From: an archaeon
GTDB taxonomy: Archaea > Nanobdellota > Nanobdellia > Woesearchaeales > GW2011-AR9
Direction of reading: 5' to 3'
Assembly (NCBI GenBank): GCA_018696395.1
Contig: JABHQR010000018.1
Location: forward strand, 1 to 49,418
Length of the DNA stretch: 49,418 nt
Of this stretch, positions 1-49,418 are shown in pieces (the first letter of the stretch is position 1; every line of letters starts with the position of its first letter). The position numbers were made by a program, and so were the translations under genes. The notes under the pieces were generated by a model, which made no database searches, was not told where the DNA came from, and saw only the letters and a program-made list of their open reading frames with translations.

Positions 1-141
1 AAAAGTAGGTTTAGAGGATTAAGAAGTAAAATACCTTATATGAAAAAAAGAGAATTTGGATGGAAAGTAATAACTTATAACTTAGAAAAGTTAGCTAAAG
101 TTATTCGGTGGATCATAGCTAATCTCTTTTGGGACAGCGCC
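1..141 (+). mobile_element. Insertion-sequence end, left copy (inverted terminal 141 bp)
   Basis: These 141 bases are, base for base, the reverse complement of the last 141 bases of the window. They encode the C-terminal part of a transposase and end in GGGACAGCGCC; read inward from the IS end this is GGCGCTGTCCCAAAAGAG, of the GG..CTGTCCC type seen at many IS termini. Only one IS end is visible; the rest of the element lies outside the window. The insertion boundary is inferred from where the two copies stop matching. Confidence 0.8.
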
Positions 142-162
142 ATTTTTTCGGAACTTTTATAA
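1..162 (+). pseudogene. Transposase C-terminal fragment (cut by the window edge)
   Basis: Frame 1 is open from the first base and gives about 53 residues containing RGLRSKIPYMKKREFGWKVI and IRWIIANLFWDSA, which resembles the C-terminal region of DDE transposases. The family cannot be named safely. The IS-encoded part (47 codons) has no stop codon; the frame runs six codons into flanking DNA before a TAA. It is listed as partial because the window begins inside it; whether the full copy is intact cannot be seen. Confidence 0.65.
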
Positions 163-249
163 ACCTCAATAATTTCATTTTAAACTAAGTATCAAGTGTT
201 TATTAAAATTGCAGTGAACCAAAAAAAGAGATAAAATAGGGGATTTAAG

Positions 250-555
250 ATGTTAAGAAAATTACTTTCAAAAGTTATTAAAATTAAAAAAACTAGAGCA
301 AAGAAAGGACAAGCAAACATTGATAATGATGGAAATGTTTATGATAATCGTTTTGTTAAATTTTACCATTTAAATAAAAAAAGATTGAATAAAGAAAGAA
401 GGGGCAGTTACAAAAGTAAATCAAAAGGTGGTATCTGTGTACGATGTAATAGAAAAGCAGTAAAGGATATTGTTTTCTGTAAATACCATCAAGCTAGGCA
501 AAAAGAGTATAATGCTAAAGCAAGAGCAAAGACTAAGAAAGGAAAGAAAAAATAA
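250..555 (+). CDS. Small basic zinc-finger-like protein, unknown function
   Basis: This is a 101-residue, strongly basic protein. The C-terminal half carries C63-x2-C66-x10-C77-x2-H80, a plausible single zinc-binding site, flanked by Lys/Arg-rich tails at both ends (the last 15 residues are mostly K, A, R). The composition suggests a nucleic-acid-binding role, but no family is recognised. The ATG follows an AGGGGA stretch by about six bases. It is the first gene inside the left IS end, 88 bp past the transposase stop. The coding call is supported by length, the Cys/His spacing and the upstream purine-rich site. Confidence 0.6.
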   Translation: MLRKLLSKVIKIKKTRAKKGQANIDNDGNVYDNRFVKFYHLNKKRLNKERRGSYKSKSKGGICVRCNRKAVKDIVFCKYHQARQKEYNAKARAKTKKGKKK

Positions 556-671
556 TTGCTAATTGAATATTTTTCTTTTACTTTGATCATTTTTTATTAT
601 AATAACCATATTTTCTTTTATATTTTGTAACATATAAATTTATTTAAATTTCAACCAAATTCTTCTTTTTT

Positions 672-1469
672 ATGGCAAACCTTCTAAACAGATATAAAAA
701 TCAAATTACTCAAGATGAAAAACTTCAAGAAAGAGCAGAGAAATTAGTTAAACTTCATAACAAATTATTACCCTTTCAAGGAGAACTGTTTGCTTATATT
801 GCAACATCACAAGCACCTTATAATCCAAGAAGATCAAGAGACAATGGGCCAAGTTCTTATGTTTCCACAGGAATGTTAAGTGACTTAGAATATCATAAAG
901 GAGAATTATTCATTCAAGGTAGGCCATATTCTTGGACAAATTTAAGTGAATTTAATGGACCATTTACTACAATTTCAAAACAAGATCAAAAAGAAGGGAT
1001 TCATTTTACTAATGATTATACAATTTTAGAACCGGAAAATAAAGAAGATGGGATAGTTCTATGGAATGGAAGTAATTTTCTTGGTTTGGAGATAGAAAAA
1101 GTGAATCATATTTACGCTTTAATGATAGGAGATCAAGCTGTCTCTAAGTTGTTAGGCATTCAATTGCCAGAAAGGAATGATATTGAAACATTATACTCTA
1201 AAATTTTAGAACAGGAACAATTACCAAAAGAAGAAATTTTGAGATTATGGGAAAGAAAGATTAATCTTGAAGAACATACAAAAAGGATTCTTTTAAAAAT
1301 ATACCAAGTCAATGAACCATTCATTAAATTACAAAAAAGAATTAATGAAATCCCATATAATTTCTTTGAAAATATTATCCACGACATTTATGGAGTAGAT
1401 AGATTTGAAGACATATTCGATATAGATGAAATGGACAAAGATTTGGATAGATCTTTGGGAGAAAAATAA
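672..1469 (+). CDS. Hypothetical protein, 265 aa
   Basis: Not recognised. The N-terminal 35 residues are charged and helical (coiled-coil-like, ERAEKLVKLHNKLL). The middle (about residues 45-130) is richer in aromatics and Gly/Pro and looks globular, and residues 165-230 are again helical and charged. The protein ends in an acidic tail (FEDIFDIDEMDKDLD). There is no signal peptide or membrane segment, so it is probably cytoplasmic. An AT-rich stretch with TATA-like sequence (aaatttatttaaatt) lies about 30 bp ahead, consistent with a leaderless start. It converges on the AMP phosphorylase gene with a 7-bp gap. Confidence 0.6.
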   Translation: MANLLNRYKNQITQDEKLQERAEKLVKLHNKLLPFQGELFAYIATSQAPYNPRRSRDNGPSSYVSTGMLSDLEYHKGELFIQGRPYSWTNLSEFNGPFTTISKQDQKEGIHFTNDYTILEPENKEDGIVLWNGSNFLGLEIEKVNHIYALMIGDQAVSKLLGIQLPERNDIETLYSKILEQEQLPKEEILRLWERKINLEEHTKRILLKIYQVNEPFIKLQKRINEIPYNFFENIIHDIYGVDRFEDIFDIDEMDKDLDRSLGEK

Positions 1470-1476
1470 AGAAAAT

Positions 1477-2955
1477 TTACTTCACTAAATAAGGATTATT
1501 TTTCTTCATTTCTTCTATTGCAAATTTAAGTTTAGCTTTACTTACAGCATAAAGAGTAAATAACTTTTCTCCAGCTTTCACTGTATCACCAACTTTTTTG
1601 TATAAGTACATCCCAGAACCTTTGTCAACTGGAGCGCCAGCATAATGAGACAATTTAGAGATTAGGGCATTATTTATCTTTTTTACTTTTCCAGATCTCT
1701 TGGAACATAAATGATGTTTAAATTTACCTAATTTAGGTTTTTCAATTTTACCTTGAGCGTTAATGATCTTATTCATTTGTTTCAATGCCCTACCATCATC
1801 TAAAACTTCTTTAGCCATTTGATACCCTTTGCCTTTCTTAGCTTCACCAATCATTTCTAATAATGTTCCTGATATAAACAAAGATTTCTTTCTCAAATCA
1901 GAAGGGGCGCCACAATCATTACTAAGAACTTTCATTACATCTTCAGATTCAAGTAATGGGCCAATACCATTACCAATTGGTTGAGAACCATCAGTAACAA
2001 TCACTTTTACTTTCATCCCAAGAGATTTGCCTAAACTAACAAATTTTTTCTTTAACTGTTCTGCTTGTGATCTAGTTTTAGCTTTAGTAGTTTTTCCCAT
2101 GGGAATATCTATCAAGACATAATTTGAAGATACTGAATATTTTTTTGCCATGACTGAAGCTAATAATTGTCCTTCTGCATCGATTGATAAAGGATGTTCA
2201 ATTTTTATAATTTTATCATCAGCAGGTGCAAGATTCATTGAACCACCATGAGCCATACAACCACCAACTTTGTTAACAACTTTAATTATCTCTTTCTGAG
2301 TAAGTTCAACCTTTGAAAGACATTCCATTGTATCTGCAGTACCTGCTGGACTAGTAATTGCTCGGGAGCTTGTTTTTGGCATGGTATAACCTAAAGCAGT
2401 AATTATTGGAATTACAATCATTGTTGTTCTATTGTTTGGTACTCCGCCGATGCAATGTTTATCAAGTGTTAAACCTTTAAATTTTATTCTGTCACCAGTA
2501 TTAACTACTGCTTTTGTTAAATCTACAACTTCTTTATTGGAAAGACCATTAGTATAACATCCTGCTACAAAATAAGTTTTTTCAATGTCAGTTAAACGAT
2601 CATGAGCAATGTCATCCATAATCAAAAAAAAGTTTTGATAAGATAATTTTTTACCAGTAAGTTTTTCTCTGATATGTTTCACTGATTCTGGTTTTCCTAC
2701 AAAACTAACTTCAACAGTAGAATTTCTTTTAAGATTAAGTTTTTTCAAAGCTTCTTCAAATAAACCAATCTGTGAATTGTTTACTACATGAGTATTTTCA
2801 GAAATGTCAAGAATAGCAATCATTTCTTTTTTACCAGATTTAATTTTAATTCTATCACCATGACATAAATCTAACAACTTAGCGGTTCTTTCATTGAGTA
2901 TAGCTATTAATATACCACCAGTAGAAATGTCCATATCTTTAACTTTAAATTTCAT
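1477..2955 (-). CDS. deoA: AMP phosphorylase (archaeal thymidine-phosphorylase family)
   Basis: The protein phosphorolyses nucleoside 5'-monophosphates (AMP, CMP, UMP) to a base and ribose-1,5-bisphosphate. In archaea this feeds an R15P isomerase and, where present, type III RuBisCO. The N-terminal domain beginning MKFKVKDMDISTGG, the glycosyltransferase-like core with DKHCIGGVPNNRTTM and SSRAITSPAGTADTME, and the length of about 492 residues (family about 500) all fit AMP phosphorylase rather than bacterial DeoA, which lacks the N-terminal extension. The start at 2955 is preferred over the ATG nine bases upstream because GGTGG sits five bases before it on the minus strand. Neither an R15P isomerase nor RuBisCO is in this window, so the pathway branch here is unknown. 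It appears to be monocistronic. Confidence 0.9.
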   Translation of the reverse strand: MKFKVKDMDISTGGILIAILNERTAKLLDLCHGDRIKIKSGKKEMIAILDISENTHVVNNSQIGLFEEALKKLNLKRNSTVEVSFVGKPESVKHIREKLTGKKLSYQNFFLIMDDIAHDRLTDIEKTYFVAGCYTNGLSNKEVVDLTKAVVNTGDRIKFKGLTLDKHCIGGVPNNRTTMIVIPIITALGYTMPKTSSRAITSPAGTADTMECLSKVELTQKEIIKVVNKVGGCMAHGGSMNLAPADDKIIKIEHPLSIDAEGQLLASVMAKKYSVSSNYVLIDIPMGKTTKAKTRSQAEQLKKKFVSLGKSLGMKVKVIVTDGSQPIGNGIGPLLESEDVMKVLSNDCGAPSDLRKKSLFISGTLLEMIGEAKKGKGYQMAKEVLDDGRALKQMNKIINAQGKIEKPKLGKFKHHLCSKRSGKVKKINNALISKLSHYAGAPVDKGSGMYLYKKVGDTVKAGEKLFTLYAVSKAKLKFAIEEMKKNNPYLVK

Positions 2956-3072
2956 AACATCCACCTTTTTTTGATTTTTGAGATATAATAATGAATTATT
3001 TTATTGATTATAACAATGAATTAATTATATCAAGAAAGATTTTTTAGTATATATAAGTAACGTATCAATAAA

Positions 3073-4236
3073 TTAATCTTTACCATCACAATCCTTAGTT
3101 AAACAATCTCCAGGGTTTAATGATTTGCAAACTTTACATTGGTCTGCTACAAATGCACCCAACTTTTTTCTCCCAGAATCTAATTCTTTATTTGGAGTCT
3201 TAATTTTTATTGTACTTGCCCCAGTGCCACCCATGTTTTCGATCCTAACACCTTCACTTAATTCCACTCCTTCACCCAGCACTGAATCTTTAACAGCGCA
3301 TCGATTTCCTAGATTAGAACCTTCTCCAACAATAGAATTTTCAATACCACAACCTGACCCAATAATACAATCATTAGCTATAGCAGTATAACCAATAAGC
3401 ATACTATTTTCTCCAATAACACAATTATTCCCAATAACTATGTTACCTTTCAAAAGAGTCCCACTTTTAACAACAGAATTTTCCCCAATATCAACGCTAC
3501 CTTCAATGATAACCCCTTCTTCAACTTTACCTTTTATCGAACTTGAAGAGTCATCATCTTCTAAAACCGCTTCAGTTGCTTCCAAAATTTGCCAAGGGTA
3601 TCCCACTGGAATCCAATAACCTTGAACTTCTTGATAATGCATTTTACCTTGAAATGCTAAATATTTGATAGCATCAGTAATTTCATATTCGCCCCGCTCA
3701 GAACGTTTGATATTTCTTAATACCTCAAAAATTTCAGGATTGAAACAGTACATCCCAACATTAACTAGGTTAGAAATTGGTTCTTTAGGTTTCTCAACTA
3801 AATCAACCACTTTACCTTCTTTTACAACTGCAACACCAAATGCAGAAACATTATTTTTCTGTTTCAACAAGATACAGTTCTCAAATTTAGTAACATTGAT
3901 CATGTCTTTTCTTGAAAACAAATCATCCCCATTAATTACTAAGAATTTATTTTTAATTTCATTTTCTACAACTGCAACCGCATGACCAGTACCTAACTGT
4001 TCTTCTTGGACAACATATTTAATTTTAATGTTATGGTATTGGTCACCAATTCTTTCAATGATCATATCTTTCTTATATCCAACAACAATAATCACTTCAT
4101 CGATTATACCCAACATTTGGTCCAAGTTATGTTCTAAAACTGGTTTGTTAGCTACTTCAACTAAAGGTTTTGGTTTTTCTTCAGAGAAGGGATATATTCT
4201 TGAACCTTTTCCCGCTGCTAATATTACTGCTTGCAT
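3073..4236 (-). CDS. Sugar-1-phosphate nucleotidyltransferase with left-handed beta-helix (GlmU-like)
   Basis: It probably transfers a nucleotidyl group to a sugar-1-phosphate (UDP-GlcNAc, UDP-Glc or dTDP-Glc type). Residues 1-225 form the Rossmann-like nucleotidyltransferase with LAAGKGSRIYPFSEEKPKPL at 6-25. Residues about 235-340 are hexapeptide repeats (VIIEGSVDIGENSVV, NIVIGNNCVIGENSMLIG), the left-handed beta-helix of bifunctional GlmU-like archaeal enzymes. The last 21 residues hold C367-x2-C370-x7-C378-x4-C383, a possible zinc-binding tail not typical of the family. It lies downstream of the HAD and YvcK-like genes on the same strand (30-bp gap). Whether the beta-helix is an active acetyltransferase cannot be decided by eye. 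Confidence 0.85.
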   Translation of the reverse strand: MQAVILAAGKGSRIYPFSEEKPKPLVEVANKPVLEHNLDQMLGIIDEVIIVVGYKKDMIIERIGDQYHNIKIKYVVQEEQLGTGHAVAVVENEIKNKFLVINGDDLFSRKDMINVTKFENCILLKQKNNVSAFGVAVVKEGKVVDLVEKPKEPISNLVNVGMYCFNPEIFEVLRNIKRSERGEYEITDAIKYLAFQGKMHYQEVQGYWIPVGYPWQILEATEAVLEDDDSSSSIKGKVEEGVIIEGSVDIGENSVVKSGTLLKGNIVIGNNCVIGENSMLIGYTAIANDCIIGSGCGIENSIVGEGSNLGNRCAVKDSVLGEGVELSEGVRIENMGGTGASTIKIKTPNKELDSGRKKLGAFVADQCKVCKSLNPGDCLTKDCDGKD

Positions 4237-4266
4237 TTTTTTATCTGTTTATTTTTAATTTTATAA

Positions 4267-5001
4267 CTAGCCCTTTTTTGATAGATTTTGTGAATTATTA
4301 ACAATATCCTTAATTTCTGATAATTTTTCAACTGAATAATCTGAATTAATAAATTCTTTTGGAATTAACTTACCCCTTCCAAATCTTGCATGAACAGTTT
4401 TCATACCTAAATTCTTAGCTGGCAAGAGGTCAGTATTAAATTTATCGCCACACACTAATATATTTCCTGGTTTGTAATTAAATTCTTTCATTATTTTTTT
4501 ATAATGATCAGTTTTATCATATTCATTAGTAATAATTATTTTCTTAAAACAACCAGGATTAGATTTAAGGTGAGATATTTTCTGTAATTGAGTCTCAGAA
4601 TTACCTTTAGTTACAATAACTAAATCATGATTATCTTTAAGTGATTCAATTAAACTTTTTGCACCTTCAATTTCTTTAAACTTAATGTTTTTTGGAGGTG
4701 AAGAATAATAAATTTTTTTACATTTATCCAACAAATAATTGGCCCCTTTATTTGAAAGATGATTTTTAAGATTTAACTTTGCGAGATAATAATTTAATGC
4801 AGTAGATCCATCTGAAGAGTTCATACACAAATCTAAAAGTTCTTGATTGTGAACATTAATATTTTTTGAAAATTCATTTTGAAAATCATTATGAATTAAA
4901 CCAGAATCATTAATTTCATCAAGACAAGCTTTGATTTTATGAGGAATCAACGTAGAACTTGTATCAATTAAAGTATCATCTAAATCAAATATAACTAACA
5001 T
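4267..5001 (-). CDS. HAD-superfamily phosphatase
   Basis: A cytoplasmic haloacid-dehalogenase hydrolase that probably dephosphorylates a small metabolite. Motif I is FDLDDT (nucleophile D6, acid D8), motif II is VIVTKGN (T131), the motif III lysine is probably K177, and motif IV is CGDKFNTD (D186, D191). An alpha-helical cap lies between residues 15 and 105. The length (244) is normal. The start overlaps the end of the YvcK-like gene by 7 bp, so the two are probably translationally coupled, with the nucleotidyltransferase 30 bp further on. The context suggests a phosphosugar or nucleotide-sugar precursor, but this is inferred from neighbours only. Confidence 0.8.
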   Translation of the reverse strand: MLVIFDLDDTLIDTSSTLIPHKIKACLDEINDSGLIHNDFQNEFSKNINVHNQELLDLCMNSSDGSTALNYYLAKLNLKNHLSNKGANYLLDKCKKIYYSSPPKNIKFKEIEGAKSLIESLKDNHDLVIVTKGNSETQLQKISHLKSNPGCFKKIIITNEYDKTDHYKKIMKEFNYKPGNILVCGDKFNTDLLPAKNLGMKTVHARFGRGKLIPKEFINSDYSVEKLSEIKDIVNNSQNLSKKG

Positions 5002-5924
5002 AATCTAACCAACTCCCTTGCAAGTTTCTTCCCATCATGCCTAATCAATCCTTTAATTGAAGTTAAATTTGCTAAAATTGCTCTTTCGTCTTGAGCCAAA
5101 TCAAATACTACTGGATATTGCCCTTCTTTACGATAATGTTCCAAAGAATTACGGTTAATATTTGCTTCATTACAAATAACATAATCTACTTTTTTTTGGA
5201 CATAATTTTCAATTTCAGATAAGAACTTAGAAGCTATAAAGCCATCAGTTTCACCTTTTTTTGTCATTAAATTACAAACATAAACAATTTTAGCTTTTGT
5301 TTCAAGTAAAGTTTCAGTTACGCCCTCAACTAATAAATTAGGTATCAGACTAGTATAAAGATCACCAGGGCCAATAACAATTAAATCTGCTTTCAACATG
5401 GCTTCTTTAGCTTCTTCATTTAATGTTGGTTTTGGATCTAAATAAACTTCTGAAATTTGGCCTCTTTCAGTTTCAGGAATATCAATTTTACTTTCACCGT
5501 AAATTATCTGGCCATCAGCCAATTTAGCACAAAGTTGAGCATTTTCTAAAGAAACAGGAATTACTTCACCTTCTAAACCTAAAAGTTTTGACAATTTTTT
5601 AATTCCTTCAGCAATATTACCATAATTTTTTTCTGAAGCAGTAAGAATTAGATTCCCTAAAGAATGATTATTAACTCCACCTTCAAACCTAAACTGGAAT
5701 AAATCCCTTAATATTTCACTTTTTTCATCATCGGAAGATAAAGCAAGTAAACATCTCCTAACATCACCAGGGGGTAAAACACCTAACTCATCTCTTAAAA
5801 TCCCTGTACTGCCCCCAGAATCGAACATGTTAACGATAGAAAATAATTGTAAAGGATATTTTTTCAATCCACGAAGAACAGTGTAAGAACCAGTCCCACC
5901 ACCAATTACCACTACTTTTCTCAT
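4995..5924 (-). CDS. YvcK/GlmR (CofD-like) UDP-sugar-binding family protein
   Basis: In bacteria YvcK/GlmR binds UDP-GlcNAc and controls carbon flow into amino-sugar and envelope synthesis. Signatures seen are GGGTGSYT (residues 8-15), FDSGGSTGILRDELG (34-48), PPGDVRRCLLAL (51-62), a GNL motif, and GPGDLYTSLIPNLLVEG late in the protein. The length of 309 residues matches YvcK. CofD (2-phospholactate transferase) is the related archaeal family, but the GPG-LYTS-IPNLLV block favours YvcK. Bacterial members usually have DDGGSSG where this has FDSGGSTG. It is the first gene of a minus-strand run with the HAD phosphatase and the nucleotidyltransferase, and is divergent from eS19. Confidence 0.85.
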   Translation of the reverse strand: MRKVVVIGGGTGSYTVLRGLKKYPLQLFSIVNMFDSGGSTGILRDELGVLPPGDVRRCLLALSSDDEKSEILRDLFQFRFEGGVNNHSLGNLILTASEKNYGNIAEGIKKLSKLLGLEGEVIPVSLENAQLCAKLADGQIIYGESKIDIPETERGQISEVYLDPKPTLNEEAKEAMLKADLIVIGPGDLYTSLIPNLLVEGVTETLLETKAKIVYVCNLMTKKGETDGFIASKFLSEIENYVQKKVDYVICNEANINRNSLEHYRKEGQYPVVFDLAQDERAILANLTSIKGLIRHDGKKLARELVRLC

Positions 5925-6049
5925 TAAATTAAGTTTGACTAAAGCTAGTTTTTAAGAGTTGTGAAATTGTTATGAAAATGAGTTTAAATCAAATAATCAA
6001 ACAAATTTCAGCTCATTTTTCCTATACTTTACAACCCAAGAGCAAAATA

Positions 6050-6059
6050 TTTATAAATA
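6050..6059 (+). promoter_or_regulatory. TATA box of the eS19 operon
   Basis: TTTATAAATA preceded by A-rich bases (BRE-like) lies with its centre about 27 bases before the ATG at 6081. That is the usual archaeal TATA-to-start distance, so transcription should begin at or next to the ATG, giving a leaderless mRNA. This supports the first ATG (6081) over the second one at 6093. Confidence 0.65.
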
Positions 6060-6080
6060 AACCCTAATCCCAAGCATCAC

Positions 6081-6521
6081 ATGACACATATTATGTTAAT
6101 AAATCCAAATGAACTTATCAAAAGAGCTGCAGTTGAGCTAAAGAAAGGTCAATTAGTTAACCCACCAGAATGGTCAAGATTAGTAAAAACTGGTCACCAT
6201 AAAGAAAGGTTACCTGAAGACAACGATTGGTGGTATATTAGATCTGCAGCAATCTTAAGATCAATAGCTAGATTAGGTCCAGTAGGTACTGAAAAACTTA
6301 GGACAAAATATGGTGGAAAAAAGAATAGGGGTAACAAACCAGAACATGTATACAAAGCATCTGGTTCAGTTATTAGAAAATCTTTACAACAACTAGAAAA
6401 ATCAGGATTAATTGTTCAAACTGAAAAAGGCGTTCATAAAGGAAGAGTTTTAAGCCCAAAAGGTGTATCTTTCTTAGACAAAATTGCAGTATCAATTATG
6501 AAAGAAAATAAGAAAAAATAA
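6081..6521 (+). CDS. rps19e: Ribosomal protein eS19 (S19e)
   Basis: A small-subunit ribosomal protein shared by archaea and eukaryotes and needed for 30S head maturation. Family signatures are present: PPEWSRLVKTGHHKERLPED, WWYIRSAAILRSIARLGPVG, KLRTKYGGKKNRGNKPEHV, a winged-helix stretch around ASGSVIRKSLQQLEKSGLI, and the ending GRVLSPKGVSFLDKIA. The length of 146 residues is normal. It is the first gene of the eS19-eL39-eL31 set, an order found in many archaea, and the TATA box position implies a leaderless start. Confidence 0.96.
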   Translation: MTHIMLINPNELIKRAAVELKKGQLVNPPEWSRLVKTGHHKERLPEDNDWWYIRSAAILRSIARLGPVGTEKLRTKYGGKKNRGNKPEHVYKASGSVIRKSLQQLEKSGLIVQTEKGVHKGRVLSPKGVSFLDKIAVSIMKENKKK

Positions 6522-6544
6522 ATACAGATATTTAAGAGATTAAA

Positions 6545-6718
6545 ATGGCAAGAAACAAACATCCTGCAAAAAAGAAAAGATTAATCAAATTATCTACCCA
6601 AACAAAATGGGCACCATTTTGGACAGTACTAAAAATGTATGGTAAGGGTAAAAAAGTTCATCCATCTAGACACACTGAAGTTAAAAGACATTGGAGAAGA
6701 ACTAATACTAAAGCTTAA
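6545..6718 (+). CDS. rpl39e: Ribosomal protein eL39 (L39e)
   Basis: A 57-residue basic protein beginning MARNKHPAKKKRLIKLSTQT and ending with HWRRTNTKA. The pattern of Lys/Arg with WAPFW is diagnostic of eL39, which lines the ribosomal exit tunnel. Usual length is about 51 residues, so this one is slightly long at both ends. It sits 23 bp after eS19 and 23 bp before eL31 in the same orientation, the expected archaeal order, and is easily missed because of its size. Confidence 0.95.
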   Translation: MARNKHPAKKKRLIKLSTQTKWAPFWTVLKMYGKGKKVHPSRHTEVKRHWRRTNTKA

Positions 6719-6741
6719 TTGCTAAAGAGTTAAACTATAAA

Positions 6742-7134
6742 ATGGCAAAAAAAGATGCTCAATTAGAAAGAACATATAATGTACCTTTAAGGAAAGAATA
6801 TCAAAAGGCACCTAGTTGGAAAAGAACTAAAAAAGCAGTTAGGGCGTTAAAAAATTTCCTTGAGAAGCATATGAAAAGTGATGATGTAAGATTAAGTAAA
6901 CCACTTAACGAAGAAATGTGGAAACATGGAATTAGAAACCCACCACACCATATTAAAGTTAATGTTAAGAAAGATGAAGAAGGAATTGTAAGAGCAGATT
7001 TATTTGGTGAAAAGAAAGCAGAAAAAAAGCCTGTTAAGAAAGAATTAAAAAAGGCAGAACCTGCTAAAGAAATTAAATCAAGTAAAAAAGAAGAAACTAA
7101 AAAAGCAACTCCAAAAGTCGAAAAGAAAGAGTAA
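6742..7134 (+). CDS. rpl31e: Ribosomal protein eL31 (L31e) with Lys-rich C-terminal extension
   Basis: A large-subunit protein near the exit tunnel. The core (residues about 5-90) has the family pattern RTYNVPLRKEYQKAPSWKRT, KKAVRALKNFLEKHMKSDDV, LNEEMWKHGIRNPPHHIKVN. After the core, about 38 residues of alternating Lys, Glu, Ala and Pro form a charged tail absent from typical archaeal eL31 (about 85-95 residues). eIF6 and ribosomal LX, which often follow in archaea, are not downstream here; the next gene is on the opposite strand. T-rich sequence follows the stop and may terminate the operon. Confidence 0.94.
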   Translation: MAKKDAQLERTYNVPLRKEYQKAPSWKRTKKAVRALKNFLEKHMKSDDVRLSKPLNEEMWKHGIRNPPHHIKVNVKKDEEGIVRADLFGEKKAEKKPVKKELKKAEPAKEIKSSKKEETKKATPKVEKKE

Positions 7135-7167
7135 ATCTTTTTTCTATTAATTATTATATTATTTTAA

Positions 7168-7755
7168 TCACCTAATTATTCTTTCCAATTCTCTTCTTAC
7201 AACCCCTTTAGATCTTTTGAAATCAAAGATATACTTCAAAGTGTCCACACAAGATTTATGTGAAATTAACTGACTTAATTCATTTAAAGAATAAAAACCA
7301 CATTTACTTGGAATAGTATATAATGGATGTGGCAAAGGCCTTAAATTAGATTTTGCTATAATTATACCATACCAATCTTTCTTATAATTTTTATCAGGAG
7401 ATATTTTATGTATTAAATTTAACATTTCAGGTTCAATTTCCAACCCTAATTTTTGTTCTAGAACTCTTCTCGCAGCATTAAAGTAACAAGTCCCATTATC
7501 TTCAACCGCCTCAGTTAAATCTTCCCATTTTACAAAACCTCTTGCTGGACCAAAATATCTAGGATATACCGAATCTTTAGGATGATTTTTTATTATGAAA
7601 ATTTTTTGATCAGAATTAATCAAATAAACATCAACATTCCTGGTATATATGTTAAGATCAGATTCATAAAAATCTAAATGTCTTAAAAAAGAATCATTTT
7701 TATCTGAAATTATAACTTCTTCTCGAATTATAGGCGATGTAATAAATTTTGTCAT
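7168..7755 (-). CDS. Nudix-fold protein with degenerate catalytic box
   Basis: Probably a Nudix-fold protein. The order GPARGFVKWEDLTEAVED (about residues 69-86) followed by AARRVLEQKLGLEIEP fits the Nudix box G-x5-E-x7-REUxEExGU, with AARRELEEELGI as the common form. Here the metal-binding Glu pair appears as Gln-Lys and the RE glutamate is Val, so pyrophosphohydrolase activity is doubtful. The N-terminal VDVYLINSDQKIFIIKNHP strand and C-terminal helix fit the fold. A binding or regulatory role, or a divergent hydrolase, are both possible. A TATA box at 7779-7786 places transcription at the ATG (leaderless). Length 195. Confidence 0.6.
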   Translation of the reverse strand: MTKFITSPIIREEVIISDKNDSFLRHLDFYESDLNIYTRNVDVYLINSDQKIFIIKNHPKDSVYPRYFGPARGFVKWEDLTEAVEDNGTCYFNAARRVLEQKLGLEIEPEMLNLIHKISPDKNYKKDWYGIIIAKSNLRPLPHPLYTIPSKCGFYSLNELSQLISHKSCVDTLKYIFDFKRSKGVVRRELERIIR

Positions 7756-7778
7756 AAGAATAACTTGTAAAGGATTAG

Positions 7779-7786
7779 TATAAAAG
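7779..7786 (-). promoter_or_regulatory. TATA box of the Nudix-fold gene
   Basis: On the minus strand CTTTTATA lies about 27 bases before the ATG at 7755, the standard archaeal distance for a leaderless transcript. Confidence 0.5.
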
Positions 7787-7889
7787 TTTTTATTTGATTG
7801 AGTTACTGTTTAGGTTATTTAACTTCGCAACTATGCAAGATACATTTAGCACAGTTTAAGGTTTTTCTTTGAATAAAGACCATTAACAA

Positions 7890-9035
7890 TCAATCTCTTT
7901 TCCGTATATAAAAAAATCCGCCAATAGTTGTGATTAAAATTAACATGATTGCGTAATCAGAGAATTCAGGGACAAGTGCTTGAATAGATCCAATATTAAT
8001 TGTCCTTGTTGCAAGAATTGTTTCAGCCCCAGTATTATTACTGGCTGCAGCAAAATATGTATAAGCACCTTCAGCTAACCCATTTGTTGCGTTCTCACTT
8101 TGATTTATGTAAAAAGACCATTGAGTGGAATTAATTTTGTTTAAATTGGAAACATAATGCTGATATACTTCATCAGCTGAAAGTGTTCGGTTCCAAACCC
8201 TTATTTCATCGAGAGTCCCATTAAAATAAAATAAATTATCATTAGCTCCCCCTCCGCCAATGAACAGTTCATCATCATTATTAGATCCACCTAAAACAAC
8301 ATTATGTACGTGCGTACTATCAAGCTGACCATTTACATAATAAACTACTTGTGAACCATCTGAAGTTACAGCCACATGATACCATATGTTTGTAGAAAAA
8401 TCAGTATTTGTAACTAATGCATGACCTTTTGCACTACCCCCATTATTATAATAAGCATATATCCTCAACTTAGGTTGTGAAAACCAACCCATATCCCATT
8501 CACCTATTGTTTCTGTACTATCAAACCTTTGTGAAAAAAGGTACCTATTTTGAGGATCATCATAGGGGGGAGTTAAATTAGCATATTGATCATAAGTTTT
8601 CATCCAAAACATCAATGTTCTTATTTCAGGTTTATAAGATGGCGTATAGAACATCCCACCCCCATTAAATTGATATGCTCCATTAAATTTTCCTGAATTT
8701 GTAAAGGTTGGTGAGGTGTTGTTAATTGTGATAGTGTGATTATATTCTGAGATATCAATTACAGCACCATTAGATTCACCCAAATCAGAAACATTATCAA
8801 AATTCATCATCAATACTAAAGAATCATTGAATATTGTAAAGTTTGTTCCATCCCAATTATATTTTAACTCTTGTAAATTGGATTCATTAACACTAATATT
8901 TATCCTAACAAAATCATTATCCAAAATAGATGCATTATCATTAGGAGTTGGAGAGATATAAGATAAACTTGAAGTTGCATAAACAGAACTTGTTAATAAA
9001 ATAAACAACAAAGGGATTATTAGTTTTTTCATCAT
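7890..9035 (-). CDS. LamG-domain surface protein with PEF-CTERM-like C-terminus
   Basis: A secreted protein. Residues 1-20 are a signal peptide (KKLIIPLLFILLTSSVYA), followed by a short Ig-like segment. Residues about 75-300 form a LamG/concanavalin-A-like jelly roll (MFWMKTYD, WYHVAVTSDGSQVVYYVNGQ, FNGTLDEIRVWNRTLSADEV). The C-terminus has VPEF, then a hydrophobic helix (YAIMLILITTIGGFFY), then IRKRD, the three-part layout of PEF-CTERM sorting signals recognised by archaeosortases. Many N-x-T/S sequons suggest N-glycosylation. No archaeosortase gene is in this window. Likely role: cell-surface glycan binding or adhesion. It is apparently monocistronic. Confidence 0.8.
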   Translation of the reverse strand: MMKKLIIPLLFILLTSSVYATSSLSYISPTPNDNASILDNDFVRINISVNESNLQELKYNWDGTNFTIFNDSLVLMMNFDNVSDLGESNGAVIDISEYNHTITINNTSPTFTNSGKFNGAYQFNGGGMFYTPSYKPEIRTLMFWMKTYDQYANLTPPYDDPQNRYLFSQRFDSTETIGEWDMGWFSQPKLRIYAYYNNGGSAKGHALVTNTDFSTNIWYHVAVTSDGSQVVYYVNGQLDSTHVHNVVLGGSNNDDELFIGGGGANDNLFYFNGTLDEIRVWNRTLSADEVYQHYVSNLNKINSTQWSFYINQSENATNGLAEGAYTYFAAASNNTGAETILATRTINIGSIQALVPEFSDYAIMLILITTIGGFFYIRKRD

Positions 9036-9445
9036 CTTTTATTAATAATATAATTAAATTGTTTATTAATCTTTTTACTGTTAGTGCCTTCTTTTACTAA
9101 AAGAAAACCACACAAAACATTGAGAGTCAGATCATTTTTTAAAAAGAGATATTTGAAAAGATCACAGAGGATTATTTCTTTGATAATTGAGGTTATACCC
9201 CCAAGAAAAAAATGAGATAATAACAAACATTAGTTTAATTTGAAAAATCATTGTTTATTAATATAGATTTTAAAAAAAGTTTTTGAGACTAGTTTAATTC
9301 CCAAATGAGTAAAGGTTTTCTTAAACGAAATGCAATAAAACTTGAGCAAAGCAAATTAAAAAACAATTAAATTAAAGCTACTAGTTTAATATTCACTTCT
9401 TTTTCCCAGTAAACTTATTAAAATAGCTTTGAAAATGAGATAAAT
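9036..9445. other. 410-bp intergenic region, no convincing gene
   Basis: Very AT-rich spacer between divergent genes. A 64-codon minus-strand frame next to the LamG gene has no recognisable domain or good start signal, and a 21-codon ATG frame at 9305-9370 is too short to support. The string TAGTTTAAT occurs three times (near 9230, 9290 and 9383), but the region is low complexity. The promoter of the 9446 gene must lie near 9412-9424 (cttattaaaatagc). Confidence 0.4.
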
Positions 9446-10279
9446 ATGGCTAATTTGCTTACACATGCATATTTTGCATTAAAATTAATGGAAAATCATG
9501 AACTCACAATTGATGAAGAGGATCATTTAATATTAGGTTGCATTTTACCAGATATAAGTTTAACTGGGTGGATTCATTATAGAAATACACACATTAAAGG
9601 TCAAGAGTTCTTTGAATATGTTCAGAATAGATTAAACAAATTTACTGCATTAGGGATTATTTTACATGGAGAAAGACCATTAGGTTTAGACCATTATTTT
9701 CATGGATGGCAAAATTTTATTGAAGAACATACATTTCAAGTTAAAAAAATTGCTGAAAGATATAAATCCAGTATTGGTAAAATTGATAAAATGACCATAC
9801 ACCATTTAATTGAATTTTCAGCAGATAATATTATCGCACAAAGAAACCCTTGGTTAGTCAAAAGAGTTACAACAGCACTAAGAAATTCGAGAATCCATCC
9901 ATCAGTTACAACATTCTCATCATTCCATAAACTTGATGAAAAACTAAATAGAAAGATATTTTCCATAGTTAGTAGTAAACATTTAAACAAATTTATTTCC
10001 AACTTTGATAATGTTGAAACAGTGTCACATAGTTGGATGCATTTAAGGTTTTTCATAAATTTAAGTGAAGGGAAAGCTTTACCAATTAGTAAAAAGATTA
10101 AAAAACTGACCCAATTTTCATTTTATAATTTAAAAAGAAAAATAAGTGATAAAAATTTAACATTACTTTTCAAAGAAATAAATTTTTATTTAGAAGATAA
10201 ATTAATAAACATATTAAAAAAAGCTGAAAAAGATATTATTCCCATAAAAAATGAATACTGTTCAAAAATTTATTGTTAA
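9446..10279 (+). CDS. Putative Zn-dependent phospholipase C-like/HD-type metalloprotein
   Basis: Opens with MANLLTHAYFALKLME, followed by LGCILPDI, WIHYRNTH, LHGERPLGLDHYFHGW and MTIHHLIEFSADNII. The spread of conserved-looking metal ligands (H7, D36, H44, H49, H74, D82, H83, H86, H119/120, E123, D127) in an all-helical 277-residue protein resembles the zinc-dependent phospholipase C-like families found in many archaea. The substrate is unknown. There is no signal peptide, so it is probably cytoplasmic. Its last 29 bases overlap the start of the pseudouridine synthase gene in another frame, implying coupled expression. Confidence 0.5.
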   Translation: MANLLTHAYFALKLMENHELTIDEEDHLILGCILPDISLTGWIHYRNTHIKGQEFFEYVQNRLNKFTALGIILHGERPLGLDHYFHGWQNFIEEHTFQVKKIAERYKSSIGKIDKMTIHHLIEFSADNIIAQRNPWLVKRVTTALRNSRIHPSVTTFSSFHKLDEKLNRKIFSIVSSKHLNKFISNFDNVETVSHSWMHLRFFINLSEGKALPISKKIKKLTQFSFYNLKRKISDKNLTLLFKEINFYLEDKLINILKKAEKDIIPIKNEYCSKIYC

Positions 10280-11198
10280 AGAAGCAGAAGGATTATTTGG
10301 AAAAGATCCAAACGAACGAACAGTTCAAGAATTGATCAATTCTGGAATTGTGAATATTGATAAACCTAAGGGGCCATCATCTCATCAAGTTTCTGATTAT
10401 GTACAAAAGATTTTAGGAATTAAAAAGGCAGGTCATTCTGGTACATTAGATCCAGCAGTAACTGGTGTCCAACCAATTGCATTAAGTGATGCAACCAGAA
10501 TCACACAATTTTTTTTAACCGCACCAAAAGAGTATGTAGGAATCATGCATTTACATCAAAAAATTAGTGTTGATAAGATTAAAGTAGTTATGGAAAAATT
10601 CACTGGAAAAATCACACAACTCCCACCAATTAAAAGTGCAGTTAAACGACAAGAAAGAGTAAGAGAGATTTATGAATTTGAAATTATTGAGATTGATGGC
10701 CAAGATGTTTTGTTCAGAGTTAAATGTCAAGCAGGTACATACATCAGAAAATTGTGCCATGATATTGGTAAAGAACTTGACATAGGTGCACATATGGCAG
10801 AACTAAGAAGAACTGCTGCAGGCCCACTTACTGAAAAAGATAATTTAATTACACTAAACGATTTAAAGGATGCTATTCATTATTGGAAAGAAAATGGAAA
10901 TGAAAAATATGTTAGATATTGTATCCAACCTATTGAAAATGTATTACACCACATTAGAAAAGTATGGGTTTTTGATTCTGCAATTGAAAGTTTGTCTAAT
11001 GGTAGAGATTTGGGAGTTCCTGGTGTTAGTATAATGGAAAATTTTCGAAAAGATGAATACATTGCTATAATGTCATTAAAAGGAGAACTTGTAGCAATAG
11101 GGGAATCTCAAATGTCTGCAGTAGAATGTAACATTAAGAAAAAAGGGTTAGCAGTTAAAGTTAAGAAAGTGTTTGTTAAATTGAATAAAAAGACATAA
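10251..11198 (+). CDS. cbf5: Archaeal Cbf5/TruB-type pseudouridine synthase
   Basis: Isomerises uridine to pseudouridine in tRNA (position 55) and, with Nop10, Gar1 and L7Ae, in rRNA guided by H/ACA RNAs. The catalytic block is GHSGTLDPAVTGV with nucleophile D67, preceded by GIVNIDKPKGPSSHQV. Later blocks are QLPPIKSAVKRQ, RVKCQAGTYIRKLCHDIG and AHMAELRRTAAGPL, followed by a C-terminal PUA domain (residues about 240-315). The length of 315 is slightly below typical archaeal Cbf5 (about 330). The ATG lies inside the upstream gene (29-bp overlap), so translation is probably coupled. Partner proteins are not in this window. Confidence 0.94.
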   Translation: MNTVQKFIVKEAEGLFGKDPNERTVQELINSGIVNIDKPKGPSSHQVSDYVQKILGIKKAGHSGTLDPAVTGVQPIALSDATRITQFFLTAPKEYVGIMHLHQKISVDKIKVVMEKFTGKITQLPPIKSAVKRQERVREIYEFEIIEIDGQDVLFRVKCQAGTYIRKLCHDIGKELDIGAHMAELRRTAAGPLTEKDNLITLNDLKDAIHYWKENGNEKYVRYCIQPIENVLHHIRKVWVFDSAIESLSNGRDLGVPGVSIMENFRKDEYIAIMSLKGELVAIGESQMSAVECNIKKKGLAVKVKKVFVKLNKKT

Positions 11199-11321
11199 AT
11201 CAATTTGTATTAAAATAACCCATACTTCAAAAAAACAGCTAATTTCTAAAAAGATTTAAATAACTAAATTTTATAATAAGTATAATTAATATAAAATAAT
11301 ATAAAATAATAATTTAATAAA

Positions 11322-13109
11322 ATGGTAAATCCCGGTGCTATTTTTAGCGATATATCTTATGCAATTTCTTCCAATGCAGGAAGTTTTGCTTATACGATAG
11401 GTGGAATTGCAATAATCATCCTAATATTCTATTTTTTATTCAAAGTTTTACCAAAGTACAATGAAGATAGTTATGAAAGAGACATTTATCGAGACAGTGA
11501 TAGAAACCATAGTGAATTTTGGGAAAGATATGAAGAGATTAGAGAAAATCAAAAAAGAAAAAAAGCTGAAGCTAAAGCTGCTGAAGAAGAAGCAAGAGAT
11601 AGAGAAGAGCATGAACTTGCGGAAGAAGAAGCTGAAGATGAAGGACATAAAGGTAAATCTAAATCCGATAAAAAAGCAGAAGACGTTCTAAAAGATGTTG
11701 AAGACACTGAACAAGATGCAGAAGATGCTGAACAAGATATCGCTAAAGAAGAACGTGAAGTAGTAGCGGCAACTGCAGCACTTGAAAATTCTAGTGAAGA
11801 TGTTATTGCTGAAATTGACAAGATGGCAGTAAATGAAGAAGTTGAACAAAAAGAGATTATAGAAATTGAAGCATTATCAAAAAGAATTAGGTCACTTAAT
11901 AAATTCAATAAAATTGATTCCACTACAGCAGATTATCTTAAACAATATTTTCAATCTCTTGACAAACATATAAAACAACAAATTGGAACTGAAGAAAAAA
12001 ATGAAGAAGGACACAAGAACCTTGTTTCTGAAACAAAAAAAACATTAAAAGAATTTAGAGGAGTTACTAAAGGATGCAGTAGTGAAATGGAAAAATTGAA
12101 TAAAAAGTCTAAAAATGAAAAGAAAAGTTTCCATAAAGAAATAAAAGATATTGAAAAATTAATTGAGCTTAAGTCTAAAGAATTAGAAAATCAAAAAAAG
12201 GAAGGGAAAAAAGGCAACCCCAATTTAATATTACAATTAGAAAGAGAGTTAGGGTTATTACATAAAAACACGAACAATTTTAAAGTTTTAAATTCAACAT
12301 TAGAAACTACATTAAATGATACTAAAAAAGAAATTGAAAAATTAAAAGAGATTATTAGGAGCGTGTTTAAGTTTTCTGGAAAATTATATAGATTTAATAG
12401 AAAGTTGAATGAAAAAGAAGAAGATGTAGGAAAAAGAATTTCTAAATTGAAAGATGCCCAAAATAAAATTTCTGATTCTATTAATCATTTTGAAGGAGAA
12501 AGAAATATTCATGGTACAGTAATTAAATTTTCTCAAGAAATTGAAGAGTACTTCTTGACATATAAAGAAGTTATCGAAGCAGACCTAGGATTTCAGAATA
12601 AAATTAAAGAACTGTTAGAAGATTACTATTTAACTATTAAAAAAATGAAAACTTACACTTTATTATTGATTAGTTTAGAAGATTCTGAAAAAGCAATTGA
12701 TGATGCAATGGGAGCAATAAATACTTTGATAGGAATTATGTTTAAAGAAGATGTTAGTGGTAGTTTACAGAAATTGAATAAAATAATAAAGGGGAATGAA
12801 GTATTATTAGATTATGAAAAAATGATGGACAAAAAATTAGCAGCATTAGAAGAAGAAAATGAACAACAGATTATGCAAGCTACTGAAAAAATCAAAATTA
12901 TAATTGGAAAAAGTGAAAAACTAATCTCAGAAAATAATAAGTTAGAAAAACAAGAACAACAACAATTAGGTAACACTATCGGAACAATGGTAAACAGAAA
13001 AGTTGCAATTGATGAAAAATATGGTTCCAAGGTTCAAACTTTTGAACAAAGTCTAAAGAAAAGAAATGAACAAGCAGCAGCTGCTTACAAACAAGCTTTA
13101 GCAGCTTAG
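11322..13109 (+). CDS. Membrane-anchored long coiled-coil protein
   Basis: Function not recognised. After a short N-terminus, one membrane helix (about residues 22-42, YTIGGIAIIILIFYFLFKVL) is followed by a Lys/Glu/Ala-rich segment (about 60-150) and then some 400 residues of charged heptad-like helix. Examples are KEIKDIEKLIELKSKELENQ and LETTLNDTKKEIEKLKEII. The tail is AAAAYKQALAA. The topology suggests the rod faces the cytoplasm, since the residues after the helix are basic then charged, but this is uncertain. A leader of about 60 bases with no G or C lies upstream. The small helical protein 36 bp downstream is probably its operon partner. A structural or chromosome/membrane-organising role is speculation. 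Confidence 0.65.
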   Translation: MVNPGAIFSDISYAISSNAGSFAYTIGGIAIIILIFYFLFKVLPKYNEDSYERDIYRDSDRNHSEFWERYEEIRENQKRKKAEAKAAEEEARDREEHELAEEEAEDEGHKGKSKSDKKAEDVLKDVEDTEQDAEDAEQDIAKEEREVVAATAALENSSEDVIAEIDKMAVNEEVEQKEIIEIEALSKRIRSLNKFNKIDSTTADYLKQYFQSLDKHIKQQIGTEEKNEEGHKNLVSETKKTLKEFRGVTKGCSSEMEKLNKKSKNEKKSFHKEIKDIEKLIELKSKELENQKKEGKKGNPNLILQLERELGLLHKNTNNFKVLNSTLETTLNDTKKEIEKLKEIIRSVFKFSGKLYRFNRKLNEKEEDVGKRISKLKDAQNKISDSINHFEGERNIHGTVIKFSQEIEEYFLTYKEVIEADLGFQNKIKELLEDYYLTIKKMKTYTLLLISLEDSEKAIDDAMGAINTLIGIMFKEDVSGSLQKLNKIIKGNEVLLDYEKMMDKKLAALEEENEQQIMQATEKIKIIIGKSEKLISENNKLEKQEQQQLGNTIGTMVNRKVAIDEKYGSKVQTFEQSLKKRNEQAAAAYKQALAA

Positions 13110-13145
13110 ATTATAAATTATGAAAAATCAAAAAGAGGTAATAGT

Positions 13146-13565
13146 ATGGCAAAAATAAAGATTAAAAATGGTCCATTTTATTTAGGACAAAAAGAAAAAG
13201 ATTTAACTCTTAAAGAAGCAATTTCAGCTTTAAATAACAAAGAGTTTGACAAGGCAATAGAGATTATTGATTTAAACTCGAATTTTCTTAGTGATGAATT
13301 CCATGATACAAGATCACTAATTGGTCAGATTAAACTTATAAGTGGCATTACTCAAAAACACCAAGCTTACTTAAAAATGGCTGAACATGAGATTAAAAGA
13401 GCCAAATCAAGATGGTTAAGTGGTTCCAAGGAAGAACATATAACAGTTGCAAAAAATTATTTAGAAGAAGCACAAAGATTGGCAAGTAGATGTAATGCAC
13501 AGATTAGGGGTGTTATGATAAGTTTTAAAAAACTCAAAGTTGATGCTTCAAAAGTAATCAAGTAA
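13146..13565 (+). CDS. Small all-helical hypothetical protein
   Basis: A 139-residue protein with no recognised family. After a short strand-like N-terminus it is predicted helical throughout (LKEAISALNNKEFDKAIEII, AYLKMAEHEIKRAKSRWL, AKNYLEEAQRLASRCNAQIR), which could be a three- or four-helix bundle or TPR-like fold. It lies 36 bp after the long coiled-coil gene, with AGAGGTAATAGT just before the ATG giving a Shine-Dalgarno match, so it is likely co-transcribed and may bind that protein. A T-tract follows the stop. Confidence 0.6.
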   Translation: MAKIKIKNGPFYLGQKEKDLTLKEAISALNNKEFDKAIEIIDLNSNFLSDEFHDTRSLIGQIKLISGITQKHQAYLKMAEHEIKRAKSRWLSGSKEEHITVAKNYLEEAQRLASRCNAQIRGVMISFKKLKVDASKVIK

Positions 13566-13600
13566 GAATTTTTTTATATTATCTTTTTAATCTAATTTTA
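13566..13600. terminator. T-rich terminator between convergent genes
   Basis: After the stop codon the plus strand has runs of T (gaattttttt, ctttttaat), the archaeal form of intrinsic termination. It sits in the 44-bp gap between the small helical protein and the convergent phosphoesterase. Confidence 0.4.
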
Positions 13601-13609
13601 ATAGGTTAA

Positions 13610-14206
13610 CTAAAACAGTTCTATTACCATACCTTCATAGCCAGGATTAACTAATTTAGTACCATCAATTTCATCAACTACACCAAAATTTTCATGGATA
13701 TGTCCAGCAATCACTAGTTTAGGTTTCATTCTTTCAATAAATTTTCGATAATCTTTATTACCAACGTAACGATCGTTAATCAAATCAAGTTTGGTTTTGT
13801 ATGGTGGGCCATGAGTCATAAAAATAATTTTCTTACCTTTATATTTACCATACCATTTTCGAGCAATTTCTCTAAAATCAGAGTCTGATGCTGCAAAACC
13901 ACCACCACCATAAGACAATATAATAAAATCGCCAATAATTAATGCTTTCTTGTTAACATCTTCACAATTAGAATAATCTTTTACAGTCTCTCGATAATTT
14001 TTACTTTCTTCATGATTTCCAGGGATTAAATAAACTGGCTTATTAATTGAGTTTAATCTTTTCAAAATAGCCCTCATATTAGCTTCAAAAGAAGTAAAAT
14101 CTCCCGCTATTAAAACAAACTGAATATCATCTTGCTTAGCTCTTTTTACGAGTTTTTTAAGAAGTCCAGTGTCACCATGTAAATCTGCAAAAGTTAGGAA
14201 TTTCAT
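13610..14206 (-). CDS. Metallophosphoesterase (calcineurin-like)
   Basis: A cytoplasmic phosphodiesterase/phosphatase with a two-metal site. All family blocks are visible: FADLHGD (D8, H10), IAGDFT (D36), PGNHEE (N64, H65), MTHGPPY (H132) and AGHIHENFG (H169, H171), ending with LVNPGY. At 198 residues it is a minimal member of the YfcE/MPP class. The substrate cannot be told from sequence. It is flanked by a convergent gene and by eS1 upstream on the same strand (68-bp gap). Confidence 0.9.
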   Translation of the reverse strand: MKFLTFADLHGDTGLLKKLVKRAKQDDIQFVLIAGDFTSFEANMRAILKRLNSINKPVYLIPGNHEESKNYRETVKDYSNCEDVNKKALIIGDFIILSYGGGGFAASDSDFREIARKWYGKYKGKKIIFMTHGPPYKTKLDLINDRYVGNKDYRKFIERMKPKLVIAGHIHENFGVVDEIDGTKLVNPGYEGMVIELF

Positions 14207-14274
14207 GTTTAAAATTTATTTTACTCATTATTTTTAAAATATATTTAAAAAAAAAAGAATTAATTAAAGGAAAA

Positions 14275-15084
14275 TTATTCTTCCTTATTTTCTTCAGTTT
14301 CTTTTTCAGTAGAATCTTCTTCAACTTTCACAGCAGGTTCAGTTTCTTCTTTAGTTGTTTCTTCTTCAACTACTGGTCCTTCACTTTTTTCTGACTGTTC
14401 AGTTTCTTCTGTTGCTACAACTACTTCTTCTGTGTTTTTTTCTTCAACTGCAGATTCTTCTGTTAACTTTTCACTTTTATCCATAACTAAAGTTTTGCCC
14501 TTACTATCAATTAACCTAACTGACCTAATTACAACTTCTTTTACAGGATAAATTTTGTTAAGTTTTTTCTTAATACCTAATTGAGTTCTAAGATTCACTA
14601 AACTGTTAATAAAATTTTCAAAATTAGTTGCTACCACTACTTCTTCTAACAAATCATTAATAGTGGTTCTGATTGTTGATCCAGTTGATCTTTTATTTCT
14701 GTTAAGAGTTACAATCAAAGTTTTAACTACCATTTGTTCGCCAGATTTGTTTGTAAATTTGAATACACTATCTAACCGAGATGTTCTTTTTCTAACAATT
14801 CTTTTGATATAAGTTGGAACAACTTCATAACCAACAGTACTAGTTTGAAGTGTTTGTCCTTTAGTATCTTTAATTTTTAAAGAAATGTGAATGTTTTGAT
14901 CTTTCATAGACCCAGTTAATGATTTTAAATTAACTTTCATTACTCGACCGATTGCTTGTTCAGATTTATCTAAATAAGTTTCCCCAATTTCTTTCATACC
15001 AAAAATTGTTGGTGAAACTACTTTAAACCATGTTTTTTTCTTAACTTTAATTTTACTTTGTTTTTTCTTATCCTTTTTTGCCAT
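14275..15084 (-). CDS. rps3ae: Ribosomal protein eS1 (S3Ae) with acidic C-terminal tail
   Basis: An archaeal/eukaryal small-subunit protein near the mRNA exit. The core (residues about 15-205) shows KKTWFKVVSPTIFGMKEIGE, GYEVVPTYIKRIVRKRTSRL, STIRTTINDLLEEVV and IYPVKEVVIRSVRLID. After the core comes a tail of about 60 residues dominated by Glu, Thr and Val, which is unusual because most archaeal eS1 proteins (about 200-220 residues) stop near here. The N-terminus is basic (MAKKDKKKQSKIKVKKK). GAGGT lies about 18 bases before the ATG. Paired with the Lys-rich tail on eL31, charged extensions seem to recur in this genome. Confidence 0.93.
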   Translation of the reverse strand: MAKKDKKKQSKIKVKKKTWFKVVSPTIFGMKEIGETYLDKSEQAIGRVMKVNLKSLTGSMKDQNIHISLKIKDTKGQTLQTSTVGYEVVPTYIKRIVRKRTSRLDSVFKFTNKSGEQMVVKTLIVTLNRNKRSTGSTIRTTINDLLEEVVVATNFENFINSLVNLRTQLGIKKKLNKIYPVKEVVIRSVRLIDSKGKTLVMDKSEKLTEESAVEEKNTEEVVVATEETEQSEKSEGPVVEEETTKEETEPAVKVEEDSTEKETEENKEE

Positions 15085-15319
15085 TTTTTACTAGTGGAAC
15101 CTCATTAATTTTCATTTAAATTAGTCTTTGAATCAGTTAGATACCCGATAATTGTTAATTTGAAGTTAATTTAGGGTATTTATTTAAAAAGGTTTTGGAT
15201 AAAGAATTGATATGTTGAAAACCAAACAAGATATTAGTTTATACTTAAGTTAAATTATTTCCAATAAATCAAATAATTAATAGAATAAAAGTAAGGAGTA
15301 TTAAAATTAGAAAAAATCA

Positions 15320-16585
15320 TTACAAGTATGGTTTAAATTCAATTAAATCTTCCCTATTTGGAACCAACCTTCTTAATTCTGGATGAAATATTTTTCCAGA
15401 ATTAATTATCAAACCATCAGTAGGAAGTTCTTTACTATATGCTAATGATTGAATTATTTCAACTAGTAAATCAGAAACCATATTAAAATATGCATATGAT
15501 GCTCTTTTAGCAGTACTAAGCCCACCAGGTATCATCCCAACAGTATTGTAAAGAACATGAGTGTTGGGTAATTTATCTAAAGGACAACTATTATCAAAAG
15601 TATGGTTCTCTGGACCAACCCAATAAAATTTATTTGGCTCACCCCACCTGGACTCAAACGTGTAACGTACCCCTCCTTGGATAGGATTACCTTCACAATC
15701 CTTAGTACTACTTAAATCAGGATCACAAGTAATATCTGCAAGAACTGCCCCCTCTTTAATATTTGTTAAAATTTCTTTAGTGATAATCCTAGAGTTCCCT
15801 GGTTTCCATTGTGTTGCATTAATTATCCCATCATAATTAGAGATTAATTCTAATAATTTTTGCGGATTATTTGTAACATCTTTGTATAATAAATCATAAC
15901 CAATCCCTGCTTGTTCTAATTCTTCCCTTGCACCCGTTGCAGCCCTACCATTTTCCCCACCAAAAATAGCAATCTTAAGTTTTTTTTCATCTGAACCAAT
16001 TTTTTCGTAAGCTTCATGCACCATATCTTCATCAGAACCTTCAACAGATGGGAAAAAATGAAAAGCTCCTTTTTTATCAGAATCCTTGCCAGGGGTTCTT
16101 ATTTGATAAGAAAGTTTTATTCCCTCCATTAATAATCTTGCTCCACCAACACCAGAATAATAACCTGTAGTTTCCCCCTCTCTTTTTTGAATTTTACAAG
16201 TTTCAGGCGAATAAGCAGTTACGTTCCCAGCATTAAGTAAAGCTCTTAACTGTTCAATACCTTGACCTTTTTCAACATGAGCATAGAATACATTAATCTT
16301 ACCAGAAGCAATACCATATTGGGGCCTTTGTTTAACATCAACTAAAATATCTGAGCGCTTTAACAAGTTTTCAAGATCAACAATTTCAGCACCAACTTCT
16401 TGGTAATTTTCATTTGAGTAACTAGCTCTCTTTCCAGCAGAGTCTTCTATAAGAAAATTTAATTTATAATTAGAAGAAAAATCTAATCGATCTAAAAGTT
16501 CATTGATACAAAAAGGAGGAAGAGAAACCCTATTATCACCTTTTTTTAGAGTTAACGGAACACCAACATTAATAATATTTTTCAC
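15320..16585 (-). CDS. Saccharopine dehydrogenase-like NAD(P) oxidoreductase (AlaDH/PNT superfamily), copy 1
   Basis: A member of the alanine dehydrogenase/transhydrogenase/saccharopine dehydrogenase superfamily, 421 residues. The N-terminal catalytic domain has NVGVPLTLKKGDNRVSLPP, DVKQRP (K86) and FYAHVEKGQG (H104), corresponding to the Lys/His pair of saccharopine dehydrogenase (Lys1). The nucleotide-binding loop GGENGRAATGA (210-220) resembles the Lys1 pattern G-x-x-GR-x3-GA. A later block ADITCDP...GGVRYTFESRW matches the VDISCD...T region. Family members form or split secondary-amine conjugates of amino acids and 2-oxoacids; the substrate here is unknown. It is divergent from the C39-like gene, and a second, different homologue lies 3.3 kb away, around a ligase and an amidotransferase. 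Confidence 0.75.
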   Translation of the reverse strand: MKNIINVGVPLTLKKGDNRVSLPPFCINELLDRLDFSSNYKLNFLIEDSAGKRASYSNENYQEVGAEIVDLENLLKRSDILVDVKQRPQYGIASGKINVFYAHVEKGQGIEQLRALLNAGNVTAYSPETCKIQKREGETTGYYSGVGGARLLMEGIKLSYQIRTPGKDSDKKGAFHFFPSVEGSDEDMVHEAYEKIGSDEKKLKIAIFGGENGRAATGAREELEQAGIGYDLLYKDVTNNPQKLLELISNYDGIINATQWKPGNSRIITKEILTNIKEGAVLADITCDPDLSSTKDCEGNPIQGGVRYTFESRWGEPNKFYWVGPENHTFDNSCPLDKLPNTHVLYNTVGMIPGGLSTAKRASYAYFNMVSDLLVEIIQSLAYSKELPTDGLIINSGKIFHPELRRLVPNREDLIEFKPYL

Positions 16586-16899
16586 AAGACAATTAATTCT
16601 AAATAGACTTATATTTATTTCGCTTCTTGAAACATTAAAAGAAAAAGATAGTTTAATTAACTAAATTAAGAACATTATTAAATGTTAAATTGAGTTTAAG
16701 AAGATAATTTCAGAGTATGGAAATAAATAAATAGTTAATATATTGTTTTTTATTCAATGATAAGGAGAAACATACCTTTGAAGAGAGTATGCCTTTATTA
16801 AGTTATGACACAAACCAACCAAAGCCGGATTAATTTTACTAAAGAATTTGACAATTTAACAAAAGACTTATAATTATAAAAAATAACATTTTAATTAAA
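16586..16899. other. 314-bp divergent intergenic region
   Basis: This carries the promoters of the dehydrogenase (minus) and of the C39-like gene (plus; ttataattataaaa at 16870-16883, about 24 bases before the ATG). A slightly more GC-containing stretch at 16755-16835 (gataaggagaaacatacctt...aaagccgg) stands out from its surroundings, but I could not fold it into a convincing RNA or find an ORF. Confidence 0.35.
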
Positions 16900-17502
16900 A
16901 TGATCCCATATCTACAAACAACATCATTTACTTGTGCAGCATCTTCTTTACTAACAGTTATGCACAATTTTAATCCAAAGATAGAATTAAATAAAGAAAA
17001 TGAGTTTGAGATTTGGAGGAAAACAGCACTTTTACCAACCAGAGCATCATCAATTTTTGGATTAGCTAGTTTAGCTAAAAAAATAGGTTTAAATTTTAAA
17101 GTAGTTGTAGAAAAAGAAGAGTATGATTTCCCAGATTACAGATTTTATAGGTATAAAAAAACTGATATTGAACATGCTAAATATCTGGAGAATTATTATT
17201 TACAAAAAGCAAGGAAAAATGAAGTTAATGTCGAAGTTAAACCGATTAATAAAGAAGACATATTAAAAGAATTAAATGAAAGTAATTACTTAATACTAAG
17301 AGTTAATGTTAAACCGATTAGAAAATTAAAGAAAAACACATCCAATTATATCGTTGTTAAAGGTTATAAAGATAACCATTTCGAAATTATTGATCCACGA
17401 TTAGGATTTTTATCTATACCTGAAACAGTTTTTGATGAAGCTTTCCAAACATTAGAAACTAAAAAGTATAGAGATAGTAGAATGATTGTATTTAAGAAAT
17501 AA
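16900..17502 (+). CDS. C39-like papain-fold protein, catalytic His not evident
   Basis: The start IPYLQTTSFTCAASSLLTVMH matches the Q..Y/F-TC-x-AS-L block of peptidase C39/C39-like domains (Q6, C12). The C-terminal NYIVVKGYKDNHFEIIDPRLG matches the HFVVL-GYD...I-DP block with the expected His replaced by Asn (or shifted). The 200-residue length fits a stand-alone domain without transporter fusion or signal peptide. The catalytic Cys is present but the His is in doubt, so it may be a binding protein or an acyltransferase/ligase-type papain fold. Related C39-like proteins occur beside amidoligases in other genomes, and here it lies next to a GCS2-type ligase and an amidotransferase. Confidence 0.6.
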   Translation: MIPYLQTTSFTCAASSLLTVMHNFNPKIELNKENEFEIWRKTALLPTRASSIFGLASLAKKIGLNFKVVVEKEEYDFPDYRFYRYKKTDIEHAKYLENYYLQKARKNEVNVEVKPINKEDILKELNESNYLILRVNVKPIRKLKKNTSNYIVVKGYKDNHFEIIDPRLGFLSIPETVFDEAFQTLETKKYRDSRMIVFKK

Positions 17503-17712
17503 ATACATTTGTTAATTTCTAAGTAAAAATTATTAAAATATAGATTAACCAAATGACCAATATGCCCAGATTTAGTTTCTTTGTGAATTAAAAGCAAAAT
17601 TATGCTTAAATGCAAATAAAAAAGTAGTAGAACTAGCTTCGCCGTTGATTAAAGGATTAAAACTATAGTTAAAATACAAATCAAGGCAACAACAACATAC
17701 GGAATACAGAAA

Positions 17713-17722
17713 GGTTTAAATA
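17713..17722 (+). promoter_or_regulatory. TATA box of the ligase-amidotransferase operon
   Basis: GGTTTAAATATTT-type element, the best archaeal TATA match in this intergenic region. A start site 25-27 bases on would fall at about 17743-17746, leaving a leader of roughly 57 bases that includes the palindrome and a Shine-Dalgarno site. Confidence 0.45.
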
Positions 17723-17750
17723 TTTCAAAGATTTACCTAATTAAAAATAA

Positions 17751-17787
17751 TTTTACAAAAAAGCAAATATGTGCGTTTTTTGTAAAA
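17751..17787 (+). promoter_or_regulatory. Perfect 12-bp inverted repeat in the leader of the ligase operon
   Basis: TTTTACAAAAAA at 17751-17762 is exactly complementary to TTTTTTGTAAAA at 17776-17787 across a 13-base loop, whose GC/GC can extend the stem past a bulge. It starts just after the predicted transcription start and ends 6 bases before the AGAGG Shine-Dalgarno. It could be a dimeric-repressor operator or an mRNA hairpin controlling translation; the sequence alone does not decide. Confidence 0.6.
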
Positions 17788-17802
17788 AAAAAAGAGGCGT
17801 TT

Positions 17803-18999
17803 ATGAAATTAACAACCGGATTAGAGTTAGAATTTCATTTGATGGATGAAAATGGATTTCTTATGAATGCAGCACCTGGAATCTTAAATGATAACAGAAG
17901 CGAGGGATTATTATATGATGAAGCTGCTAACACACAAGTTGAAATTAATTCTGACCCTGCTGAATCAATTGCAGAACTTCACGAGGGATTATTACAAAAA
18001 ATAAATTTGGTAGAAGGTATATTATCAGACCACAATGTATTAGCGTCACCATTTGCGATAGAAAATGGTGCAGGAAAAGGAACACAATTAAAGAATACAA
18101 ATAGGTTTGGACAATATGAATCAATTATTGGAGAATCAAAAAAAGATTTATTATTAGGAATCAGTGGGACACATTTACATCAATCACAGATACACGGAAA
18201 AAAACTAGAACAATATTGGTTATTACAATCATTGGATTCATTATCGTATGCAACCACATCAACTTCACCAATATTTAGAAATGGAATAAATAACATTAAC
18301 AATTATAGAATATTAAGTACTAGGCATGGAGCATTTAAAAATTTCCCTTTACATGGACAGTTACAAGATTATCCAAAAAATTTAGAAGAGATTAATGTGA
18401 TGAATCAAGCAAGATATTTAGATTGGCTATCCAAAGCAGAAAATAAAACAAATTTTGAGACTCATTTTGCCCCAGACAATACAGGATATCACCCAATTAG
18501 AAAAAGAGACCACATAGGACCAACTGGGACATTCGAAATAAGAAGTTTTGACATCGCACCATTAAACTATTTACTAGCTTCTGCAGCCCTTTACAAAGGA
18601 GCTACAAAAAGCATGACTGAAAGAGACATACCAGTAGAGATAACAAAAAAAGATTTAGATTACAAGTTTAGTAAAGACAAAATTGTTTTGCCAAACATAG
18701 ACACATTAAGATTTTTTGAAAGTGAAGCAATTAAGTATGGGTTAAAATCAAAACATGTTTCAGATTACTTAAGAGCAGTCCTTAATTTTTCGGAACAAGG
18801 TTTGTCAAAAGAAGATGCAATGTATTTAACACCAATAAGAGAAATGTTAGATACTAAATTGAACCCATCATCATTGATTATGCAACACATGAGAGACAGA
18901 GGTTATCAAGGACATCACTTTAACCCTGAACAATCAGCAAAAGCTAACCTATATGTAAGAAATTTGCATGAAAATAGTTTAAGGGAGAGGATTTATTAA
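17803..18999 (+). CDS. GCS2-type carboxylate-amine ligase (glutamate-cysteine ligase-like)
   Basis: An ATP-dependent ligase of the glutamine-synthetase-like GCS2/YbdK fold, which joins a carboxylate (often the gamma-carboxyl of Glu) to an amine. The N-terminus TGLELEFHLMDENGFL carries the Glu-x-Glu metal motif, followed by TQVEINSDPAESIAELHEGL, ISGTHLHQSQ, PLHGQLQDYP and GPTGTFEIRSFDIAPLNY. The length of 398 is normal. The substrate is not known; gamma-glutamyl transfer to Cys or another amino acid is the family precedent. It is the first gene of an operon with the class II amidotransferase (41-bp gap) and a saccharopine-dehydrogenase-like enzyme. AGAGG precedes the ATG. Confidence 0.8.
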   Translation: MKLTTGLELEFHLMDENGFLMNAAPGILNDNRSEGLLYDEAANTQVEINSDPAESIAELHEGLLQKINLVEGILSDHNVLASPFAIENGAGKGTQLKNTNRFGQYESIIGESKKDLLLGISGTHLHQSQIHGKKLEQYWLLQSLDSLSYATTSTSPIFRNGINNINNYRILSTRHGAFKNFPLHGQLQDYPKNLEEINVMNQARYLDWLSKAENKTNFETHFAPDNTGYHPIRKRDHIGPTGTFEIRSFDIAPLNYLLASAALYKGATKSMTERDIPVEITKKDLDYKFSKDKIVLPNIDTLRFFESEAIKYGLKSKHVSDYLRAVLNFSEQGLSKEDAMYLTPIREMLDTKLNPSSLIMQHMRDRGYQGHHFNPEQSAKANLYVRNLHENSLRERIY

Positions 19000-19040
19000 C
19001 TTTAATTTTATGATTTATTATAATTACAGAGGCAGATAAA

Positions 19041-19811
19041 ATGTGTAGAATGATTTTAGGCATTGGTGAAATAGAGATAGATATTCTTCTCCAAGGAATT
19101 ATCAACATGGCTGAAGATAATAATTTCAAACATGAAAGAAATGAAAAAGAAACATTTCAACATGGGGATGGATGGGGGATTGGTTACTTATTAAATGACC
19201 AAATTTTGGTTAAGAAATCAATAAAAGAGATTTATTCTAAAAAAAATAGAACTATTAAAAAATATCAAAATTTAAAATCAAATATTTGTATGATACATGC
19301 AAGGAAAAAAAGTGTTGGAGAACTATCAAAAGAAAATTGTCATCCTTTTTCTAGATCATTAAAAAAGGAGAAATTTGTATTCTGCCATAATGGCACTGTA
19401 ATAAGCGGGTTTAATATTGGAAGATTCAAACCAAAAGGAGACACTGATTCTGAAAAATTATTTTTAACAATAATAAATAAAATTGGTATTTTGCAAAAGA
19501 AAGAACCAATAAAAAATAATCAAAAAGAAAATGATTTGATTATCAAAGCAATTAAAGAGGTATTAAATTCTATTCAAACTAGAAAAGGTACAAATATTTT
19601 TTTTAGTTCAAAAGATAAAATATATATTGGATTAAAAGATTGCGCCATGCCAAAATATTACGAAATGTGGATAGCTAAACAAAAAGATAATTTAATCATA
19701 AGTTCTGAAAAATTAAAATGTGCAACACAATTTAATTGGGGAAAAATCGAAACAGGAAAAATCTTGAAGATAGATAATAAAAACCTTAACATTAAAGAAT
19801 ATTCTTTATGA
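19041..19811 (+). CDS. Stand-alone class II glutamine amidotransferase (EgtC/YafJ-like)
   Basis: N-terminal-nucleophile amidotransferase: after Met removal the nucleophile is Cys2 (MCRMILG). The glutamine-site blocks HGDGWGIGY, HARKKSVGELSKENCHPF, FCHNGTV and GDTDSEKLF are all present. There is no synthetase or isomerase domain (256 residues in total), as in EgtC and YafJ. EgtC hydrolyses a gamma-glutamyl bond in ergothioneine synthesis after a GCS2 ligase has made gamma-Glu-Cys. This gene follows a GCS2 ligase and its stop overlaps a downstream ATG (ATGA at 19808), so a gamma-glutamyl hydrolase or glutaminase role is plausible. EgtB and EgtD are absent from the window. Confidence 0.85.
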   Translation: MCRMILGIGEIEIDILLQGIINMAEDNNFKHERNEKETFQHGDGWGIGYLLNDQILVKKSIKEIYSKKNRTIKKYQNLKSNICMIHARKKSVGELSKENCHPFSRSLKKEKFVFCHNGTVISGFNIGRFKPKGDTDSEKLFLTIINKIGILQKKEPIKNNQKENDLIIKAIKEVLNSIQTRKGTNIFFSSKDKIYIGLKDCAMPKYYEMWIAKQKDNLIISSEKLKCATQFNWGKIETGKILKIDNKNLNIKEYSL

Positions 19812-19867
19812 AAAGAGTAATCAAATTCCATAATTTATTTAAAGTAACAAAACTGGTTAGTTTTAAA

Positions 19868-20947
19868 ATGAAAATCGGAGTAATTAAAGAAACTAAAGTA
19901 AAAGAACATCGTGTTGTTCTGATTCCAGAAGATGTAAAAAAACTCATTGAAGCAGGACATGAAGTTTACATAGAAAATAATGCGGGGTTAGAAGCAGGAT
20001 TCAATAATGAGGATTACCAAGAAGCAGGCGCAATCATTGTTTCAACAGAAGAAGTATACAATATGACAATGCTTTGTAGGGTTAAAGAACCACCAATCTC
20101 CTCTTTAAAAGAAGATCAAATTTTAGTAGGATATCTTCATGTTGAAAAAAATCAAAATCCAGAACTTCTTAACGCGTTACTGGAAAAAAATGTAACTGCT
20201 TATGCCATGGAAGAGTTCAGAAGTCAGAAAAACCCCAATATTAGATTAATTGGTTTAGGGTTTGAAGCAGGTGTTGTTGGAATGTTTGAAGGATTAAGAA
20301 CATATGGTAAAATGTTAGAAGAAAAAGAATTAGAAAATCCATTTCATAAAGTTAAATCAATGTGGGAATATCCTAATAAAACTGAAGCATACTTGGCCAT
20401 TAGAAGAATCAATCCAAAAAAGATTAAATTCAAAGTTGCAATTGCAGGTTATGGAAAAGTTTCCAAAGGTGCCCAGGAAGTTCTTGCTCAAGTCAGTTGT
20501 CCCCCTTTGATATTACGAGAAGAAGATACCTACAGAGCTAAAATTATGGGAAATGATTTTGCTTATATCTGGAAACACTTACCAGAAATAGATATTTTTG
20601 TTAATGCAATTGTTTGGAAACCAGGACAAGAAAGAATTTTAACAAATGAAGACCTAGAAAAGATGACTAACGATTCTTTGATCATAGATGTTTCCTGTGA
20701 TGCAGGTGGAGGGATACAAAGTTGTAGACCCACTTCTTGGGAGAATCCAACCTATGATGTTAACACAAGTAATAAGAAAAAAATTAAATTTTATTGTGTA
20801 GATAATTTACCCTCAGCAATGGCACATGATGTTTCGATTAGTTTGAGTAGAATGGCAGTGAAGCAGATACTTAAAATTGCTAATGGAGAAGAAGTCACAT
20901 CAGGATTAATGACCAAAGAAGGTAAATTTGTTTATACACCTGTTTAA
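19868..20947 (+). CDS. Saccharopine dehydrogenase-like NAD(P) oxidoreductase, copy 2
   Basis: The second, shorter member (359 residues) of the AlaDH/saccharopine dehydrogenase superfamily in this locus. MKIGVIKETKVKEHRVVLIP opens the domain. CRVKEPP (K73) and YLHVEKNQN (H91) carry the catalytic Lys/His pair, and AGYGKVSKGA (193-202) binds the nucleotide. IIDVSCDAGGGIQSCRPT and YCVDNLPSAMAHDVS match saccharopine/CEO-synthase-like enzymes. The start at 19868 is chosen because homology begins there. An upstream in-frame ATG at 19808 overlaps the amidotransferase stop as ATGA and would add 20 residues, so coupling from that ATG remains possible. It shares the HVEK-x-Q signature with copy 1 but is clearly diverged, which suggests two steps rather than redundancy. 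Confidence 0.78.
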   Translation: MKIGVIKETKVKEHRVVLIPEDVKKLIEAGHEVYIENNAGLEAGFNNEDYQEAGAIIVSTEEVYNMTMLCRVKEPPISSLKEDQILVGYLHVEKNQNPELLNALLEKNVTAYAMEEFRSQKNPNIRLIGLGFEAGVVGMFEGLRTYGKMLEEKELENPFHKVKSMWEYPNKTEAYLAIRRINPKKIKFKVAIAGYGKVSKGAQEVLAQVSCPPLILREEDTYRAKIMGNDFAYIWKHLPEIDIFVNAIVWKPGQERILTNEDLEKMTNDSLIIDVSCDAGGGIQSCRPTSWENPTYDVNTSNKKKIKFYCVDNLPSAMAHDVSISLSRMAVKQILKIANGEEVTSGLMTKEGKFVYTPV

Positions 20948-20973
20948 TTTTTTATTTTATTATGATTTTTATT
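20948..20973. terminator. T-rich bidirectional terminator
   Basis: T-runs (tttttta, tttta, atttttattc) fill the 26-bp gap between the convergent dehydrogenase and GH3 genes. Confidence 0.4.
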
Positions 20974-22185
20974 CTATCCATTAACTTCAAACCCTTTCTT
21001 CCTCAAAATCTTTCTTACAGAATTGTCAATCCTATCTTCAGAAATTTCTCCCTCTAAAATTGCTTGTTCAATAACTTCAATCATATGATATATTTCGTTA
21101 GGGTCTTCATCAAAATTTAAAATAATGTCGTGCCCTGCTAAAACTAAATCAACATACAATTGATCTTTATCTTCATAATAACTTAACAAACCTAACATAT
21201 TAATTTCGTCAGAGATTACTAAGCCATCATAATTATTTTTAAAATTGTAAATTACATTTGGTGATACAGAAGAGGGATACCCTTCAGAATTTATTGCCCC
21301 ACTAACTATTAAATGGCTCACCATTACAAGACTAGGTAAACCTTGCCCAGTAGTCCCATAAGAGAGTAATTGGTTATAAGGATACAAATCATTTTCAGTT
21401 ATTTCTGCAACTACTAAATTTTCATGAGGATCTAACGTTACTAAAGTTTTTCCAGGATAATGTTTAATTGTAGATAAAACACCTTCTGATTCTAGTGCTG
21501 CAACATAAGCTCCAGCTAATTCAGTTACTTCTTCCTTCTCACCTGGAAACGTCCTACATTTCCAGATATTATCTTCCAAGTCCACAACTGGTGCAAAATT
21601 AAGGTTAAACCCTAAACTAGAAAGATATTGACCTTCTTCAAAACCCTTAGCAGTAGATTCTTCTAAATTTGTAATATTAGAAGTGATTGTAAAGTTCCTG
21701 TAATTAGCAAAAGGATTTAAACATCCTTCCAGATCCACAGTTACAAAGAAAGGTATATTCATACCCTCTTGAAAATCAGAGATTGTATCAATAAATGTTT
21801 CTTCTGAGTCCATTGCAAAAAAATGAACACCACCAAGTTGCATTTTTTGCCAATATTCTAAATTATGTACACCACCATGAGTTATTATCATTTGAGCAAC
21901 TTTTTGTTGTAAAGTCATATTATTTAATTTAATAGAATTATCTTCTTCAAAAAGAATGTCTGAAAGATCTGGTATAAAATAACCTTTCGCTTGAGCCAAA
22001 TTCATTGATGCTAAAATAATTGTGATAGTAAATAAAATCAAAAATAATTTAAATTCTTTATCTTTGAAATAAAATTTATTCGAACCGAACTTGTTTGAAG
22101 AATTACCAGTCAGATTAGTCTTACCACTATTTTTTTGATTTATTTTCTTACTAACCTTACTTATACTTCTTTTCTTTGTCACCAT
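20974..22185 (-). CDS. Membrane-anchored GH3 glycosidase (NagZ-like beta-N-acetylhexosaminidase)
   Basis: An extracytoplasmic glycoside hydrolase. A basic cytoplasmic N-terminus (1-45) precedes a membrane helix or signal anchor (LFLILFTITIILASMNLA, 47-64). The TIM barrel shows QKVAQMII, VTVDLEG, LGFNLNFAPVVDL, FPG, a KHYPG loop with D252 and H254 in the position of the NagZ Asp-His general acid, VMVSHLIVSG, and nucleophile D326 in GLVISDEINM. NagZ cleaves GlcNAc-anhydroMurNAc and related amino-sugar glycans, and bacterial NagZ is linked to peptidoglycan recycling. An archaeon should not have peptidoglycan, so the target may be a surface glycan or bacterial wall. It lies 8 bp after a small membrane protein on the same strand. 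Confidence 0.85.
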   Translation of the reverse strand: MVTKKRSISKVSKKINQKNSGKTNLTGNSSNKFGSNKFYFKDKEFKLFLILFTITIILASMNLAQAKGYFIPDLSDILFEEDNSIKLNNMTLQQKVAQMIITHGGVHNLEYWQKMQLGGVHFFAMDSEETFIDTISDFQEGMNIPFFVTVDLEGCLNPFANYRNFTITSNITNLEESTAKGFEEGQYLSSLGFNLNFAPVVDLEDNIWKCRTFPGEKEEVTELAGAYVAALESEGVLSTIKHYPGKTLVTLDPHENLVVAEITENDLYPYNQLLSYGTTGQGLPSLVMVSHLIVSGAINSEGYPSSVSPNVIYNFKNNYDGLVISDEINMLGLLSYYEDKDQLYVDLVLAGHDIILNFDEDPNEIYHMIEVIEQAILEGEISEDRIDNSVRKILRKKGFEVNG

Positions 22186-22192
22186 ATTTTAA

Positions 22193-22654
22193 TTAATCTG
22201 TACCCCAATAATTTTGATTTTTACAATATCTGTAAGCATTATTGTTAAGATAATAGTTCATATTGTTACCATCGCCAGTTTTACAGATTACATCTGTCGA
22301 TAATATTTTTGAAACAATTTCATCGGCATCTGTAGTTTCAGAAAAAAGTTCAATCTCAAATTCTTTTGAAACACATTCTAACTGTTTTCTTGATTCATGA
22401 CAACACAAATCAAGATTAATTTCAGAATAATCATCTTGCCAATTAGCAATACAGATTGTATCTTCCGTGTCAAAAGTATTGTAAAGTGCAAACCCTAAAT
22501 TAGGTAAACTCACTCCAAAAAGGTTTAAAACTAATAAGAAAGACAAGATTATCAAACCAATGTTAACGATACCCAACACCCTTTTTACTTGTTGTTCTTT
22601 AAGTTTGACATTTGTCCCTTTAGCAGATTTGACGACATACTTTTTAGCAGACAT
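22193..22654 (-). CDS. Small membrane protein with Cys-rich outer domain
   Basis: A 153-residue protein with a basic N-terminus (1-25), one membrane helix (about 27-47, VLGIVNIGLIILSFLLVLNLFG) and a likely extracytoplasmic domain with six cysteines (IC, LCC, EC, IC, YC), probably disulfide-bonded. No family is recognised. It ends 8 bp before the GH3 gene on the same strand, so the two form an operon and may act together at the cell surface. The promoter is probably shared in the 113-bp gap to the divergent glutaredoxin. Confidence 0.6.
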   Translation of the reverse strand: MSAKKYVVKSAKGTNVKLKEQQVKRVLGIVNIGLIILSFLLVLNLFGVSLPNLGFALYNTFDTEDTICIANWQDDYSEINLDLCCHESRKQLECVSKEFEIELFSETTDADEIVSKILSTDVICKTGDGNNMNYYLNNNAYRYCKNQNYWGTD

Positions 22655-22767
22655 AACTAATAAAGTAAATAATTTACTTATATAAGCTTTTTTATAAAAA
22701 CAGTTCTAATGTTTAGATGTTATTTCAAAAGAAACTTATTTAAAAGCGAAAGAATAACTAAGTAGAT

Positions 22768-23007
22768 ATGAAAATAAAAACTTATACTAACCCCGCATGT
22801 CCTTGGTGCATTGAATTAAAGGCTTGGTTAAAAAAGAAAAAGATTGAATACGAAGATTTAGATATAACTGAAGAAGATGAATTTAGAGAAGAATTAGTTG
22901 ACAAAACAGGCCAGTTAGCAGTACCAGTAGTTCTAATTGGAGATAATTTTGTGGTTGGTTTTAATCCTAAAAAGATTGAAGAATTGATTAAAAATCAAAA
23001 AGAGTAA
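22768..23007 (+). CDS. Glutaredoxin/NrdH-like thioredoxin-fold protein
   Basis: A 79-residue thiol-disulfide carrier with the active site C11-P-W-C14 and the conserved cis-Pro region QLAVPVVLIGDNFVVGFNPKKIEEL. The CPWC motif and the F-x-x-K-x-x-E-L ending resemble small glutaredoxin-like proteins paired with thioredoxin reductase or used by ribonucleotide reductase. A TATA-like element (acttatttaaaag) lies about 30 bases upstream, consistent with an almost leaderless start. No reductase is nearby; the DsbA-like protein at 27.8 kb is the other thiol-redox gene in the window. Confidence 0.88.
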   Translation: MKIKTYTNPACPWCIELKAWLKKKKIEYEDLDITEEDEFREELVDKTGQLAVPVVLIGDNFVVGFNPKKIEELIKNQKE

Positions 23008-23135
23008 ATTAATTTTTGTTTTTATAATGATTTTATTCGATAAGTTTATAAGTCATATTATTTCTATTAGTATAATTAATTATTAAAATATAAAATTTAA
23101 TAAAATATAAATGAATTAATATAGGGGTGCATATT

Positions 23136-24383
23136 ATGAAAAATTTATTTTCAAAAACCAAATTATTTTCTTTATTAATGATATCATTACTTTTCATTTC
23201 ATTGATATCAATATCTTCTTTTGCTGAAACACCATCATTTAGTGTAACAATGATGTCTCAAAACCCAGACCCTGTTGAACCAGGCCAAACTGTAAAAGTT
23301 AAGTTTAAAATTGAAAATGAGGGATCACAAACTACTGATGATGTTATCGCAAAAATCGACCCACAATATCCATTTGAGATTTATGGAGATGAAATTGAAA
23401 AGAATTTAGGAAGAGTTTCTGCTTCTTCAACAAATACAGAAGTATCATTCACATTAAAAGTTGATGAAGATGCAGTTGAAGGAAACACCGAATTAGATTT
23501 CGAATTACAATTCAGTGACAGTTCATCAATTACCTATGATGATGGTGAATTTACAATAGATATACAAACCAATGATGCAGTTTTAGATATCTCTTCTATT
23601 GAGTTAAACCCAGAAACAATCTCTCCTGGTGATACTACCAAGATTAGTTTTATTGTAAAAAATGAAGCTGATTCTTTATTAAAAGATATTACTTTCAAAT
23701 TAGAATTGAATGATGATGATTTACCTTTTGCACCTTATCAATCATCTTCAGAAAAAAGAATTGATCAATTAAATTCAGATTATCAAAGTTCATTAAATTT
23801 TGAGATAATATGTTCACCAGATGCAGAAGTAGGCCTGTATAAAATTCCCCTTAACATAACATATTATGATGAAAATGGAAATTCTTATACTTCAGAGGAC
23901 TTATTAGCAATAACAGTATCTGAACAACCAACCCTAAAATCCTACATTAAAAAAACTGAGATTTATAGTTCAAATCAACAAGGAAAAGTTACTATCCAAA
24001 TTGCTAACACTGGAATTAGTAACATTCAAAGTTTAGAAATGCAATTAATTAATAGTTCAGATTATAAACTTCTTTCTCCAAGCGATTATTTTTATTTGGG
24101 AGATTTAGATGCTGACGATACTGAAAGTGAAGAGTTAAATATTTATGTTGCGGATCCGGAGAGTGGTGAAGTTAATATTCCCATAAAATTAAGTTATTTA
24201 GATGAAAATAATCAAGATTACGAAGAATATTTTTATCTTGATTTTGAATTATATTCTGATGACGAACTTAGTTTGTATGGGCTCTCAAGTAATGGTAACT
24301 CAAGTTATATTTACCTCATTGTAGTTCTAGTTCTTGCTGGAGGTGGCTACTACTGGTATCGTAAAAGAAAAAAGAAATCTTAA
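23136..24383 (+). CDS. COG1361-like surface protein (CARDB/Ig repeats) of a MacB-type export operon
   Basis: A secreted, C-terminally anchored protein. The signal peptide (about 5-32, LFSLLMISLLFISLISISSFA) is followed by three Ig-like/CARDB repeats of about 120 residues; repeats open with phrases such as SQNPDPVEPGQTVKVKFKIENEG and LNPETISPGDTTKISFIVKNEA. A membrane helix (SYIYLIVVLVLAGGGYYW) and a basic tail (YRKRKKKS) end it. The start at 23136 is chosen because GGGGTG lies six bases before it; the in-frame GTG at 23127 is part of that ribosome site. It is followed after 2 bp by a permease, so it is probably the extracytoplasmic partner of the ABC system. Confidence 0.8.
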   Translation: MKNLFSKTKLFSLLMISLLFISLISISSFAETPSFSVTMMSQNPDPVEPGQTVKVKFKIENEGSQTTDDVIAKIDPQYPFEIYGDEIEKNLGRVSASSTNTEVSFTLKVDEDAVEGNTELDFELQFSDSSSITYDDGEFTIDIQTNDAVLDISSIELNPETISPGDTTKISFIVKNEADSLLKDITFKLELNDDDLPFAPYQSSSEKRIDQLNSDYQSSLNFEIICSPDAEVGLYKIPLNITYYDENGNSYTSEDLLAITVSEQPTLKSYIKKTEIYSSNQQGKVTIQIANTGISNIQSLEMQLINSSDYKLLSPSDYFYLGDLDADDTESEELNIYVADPESGEVNIPIKLSYLDENNQDYEEYFYLDFELYSDDELSLYGLSSNGNSSYIYLIVVLVLAGGGYYWYRKRKKKS

Positions 24384-24385
24384 CA

Positions 24386-25600
24386 ATGATTAAAGATTAC
24401 TTTTTATTTGCGTATAAAAGTGCTAAGAACAGAAAAATTCGTTCTTGGTTAACCATGATTGGCATTTTCATAGGAATTGCCGCAGTTGTAGCTTTAGTTT
24501 CTTTATCTCAAGGAATGCAGGAAGCTATTAATGAAGAGTTTGTTAAATTAGGCAGTGATAAATTAATTGTAAGTGCAGCAGGAAGTAGTTTTGGGCCCCC
24601 TGGAACAGCAGTATCAAACCCACTAACAATTGATGATGAAGAAATTATTGAAAGAACCAAAGGTGTTGATGTTGCAGTTGGAAGATTGTTAAGAAATGCA
24701 AGAATAGAATTCTCAGGAGAAATAATTTATGATTATATTATTTCAACTCCAGACGATAATGAGGGATTAGAACTCGCCATAGAATCTAACGATTATGTTA
24801 TTGAAAGTGGAAGGATGTTAGACAAAGATGATAAATTTAAAATTGTTTTAGGATACAATGTTGCAGATGATATGTTTGATGAAAAAGTAGAACTCAGGGA
24901 CAAAATAAATATTCAAAATCACAATTTTGATGTTGTAGGAATTCTAGAAGATTCAGGCAACCCACAAAAAGATGACACTATATTAGTTCCAGAAGTTGCA
25001 GTTAGAGAAATTCTTGATATTGAAAATGAGTTTGATATTATCCCATTAAAGGTTTTGCCAGGAGAAGATTTAGATACAGTTAGTGAAAATTTAGCAGAAG
25101 AATTGAGAAAATTCAGAAATGTTGAAGAGGGAAAAGAAGATTTTAGTATTCAAACACCAGGAGATATTCTTGATGCATTAAATAACATTTTAGCAATCGT
25201 TCAAGGAGTGTTGGTGGGTATCGCGGCTATATCTTTGTTAGTAGGCGGAATTGGAATTATGAATACAATGTATACTGCGGTAAGTGAAAGAACCAGAGAG
25301 ATTGGAATTATGAAATCGTTAGGTGCAAAAAATAATGATATCCTTTACATGTTTATGATAGAATCAGGATTTTTAGGTTTTTTTGGAGGAGTAGTAGGAG
25401 TGCTGTTAGGATTTGGGATTAGTAAATTAGTAGAATATGTTGCATACCAAATGTATGGGAGTTCATTAATACAAGCACAGTTTAGTCCATTCCTCTTAAT
25501 TGGGATGTTAATGTTTGGATTTTCAGTAGGAATGCTTTCTGGAATGTTTCCAGCTAGGCAAGCAGCAAAACTTAAACCAGTAGATTCATTAAGGAAATAA
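24386..25600 (+). CDS. MacB/FtsX-type ABC permease, copy 1
   Basis: A type VII ABC permease subunit (404 residues): N-terminal helix (RSWLTMIGIFIGIAAVVALVSL), a MacB-type periplasmic core domain (about 45-260), then three helices, with the conserved block GGIGIMNTMYTAVSERTREIGIMKSLGAK before the second and a C-terminal FPARQAAKLKPVDSLRK. It moves or pulls substrates outside the membrane using ATP hydrolysis by a partner ATPase. It lies between the COG1361-like gene (2 bp) and a paralogous permease (55 bp). Confidence 0.9.
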   Translation: MIKDYFLFAYKSAKNRKIRSWLTMIGIFIGIAAVVALVSLSQGMQEAINEEFVKLGSDKLIVSAAGSSFGPPGTAVSNPLTIDDEEIIERTKGVDVAVGRLLRNARIEFSGEIIYDYIISTPDDNEGLELAIESNDYVIESGRMLDKDDKFKIVLGYNVADDMFDEKVELRDKINIQNHNFDVVGILEDSGNPQKDDTILVPEVAVREILDIENEFDIIPLKVLPGEDLDTVSENLAEELRKFRNVEEGKEDFSIQTPGDILDALNNILAIVQGVLVGIAAISLLVGGIGIMNTMYTAVSERTREIGIMKSLGAKNNDILYMFMIESGFLGFFGGVVGVLLGFGISKLVEYVAYQMYGSSLIQAQFSPFLLIGMLMFGFSVGMLSGMFPARQAAKLKPVDSLRK

Positions 25601-25655
25601 ATTAAGTAAGAATATAATCAACATAATTAAATTTAAAAAAAGATAAAATATCAAA

Positions 25656-26876
25656 ATGATTAAAGACTATTTCAAATTACCCTGGAGAGAGATTAGAAGA
25701 AGAAAGTTAAGATCAGTGTTAACTTTAATTGGTATTTTCATAGGTATTGCGGCAATTGTTTCTTTAATCACGCTGGGTCAAGGTTTAGAAAATGCAATAA
25801 CTCAACAATTTCAATCTTTAGGTAATGATAAGTTGTTGATATATGCAAAAGGTAACCCCTTCAACGCAGGTTTATCAAATGGGGCTATAACAATTACGGA
25901 AGATGATTTAGAGGTAGTAAGAGATACGCCAGGAGTTTCTATTGCAGCAGGAATGATTTATACAACTGCAGGAATAGAATTTAATGATAATGTACGTTAT
26001 GCTTTTGTATCTGGAATCCCAACCGATGAAGAAGAAAGAAAATTGGTTGGAGAATCTCAAAGTTATCATGTAATGGATGGAAGATTCATTGAAGATGGAG
26101 ATAAATATAAAGTTGTTTTAGGTAACGAATACAGTAAAGAAATATTTATGGGGAAAATTGTAGAGACTAGTGATAAAGTATTAATCAACAATCAAGAATT
26201 TAAAGTAGTGGGGATTCTTGAAAAGATTGGTTCTCCACCAGACGATCAATCTGCAATGATCCCATTAGAAGCATATCAAGAAATTTTTAATTCAGGAAAT
26301 GAAATTGGGTTAATAATTGCTCAAACAGAAGTTGGAGAAGATTCATCCAAAATTGCAAAAGAAGTAGAAAAAGAATTAAGAGAGTATAGAGATGTTGATG
26401 AGGGTGAAGAAGATTTCACCGTTGAAACACCTGAACAATTGATGGAAAGTTTTTCATCTATCCTTAATATTATTCAAGCAGTATTAATTGGAATTACAGG
26501 AATTTCTTTGTTAGTGGGAGGGGTAGGTATTATGAATACCATGTATACTGCAGTTTTACAAAGAACAAGAGAAATTGGAATTATGAAAGCATTAGGTGCA
26601 AGAAATAGCCACATAATGTGGTTATTTTTAATTGAATCAGGATTATATGGATTAGGCGGAGGATTATTAGGAATTATTGTAGGAATCGGATTTGCTAAAA
26701 TTACAGAAAAATTATTTGAGATTGCAATCGGACCTTCATTCTTATCAATAGAGATAGACATATCTTTGATATTAGGAACATTAATATTTTCATTTATTGT
26801 TGGAAGTTTATCTGGGATTGCACCTGCTTGGCAAGCATCAAAATTAAAACCAGTTGATTCATTAAGATATGAATAA
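25656..26876 (+). CDS. MacB/FtsX-type ABC permease, copy 2
   Basis: A paralogue of the preceding permease (406 residues) with the same layout: MIKDYFKLPWREIRRRKLRS, first helix, MacB core domain, GGVGIMNTMYTAVLQRTREI, two more helices and APAWQASKLKPVDSLRYE. The transmembrane and coupling regions are much more alike between the copies than the core domains, as expected for a heterodimeric permease. It is followed by the ATPase gene (14-bp gap with AAAAGGAG before its ATG). Confidence 0.9.
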   Translation: MIKDYFKLPWREIRRRKLRSVLTLIGIFIGIAAIVSLITLGQGLENAITQQFQSLGNDKLLIYAKGNPFNAGLSNGAITITEDDLEVVRDTPGVSIAAGMIYTTAGIEFNDNVRYAFVSGIPTDEEERKLVGESQSYHVMDGRFIEDGDKYKVVLGNEYSKEIFMGKIVETSDKVLINNQEFKVVGILEKIGSPPDDQSAMIPLEAYQEIFNSGNEIGLIIAQTEVGEDSSKIAKEVEKELREYRDVDEGEEDFTVETPEQLMESFSSILNIIQAVLIGITGISLLVGGVGIMNTMYTAVLQRTREIGIMKALGARNSHIMWLFLIESGLYGLGGGLLGIIVGIGFAKITEKLFEIAIGPSFLSIEIDISLILGTLIFSFIVGSLSGIAPAWQASKLKPVDSLRYE

Positions 26877-26890
26877 AAGGAGTAAATAAA

Positions 26891-27637
26891 ATGAAGAAAA
26901 AAAGTGACAATCAAAAATCAAAAAACCACAAAACTAAAGATAATACAATTATAGAACTCAAAGATGTTTGGAAAACTTATAAATTAGGAACATTATCTTT
27001 AGATGTCTTGAGAGGGATTAATATTAAGATAAAAAAAGGAGAGTTTGTTGCAATTGTTGGCCCGTCGGGAAGTGGTAAATCAACTTTAATGAACCAAGTA
27101 GGGGTGTTAGATATCCCAACAAAGGGACAAGTCTTATTAGATGGACATGACATTTCTAAATATTCTGAATCTGAACTAGCGCAGATTAGGGGTAAAAAGA
27201 TTGGTTTCATTTTTCAACAATTCAATTTAATTCAAACCTTAACTGCTCTTGAAAATGTTATTTTACCAACTATATTTCAAAACGTAGAGGAAGAAACAAG
27301 AACAAAAAGAGCTAAAAAACTTCTTATAAATGTAGGATTAAGTGACAGGATGAATCATAAACCTAGTGAGTTAAGTGGTGGTCAACAGCAAAGAGTTGCA
27401 ATATCTAGGGCATTAATTAACGATCCAGAAATTATTTTGGCTGATGAACCTACAGGAAACTTAGATTCAAGTTCAGGAGAACAAATAATGAACGAATTAT
27501 CTGAATTACATTCTAAAGAAGGAAAGACAATTATATTGGTAACACATGACAATGAGTTAATCCATTATGCAGATAGAGTAATACATGTTAAAGATGGACA
27601 AGTGCTTAAAGAGATTAGTAAAAAAAAGAATGTTTAA
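26891..27637 (+). CDS. ABC transporter ATPase of the LolD/MacB class
   Basis: The cytoplasmic nucleotide-binding subunit (248 residues) for the two permeases just upstream. Walker A is GPSGSGKST, the Q-loop is IFQQFNLIQTLTALENV, the signature is LSGGQQQRVAISRAL, Walker B with the LolD-type continuation is IILADEPTGNLDS, and the switch His is in VTHD. A short Lys/Asn/Ser-rich N-terminal extension (about 18 residues) precedes the domain. AAAAGGAG lies before the ATG. Last gene of the four-gene operon. Confidence 0.93.
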   Translation: MKKKSDNQKSKNHKTKDNTIIELKDVWKTYKLGTLSLDVLRGINIKIKKGEFVAIVGPSGSGKSTLMNQVGVLDIPTKGQVLLDGHDISKYSESELAQIRGKKIGFIFQQFNLIQTLTALENVILPTIFQNVEEETRTKRAKKLLINVGLSDRMNHKPSELSGGQQQRVAISRALINDPEIILADEPTGNLDSSSGEQIMNELSELHSKEGKTIILVTHDNELIHYADRVIHVKDGQVLKEISKKKNV

Positions 27638-27732
27638 AAAACACTGGTTAACAATGACAATTAATAATTACAATGATTACTAGTTATCCTCTTAAAAATA
27701 GGGTATCCAACTTATTCTTTAAAATATCTAAA

Positions 27733-27742
27733 TATTTATAAA
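27733..27742 (+). promoter_or_regulatory. TATA box and Shine-Dalgarno site of the DsbA-cupredoxin gene
   Basis: TATTTATAAA lies about 44 bases before the ATG at 27782. A start site 25-27 bases on leaves a leader of roughly 18 bases containing GAGGGGTGA (27767-27775), a strong archaeal ribosome site six bases before the ATG. Confidence 0.55.
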
Positions 27743-27781
27743 GTAATTTCTGAATTTAATCTTATCGAGGGGTGATTTTTC

Positions 27782-29383
27782 ATGGAACAAAAGCAGTTAG
27801 ATGAAATAGACGAATCATTCTTTGGTGAAGAAATCATTGAAGATGAAGAACCAAAGATAAAAAAGTCTAAAAATAAAAGTAAAAAATCTGATAAAATGGC
27901 AGAGAAAAAATCAAAAGAAAAAAAGAAAGAAGAACCTTCTAAAAAAAGTGAAGTTGTAATTGAAGAACCTAAACTTGAAGAGAAGAAGGAAGAAGTAAAA
28001 ATTGAAACTATTTCTGATGAAAAAATTGACCCTTGGGCAGATGAAGATAAATCCACAGGAAGTTTGTTTGGTCAAATATCCACTTGGCAAGCAGTTGCAG
28101 GAATTTTAGCAATTTTGTTAATATTCTCAATATTTACTTATGGATTCAGATTTTCAGATTCTGAACAAGGAGATGCAATTTCATTATCAGAAGCAGAAGG
28201 ATTAGCATTAGAGTATATTAACAGTGAATTATTGCAAGCACCTTTTGTTGCAGAACTAAAAGATTCTGAAGAGTTAGATAATATATATCGATTTTCATTA
28301 AATATTGGTGGACAAACCATTGATTCTTATATGACAAAAGATGGAACTATGTTATTTCCACAAGGTTTTGAGATTGTAAATGGGAATGTTGAAGTTTCTG
28401 AAGGTAATGAAGAAGATACTTCTGAAGCAATGGACATGACAGAATTAATGGATGACGATGCAGTTAAAGGAGATGTAGATGCATTAGTAACAATCGTAGA
28501 ATTTAGTGATTATGAATGTCCTTTTTGTGGTAAGTATGTTGAAGAGACTATGCCTCAGATAATGGAAAACTATGTTGATACAGGAAAAGTAAATTATGTA
28601 TTCAGAGATTTTCCACTAAGTTTCCACGCTGATGCTCAAAAAGCGGCTGAAGCAGCTGAATGTGCTGGTGAACAAGACATGTACTGGGATATGCACGACA
28701 TATTGTTTGAAAATAGTAATGCTTTAGATATTGACAGCCTAAAATCTTACGCAGAAGAGATAGGATTAGATACTGAAGAGTTTGATTCCTGTTTAGATAA
28801 TGGTGACATGGCAGACGAAGTTGAATCTGATATGGCTGCAGGTGCAGAATTTGGTGTACAAGGAACTCCAGCATTTTTCATCAATGGAGAATTAGTTAGT
28901 GGGGCCATGCCTTATGCAGTATTTGAAGAAGCAATTGAAGCAGCTTTAGCAGAAGTTACTGGAGATAATGTAGAAGACACAGTAGTAGAAGTTGAAGAGG
29001 AAGAAGAAGTAATTGAAGAACCAGTAGCTGAAGAAGAGGAAGAAGAAGTAGTGATAGTAGAAGAGGAAGAAACAGAAGAAGAAATGGCTGAAGAAACTGT
29101 TGAAGAAGATACAACTACAGCAACTACATCATTTTCAGTATCAGCTAAGAAATGGATGTTTAGCCCTCAACAGATTACTGTTTCTGAAGGTGACGTTGTT
29201 AGTTTGACAATTATTCCTGAAGCACTAGACTTTACTTTTACATTAGAAAGCTTTGGTGTTGAAGAAGAAGTTTCTGGAACTACAACCATTCAATTTACTG
29301 CAGATGCAACAGGAGAATTTGATTTTACTTGTAGCAGTTGTGAGGAGTGGAGAGGAATGACTGGAACTTTAGTAGTTGAATAA
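27782..29383 (+). CDS. Membrane-anchored DsbA-like oxidoreductase fused to a cupredoxin-like domain
   Basis: A 533-residue extracytoplasmic redox protein. A highly charged cytoplasmic segment (1-100, Lys/Glu-rich) leads to one membrane helix (about 102-121). A small domain with AEGLALEYINSEL follows (135-200). A DsbA-like thioredoxin domain (230-390) has C246-P-F-C249, a cis-Pro at GTP (P363) and two extra cysteines (C294, C337). A Glu-rich linker (400-445) joins a cupredoxin-like domain (450-533). In the last, the copper loop reads C517-x2-C520-x5-M526 with Trp where a His ligand is usual, so copper binding is uncertain. Probable role: disulfide formation or reduction on exported proteins, perhaps coupled to a metal or electron centre. 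Confidence 0.82.
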   Translation: MEQKQLDEIDESFFGEEIIEDEEPKIKKSKNKSKKSDKMAEKKSKEKKKEEPSKKSEVVIEEPKLEEKKEEVKIETISDEKIDPWADEDKSTGSLFGQISTWQAVAGILAILLIFSIFTYGFRFSDSEQGDAISLSEAEGLALEYINSELLQAPFVAELKDSEELDNIYRFSLNIGGQTIDSYMTKDGTMLFPQGFEIVNGNVEVSEGNEEDTSEAMDMTELMDDDAVKGDVDALVTIVEFSDYECPFCGKYVEETMPQIMENYVDTGKVNYVFRDFPLSFHADAQKAAEAAECAGEQDMYWDMHDILFENSNALDIDSLKSYAEEIGLDTEEFDSCLDNGDMADEVESDMAAGAEFGVQGTPAFFINGELVSGAMPYAVFEEAIEAALAEVTGDNVEDTVVEVEEEEEVIEEPVAEEEEEEVVIVEEEETEEEMAEETVEEDTTTATTSFSVSAKKWMFSPQQITVSEGDVVSLTIIPEALDFTFTLESFGVEEEVSGTTTIQFTADATGEFDFTCSSCEEWRGMTGTLVVE

Positions 29384-29414
29384 GTCAAACAAAAAACAAG
29401 TAAAGTTTATTAAA

Positions 29415-29432
29415 AACTTTATTTTTTTTCTA
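29415..29432 (+). terminator. T-tract terminator after the DsbA-cupredoxin gene
   Basis: Uninterrupted T-rich sequence (ctttattttttttct) follows the stop codon by about 30 bases and lies just before the next ATG. Confidence 0.4.
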
Positions 29433-29439
29433 TTTTATT

Positions 29440-30027
29440 ATGGCAATTGAAAAAAAGTGGATGAAAATAGTATATTTAACCTTAATGGTCCTAGTAGCAG
29501 CTGGGTTTACATTACCTGGAATAATGTATTTTGGTGGAGGGAGTTCTGATAGTAATACAGTGACAGTAGGTAATGATAGAATTTGTTCAACAGACATAGA
29601 ATGTTATCTTACTTGTGAGGGTGAATTAAAAGCTTCTTTATGCTATCAAAACTTGTGTGAAATTAATAATTGTAACGAAGAAAGTAATTATGATTCAGAA
29701 GGATTTACATTTAATTTGAATATTGAAATTAGTGGAGAACACATTGATTTAAGTGAAAGAAGTAGTGAATATAATATTTTTGCAGAATTTTCTGAAATTA
29801 GTAATACTGGAAATGAAGTTAATATCCATACAGATTTCTTATCGATGAACCAAATTCTTGAAAAAGTAGGAATGGGCTTAAGCAGTCAATGTATTACAAT
29901 AGATGGGACAACTTATTGTAGAAGCGACAGTTATGATTTAACATTTACAGTTAATGGTGAAGAAAGTTATAGTTATGGGAATGTTGTACCAGAAGAGGGA
30001 GATGTTATTAAGATTACATTTACTTGA
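29440..30027 (+). CDS. Membrane-anchored protein with Cys-rich segment, unknown
   Basis: A 195-residue protein with a signal anchor at about residues 8-30 (IVYLTLMVLVAAGFTLPGIMYFGG). A segment rich in cysteine follows (ICSTDIECYLTCEG, LCYQNLCEINNC; seven Cys in about 35 residues), then a beta-rich domain (80-195) with two more Cys. Not recognised. Disulfides are likely outside the cell; the DsbA-like neighbour upstream could form them. It lies 56 bp after that gene. Confidence 0.55.
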   Translation: MAIEKKWMKIVYLTLMVLVAAGFTLPGIMYFGGGSSDSNTVTVGNDRICSTDIECYLTCEGELKASLCYQNLCEINNCNEESNYDSEGFTFNLNIEISGEHIDLSERSSEYNIFAEFSEISNTGNEVNIHTDFLSMNQILEKVGMGLSSQCITIDGTTYCRSDSYDLTFTVNGEESYSYGNVVPEEGDVIKITFT

Positions 30028-30102
30028 TTTTTATTTTAAATTATTTATAATTTTTCTGAACAGTATCGCAATTTTAACACAATATCCCTCCATAACACAC
30101 AA

Positions 30103-30111
30103 TATTTATAT
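30103..30111 (+). promoter_or_regulatory. TATA box of glutamate dehydrogenase
   Basis: ATATTTATATA-type element centred 27-29 bases before the ATG at 30136, predicting a leaderless transcript. Confidence 0.6.
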
Positions 30112-30135
30112 AGCATAAATTTTGCTTTAACTTCT

Positions 30136-31350
30136 ATGAATTTCACAACAATTACTAACTTTATCGATAAGATAGGAAAGATTGCTAACCTTTCTGAGAA
30201 AGAATTAAAAATTCTTAAAACAGCAAGAAGAGAACATACAGCAGAATTGAAAGTTAATGAGAATAAATATCTTGCTTACAGGGTACAATTTAATGATGCT
30301 CGCGGTCCAACAAAAGGTGGAATCAGATACCATCCTGAAGTTGATTTAGATGAAGTTAAAGCATTAGCTTTTTGGATGTCGTTAAAAACTGCTGTTGCAG
30401 ATGTTCCTTATGGTGGTGCCAAAGGTGGAATTACAGTTAATCCAAAAGAGTTAACAATTCAAGAGTTAGAAGAATTAAGTAGAAAATGGATCAGAGCATT
30501 CCATGAACATATTGGTCCAACTAAAGATATTCCTGCACCGGATGTTTATACAACTCCACAAATAATGGCCTGGATGATGGATGAGTATGAAAAAATCAAA
30601 GGTGAAAAATCCCCTGGAGTTATAACTGGTAAACCGTTAGAATTGGGTGGTTCATTAGTGAGAGATATTGCAACAGCATTAGGGGGAGTTTATGTTCTTA
30701 AAGAAGCAGTTGCAAAATTAGGTTTAACTGAAAAAACAGTTGCTATTCAAGGGTTTGGTAATGCTGGTATGAATGCTGCAAAAATATTGTCTGAAGAGGG
30801 ATATAAAATTGTTGCAGTATCAGATTCTAAAGGGGCAATTTACAATTATGAAGGATTAAATCTTAATGAAGTTATTAAAGTTAAACAAGAAACTAAAAGT
30901 GTTGTAAATTATTCTAACGCAGAAAAGATTAGTAATGGGGATTTATTAAAATTAAATGTTTGCGTGTTAGTACCTTCAGCTTTAGCTAACGCCATTACCG
31001 TTGAAAATGCTAATGACATTAAAGCAAAAATTATTTTAGAATTAGCTAATGGCCCAACTACCCCTGAAGCTGACGAGATTTTACATAAGAATAAAGTGTT
31101 AGTTTTACCAGACATTTTAGCTAACTCAGGCGGAGTTACCGTAAGTTATTTTGAATGGGTACAAAACAATTATGGTTATTACTGGGACGCACAAACTGTA
31201 AAAGATAGGCTAAAAGAAAAGTTAGTAAAAGCTTTTAACAGCATTTGGGAAAAGTACAGCAGTAATAATTATGATTTTAGAATTAATACTTACTTGTTAG
31301 CTATTGATAGAATCTTAAAAGCTGAAAAGTTAAGAGGCAATTTGAAGTAG
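30136..31350 (+). CDS. gdhA: Glutamate dehydrogenase (Glu/Leu/Phe/Val dehydrogenase family)
   Basis: Interconverts glutamate and 2-oxoglutarate plus ammonia using NAD(P)H in the cytoplasm. Signatures are GPTKGGIRYHP, the catalytic lysine in VPYGGAKGGI, the catalytic aspartate in DIPAPDV, the GFGNAG nucleotide loop in VAIQGFGNAGMNAAK, and the C-terminal LPDILANSGGVTVSYFEWVQN. The length of 404 is slightly below the usual 415-420. It is a single-gene unit with its own promoter. The glutamate supplied could feed the GCS2 ligase locus at 17.8 kb, but that link is only metabolic inference. Cofactor preference cannot be read with confidence. Confidence 0.95.
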   Translation: MNFTTITNFIDKIGKIANLSEKELKILKTARREHTAELKVNENKYLAYRVQFNDARGPTKGGIRYHPEVDLDEVKALAFWMSLKTAVADVPYGGAKGGITVNPKELTIQELEELSRKWIRAFHEHIGPTKDIPAPDVYTTPQIMAWMMDEYEKIKGEKSPGVITGKPLELGGSLVRDIATALGGVYVLKEAVAKLGLTEKTVAIQGFGNAGMNAAKILSEEGYKIVAVSDSKGAIYNYEGLNLNEVIKVKQETKSVVNYSNAEKISNGDLLKLNVCVLVPSALANAITVENANDIKAKIILELANGPTTPEADEILHKNKVLVLPDILANSGGVTVSYFEWVQNNYGYYWDAQTVKDRLKEKLVKAFNSIWEKYSSNNYDFRINTYLLAIDRILKAEKLRGNLK

Positions 31351-31362
31351 AATATCTTTGGT

Positions 31363-31394
<32 letters not shown>

Positions 31395-31404
31395 TTATAA
31401 AAAT

Positions 31405-32589
31405 TCATTCTTCCCTACCATTAACAAACCCATCGATAATTTTATATCTTGCCATTACATTGTTAACATAATTATTCCCATCACCATATTTCTTTAAAGC
31501 AGATTTAAGATCTTTGGAACCGATACTAAAATCATTACCAGTAAGACGATATTCCCTCACCATGTTTAATACTGTGAAAAAGTTTAAGTCAGAGACATAA
31601 CTTCCAGAAAGTTCTTGTGGATTTAATTGGTATCCAGAAATTTCTTTTCCTTTTGAATTTACTCTTTCAGAACCTTGATGTTGACCAATATTTTCTTGCC
31701 AATAATTTAGTAAAGTTGATCTTAACAAAGTATTATCTTTTTCTTGTGCTTCGCATAAATTCTTCCTTGCTGCCCTGTTACCCTTTCTTGCTTCTATTAA
31801 TTCAGAAATATTTTCCCAATCTAAATATTGAGAATTTAATTGGTCATATAATTGAATTCTTGTCTGAGTTCTTTGTTGATATTCAACAAAACTAAATTCT
31901 TCAGTTCCAGCAATTTGATTTAATCTTTCTATTAATCCATTTACTTCAGCAAGTTCTTCACCAAATACATGTAAATGATTTTTAGAATAACGACTTTTTT
32001 CTACCTTTTTACTTAACAAAGTTCCAACTTTAGTTTCACCATTTTTATTGAACCCACCAGGTACGTCCATTAAAGTATAGATACTTTCTAAGAATGCTAC
32101 CTGGGTTATTTGACCTAAACCATAAGCATTACTTTCTGATCTTAAGTAAGGATTAAACGTTGATTCAGAGTAAAGTTGAGCTGCAATTAATGAAAATGGC
32201 AAGCCAGTAAAATCAGAATATTCTTGGATTACATCAGAATTTTCAACTATTGATTTAAACATAAAATAATTTTTATTTTTAGAGGACAATTCAGATAATT
32301 TTTCTTCTAAAGGATTAAATCTAATTGTATCAAAATCCTCAACCAAAGTATTTTCACTAGAATCTAATCCTAAAAACCAATCCCTAAAACTTTGAGAATC
32401 TTCAGTGTCAGTTAAATCTTCTAAAGGTATTTGAACACTTTCAGAGGTTTGGCCAGAAGTAATTACATTTGCCGAAGCCACATTATAATCACTAAATTGA
32501 TTATAGCCTAATACACCTAATTCACCCATTACAAAAAGTCCTAAACCAACACAGATTGGCTTTTTATAGTTCATGATTTTGTCAAACAT
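31405..32589 (-). CDS. Membrane-anchored lysozyme-like/SLT transglycosylase-like protein
   Basis: A 394-residue protein with a signal anchor (about 10-30, KPICVGLGLFVMGELGVLGY). After an acidic spacer, a lysozyme-superfamily core starts near residue 115: FSLIAAQLYSESTFNPYLRS with probable catalytic E142, then SNAYGLGQI (153-161), the arrangement of lytic transglycosylases. The remaining 220 residues are helical and charged, not a known wall-binding domain. SLT enzymes cleave the MurNAc-GlcNAc linkage of peptidoglycan; in an archaeon the target could be a related surface glycan or bacterial wall. Together with the NagZ-like GH3 it forms a striking pair. A TATA box lies at 32627-32634. Confidence 0.72.
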   Translation of the reverse strand: MFDKIMNYKKPICVGLGLFVMGELGVLGYNQFSDYNVASANVITSGQTSESVQIPLEDLTDTEDSQSFRDWFLGLDSSENTLVEDFDTIRFNPLEEKLSELSSKNKNYFMFKSIVENSDVIQEYSDFTGLPFSLIAAQLYSESTFNPYLRSESNAYGLGQITQVAFLESIYTLMDVPGGFNKNGETKVGTLLSKKVEKSRYSKNHLHVFGEELAEVNGLIERLNQIAGTEEFSFVEYQQRTQTRIQLYDQLNSQYLDWENISELIEARKGNRAARKNLCEAQEKDNTLLRSTLLNYWQENIGQHQGSERVNSKGKEISGYQLNPQELSGSYVSDLNFFTVLNMVREYRLTGNDFSIGSKDLKSALKKYGDGNNYVNNVMARYKIIDGFVNGREE

Positions 32590-32626
32590 TTTAATTGATT
32601 TTATTACTTACCAGTAGTGTATCCAA

Positions 32627-32634
32627 TTTATAAA
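32627..32634 (-). promoter_or_regulatory. TATA box of the lysozyme-like gene
   Basis: On the minus strand CGAAAGGTTTATAAATTGG combines a purine-rich BRE-like flank with TTTATAAA, about 40 bases before the ATG at 32589. Confidence 0.5.
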
Positions 32635-32686
32635 CCTTTCGGTCAAAAATAAAGATCACATTAAACCCCTTAAAAACCAACAAAAG

Positions 32687-32697
32687 AGTTAAATAAC
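32687..32697 (+). promoter_or_regulatory. TATA-like box of aspS
   Basis: AGTTAAATAAC lies with its centre about 28 bases before the ATG at 32720, predicting a leaderless transcript. Confidence 0.4.
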
Positions 32698-32719
32698 AGT
32701 TAATCACTTCAAAATCAAA

Positions 32720-34027
32720 ATGGCACGAACATTGATAAAAGAATTAAGTGATAAGGTAGGTGAAGAAGTCCTTATCAAGGGATGGGTTCAAGAAATCAGG
32801 AACCTCAACAAAATTAAATTTATAATTTTAAGAGATCGATCTGGTGATATGCAGACAATCGCTCTTAAATCTAAAACTGATGAAAATTCTTTTGATTTGA
32901 TTAATGATATTACTAAAGAGTCTGTTGTAGATATCACAGGATTAGTTAAAGAAAACAAAGAATCAAGATGGGGCATTGAAGTTGTAATAAGTAAGGTTGA
33001 ATTAGTTTCTAAATCAGAAGTACCTTTACCGATTGATAATACTAATAAAAGTAATACTAACATCGATAAAAGAATAGACTTCAGATTTTTAGATACAAGA
33101 AACATCAAAACTCAATCCATTTTTAAAATCAGAAGTAAGATTGTAAAAATATTGACTAACTTCTTTGATGACAATGGATTCACAAATATGAACACCCCAA
33201 AAATAACCACATTAGGCGTTGAATCTGGTGCCGAACTGTTTGAAGTAAACTATTTTGGAAGAAAGATTTTCTTATCACAGTCGCCTCAGATTTACAAACA
33301 GATGTTTGTTGCAGGTGGATTTGAAAGAGTTTATGAAATAGCCCCAGTATTTAGAGCAGAAAAATCTCATACAACCAGACATGTTACAGAATTCACTGGA
33401 GTTGATATGGAGATGGGCTTCATTAAAGATGAAAATGAGATTATGGACATGATTGAAAAGATGTTTATTGATTTGTTAAGTAAACTAAAAGAAGAAGCTA
33501 AATCAGATTTGGAAAAATTTGGTGTTGAAATCCTAGTTCCTGAAAAAATCCCAAGAATCACTATGGCAGAAGCTAAAAAAATGTTAGCTGAAAAAGGTAA
33601 AGTTTTTGCTGAAGAAGATGATTTAGATGCAGAAGGAGAAAAAATGTTTGGTGATATCGTCAAAGAACAGTTTGGTTCTGAATTTGTTTTCATTACAAAA
33701 TTCCCATGGGAAGTTAGACCTTTTTACCATATGAAACCAGAAGGCGAAGAACATTCAACTAAATCATTTGATTTATTATTTAATGGAGTTGAAATTTGTA
33801 CAGGCGCTCAACGTGAACATAGGTACGAAATCTTGAAAGCTCAAGCTAAAAGTAAGGGTTTAAATTTAGATGATATGGAAAAATATGGTGAAATTTTTAG
33901 GTTTGGAGTTCCACCCCATGGAGGAGTTGGATTTGGATTAGACAGAATTACTCAAAGATTGCTTAAGTTAGAAAACATTAGAGAAGCGATCTTATTACCA
34001 AGAGATCCTGAACGAATGAGCCCATAA
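32720..34027 (+). CDS. aspS: Aspartyl-tRNA synthetase, archaeal/eukaryal type
   Basis: Charges tRNA-Asp (and in many archaea also tRNA-Asn, as the non-discriminating form). The N-terminal OB-fold anticodon domain (1-105) is GWVQEIRNLNKIKFIILRD. The class II core has motif 1 around FDDNGFTNMNTPKITTLGVE, the LSQSPQIYKQMFVAGGFERVYEIAPVFRAE block (motif 2), and motif 3 GVGFGLDRITQRLL, ending RDPERMSP. The length of 435 matches archaeal AspRS; no bacterial GAD insertion is present. No Asn-tRNA amidotransferase genes are in this window, so discrimination is undetermined. Confidence 0.96.
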   Translation: MARTLIKELSDKVGEEVLIKGWVQEIRNLNKIKFIILRDRSGDMQTIALKSKTDENSFDLINDITKESVVDITGLVKENKESRWGIEVVISKVELVSKSEVPLPIDNTNKSNTNIDKRIDFRFLDTRNIKTQSIFKIRSKIVKILTNFFDDNGFTNMNTPKITTLGVESGAELFEVNYFGRKIFLSQSPQIYKQMFVAGGFERVYEIAPVFRAEKSHTTRHVTEFTGVDMEMGFIKDENEIMDMIEKMFIDLLSKLKEEAKSDLEKFGVEILVPEKIPRITMAEAKKMLAEKGKVFAEEDDLDAEGEKMFGDIVKEQFGSEFVFITKFPWEVRPFYHMKPEGEEHSTKSFDLLFNGVEICTGAQREHRYEILKAQAKSKGLNLDDMEKYGEIFRFGVPPHGGVGFGLDRITQRLLKLENIREAILLPRDPERMSP

Positions 34028-34045
34028 AGGCTTTTTTTTTATTTA
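34028..34045. terminator. T-tract between aspS and the convergent unknown gene
   Basis: Nine consecutive T (34032-34040) begin four bases after the aspS stop and overlap the 3' end of the opposing gene. Confidence 0.45.
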
Positions 34046-34449
34046 TTCATTAAATCTCTTATTTTTCTTTCAAGAATATTAATTTCATTCTCATCAGGAT
34101 TAAAAGTCCAATCATTACTAAAAGTGCTTCCATAAGGATACATTTCATCCCAAATATTCAGATCATAGAGGGGTAAATTTTCAATTCTTTCAGTTACATT
34201 ATTTACACCAACACGATTAACTAACTGGCCTTGAGAATTAGCTACCAAACTATAATGTCCCCCCCTTTTGTTATATTCAAATAAGGTCACAGACTGATTA
34301 GTTTCTTCCATTAACTTTAAAACATATGGGTTATTAAATAACCCAGATAATTTTGAAAGATAATCTGCTTTCTCTTTTGATAATTCTTCCGCCCCTTTTT
34401 GTTTCTGAACAAAATAAGTTATTATCTCCTGTGATAGTTCATCCGCCAT
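34039..34449 (-). CDS. Hypothetical protein, 136 aa
   Basis: Not recognised. The N-terminal third is helical (ELSQEIITYFVQKQKGAEELSKEKADYLSKLSGL); the middle has strand-like VTLFEYNKRGGHYSLVANS; the C-terminus is acidic with aromatic residues and ends in a basic helix (NILERKIRDLMNK). There are no membrane segments and no cysteines. The stop codon overlaps the T-tract that follows aspS. The gene lies downstream of the ectodomain membrane protein on the same strand (77-bp gap). Confidence 0.5.
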   Translation of the reverse strand: MADELSQEIITYFVQKQKGAEELSKEKADYLSKLSGLFNNPYVLKLMEETNQSVTLFEYNKRGGHYSLVANSQGQLVNRVGVNNVTERIENLPLYDLNIWDEMYPYGSTFSNDWTFNPDENEINILERKIRDLMNK

Positions 34450-34526
34450 AGAGAGAAAAAAATCAAATTTATTTTTAAATATTTATGAGAATGTTTAGTT
34501 ATATTACAATACAATAGAAAAAAAAA

Positions 34527-35684
34527 TTAAAACACCAAAAATAAAATTAGTGTAATTGTCCCAATTAAGGTCATAAAACCAACAATAGCACCTGCAGCCA
34601 GTATACCAATTAAAGCGTTCTTATGTCTAAAACCAAGATATATTGGGGGGAGGACCAGGGCTGCTACTGAAAAGATTAATGCTATCAAGAAAATAATCGC
34701 AGTAATTGGTCCATCTATGGTATATCCAACCCAAGTTCTTAAATTATTTATTACATAACTGCTTAATCCAAACACTAATACTAAACTTAATCCTGAAAGA
34801 AAGCCAGAGATTAATACTTCTTTACCTTTCTGCTTTTTCCGAATGTTCAAACTTGTTAATGAATAAATTACAAACCCAATTATTGCTAATACTGCAAAAA
34901 TTCCTGCAACTACTTTCCAAATGTTTAACAAGATTTGATATTTAGAGTAAGAACCTGAAACTATTAGATTTTCATTTGGATCTAAAGCATTAGAAGTTTC
35001 TATCTGTCCACTTTGCCTTTCAATTGACCTAGAATAATCTTCCAAATTTTCACTGTAAATTGCTTCATTAGCCATTTCTACATCTAATGAATCTACCGTG
35101 GCATAAGTTTTCACATAATCAATCTCAGACCCAACATCTTTCAAAAATAAATTGTTAACTACATTAACTGAAACCCTAACATATTCTACATTAACATCAG
35201 ATTTAATAGTTTCAAAATCAAAGTCAAATACACCCCAATCTTCTTCAACATAACCATAAACTTTGTAATAAAGAATAATTACTGCTTGTTCTTGTTCACT
35301 GACAACTTCAGAAAGTTCAAATGTTAATGTTGCACTATCCGAACCTTGATCAATTTCGGGGTCTAATGAATAATATTTATAATCAGTATAATATCCTTGC
35401 CAACTACCTTCACTTTCAACTTCATATTCTACTTTTTGTAAAGTATTTAATAATTCCACTTGACCAGGGATTTCAATTTCAATTATGTTCAAATCTTCTT
35501 GCCCAGTATTTTGGAATTCCAACTTAGCAACAACCATTGCTTCTCCTTCTTCATCAAAATAGATAGAATAGTATTGATTATTTCCAAGCGTAGTATCTGA
35601 CCAATCTGCTAGAGCTAAATTGCTCATTAACAAAGTGCATAACACTACAAAAAGTAAACTTAATCTTAGTTTTGTTTTAATCAT
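34527..35684 (-). CDS. Signal-peptide ectodomain protein with four C-terminal membrane helices
   Basis: 385 residues from the chosen start. A signal peptide (LRLSLLFVVLCTLLMSNLALA) is followed by a beta-rich extracytoplasmic domain of about 215 residues resembling conserved-repeat or DUF2207-like ectodomains. Four hydrophobic helices follow (WKVVAGIFAVLAIIGFVIYS; LISGFLSGLSLVLVFGLSSY; ITAIIFLIALIFSVAALVLP; ALIGILAAGAIVGFMTLIGT). The family is not identified. The start at 35684 is preferred because GGTGAC lies 7-12 bases before it and the TATA box (35721-35728) would put transcription at about 35698; the upstream in-frame ATG at 35702 would then not be transcribed. An inverted-repeat element lies upstream of the TATA box. 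Confidence 0.65.
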   Translation of the reverse strand: MIKTKLRLSLLFVVLCTLLMSNLALADWSDTTLGNNQYYSIYFDEEGEAMVVAKLEFQNTGQEDLNIIEIEIPGQVELLNTLQKVEYEVESEGSWQGYYTDYKYYSLDPEIDQGSDSATLTFELSEVVSEQEQAVIILYYKVYGYVEEDWGVFDFDFETIKSDVNVEYVRVSVNVVNNLFLKDVGSEIDYVKTYATVDSLDVEMANEAIYSENLEDYSRSIERQSGQIETSNALDPNENLIVSGSYSKYQILLNIWKVVAGIFAVLAIIGFVIYSLTSLNIRKKQKGKEVLISGFLSGLSLVLVFGLSSYVINNLRTWVGYTIDGPITAIIFLIALIFSVAALVLPPIYLGFRHKNALIGILAAGAIVGFMTLIGTITLILFLVF

Positions 35685-35737
35685 TTTTAATGTCACCAAC
35701 ATATTTTAAGAATTAGTTTATATTTAAACCCAGTCAA

Positions 35738-35761
35738 AAGTTCAAATTGAGTTGAAGTTAT
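35738..35761 (-). promoter_or_regulatory. Inverted-repeat element TTCAA-N6-TTGAA, copy 1
   Basis: AAGTTCAAATTGAGTTGAAG followed by TTAT. The arms TTCAA and TTGAA form a 6-base-spaced inverted repeat, and the flanks AAG and GTTAT are also shared with the copy at 37348. It sits about 10-15 bases upstream of the TATA box of the ectodomain membrane protein gene, a typical place for an archaeal activator or repressor site. Confidence 0.6.
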
Positions 35762-35794
35762 GTTAAATAATAGTAATACTAAAAGAATTGTAAC

Positions 35795-36007
35795 TCATTC
35801 CCTTCTTCTTGACCAACCACTCATAGAAAGAACGCTCTTAACTGACTTTAGATTTTGAGCATCACACAAAATGGAAACACCATTACCATTATACATAGAA
35901 CTAACCCTATTAAATTCTTGCATTACAATTTCATCACTTATTGCAGAACTGTTTGGCATAATTTGGTAATGATCACCCAATTTCCTAGTATGATATGTTT
36001 TTAACAT
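35795..36007 (-). CDS. Small hypothetical protein, 70 aa
   Basis: Not recognised. A soluble 70-residue protein, MLKTYHTRKLGDHYQIMP then a mixed helix/strand pattern (EIVMQEFNRVSSMY, GVSILCDAQNLKSVKSVL) and a basic end GWSRRRE. The ATG at 36007 is chosen over an in-frame TTG nine bases upstream. It is 64 bp downstream of the membrane-anchored regulator on the same strand and could be co-transcribed. Coding status is plausible but weak because of its size. Confidence 0.45.
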   Translation of the reverse strand: MLKTYHTRKLGDHYQIMPNSSAISDEIVMQEFNRVSSMYNGNGVSILCDAQNLKSVKSVLSMSGWSRRRE

Positions 36008-36071
36008 AATAAACAAAACATCCTTTTTTTTATAAATTTTACTACTTAAAAGGCAAAAATAAGTAAAGAGA

Positions 36072-36728
36072 TTAATTACTCTTTCTTTCTACCCACCAAT
36101 TATATAACAAGTATAATCCTAATGCAACTAAACCACCTAGTAAGAAATAAATTATAAAATTATAAGATTGAAAAAAAATACTTAACCAACCAGAACTTAT
36201 CTCGATTGCAACATCGGAAGCCATAACCACACTAGCAGTTTCTTCTTCAGCTATGGATCTTGCTGAATCTATCATAACTTGTTCAACTGGTGCGGCAGCA
36301 AAAGTTTCAATTGTTTTGTATGATGCTGAACTAACAAAATTTTGAATTAATCCAGCAACAACACTGACCCCTGCCATCATACCAACCACAGGTAATACAG
36401 ATTTTAATTTCTGTTTTAACCCAGAAATTTTTTTCGGTGCAATGATAATATATTGATTAGCTAATTTGTAATGATTAACTTCACGACCTTTTTTACTGTA
36501 ATGATATTCTTCTACTGTAACTAAACTTGCTTCCATCAATTTTTTCATGTGATAATGTACAGTTGATAAAGCAATTTTAGCATCTTTAGAAATTTGTGCT
36601 TCTGTAGCAAACTCTTTATCTGCCAAATAATTCAATATTTTCCTACTAGTATCACTGGTGATAGTTTCAGCTAAACCCTTAGTTCTCTTATCGTTAAGAT
36701 CCACAAGTAAAAGTTTTGATTTTCCCAT
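36072..36728 (-). CDS. Membrane-anchored ArsR-like winged-helix regulator
   Basis: A 218-residue transcription factor tethered to the membrane. Residues about 20-92 form a winged helix (SDTSRKILNYLADKEFATEA, QISKDAKIALSTVHYHMKKLMEASLV, wing with YHYSKKGREVNHYKLAN). Residues 109-130 and 188-212 are membrane helices with an Ala/Glu/Ser-rich loop of about 55 residues between them, probably outside; the C-terminus is basic (WVERKSN). Similar membrane-bound HTH proteins in archaea are thought to sense envelope signals. It is flanked by two genes sharing the TTCAA-N6-TTGAA element, so it is the obvious candidate regulator, although no copy lies before its own gene. Confidence 0.82.
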   Translation of the reverse strand: MGKSKLLLVDLNDKRTKGLAETITSDTSRKILNYLADKEFATEAQISKDAKIALSTVHYHMKKLMEASLVTVEEYHYSKKGREVNHYKLANQYIIIAPKKISGLKQKLKSVLPVVGMMAGVSVVAGLIQNFVSSASYKTIETFAAAPVEQVMIDSARSIAEEETASVVMASDVAIEISSGWLSIFFQSYNFIIYFLLGGLVALGLYLLYNWWVERKSN

Positions 36729-36765
36729 GTTATATTGTCCAAATCATTATTTTTTAAGTAATTAA

Positions 36766-37308
36766 CTATTCTGCATATTGAAAATACTCATAGTCAGCAA
36801 ATAACACAAGTTCATTTGTATCAAAATATTCAATCCAAACTCCTTCTTCTCCAACAGGAACATTTATTATTATAAATAAATCCCAAAGTGTTTCTTCAAC
36901 TTTAACCCCCTCAATAGATTCCAAAAAAGTTTTAGCTTCATTAAAAGTAATATCTGAATTGAACATAACTAAATTACTAGCAGACCCAACAGTATTTTCA
37001 TGATTTGTAATTTCTTGAAGTATTATATCACCTAATTCATCACTATTTATTAAAAAATTCCCACCATAAAACCAATCAGTATTATTTATTGTTATTCCTT
37101 CGATCTCTAAAATTGATAATGCTTCACTTAAAGTTACAGATTCATTAAAATAAACTTTAATAATCCCCTCATGAAAATTAGAATTAGATATTACTAAATC
37201 TTCATCACTCTCATTAATCAAATATTCTTCACTAATTTCAGCCCCACAAGAGATTAACAATAAAGAAGATAAAACTATCAACATTAAAATCATATTTTTT
37301 ATTACCAT
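36766..37308 (-). CDS. Putative lipoprotein, unknown function
   Basis: 180 residues. A hydrophobic signal (MILMLIVLSSLLLIS) ends in the lipobox-like LLISC-G with C21 as the predicted lipidated cysteine. The mature part is acidic, with two similar beta-alpha units (GIIKVYFNESVTLSEALSIL and NLVMFNSDITFNEAKTFLES), reminiscent of inhibitor-I9 or BON-like folds, but no family is certain. The ATG at 37308 is chosen because the TATA box (37328-37335) lies 23 bases before it; the ATG at 37323 is only about 8 bases from the TATA box and could not be on the transcript. The inverted-repeat element copy 2 lies just upstream. It precedes the membrane regulator gene by 37 bp. Confidence 0.62.
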   Translation of the reverse strand: MVIKNMILMLIVLSSLLLISCGAEISEEYLINESDEDLVISNSNFHEGIIKVYFNESVTLSEALSILEIEGITINNTDWFYGGNFLINSDELGDIILQEITNHENTVGSASNLVMFNSDITFNEAKTFLESIEGVKVEETLWDLFIIINVPVGEEGVWIEYFDTNELVLFADYEYFQYAE

Positions 37309-37347
37309 AACAAGATGATTCATCTTTATTTATAAATATGTTTTGAT

Positions 37348-37371
37348 AAGTTCAAATGTGATTGAAGTTAT
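37348..37371 (-). promoter_or_regulatory. Inverted-repeat element TTCAA-N6-TTGAA, copy 2
   Basis: AAGTTCAAATGTGATTGAAG followed by TTAT. It matches copy 1 (35738) at all positions of both arms and both flanks and differs only in the 6-base spacer. It lies just upstream of the TATA box (37328-37335) of the lipoprotein gene, in the same orientation and at nearly the same distance as copy 1. Confidence 0.6.
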
Positions 37372-37397
37372 AAAATAAATCTAAGAAGAAAAATAAC

Positions 37398-38369
37398 CTA
37401 AAAATCAATTGGGAAAAAGTATCCCCTAACCGCTAGATATACTATGAACAATTTAATCAAAATAAGTGCTTCCCACTTATTCAATTTCTCATTCCTGTAC
37501 AAAAAGTAGAATATCAATAAAGCCATCCCAATCTTTACAGGTAAATCGTAAAATATCACCACATTTGGAACTGCATACCCTGAGATTAAAGCCCCAAGAC
37601 CTAAACCAAGTAAAGGATTTGTCACATTACTCCCAATTAATACACCAGTAGAAATATCTTTTTTATGTTTATGTGCTGCGATTAATGCAGTACTTAATTC
37701 TGGTAATGCTGCGGCTACACCTAACATTAAAACACCAAACAATGATGCACTGATAGACAGTTGAGACACTAAAAATTCTGCTGATTGAACAACTTTGTTT
37801 GATGCAAAACCCATAACGATAAATGCTAATAAAACGCTACTAATTTCAAAAGCAATTCTACCCCTAGATAATTTTTCACGAACTAATTTATCTTTATGTA
37901 TTTGAGTTTTTTCAATATAAATCATATAACCGGCGTATGCTAATAACATGATTCCCGCTTCCCACCTGTTGATAAAACCACCCAGACACATAATCCACAT
38001 TAATGATGCACCAGCGATTAATGCGCCAACTTCAGAAAGTAAATTTTTTCTAAAAACTGCGATTGTTCCAACTAAACCAACTAAACCTAAAACAAAACTT
38101 TGTTGAAAGATATCTGAACCAACATTAGTCCCAATTATTAACCCAGACAAACTATTCATCGTTCCAGGATTTTTTAAAATATTAATACTACCTAATACAG
38201 CAGTCATAATTTCTGGGATACTTGTTCCGATAGAAAGTACAGTTAACCCAATGAATGTCCCAGATAATCCAAAATGTGCTGCTAACCTGATACAATTTCT
38301 TACAGCTACATCTGCTAAAATAAGAACTGCAATAATCCCCAACAATAAAGTAATTATTTCAACAAGCAT
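37398..38369 (-). CDS. Na+/Ca2+ exchanger family (CaCA) membrane antiporter
   Basis: A 323-residue, ten-helix cation/Ca2+ exchanger of the YrbG type. The two inverted alpha-repeats are visible: GLTVLSIGTSIPEIMTAV with GLIIGTNVGSDIFQQ near the N-terminus, and GVAAALPELSTALIAAH with GVLIGSNVTNPLLGLG in the second half. Acidic residues of each repeat (the E in IPE and in LPE) are ion ligands in the family. A cytoplasmic loop rich in Lys/Arg (about 150-175) separates the halves. Ion specificity is not determined. It stands alone on the minus strand. Confidence 0.92.
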   Translation of the reverse strand: MLVEIITLLLGIIAVLILADVAVRNCIRLAAHFGLSGTFIGLTVLSIGTSIPEIMTAVLGSINILKNPGTMNSLSGLIIGTNVGSDIFQQSFVLGLVGLVGTIAVFRKNLLSEVGALIAGASLMWIMCLGGFINRWEAGIMLLAYAGYMIYIEKTQIHKDKLVREKLSRGRIAFEISSVLLAFIVMGFASNKVVQSAEFLVSQLSISASLFGVLMLGVAAALPELSTALIAAHKHKKDISTGVLIGSNVTNPLLGLGLGALISGYAVPNVVIFYDLPVKIGMALLIFYFLYRNEKLNKWEALILIKLFIVYLAVRGYFFPIDF

Positions 38370-38460
38370 CTAAATAGTAACCTCTATGATTTAAAAGAAT
38401 ATTTTATAGTAAATAAATGTAACGCTTTTATTAAAATTAAAAATAAGTTTAACTATAAGA

Positions 38461-39543
38461 TTATTGTGTTATTAACTTAACCTGATTTACTAATTCAGGT
38501 TGAACATAACTATTAACTGTTACCGCATAATGTTCTTCCCAAACTTGTTTTTTCTTATTGAATTTTTTATGACCCAAATGATGAGCAATAGAAAGGTACA
38601 ATTCATTAACTTCTTCTTTATTTGCTTTTTTTCTTCCTTCTAAAAATTTCTTAACTTTAACAGTTGCATAATGTGACCTTACTATGTGCGGATAGAATTC
38701 TTTACCACAATACTTTTTGAATGCTTTCTTAAAATCAGCCTCATGTAAAGTATGACCATTTATTAAAAAAATAAATTCATCTTTATTTTTCTTTTTAAGG
38801 ATTGATTTAAGCCTGTTCACATATTGTTTAGAAAAAGAATGAGTTATGTTAATTGGAACACCATCTTTCCCAAGATATTTGAATTTAACAGTGTTACCAT
38901 CAATTGAAACATTATTTTTAGTGATAGTAGTTAACCCTCTATGTCCATTAGCTTTAAAATAGATTTCATTACCAACCCTCATAAAAGTATTAAGTAACGT
39001 AAACATTGGGACCACCATGTTATCAGTTTTGTCTAATAAAGCATTTTCAACATTAGAGATTAGTTTAAAATAATTTTTATCAAATTCTTCTACTTTTTTG
39101 TACTTTCTAGCTTTATGTTTTAACTTTTTATCTAAAGTGTACACATAAGACCAAGTGCCACCTTTATTTTGATATATTACATCCCAATGGTCTTCTGAAT
39201 CTTGATCATGAATTTTTAGATGTGGAGAAAATAATGAAAATGCTTTTTCTAATTTTTCACCACCAGGTAGAATATTAATCCTTGCACCCTGAACATCACC
39301 ACCTGGAGAAATTTGTCCTTTAAGGAAGTTAGGATTTTTTTTATCAATTAAAATATCAAATTGATTATTAGATTTAAATAAATTAACAACTTGAATTAAT
39401 TCAGGAAAATCTTTTTTTATTGATGACCAACCAGTGTTTGTCTTTTTGTAAGGTTTAAGATTGCTTGATTTAATCCTAATAGTTCCAAAAACAATTTCTA
39501 TCTTAAGTTTACTTTTGGCAGAATCACACTTTTTTTTAGGCAT
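38461..39543 (-). CDS. DNA topoisomerase IB
   Basis: Relaxes supercoils through a 3'-phosphotyrosine intermediate. The tyrosine-recombinase-like catalytic set is visible: R189 in FMRVGNEIY, K226 in KYLGKDGVP, R289 in HIVRSHYATVKVKKFL, H325 in HHLGHKK, and the probable nucleophile Y346 in VTVNSYVQPELV. The N-terminal beta-domain (1-100) precedes it. At 360 residues it is close to the compact viral/bacterial TopIB (about 315-350) rather than the 500-plus-residue eukaryal enzyme. Its basic N-terminus may help DNA binding. TopIB is patchy in archaea. It stands alone and is divergent from the coiled-coil gene. Confidence 0.88.
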   Translation of the reverse strand: MPKKKCDSAKSKLKIEIVFGTIRIKSSNLKPYKKTNTGWSSIKKDFPELIQVVNLFKSNNQFDILIDKKNPNFLKGQISPGGDVQGARINILPGGEKLEKAFSLFSPHLKIHDQDSEDHWDVIYQNKGGTWSYVYTLDKKLKHKARKYKKVEEFDKNYFKLISNVENALLDKTDNMVVPMFTLLNTFMRVGNEIYFKANGHRGLTTITKNNVSIDGNTVKFKYLGKDGVPINITHSFSKQYVNRLKSILKKKNKDEFIFLINGHTLHEADFKKAFKKYCGKEFYPHIVRSHYATVKVKKFLEGRKKANKEEVNELYLSIAHHLGHKKFNKKKQVWEEHYAVTVNSYVQPELVNQVKLITQ

Positions 39544-39664
39544 GCTTTGAGTAAAGTTAAATTTGCTTATAAATTTTTACAATAATTAAGAGATCAAGAT
39601 AGAAATAATTAAATACCTAAATAATTTAGTTTTAGATCAATTAAAAAAAAATAAGGTGGAGATT

Positions 39665-40279
39665 TTGGGTATCAAAGATTGGTTTTTTAAAACAAAAGTA
39701 GGAAATAGAAGATATAATACTAGTTGGAAAAAGGCACAAATAGAAGCACTTCTGAAAGAAAAAGAGAAAGAGAAAGCTAATATTGAAATTTTAAAAAATA
39801 AAATCCATCACTGTAAAGGAAAATTTGAAGAATTAGAAATTGACTTGATGTATTGGGTAAATAAACTCAAAAAAGAAGATATTAAAACAATTAAAGAGTA
39901 TGAAAATTATATTATCAAAGTTAATACATTCTTGGCTGTTTTTAATAAATTAATTGATTTTGAAGTAGAATCACACGTAACTGGGGACCAAAATCCAAAA
40001 CTAAACCAATTAAGAGAAAAAGAAGTCCATATGAAAGCTGAATTATTAACAGAATGGGAAAGAATTGATCAACGGGGAAGTGAATCAAAAGAAGGAGCTA
40101 AGTGGTTAGAAAGTTTTTTTGATAAAAGAATTAAAACAACACAACCATTAATAAGAAAAAGTGTGACTAATATATTAAAAAAGTTTGAAGATATTGAGGG
40201 ATATGAAAAAAAGATTAAAGTGAAAGTACAAAACATTGATAAAATTAACAAAAAAGTAAAAGAATTAAGTAGATTCTAA
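39665..40279 (+). CDS. Coiled-coil hypothetical protein (TTG start)
   Basis: A 204-residue, highly charged helical protein: MGIKDWFFKTKVGNRRYNTS, then heptad-like stretches (KEKEKEKANIEILKNKIHHC; KVNTFLAVFNKLIDFEVES) ending VQNIDKINKKVKELSRF. No family is recognised. There is no nearby ATG. AAGGTGGA (39654-39660) is an excellent Shine-Dalgarno placed correctly for the TTG at 39665; the in-frame GTG at 39656 is inside that site and cannot be the start if it is used. It is followed after 1 bp by the DUF6485-like gene, so they form an operon. Confidence 0.6.
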   Translation: MGIKDWFFKTKVGNRRYNTSWKKAQIEALLKEKEKEKANIEILKNKIHHCKGKFEELEIDLMYWVNKLKKEDIKTIKEYENYIIKVNTFLAVFNKLIDFEVESHVTGDQNPKLNQLREKEVHMKAELLTEWERIDQRGSESKEGAKWLESFFDKRIKTTQPLIRKSVTNILKKFEDIEGYEKKIKVKVQNIDKINKKVKELSRF

Positions 40280-40280
40280 A

Positions 40281-40481
40281 ATGAAATGTAAAAAAGAACA
40301 AAACAAATTAAGCTGTAAATGCACTTTTGATTGCAATAAAAAAGGTATCTGTTGTGAATGTATTAAACACCATAAAGAAAACAGAGAATTGCCAGGTTGT
40401 TTTTTTACAGAAGAAGCAGAAAAAACTTACGATAGAAGTTTTGAACATTTTGCGAGATTAGTTAATGAAAATAAAGTATAA
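40281..40481 (+). CDS. DUF6485-like small Cys-rich protein
   Basis: A 66-residue protein with CKCTFDCNKKGICCECIKHH and ELPGCFFTEEAEKTYDRSFE, which matches from memory a family of about 65 residues (DUF6485) found in methanogens and anaerobic bacteria. Nine cysteines and a His pair suggest a metal site (zinc or iron-sulfur). Function unknown; cytoplasmic. It starts 1 bp after the coiled-coil gene's stop. Confidence 0.75.
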   Translation: MKCKKEQNKLSCKCTFDCNKKGICCECIKHHKENRELPGCFFTEEAEKTYDRSFEHFARLVNENKV

Positions 40482-40555
40482 CATGATCAATTATAAGGTG
40501 AGTGTAACCATCATTAACACATAATTATTTAAATCAATTTATTTTCCTATTAAGA

Positions 40556-42343
40556 ATGAGTTTTAAAGATAATCCTATTGTCTACTTAACATTAAAAACA
40601 TGGGAATTTTCTAAAGGTAACAGAAAAAATGTAGTTCTTTATGTATTATTATTCTTTTGTGCTCATACCATAAATTTTTTAGAACCTTTAGTTATAGCTA
40701 AGGTGTTAAACATCATTCAAGAACAAGGAATTACAACAGACAGTTTCTCAACAATTGTGATGTGGCTAACTTCAATTTTAGTGTTATATGTTGGATTCTG
40801 GTTATTTCATGGGCCCGCAAGAGTTATTGAACTTAAAAATTCTTTCTTAGTTAGAGCTAACTATAAAAAATTTTTATTAGATGGAACTATGAATTTACCT
40901 TCAGAGTGGCACACCAATCATCATTCAGGAGATACCATTGACAAAGTTGAAAAAGGAACTTTAGCATTATTCAATTATTCTGGAAATACTTTTGAAGTTA
41001 TTGAATTTATCATTAGATTTGTAAGTTCATATTTAGCACTATCTTATTTTAATTTACATTCAAGTTATATAGTATTATTCTTACTTATAATGACCATGAC
41101 AATTATCCTTAAGTTCGATAAAGTTTTAATCGGATATTACAAAAGACTTAATTTTGCAGAGAATGAAATCGCAGCAAAAATTTATGATACAATAAGTAAC
41201 ATAACTACAGTAATCATCCTTAGGATAGAGAAATTACTGTCTAATGCTATGTTCAAAAAGATCATGAAACCACTAGGAATTTATGTTCGAAGTAGAAAGA
41301 TTAGTGAAACTAAATGGTTCTTAGTAACAATGTGTACAGGATTAATGACTTTTTTTGTATTATCATCTTACCTTTATTCAAATTTAAAAGCAGGAACCAC
41401 CGTACTAATCGGAACAGTTTATGTGTTATATGGTTATGTTCAAAGAATTAATGGTTTATTTTATCGTTTTGCTTACAAGTATGGACAAATTGTAAAACAA
41501 AAAACGGATGTTCATAACTCAGAGATATTATCTAAAGAGTTCAGAAAAAAGAAATATGTAAGAAAAATTAGCCTAAACAAAAATTGGAAAGAGATACAAG
41601 TAAAGGGACTCCAGTTCACATATGAAGAAGATAACATAAAAAACAATAATCCACATTTAAATAACATCTCTTTAATTATTGGAAAAAAACAAAAGATAGC
41701 ATTAGTTGGAGAAAGTGGAAGTGGGAAAACTACATTGTTAAAATTAATTAGGGAATTGTATAAACCACAAAAATTAAAGTTGTACATTGATGGCAAGGAG
41801 TTGAAATATGGTTTTTCTTCGATAAGTTCAGAAATTGCTTTAATACCTCAGGATCCAGAAATATTTTCTACTACAATCAAAGAAAATATCACATTAGGAG
41901 TCACACATAAATTAGAATATATTAAGAAATTTACAAAAATGGCCAGATTTAATTCTGTTGCTGAAAAATTACCTCACAAGTATGAATCTTCAATTGTAGA
42001 AAAAGGAGTTAATTTAAGTGGTGGAGAAAAACAGAGGTTAGCTTTATCAAGAGGATTAATGGCTTGTGAAGATAAACAGATAGTATTATTAGATGAGCCA
42101 ACCAGTAGTGTTGACCCTAAGAATGAATTATTAATTTATAAAAATATTTTTAGTAATTTTAAAGATAAAACCATTATATCTTCTGTTCATAGGTTGCATT
42201 TATTAAATTTATTTGATAGGATATATTATTTTAAAGAAGGCAAGATTGTAGCTGCAGGAAGTTTTGATGGGTTGTTAAAAAAGTCATTTGAATTTAGGTT
42301 AATGTGGAGAAGGTACAATAGGGCACAAGAAAACAAACTGTAA
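40556..42343 (+). CDS. ABC exporter half-transporter (fused permease-ATPase)
   Basis: A 595-residue type IV ABC exporter: membrane domain with about six helices (VVLYVLLFFCAHTINFLEPLV onward, 1-320), then the ATPase domain with Walker A VGESGSGKTT, Q-loop ALIPQDPEIFSTTIKENI, signature LSGGEKQRLALSRGL, Walker B IVLLDEPTSSVDP and the switch His in SSVHR. It would act as a homodimer, since no second half is adjacent. The substrate (lipid, peptide or drug) cannot be inferred. The upstream spacer has a TATA-like aattatttaaat at 40521-40532, about 27-29 bases before the ATG. Confidence 0.92.
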   Translation: MSFKDNPIVYLTLKTWEFSKGNRKNVVLYVLLFFCAHTINFLEPLVIAKVLNIIQEQGITTDSFSTIVMWLTSILVLYVGFWLFHGPARVIELKNSFLVRANYKKFLLDGTMNLPSEWHTNHHSGDTIDKVEKGTLALFNYSGNTFEVIEFIIRFVSSYLALSYFNLHSSYIVLFLLIMTMTIILKFDKVLIGYYKRLNFAENEIAAKIYDTISNITTVIILRIEKLLSNAMFKKIMKPLGIYVRSRKISETKWFLVTMCTGLMTFFVLSSYLYSNLKAGTTVLIGTVYVLYGYVQRINGLFYRFAYKYGQIVKQKTDVHNSEILSKEFRKKKYVRKISLNKNWKEIQVKGLQFTYEEDNIKNNNPHLNNISLIIGKKQKIALVGESGSGKTTLLKLIRELYKPQKLKLYIDGKELKYGFSSISSEIALIPQDPEIFSTTIKENITLGVTHKLEYIKKFTKMARFNSVAEKLPHKYESSIVEKGVNLSGGEKQRLALSRGLMACEDKQIVLLDEPTSSVDPKNELLIYKNIFSNFKDKTIISSVHRLHLLNLFDRIYYFKEGKIVAAGSFDGLLKKSFEFRLMWRRYNRAQENKL

Positions 42344-42513
42344 ACAAACTGATTCTATTTTAACATATAATATTTCTAGTATTGAACATACTTTCGAAAA
42401 GTTTTAAAACAAACTATTTTGAGAATTAATCATTATTTAATAAATTATGATTAAATTAAAATAAATAAAAAAACGCATAAATTAAATAAAAATATTTTTA
42501 CAAGAGGTATAAA

Positions 42514-43038
42514 ATGAAAGTATTAATAATTGTCGCACAAGAAAATTACCAAGACCATGAATATATGGTTCCAAAAATGATTCTTGAAAAAGAGGGTATT
42601 GAAACAATTACCGCTTCTAAACAAAAAGGCATATGTCAAGGATCTTTAGGTGGAAGTACTGAGGCAGAACTATCTTTATCTGAAGTTAACATAGAAGAAT
42701 ATATAGCAATAATTTTTGTAGGAGGAAGTGGAGCAATAAGATATCAACAAGATGGAGAAGTAAACAAGATTATTCAAAATTGTATTGAAAAAAATAAAAT
42801 TTTAGCAGCCATATGCATCGCACCAACAATTCTAGCTTATTCTGGAATTTTGCAAGGTAAAAAAGCAACAGTCTGGAACAATGACAATCAACAAAGCAAA
42901 CTTTTAGAAGAAAAAGGAGTACAATACACTAATGAAGATGTTACCGTTGATGGAAAAATTATTACAGCAAATGGACCCCATGCAGCTGAACAATTTGGAA
43001 AAACAATATTGAAATTGTTAAAAAAGTCCAGACCATAA
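42514..43038 (+). CDS. DJ-1/PfpI family protein
   Basis: A 174-residue class I glutamine-amidotransferase-like protein. The nucleophile elbow is AAICIAPTILAYSG (C101), the partner acid is E16 in YQDHEY, and GGSGAIRY and TANGPHAAEQFG complete the family pattern. Members act as proteases, deglycases or chaperones; the catalytic His seen in PfpI would be at ICIAP position +1, which is Ile here, as in DJ-1-like members. AGAGGTAT precedes the ATG by about five bases. A T/A-rich 170-bp spacer separates it from the ABC exporter. Confidence 0.88.
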   Translation: MKVLIIVAQENYQDHEYMVPKMILEKEGIETITASKQKGICQGSLGGSTEAELSLSEVNIEEYIAIIFVGGSGAIRYQQDGEVNKIIQNCIEKNKILAAICIAPTILAYSGILQGKKATVWNNDNQQSKLLEEKGVQYTNEDVTVDGKIITANGPHAAEQFGKTILKLLKKSRP

Positions 43039-43076
43039 TCAAATATTATCAAATATTGATAAAAGTAATAAATACA

Positions 43077-43679
43077 ATGAAAGAACTTTCAAAAGAATTT
43101 TTCAAACAAGACACGGTAAAAGTAGCTAAAAAATTATTGGGTAAAATTATTGTTATTGGGGATTTGAAAGGAAGAATTGTTGAAACTGAAGCTTATGGTA
43201 AAGACCCAGCAAGCCATGCGTTCAAACGAACTGAACGAAGTGCAATCATGTTTGATACTTATGGACATGTTTATGTTTACCTAATTTATGGGATGTATAA
43301 TTGTATTAATTTTACAACCGAAAAAGAAACAGTTCCAGGCGCAGTGTTAATTAGAGCAGTAGAACCATTAAATGAGATTGAATTAATAAAACAAAGAAGA
43401 AAAACCAACAAAAAAGATAATTTATGTTCTGGACCAGGAAAATTATGTCAAGCATTTGATATTGACAAAAGATATAATAATCTTGTAATTGGAAATGAAA
43501 TTAAAATTTATGATGATAAATTTAAATTGAATCATTTTAAGATAGGACAAAGTTCAAGAATTGGTATTAAAGACGCATTACATTTAGAATGGAGATTTTA
43601 TATTATAGATAATGAGCATGTTAGCAAAGTAAAAATTAATCAAAAAAATGAAAAAAAATCACAGATTATAGATAATTAA
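43077..43679 (+). CDS. 3-methyladenine DNA glycosylase (AAG/MPG type)
   Basis: Excises alkylated and deaminated purines in base-excision repair. Family signatures: FFKQDTVKVAKKLLGK, RIVETEAYGKDPASHAFKRT with the catalytic Glu in ETEAY, YGHVYVYLIYGMYNCIN (intercalating Tyr), PGAVLIRAVEPL and LCSGPGKLCQAFDID, with the late SSRIGI. It has 200 residues from the ATG at 43077; an in-frame TTG at 43056 would add seven residues without similarity. The basic C-terminus (KINQKNEKKSQ) overlaps the next convergent gene by 4 bp. Confidence 0.93.
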   Translation: MKELSKEFFKQDTVKVAKKLLGKIIVIGDLKGRIVETEAYGKDPASHAFKRTERSAIMFDTYGHVYVYLIYGMYNCINFTTEKETVPGAVLIRAVEPLNEIELIKQRRKTNKKDNLCSGPGKLCQAFDIDKRYNNLVIGNEIKIYDDKFKLNHFKIGQSSRIGIKDALHLEWRFYIIDNEHVSKVKINQKNEKKSQIIDN

Positions 43680-44233
43680 GCAACCATCTTTTCTAATGCT
43701 GTTTCCATTTGTTCAATATTTTTTAGGATTACTTCAACACTACCAATCCAAGTTATAATCTCATCGACACCTTCTTTAGCATCAGAGATCAATCTTTTTA
43801 ATTTAGGAGTTAACCTTTCTGATTCTGATCCTCCTTTCTTTGACCTTAACTCTTCATATGTCTTGATTTGTAATAATTCTTGACGTAAATCCCCAGTAAA
43901 CATTGAAGCTGCCCTCGTTAATTTAGCATCAGCAATTTCTAATTGGTTTAATAACTTCAACAATTTATTCTTTTGATCAGGGGGAAGAAGTTTAATTAAA
44001 TCAGCAATATTATGCTTCAACTTTTTTTCTGACCTAGAAGCTCTCCATTGTGCTCTTCCAATCCATCTTAAAACTCTTAGCGCCCTATTTACATCTTTTA
44101 TCGCTTTATCAACATCCTCATTAGAAATCCGTCCTAATTCTTCTTTTAATTCTTTAGCTTCATTATATTCTGCTGCAAAAAGATCCATAGTACGTTTTGT
44201 ACCAGAACTGATTTTATCTAATTCTTTTACCAT
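43676..44233 (-). CDS. All-helical hypothetical protein, 185 aa
   Basis: Not recognised. The whole sequence is charged helix: ISSGTKRTMDLFAAEYNEAK, VDKAIKDVNRALRVLRWIGR, LEIADAKLTRAASMFTGDLR, DEIITWIGSVEVILKNIEQM, suggesting a four-helix bundle or coiled coil. Cytoplasmic. The ATG at 44233 is favoured because AGAGGTG lies 7-13 bases before it; the alternative GTG at 44242 is part of that site. Its 3' end overlaps the glycosylase gene tail to tail. It is divergent from the small membrane protein. Confidence 0.62.
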   Translation of the reverse strand: MVKELDKISSGTKRTMDLFAAEYNEAKELKEELGRISNEDVDKAIKDVNRALRVLRWIGRAQWRASRSEKKLKHNIADLIKLLPPDQKNKLLKLLNQLEIADAKLTRAASMFTGDLRQELLQIKTYEELRSKKGGSESERLTPKLKRLISDAKEGVDEIITWIGSVEVILKNIEQMETALEKMVA

Positions 44234-44355
44234 TATTAACACCTCTAATTAATTTTAAAAATTAACTTCTATTATGGTAGCTAAATATTACTCCCTTTAT
44301 ATTAATTTTGATATTTAAGTGTAGGTTCTTTAATAACAATCGCATTTCCAAATTA

Positions 44356-44365
44356 TTTATATATT
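44356..44365 (+). promoter_or_regulatory. TATA box of the small membrane protein gene
   Basis: TTTATATATT centred about 28 bases before the ATG at 44388, giving a leaderless transcript. Confidence 0.6.
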
Positions 44366-44387
44366 AAGTAATATTTCTAGATTAATT

Positions 44388-44612
44388 ATGGTTAAAAAAA
44401 AGAGAAGATATAATATAATTCAAAAGTTAGAAAATTTAAGATCAGTAAGTGTTATTATGCTAATCATATCTTTATTGTTATTCACATTAGCAATAATTGT
44501 TGAAAGTGCTTTTTTTTCAAGTATGTTTTTATTACTAGCAATGGTGCTCTTAATTACCTGGACCTTAGCATATTCCCATATAGGTGAAAAAATTAAAAAG
44601 TTAAATTCATAG
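44388..44612 (+). CDS. Small two-helix membrane protein
   Basis: A 74-residue protein with a basic N-terminus (MVKKKRRYNIIQK), helices at about 22-41 (VSVIMLIISLLLFTLAIIVE) and 45-63 (FFSSMFLLLAMVLLITWTL), and a basic tail. No family is recognised. It lies 83 bp ahead of the stomatin gene; NfeD-type proteins usually partner stomatins, but this is too short and lacks an OB domain. Confidence 0.6.
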   Translation: MVKKKRRYNIIQKLENLRSVSVIMLIISLLLFTLAIIVESAFFSSMFLLLAMVLLITWTLAYSHIGEKIKKLNS

Positions 44613-44695
44613 TTGTATAAATAACAAATAATTTCACAAATTAAATAAATTAAAATTTTAGAAATAAACTAAAAATCATTTTTGGGGGTGAAAAA

Positions 44696-45466
44696 ATGTA
44701 TGAATTTCTAATATTACTTGTTAATCCTATTACAATTGGTTTGTTTGTGATATTACTAGCAAGTTTAAAAATAGTAAAAGAATATGAAAAAGGAATAAAA
44801 TTTAATTTAGGTAAATTTCATTCAACAATACAACCAGGATTAAGATTAATTATACCCTTAATTCAAAGTTGGGAAAGAGTTGATATGAGGATTAAAGCAG
44901 TAGATGTTCCTGACCAAGATTGTATTACCAAAGATAACGTTTCAGTAAGAGTTAATGCAGTATTGTACTTTAAAGTTGCAGAATCTAAAAGAGCAATTTT
45001 ACAGGTAGAAAATTATTTCTATGCAGTATCACAATTATCTCAAACCACAATGAGAGACATTGTTGGAGAAGTTACATTAGATGAATTGCTTAGCAAAAGG
45101 GACCAGGTTTCAAAAAGAATTCAACAGATTGTTGATAAAGCTACTGACCCATGGGGGATTAAAGTAGAATCAGTTGATTTAAAGCATATTGAATTACCAA
45201 ACGATATGAAACGTACCATGGCAAAGGAAGCAGAATCCGAAAGAGAAAAACGAGCAGTAATAATTAAAGCAGAAGGAGAATTTATTGCTGCAAAGAATAT
45301 GTATAAAGCGGCAGACATATTATCTAAAGCACCAGGAGCGCTACACTTGAGAACGTTACAAAGTATTAATGATATGTCTAGTGACCAAAGTAATACAATT
45401 GTATTTGTAACACCAATAGAAATTCTAAAAGCTTTTGAAGGATTTGCTAAGAAAGGAAAAAAATAA
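44696..45466 (+). CDS. Stomatin/SPFH (band 7) membrane protein
   Basis: A 256-residue slipin: N-terminal hydrophobic hairpin (FLILLVNPITIGLFVILLAS), then the SPFH domain with KEYEKGIKFNLGKF, PGLRLIIPLIQSWERVDMRI, DVPDQDCITKDNVSVRVNAV and TMRDIVGEVTLDELLSKRDQ, followed by a helical segment (MKRTMAKEAESEREKRAVII) and the end NTIVFVTPIEILKAF. It organises membrane microdomains; archaeal members are often paired with a membrane protease. GGGGGTGA stands 4 bases before the ATG, one of the strongest ribosome sites in the window. Confidence 0.94.
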   Translation: MYEFLILLVNPITIGLFVILLASLKIVKEYEKGIKFNLGKFHSTIQPGLRLIIPLIQSWERVDMRIKAVDVPDQDCITKDNVSVRVNAVLYFKVAESKRAILQVENYFYAVSQLSQTTMRDIVGEVTLDELLSKRDQVSKRIQQIVDKATDPWGIKVESVDLKHIELPNDMKRTMAKEAESEREKRAVIIKAEGEFIAAKNMYKAADILSKAPGALHLRTLQSINDMSSDQSNTIVFVTPIEILKAFEGFAKKGKK

Positions 45467-45485
45467 TTTTTTATTTTTTTATTTA
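45467..45485 (+). terminator. T-tract terminator after the stomatin gene
   Basis: Two T-runs (six and seven T) separated by one A directly follow the stop codon. Confidence 0.45.
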
Positions 45486-45530
45486 TATTAATTTGAATTC
45501 AAAAAGTATTATTAATTATTTCAAATTTCA

Positions 45531-45570
45531 CACAAACCCACTGGTCAAGAATACAAATTCTTTTTAAATT
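45531..45570 (+). promoter_or_regulatory. 40-bp promoter repeat, copy 1 (before YhaM-like gene)
   Basis: CACAAACCCACTGGTCAAG, one variable base, then ATACAAATTCTTTTTAAATT. The end TTTTTAAATT acts as TATA box about 35 bases before the ATG at 45602. The same 40 bases with one change (A to T at position 20) recur at 46583 before xseA. The GC-containing upstream half is unlike the surrounding AT-rich DNA, so it looks like a binding site. Confidence 0.8.
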
Positions 45571-45601
45571 CAAAAAAAATAGTGATGTTGAGGTAAGATA
45601 A

Positions 45602-46561
45602 ATGTATCAAAAAAAACAATTAATTAAAAATCTAAATAATGAAGACATAGTTAATGACATTTTTGTTATAAAATCTAAGAAAAATGTGATTAGTTATGCT
45701 AATAAGACTAAATTTAGGTTTGAATTAAGAGTGGCTGACAGTAGTGGAGAAATTGATCTTAAATATTGGGGATCAAATGATCATAATGAAGTTCAAAGTA
45801 TACATTCAGTAATTAAAGAAAATTCAGTAATCCAAGTTGTTGGAAAGATTAATGAATTTAATAATATTCTAGAGATTAGCACTAATCAAATTAAGATTCT
45901 TAACGAAACTGAATTTGATTCAAGTTCATTTATCGAAAAAAATAATAAAAATATTGAAGAAATGTTTCAAAAACTCAATGACCACCTAGATAGTATAACT
46001 GATTTAGAATTAAAACAATTAGTAAAAACGTTCTTACAAGACCAACTGTTTGTTAATAAGTTTAAAACCTGGCCTGGATCAAATTACAGACATCATGCTT
46101 ATATTGGGGGTTTATTGGAGCACACACTTAATGTAATGGAAATTTCTTTAAGGATATCTAAAAATAATCCAGAACTTAATCAAGACTTGTTAGTTATTGG
46201 ATCGTTCTTACATGATATTGGCAAGTTAAAATCATTATCCCTTTCTATTTCAATAAAAACAACAAATGAAGGGATTACGCAAGGAACACAACTATTAGGG
46301 TTAAAGCTGTTTGAAGATAAAATCAAATCTTTGCATATACCTAAACAAATATTATTAAAATTACAAAACATAATTCTCAGTAGTCCTGGTAAAAAAGAAT
46401 ACGGGGCAATAAAATTGCCTCTCACACCAGAAGCATTAACAATAAGTTTAGCGAAAGAGACCGATACTAAAATTAATTCAATGTTAAAAATAAGATCTAA
46501 TTCAGAAACCGACCAAGATTTTGTTTACAATAAAGAGTTTGGAAATGTGTATTTGAAGTAA
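45602..46561 (+). CDS. YhaM-like OB-fold plus HD-domain nuclease
   Basis: A 319-residue protein. The N-terminal OB-fold nucleic-acid-binding domain (1-100) contains FRFELRVADSSGEIDLKYWG and VIQVVGKINEFNNILEIST. The HD domain (about 160-310) has HHAYIGGLLEHTLNVMEISL, then FLHDIGKLKSLSL, the metal-binding H...HD...D pattern. This layout is that of the YhaM/CBF1 3'-5' exoribonuclease family of Gram-positive bacteria. Likely role: 3' exonuclease on single-stranded RNA or DNA. TTGAGGTAAG precedes the ATG. It shares its promoter element with xseA, so the two nucleases are probably co-regulated. Confidence 0.82.
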   Translation: MYQKKQLIKNLNNEDIVNDIFVIKSKKNVISYANKTKFRFELRVADSSGEIDLKYWGSNDHNEVQSIHSVIKENSVIQVVGKINEFNNILEISTNQIKILNETEFDSSSFIEKNNKNIEEMFQKLNDHLDSITDLELKQLVKTFLQDQLFVNKFKTWPGSNYRHHAYIGGLLEHTLNVMEISLRISKNNPELNQDLLVIGSFLHDIGKLKSLSLSISIKTTNEGITQGTQLLGLKLFEDKIKSLHIPKQILLKLQNIILSSPGKKEYGAIKLPLTPEALTISLAKETDTKINSMLKIRSNSETDQDFVYNKEFGNVYLK

Positions 46562-46582
46562 GAGGTTAGATTCTAAATTTAG

Positions 46583-46622
46583 CACAAACCCACTGGTCAA
46601 GTATACAAATTCTTTTTAAATT
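46583..46622 (+). promoter_or_regulatory. 40-bp promoter repeat, copy 2 (before xseA)
   Basis: 39 of 40 bases match copy 1 at 45531. The TTTTTAAATT end lies about 27 bases before the ATG at 46645. The repeat begins 22 bp after the stop of the YhaM-like gene, so xseAB has its own promoter despite lying downstream in the same direction. Confidence 0.8.
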
Positions 46623-46644
46623 ATTAAAGATATAAGGTTATACA

Positions 46645-47781
46645 ATGTCAGGGGAGAAAAATAGGAAAATATTTTCAGTATTAGAATTAACTTTAACTAT
46701 AAAACAAATTTTAGAAAGAGACCACGATTTACAAAATATTTCAGCCAGAGGAGAAATATCAAATTTAACTAAACATAGTTCTGGCCATTACTATTTTTCT
46801 ATAAAAGATAAAGGAAGTCAATTAACCTGTATTATGTTTAGATACAAAGCATCAAATTTAAATTTTGAACCAAAACATGGTGATCAAGTAATTGTTACTG
46901 GTGATGTTAATGTTTATGAACAAAGAGGAAATTACCAATTACTAGTTAATTGTATGAAAAAAGATGGATTGGGAGAGTTACATAAAAGATTTTTAGAATT
47001 AAAAGAAAAACTTGAAAAGGAGGGGGTTTTCAAAAAAAATAATCCAATTCCTAAATTTCCTAAAATCATAGGGGTTGTAAGTTCCCCTACTGGCGCAGCA
47101 TTACAAGACATATTAGACACCATAAAGAGAAGATTCCCTTGTGTAAAAGTAATAATTTCCCCAGCATTAGTCCAAGGAGAAAGTTCTGCACCATCAATTG
47201 TAAATGCGATAAGCATATTAAATAAGATCAATGATACAAAAGAAAAAGTTGATACTATAATTGTTGCAAGAGGAGGAGGTTCATTAGAAGATTTATGGTC
47301 ATTCAATGAAGAGATTGTAGCAAGAGAAATTTACAACTGCAAAATACCAATCATTTCTGGAGTTGGTCATGAAACTGATTTTACAATCACAGATTTTGTA
47401 GCTGATTTAAGAGCACCAACACCCTCCATTGCAGCAGAATTAGCAGCCCCATTAAAATATGATTATTTAGAGTTATTAAGAAATCACCATAAATCTATTG
47501 CAAGACTATTAGAAAATCCTATAGTAAGAAAAACACAATCATTAGATGAATTTCATAACAGAATAATGTTTAATGTTAAATTTTTGATTCAAAATAAAAA
47601 GGAACAGATTAATTTGTTACTTCAAAAATTGAAATCATTAGATGTAAATTCTACCCTAAAAAGGGGGTTCAGTATCACGATGTTAAATGATCATGTAATA
47701 AAATCAACCAGTGAAATTAAAGAAAAAGATATTATCAAGACAATATTAAGTGAAGGAGAATTCTTATCAGAGATAAAATGA
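46645..47781 (+). CDS. xseA: Exonuclease VII large subunit
   Basis: The catalytic subunit of the bacterial-type exonuclease VII, which degrades single-stranded DNA from both ends. The N-terminal OB-fold (1-100) contains ISARGEISNLTKHSSGHYYF. The catalytic domain has GVVSSPTGAALQDILDTI, VIISPALVQGESSAPSIVNA, IIVARGGGSLEDLWSFNEE and PIISGVGHETDFTITDFVADLRAPTPS. A short coiled-coil region and a small C-terminal domain (RGFSITML) follow. At 378 residues it is slightly short (bacterial 400-450), mostly in the coiled coil. A small-subunit gene follows after 44 bp. ExoVII is a bacterial enzyme, so horizontal acquisition is likely. Confidence 0.94.
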   Translation: MSGEKNRKIFSVLELTLTIKQILERDHDLQNISARGEISNLTKHSSGHYYFSIKDKGSQLTCIMFRYKASNLNFEPKHGDQVIVTGDVNVYEQRGNYQLLVNCMKKDGLGELHKRFLELKEKLEKEGVFKKNNPIPKFPKIIGVVSSPTGAALQDILDTIKRRFPCVKVIISPALVQGESSAPSIVNAISILNKINDTKEKVDTIIVARGGGSLEDLWSFNEEIVAREIYNCKIPIISGVGHETDFTITDFVADLRAPTPSIAAELAAPLKYDYLELLRNHHKSIARLLENPIVRKTQSLDEFHNRIMFNVKFLIQNKKEQINLLLQKLKSLDVNSTLKRGFSITMLNDHVIKSTSEIKEKDIIKTILSEGEFLSEIK

Positions 47782-47825
47782 AAACTGGTAATTAGATAAA
47801 TTAACAAAAAAGAGGAGAAATAAAA

Positions 47826-48047
47826 ATGAAGATAGAACAAACAGAATCATTTGAAGATAAAATTCAAAGAATTGAACAGATAGTAAACAAAATGGAAGAA
47901 GGTAACCTTAAATTAGAAGAAAATATTTATCTATTTAAAGAAGGAAGTGAACTTACTAAACAATGCCAAGAAGAGATTAATAAAGCAGAATTATTAATTC
48001 AAAAGGTTATTGAAAATGCAGGCAAAATAGAATTTGAAAATTGTTAA
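47826..48047 (+). CDS. xseB: Exonuclease VII small subunit
   Basis: A 73-residue helical protein with the family pattern FEDKIQRIEQIVNKMEEGNLKLEENIYLFKEGSEL, followed by a helical C-terminal half. Several copies wrap the coiled coil of XseA. GAGGAG stands about nine bases before the ATG. Co-transcribed with xseA. Confidence 0.92.
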   Translation: MKIEQTESFEDKIQRIEQIVNKMEEGNLKLEENIYLFKEGSELTKQCQEEINKAELLIQKVIENAGKIEFENC

Positions 48048-48086
48048 AGTACATTGATATAATTATTAAAAAATAAAAGATATCAA

Positions 48087-49190
48087 TCAACCTTTCTTAC
48101 TAATTTTGGGGTCTGGACGAGAAGATGCAAAACCTTCTAATTCATCCAATAAAGAACTGTCTGAATCACCTTGCCAAGATCTTGGAGCGTCACCCAACCC
48201 CATATCTTCATCCCAAAAATAAGCATTATTGTAATAATACCATACTTCTACAACAGGGTAATCTGTAAATTTAAAATATTTGTAAGGGATACTCCCTCCC
48301 TCTACAACATTACCTGAAATTTCATCGTAATAAGATCCACTAGTTGCTTCTAAAGCAAACCAATCACCATTTTGATTAATTTCAACCCAAGCATGACCAC
48401 CTAACTGATCATCCATCCTGATTATACCTAAAACTACCCTAACATCTTCTTCATCAAAAAATTCACTAGCGATTAACAATGAAACTAAAGTGTTTGCTTG
48501 TTCAGAACAATCACTAGCAATTTGTCCTGGAGCAGGATTGGATTCTAAATATGGAGTTTCAGTTAAAAACTCTTCAGGATAATACCAATATTCAGAAACA
48601 CCATTAAGATATTCTTCAGAAACCCAAACCCAAGATAAAGATTCATCATATATCTCTTGAATTGAATCAAATCCCATAACTAATTCTTGTACAGCATCTG
48701 AATCAGGAGTCACATAAAGTTGATACTGAGACAAGATCTCATCACTGAGAGTTTCATTAGGATGTTTCTCTTCCATGATATCTCTTAATTCATCTTTATC
48801 AACAACATCTTTCTTTTCTAAACTTCTGTTAAGTTTAACATCCTTAAACATTTGTTCTCGATCAGCATCCATTTCTTCCCTTAATTCACCTAATACTGTT
48901 GAAAGTTCACTAACCTTAAATGCCCTCATCACACAAGGATCATTTTTTAAGTAAATTATTTCTTCAAGTGTAGCATCAGTCCCTATTAAAATGAAGTTAA
49001 CAAGTTCAATTTCTTTAACTATTTCTCCCGGGATTAGTTTTTCATAATCACAACTAGAATTAAACTGAAAATATACTGGAACGGTATTATTAGTAGAGTT
49101 ATTTGAACAAGAACAAGATGAGATTAATGTAATAATAACTAAACTAATTATAAAAATAATTACTTTTAATTTAAGTTTGCTTTTTAACAT
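48087..49190 (-). CDS. Transglutaminase-like lipoprotein
   Basis: A 367-residue exported protein. The signal peptide (VIIFIISLVIITLISS) ends in ISSCSC, so C26 or C28 may carry the lipid. A helical, acidic segment (95-185) precedes a transglutaminase-like core: SDCSEQANTLVSLLIA with nucleophile C228, GGHAWVEIN with H266, and WFALEATSG, where the usual Asp of the triad is Glu (E281). The family includes proteases and amide-transfer enzymes acting on surface proteins or peptidoglycan-type peptides. Many Trp/Tyr occur in the C-terminal third. The gene is the last one before the right IS end, whose inner border lies 87 bp ahead of the ATG. Confidence 0.8.
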   Translation of the reverse strand: MLKSKLKLKVIIFIISLVIITLISSCSCSNNSTNNTVPVYFQFNSSCDYEKLIPGEIVKEIELVNFILIGTDATLEEIIYLKNDPCVMRAFKVSELSTVLGELREEMDADREQMFKDVKLNRSLEKKDVVDKDELRDIMEEKHPNETLSDEILSQYQLYVTPDSDAVQELVMGFDSIQEIYDESLSWVWVSEEYLNGVSEYWYYPEEFLTETPYLESNPAPGQIASDCSEQANTLVSLLIASEFFDEEDVRVVLGIIRMDDQLGGHAWVEINQNGDWFALEATSGSYYDEISGNVVEGGSIPYKYFKFTDYPVVEVWYYYNNAYFWDEDMGLGDAPRSWQGDSDSSLLDELEGFASSRPDPKISKKG

Positions 49191-49232
49191 TTTTATTAAA
49201 TTTAATTTAAAGATTGTTATTAGTGTACATAG

Positions 49233-49418
49233 TTAATATTTAAGTTTTTCTAGAATTAAATTTATAATAAGATAAAGGGCGCTGTCCCAAAAGAGATTAG
49301 CTATGATCCACCGAATAACTTTAGCTAACTTTTCTAAGTTATAAGTTATTACTTTCCATCCAAATTCTCTTTTTTTCATATAAGGTATTTTACTTCTTAA
49401 TCCTCTAAACCTACTTTT
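49233..49418 (-). pseudogene. Transposase C-terminal fragment (cut by the window edge), right copy
   Basis: The frame is open from the window edge and gives the same 47 residues as the left copy, ending at WDSA. Beyond the IS border it continues for 14 more codons of host DNA before a TAA. It is partial because the window ends inside it. Confidence 0.65.
49278..49418 (-). mobile_element. Insertion-sequence end, right copy (inverted terminal 141 bp)
   Basis: Exact reverse complement of bases 1-141. The inner border GGCGCTGTCCC abuts host DNA. With the left copy it shows at least two copies of the element in opposite orientation, their bodies outside the window. Confidence 0.8.

Follow-up and report, generated by a model that had tools for sequence, protein, structure and literature searches.

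A conserved GCS2 ligase-amidotransferase pair accompanied by two LKR-like dehydrogenases in a DPANN archaeon

Gene content of the locus and protein families

The window, which is the whole stretch of DNA analysed (49,418 nucleotides), comes from the genome of a DPANN archaeon that has Woesearchaeota/Nanoarchaeota as relatives. The five open reading frames reported in an earlier note were all recovered by an ORF check at the coordinates it had given. These genes and the two edges of the slot that contains them are the following:

13610..15084, minus strand: left edge of the slot, a metallophosphoesterase and an S3ae-like protein; orthologues of both adjoin the module in most relatives
15320..16585, minus strand: SDH1, 421 aa, a diverged dehydrogenase of the AlaDh/PNT superfamily carrying the LKR/saccharopine-type HxxKxQ motif
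16900..17502, plus strand: C39/papain-fold protein, probably a pseudo-peptidase, 200 aa, kept as a member of the module
17751..17787, no strand: 12-bp inverted repeat directly 5' of the GCS2 ligase gene
17803..18999, plus strand: GCS2-family carboxylate-amine ligase, 398 aa
19041..19811, plus strand: stand-alone class II glutamine amidotransferase fold (GATase), EgtC/Dug3-like, 256 aa, predicted amide hydrolase
19868..20947 (ORF 19808-20947), plus strand: SDH2, LKR-like dehydrogenase, 359 aa from the probable true start at 19868
22768..23007, plus strand: right edge of the slot, a glutaredoxin of 79 aa (Glutaredoxin, 60.6 bits)

The S3ae-like protein, named by the look of its sequence, is presumably related to ribosomal protein S3ae. 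The gap of 41 bp between the ligase and GATase genes was confirmed. The ATGA junction proposed between GATase and SDH2 is probably a start-codon artefact: the SDH2 orthologues begin at the residue equivalent to position 19868, which leaves a gap of 56 bp, and an operon with an overlapping junction was discarded on account of this doubtful start. Since the two SDH genes lie on opposite strands, a single operon is possible only for GCS2, GATase and SDH2; the C39-like gene is found 300 bp upstream in the same direction. The inverted repeat has no counterpart 5' of the ligase genes in 11 relatives.

The family assignments made for the five proteins hold on the basis of Pfam, family profiles and models, with a correction for the C39-like protein. 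The ligase alone gives a weak Pfam match (GCS2, 19.8 bits with a cut-off of 21). Its family profile matches YbdK and the plant glutamate-cysteine ligase in the PDB, and the predicted model (pLDDT 91.5) matches the same structures (1tt4, 1r8g and 2gwc). In the slot group, the residues E8, E10, E40, E47, H126, T243, E245 and R247 are invariant and H124 is nearly so; the acidic, HxH and TxExR residues of the active site are retained. The ligase is a diverged GCS2 member with the YbdK/glutamate-cysteine ligase fold; it shares fold and active-site residues with the YbdK carboxylate-amine ligases but reaches only 21.2 where the curated subfamily has a cut-off of 176.4. The second protein of the pair matches GATase_4 in Pfam (94.7 bits), and the alignment of 16 sequences reveals that the nucleophile Cys2, Arg88, the Asn-Gly oxyanion pair (N117 and G118) and Asp136 are invariant, as expected for class II. 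An identity of the pair with EgtA and EgtC was rejected by the curated cut-offs (34.1 bits against 218.65 for the EgtC NCBIfam model, no match for EgtA).

Both SDHs contain the Pfam domain AlaDh_PNT_N (49.6 bits in SDH1) and the HxxKxQ motif (HVEKGQ at residue 103 in SDH1, HVEKNQ in SDH2), which is missing in the four AlaDH-like relatives compared. In the SDH2 orthologue of genome G222, where the central region was checked, this region matches only human AASS (LKR) within the PDB, as in LKR/saccharopine dehydrogenases of the lysine-forming type. A role as alanine dehydrogenase/transhydrogenase was rejected on these two observations and on the scores against TIGR00518 (137 bits for SDH2 and 34.4 for SDH1, with a cut-off of 391.85). 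The motif supports the saccharopine-dehydrogenase-like identity proposed for both proteins, which are predicted to be opine-making enzymes of the saccharopine/LKR type.

The C39-like protein scores 70.3 bits with DUF3335 and 36.1 bits with C39 in Pfam, and its model (pLDDT 93.6) has PeiR, the phytochelatin synthase Alr0975 and PCAT1 as closest folds. The papain/C39 fold is thus retained, but the label of a normal C39 peptidase does not stand. Among 24 sequences, the position of the catalytic Cys is occupied by Thr in 16 and by Cys in six, including the protein of the window, and the position of the catalytic His by Asn in 18, again including the protein of the window, and by His in two. An active protease was excluded on this basis, and the protein is probably a pseudo-enzyme, the catalytic residues being lost in most relatives.

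Conservation of the neighbourhood

Relatives were collected by a profile scan of contigs with the alignment of the C39-like protein as query. The GCS2 and GATase genes are co-located in 11 of the 13 slot-type GCS2 loci, directly adjacent in nine of them, which exceeds what chance would give. This core is usually accompanied by the C39-like gene, which was found in 20 of the 49 genomes of the family of the host. The core loci are spread over contigs of Woesearchaeota/Nanoarchaeota and mostly occupy one slot, flanked by the S3ae-like and glutaredoxin genes (glutaredoxin orthologues occur near the module in 14 collected loci of relatives). The accessory genes of this slot in relatives encode other ligases, a racemase and an asparaginase-like enzyme. 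In other families, the partner of the GCS2 relatives is an N-formylglutamate amidohydrolase or an ATP-grasp of glutathione-synthetase type, and the grouping in the GCS2 tree largely follows the partner gene. A circularly permuted ATP-grasp partner was looked for in the host genome and not found.

The pairing of ligase and class II amidotransferase suggested by the earlier note is consequently conserved in related archaea, but the five genes do not form a conserved set. SDH2 is present in two of the 49 genomes of the family, and the only full orthologue of SDH1 that was found belongs to a genome from a different family; the SDHs, missing from most core loci, are accessory. A second genus also carries SDH2 in this slot; the SDH2 of G222 adjoins the S3ae-like gene, as in the host. 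In three other families, the SDH2 orthologues adjoin genes for a class I amidotransferase and/or for GNAT and ATP-grasp ligase proteins, one of these neighbours being an ATP-grasp and GNAT fusion. The association of an LKR-like dehydrogenase with an amide ligase and an amidotransferase thus recurs, built from unrelated parts.

Proposed function and alternatives

The fold and the retained residues suggest that the GCS2 ligase would join, at the expense of ATP, a carboxylate and the amine group of a small acceptor molecule. This carboxylate would most likely be the gamma-carboxyl of glutamate or that of a glutamate-like acid; we infer glutamate as the ligated acid, and likewise the order of the dehydrogenase and ligase steps. 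The GATase-fold enzyme is predicted to hydrolyse the gamma-glutamyl amide through its N-terminal Cys2, as EgtC, Dug3 and AtdA2 do, and would make the bond reversible. The likeliest role of the core would therefore be to make and recycle a conjugate of gamma-glutamyl type, in which the C39-like protein most likely serves as binding or complex partner. The two LKR-like NAD(P) dehydrogenases may couple an amino acid reductively to a 2-oxo acid, or split the product, an N-(1-carboxyalkyl) amino acid that could form one half of the conjugate. We give about an even chance to this reading, in which the conserved core serves to form and recycle an amino-acid conjugate with an amide bond, the two dehydrogenases having been added in the lineage of the host. 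The presence at the core locus of two added enzymes of the type that links 2-oxo acids to amino acids points to an undescribed small-molecule pathway. The amino-acid conjugate imagined in the earlier note is thus supported as a class of pathway but not as an exact five-enzyme route.

Several observations count against a pathway that includes the SDHs. They are absent from most core loci, and in G222 SDH2 and the core are found on separate contigs, with no overlap of the ends at 20-41-mer. Unrelated genes (a glycosyltransferase and a kinase) occupy the slot in relatives, so the slot may be an insertion hot spot in which the SDHs are located passively. The SDHs could then belong to a separate, ordinary lysine/saccharopine or NAD-recycling metabolism, inserted by chance in the variable slot; this possibility, which fits whatever role the core has, is a minority one that deserves consideration. 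It is favoured by the single full SDH1 orthologue, which adjoins a Lys9-type gene (in genome G076, a protein 50% identical to SDH1 adjoins a saccharopine dehydrogenase of Lys9 type). However, no Lys9-type gene (PF16653) was detected in the host genome (98.9% complete), which argues against ordinary saccharopine catabolism, nor was a third AlaDh_PNT_N gene; the searches thus gave no assignment of the SDHs to ordinary alanine or lysine metabolism, an assignment that would have spoken against the conjugate. The recurrence of SDH2 in the slot of the second genus and near ligases in other families also disagrees with a chance insertion. No SDH1 relatives were found on plasmids.

An unlikely alternative is that the core makes or recycles a thiol resembling glutathione (gamma-glutamylcysteine or a variant of it) for the neighbouring glutaredoxin, the GATase and the C39-like protein degrading or binding this thiol and the SDHs being bystanders. 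The model of the ligase also matches the E. coli and bifunctional GSH enzymes, the fold of the C39-like protein resembles the glutathione-bound form of Alr0975, and class II GATases of the Dug3 type split glutathione (PMC6508711). The glutaredoxin is close to the module in most loci, the ATP-grasp genes of glutathione-synthetase type directly adjoin GCS2 relatives, and a glutathionylspermidine-synthase-like ligase adjoins GCS2 in G222. Against this, the ligase scores far under all GCL and YbdK cut-offs, and the glutaredoxin, also present in loci devoid of GCS2 (L129, L132 and L137), may only indicate the order of the genes. At the locus of the host, a second ligase was not recognised, and the annotated flanking ORFs include no GshB-type ATP-grasp. 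The thiol also leaves the association of SDH2 with ligases elsewhere unexplained.

It is quite improbable that GCS2 and GATase form one glutamine-dependent amide synthetase, in which ammonia freed from glutamine would be fixed on a carboxylate to give an amidated amino acid or dipeptide (e.g. a compatible solute of the N-acetylglutaminylglutamine-amide type): this would suit the tight pairing (two pairs within the locus L134), the marine-sample origin given in the record titles of several relatives and the ATP-grasp and GNAT neighbours of the SDH2 orthologues, which recall the N-acetylglutaminylglutamine-amide system, but the loci L130 and L132 have the GATase and no GCS2. Beside GCS2 relatives, the GATase is also replaced by the N-formylglutamate amidohydrolase, a replacement that suits a hydrolase better than an ammonia supplier. 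To our knowledge, this amidohydrolase has no role in supplying ammonia for transfer.

Returning to the conjugate, we also consider, as a rather speculative generalisation, a new type of pathway in DPANN archaea where an LKR-like dehydrogenase would produce a secondary amine acid resembling an opine. A ligase of GCS2 or ATP-grasp type would amidate this acid with another amino acid, and an amidotransferase-fold hydrolase would reverse the step. The lineages would use unrelated ligase and hydrolase parts, with the pseudo-peptidase acting in one branch as a common binding subunit.

Comparison with known systems

No published description of the gene set was found in a search of open-licence papers; an amidoligase operon survey by Iyer and colleagues in 2009 reportedly may describe part of the ligase/GATase/peptidase theme. 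In the Puu and aniline/1-naphthylamine systems, the hydrolase is a class I GATase, in contrast to the class II enzyme of the archaeal module. In one locus, these systems also combine a gamma-glutamyl ligase of the same fold superfamily with a redox enzyme and with a gamma-glutamyl hydrolase of amidotransferase fold that reverses the ligation, but their ligase is glutamine-synthetase-like instead of GCS2/YbdK type, whereas the redox enzymes found here are LKR-like and accessory. A glutamylating ligase reversed by a GAT-like hydrolase is a known design in the aniline system (PMC11335346). The ergothioneine enzymes EgtA and EgtC likewise pair a GCS2 ligase with a class II amidotransferase, but the archaeal module contains instead the LKR-like enzymes and the pseudo-C39 protein. 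The fungal Dug3, from the glutathione-degrading Dug complex, has the class II amidotransferase fold and acts on gamma-glutamyl bonds (PMC6508711); the archaeal GATase differs in being linked to a ligase, and the genes on either side of the core include no recognised Dug2-like peptidase. The SDHs share with the LKR half of AASS and with Lys1 the fold, the HxxKxQ motif and the stretches AGVAGM and GxVSKGAQ, but they have no Lys9-type partner in the genome and are linked to amide ligases and amidotransferases. The papain/C39 fold is common to C39 peptidases, phytochelatin synthase and pseudomurein endoisopeptidase, whereas the nucleophile Cys and the catalytic His are not conserved in the archaeal protein.

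DPANN archaea, with genomes of about 1 Mb, are thought to have lost most of their biosynthesis. That an amide-ligase locus was nevertheless kept and diversified suggests a small molecule important to the host. That LKR-like dehydrogenases are repeatedly paired with unrelated ligases and amidotransferases hints, in a way open to testing, at an opine-containing conjugate not yet described. The C39-fold protein, conserved but altered in its catalytic residues, offers a clean target for learning what the pathway binds. The glutathione-synthetase-type ATP-grasp genes adjoining GCS2 relatives bear on the question of archaeal glutathione synthesis, for which a review of 2020 found no archaeal GshB homologue (PMC7278568). 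In the host genome, the sole match to the RimK profile is located elsewhere, adjoining a retropepsin-like ORF.

Conservation of the module and its syntenic slot

The window spans a single contig from an archaeal genome of 1.38 Mb (98.9% complete). An ORF check of this contig recovered the five ORFs described earlier: a GCS2 ligase, a class II amidotransferase (GATase), a C39-like protein and two saccharopine-dehydrogenase-like enzymes (SDH1 and SDH2). The five-gene neighbourhood as a whole is not conserved in relatives, whereas the ligase-GATase-C39 core is. The relatives bearing the module are labeled Woesearchaeota or Nanoarchaeota, and the counts of loci (L-numbers) and genomes (G-numbers) are drawn from sampled genomes.

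In most relatives, the syntenic slot is bordered by a metallophosphoesterase gene and an S3ae-like gene on one side and by a glutaredoxin gene on the other. It contains C39 alone with other genes, C39 and GATase, or C39, GCS2 and GATase; two GCS2-GATase pairs are present in L134. Additional slot ligases are glutathionylspermidine-synthase-like (L033/L127 and L135) or a pre-ATP-grasp with asparaginase_2 (L140), and an ATP-grasp-like gene is found in L130 and L139. The L130 gene lies, together with a C39-like gene and a GATase, next to a racemase:

L130:349-1089, cysteate/Asp-type racemase (score of 241, passing the cut-off of 190 of the NCBIfam cysteate racemase CuyB)

The slot genes L033:4861-5439 and L137:6986-8203 have no Pfam match. 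This slot is possibly a hot spot for gene insertion. A glycoside hydrolase family 3 gene (window 20974-22185) adjoins the module, as do its orthologues in several relatives.

The GCS2 ligase and its partners

The window ligase is a diverged GCS2. As a single protein it is borderline in Pfam; a profile built from 16 relatives matches YbdK and the plant glutamate-cysteine ligase, and the top matches of the predicted structure (pLDDT 91.5) are YbdK, the plant enzyme and bacterial glutathione enzymes. In the alignment of the slot group, E8, E10, E40, E47, H126, T243, E245 and R247 are invariant and H124 nearly so, a retention that would be expected of an active ligase with the GCS2 fold. Immediately upstream of the gene lies a repeat, without counterpart upstream of the ligase genes among 11 relatives:

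Window 17751-17787, perfect 12-bp inverted repeat with a 13-bp spacer

The GATase residues Cys2, Asn117-Gly118 and Asp136 are kept in 16/16 aligned sequences. A GATase is present in 11 of the 13 slot-type GCS2 loci (window included) and directly adjoins GCS2 in nine of them. Outside the family, the GCS2 partner is an N-formylglutamate amidohydrolase or, directly beside GCS2 in other families of the order, a glutathione-synthetase-type ATP-grasp:

L037:8213-8938, N-formylglutamate amidohydrolase
L038:1847-2632, N-formylglutamate amidohydrolase
L048:6596-7639, N-formylglutamate amidohydrolase
L039:8109-8957, ATP-grasp (glutathione synthase score of 148 bits, below the cut-off of 272)
L040:10184-11017, ATP-grasp
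L043:8144-8962, ATP-grasp

A 2020 review reports no hits for archaeal GshB (PMC7278568). The maximum-likelihood GCS2 tree groups sequences largely by partner; support at several of its forks is weak, and long branches meet in places.

We consider the N-formylglutamate amidohydrolase as an alternative amide hydrolase replacing the class II GATase, and this exchange in other families argues for hydrolysis rather than ammonia supply as the GATase role. In aniline and 1-naphthylamine systems, the amine is glutamylated by a glutamine-synthetase-like enzyme and the reaction is reversed by a GAT-like enzyme (PMC11335346); the yeast Dug2-Dug3 complex acts on gamma-glutamyl groups, either cleaving or transferring them (PMC6508711). 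By analogy, the core would make and recycle a gamma-glutamyl-type amide.

Elsewhere in the source genome, contig C9 (L163:5243-6727) carries a RimK-type ligase, the only RimK-profile match of this genome, with an ORF for a retropepsin-like aspartic protease ahead of it.

The C39-like protein

This protein is the best-conserved member of the module (46-62% identity to most relatives) and its gene is found in 20 of the 49 family genomes. The model (pLDDT 93.6) displays a papain/C39 fold, with a TM of about 0.5-0.57 to the nearest structures, namely the pseudomurein endoisopeptidase PeiR, the primitive phytochelatin synthase Alr0975 and PCAT1. In a profile alignment, comparison to the C39 domain of 6mpz identifies two substituted positions as the catalytic ones. 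Among 24 sequences, the Cys position is occupied by Thr (16), Cys (6), Gly (1) or Ser (1), and the His position by Asn (18), Lys (3), His (2) or Asp (1); the window copy retains Cys and has Asn in place of His. A pseudo-enzyme or a binding partner is the most plausible reading of this protein.

The two dehydrogenases

SDH1 and SDH2 are the only proteins of the genome with AlaDh_PNT_N. Both contain the motif HxxKxQ (HVEKGQ and HVEKNQ, respectively), not found in the four alanine-dehydrogenase-like proteins compared, and the central region of the G222 SDH2 orthologue has human AASS (LKR domain) as sole PDB match, with this motif aligned. Because of the motif and the AASS-only match, both are read from sequence as LKR/saccharopine-type enzymes, which would link an amino acid to a 2-oxo acid via a secondary amine. 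A full SDH1 orthologue (50% identity) adjoins a Lys9-type saccharopine dehydrogenase in G076; no Lys9-type gene was found in the source genome (98.9% complete).

SDH2 occurs in two of the 49 family genomes, the source genome and G222 (66% identity). In G222 it directly adjoins the S3ae-like and phosphoesterase genes, hence the same slot, and the contig ends before the core. Other orthologues (46-49% identity) belong to three other families. Since all orthologues begin at the position equivalent to 19868, SDH2 probably starts there, and the ATGA overlap with the GATase proposed in the earlier note is likely an artefact.

A class I GATase lies beside the SDH2 orthologues of G014, G149 and G095; GNAT and YheCD-type ATP-grasp genes accompany those of G095 and G283 and are fused in G149, where D-Ala-D-Ala-ligase-type ATP-grasps also adjoin. 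The strongest evidence for placing SDH2 in conjugate metabolism is this second set of ligase and GATase neighbours, unrelated to the first. One such cluster looks like a peptide-type biosynthetic one:

L105:8256-16634, SDH2-orthologue cluster with a class I GATase, an ATP-grasp/GNAT fusion and two D-Ala-D-Ala-ligase-type ATP-grasps, together with a gene for an unassigned protein of 444 aa and one resembling a PLP decarboxylase
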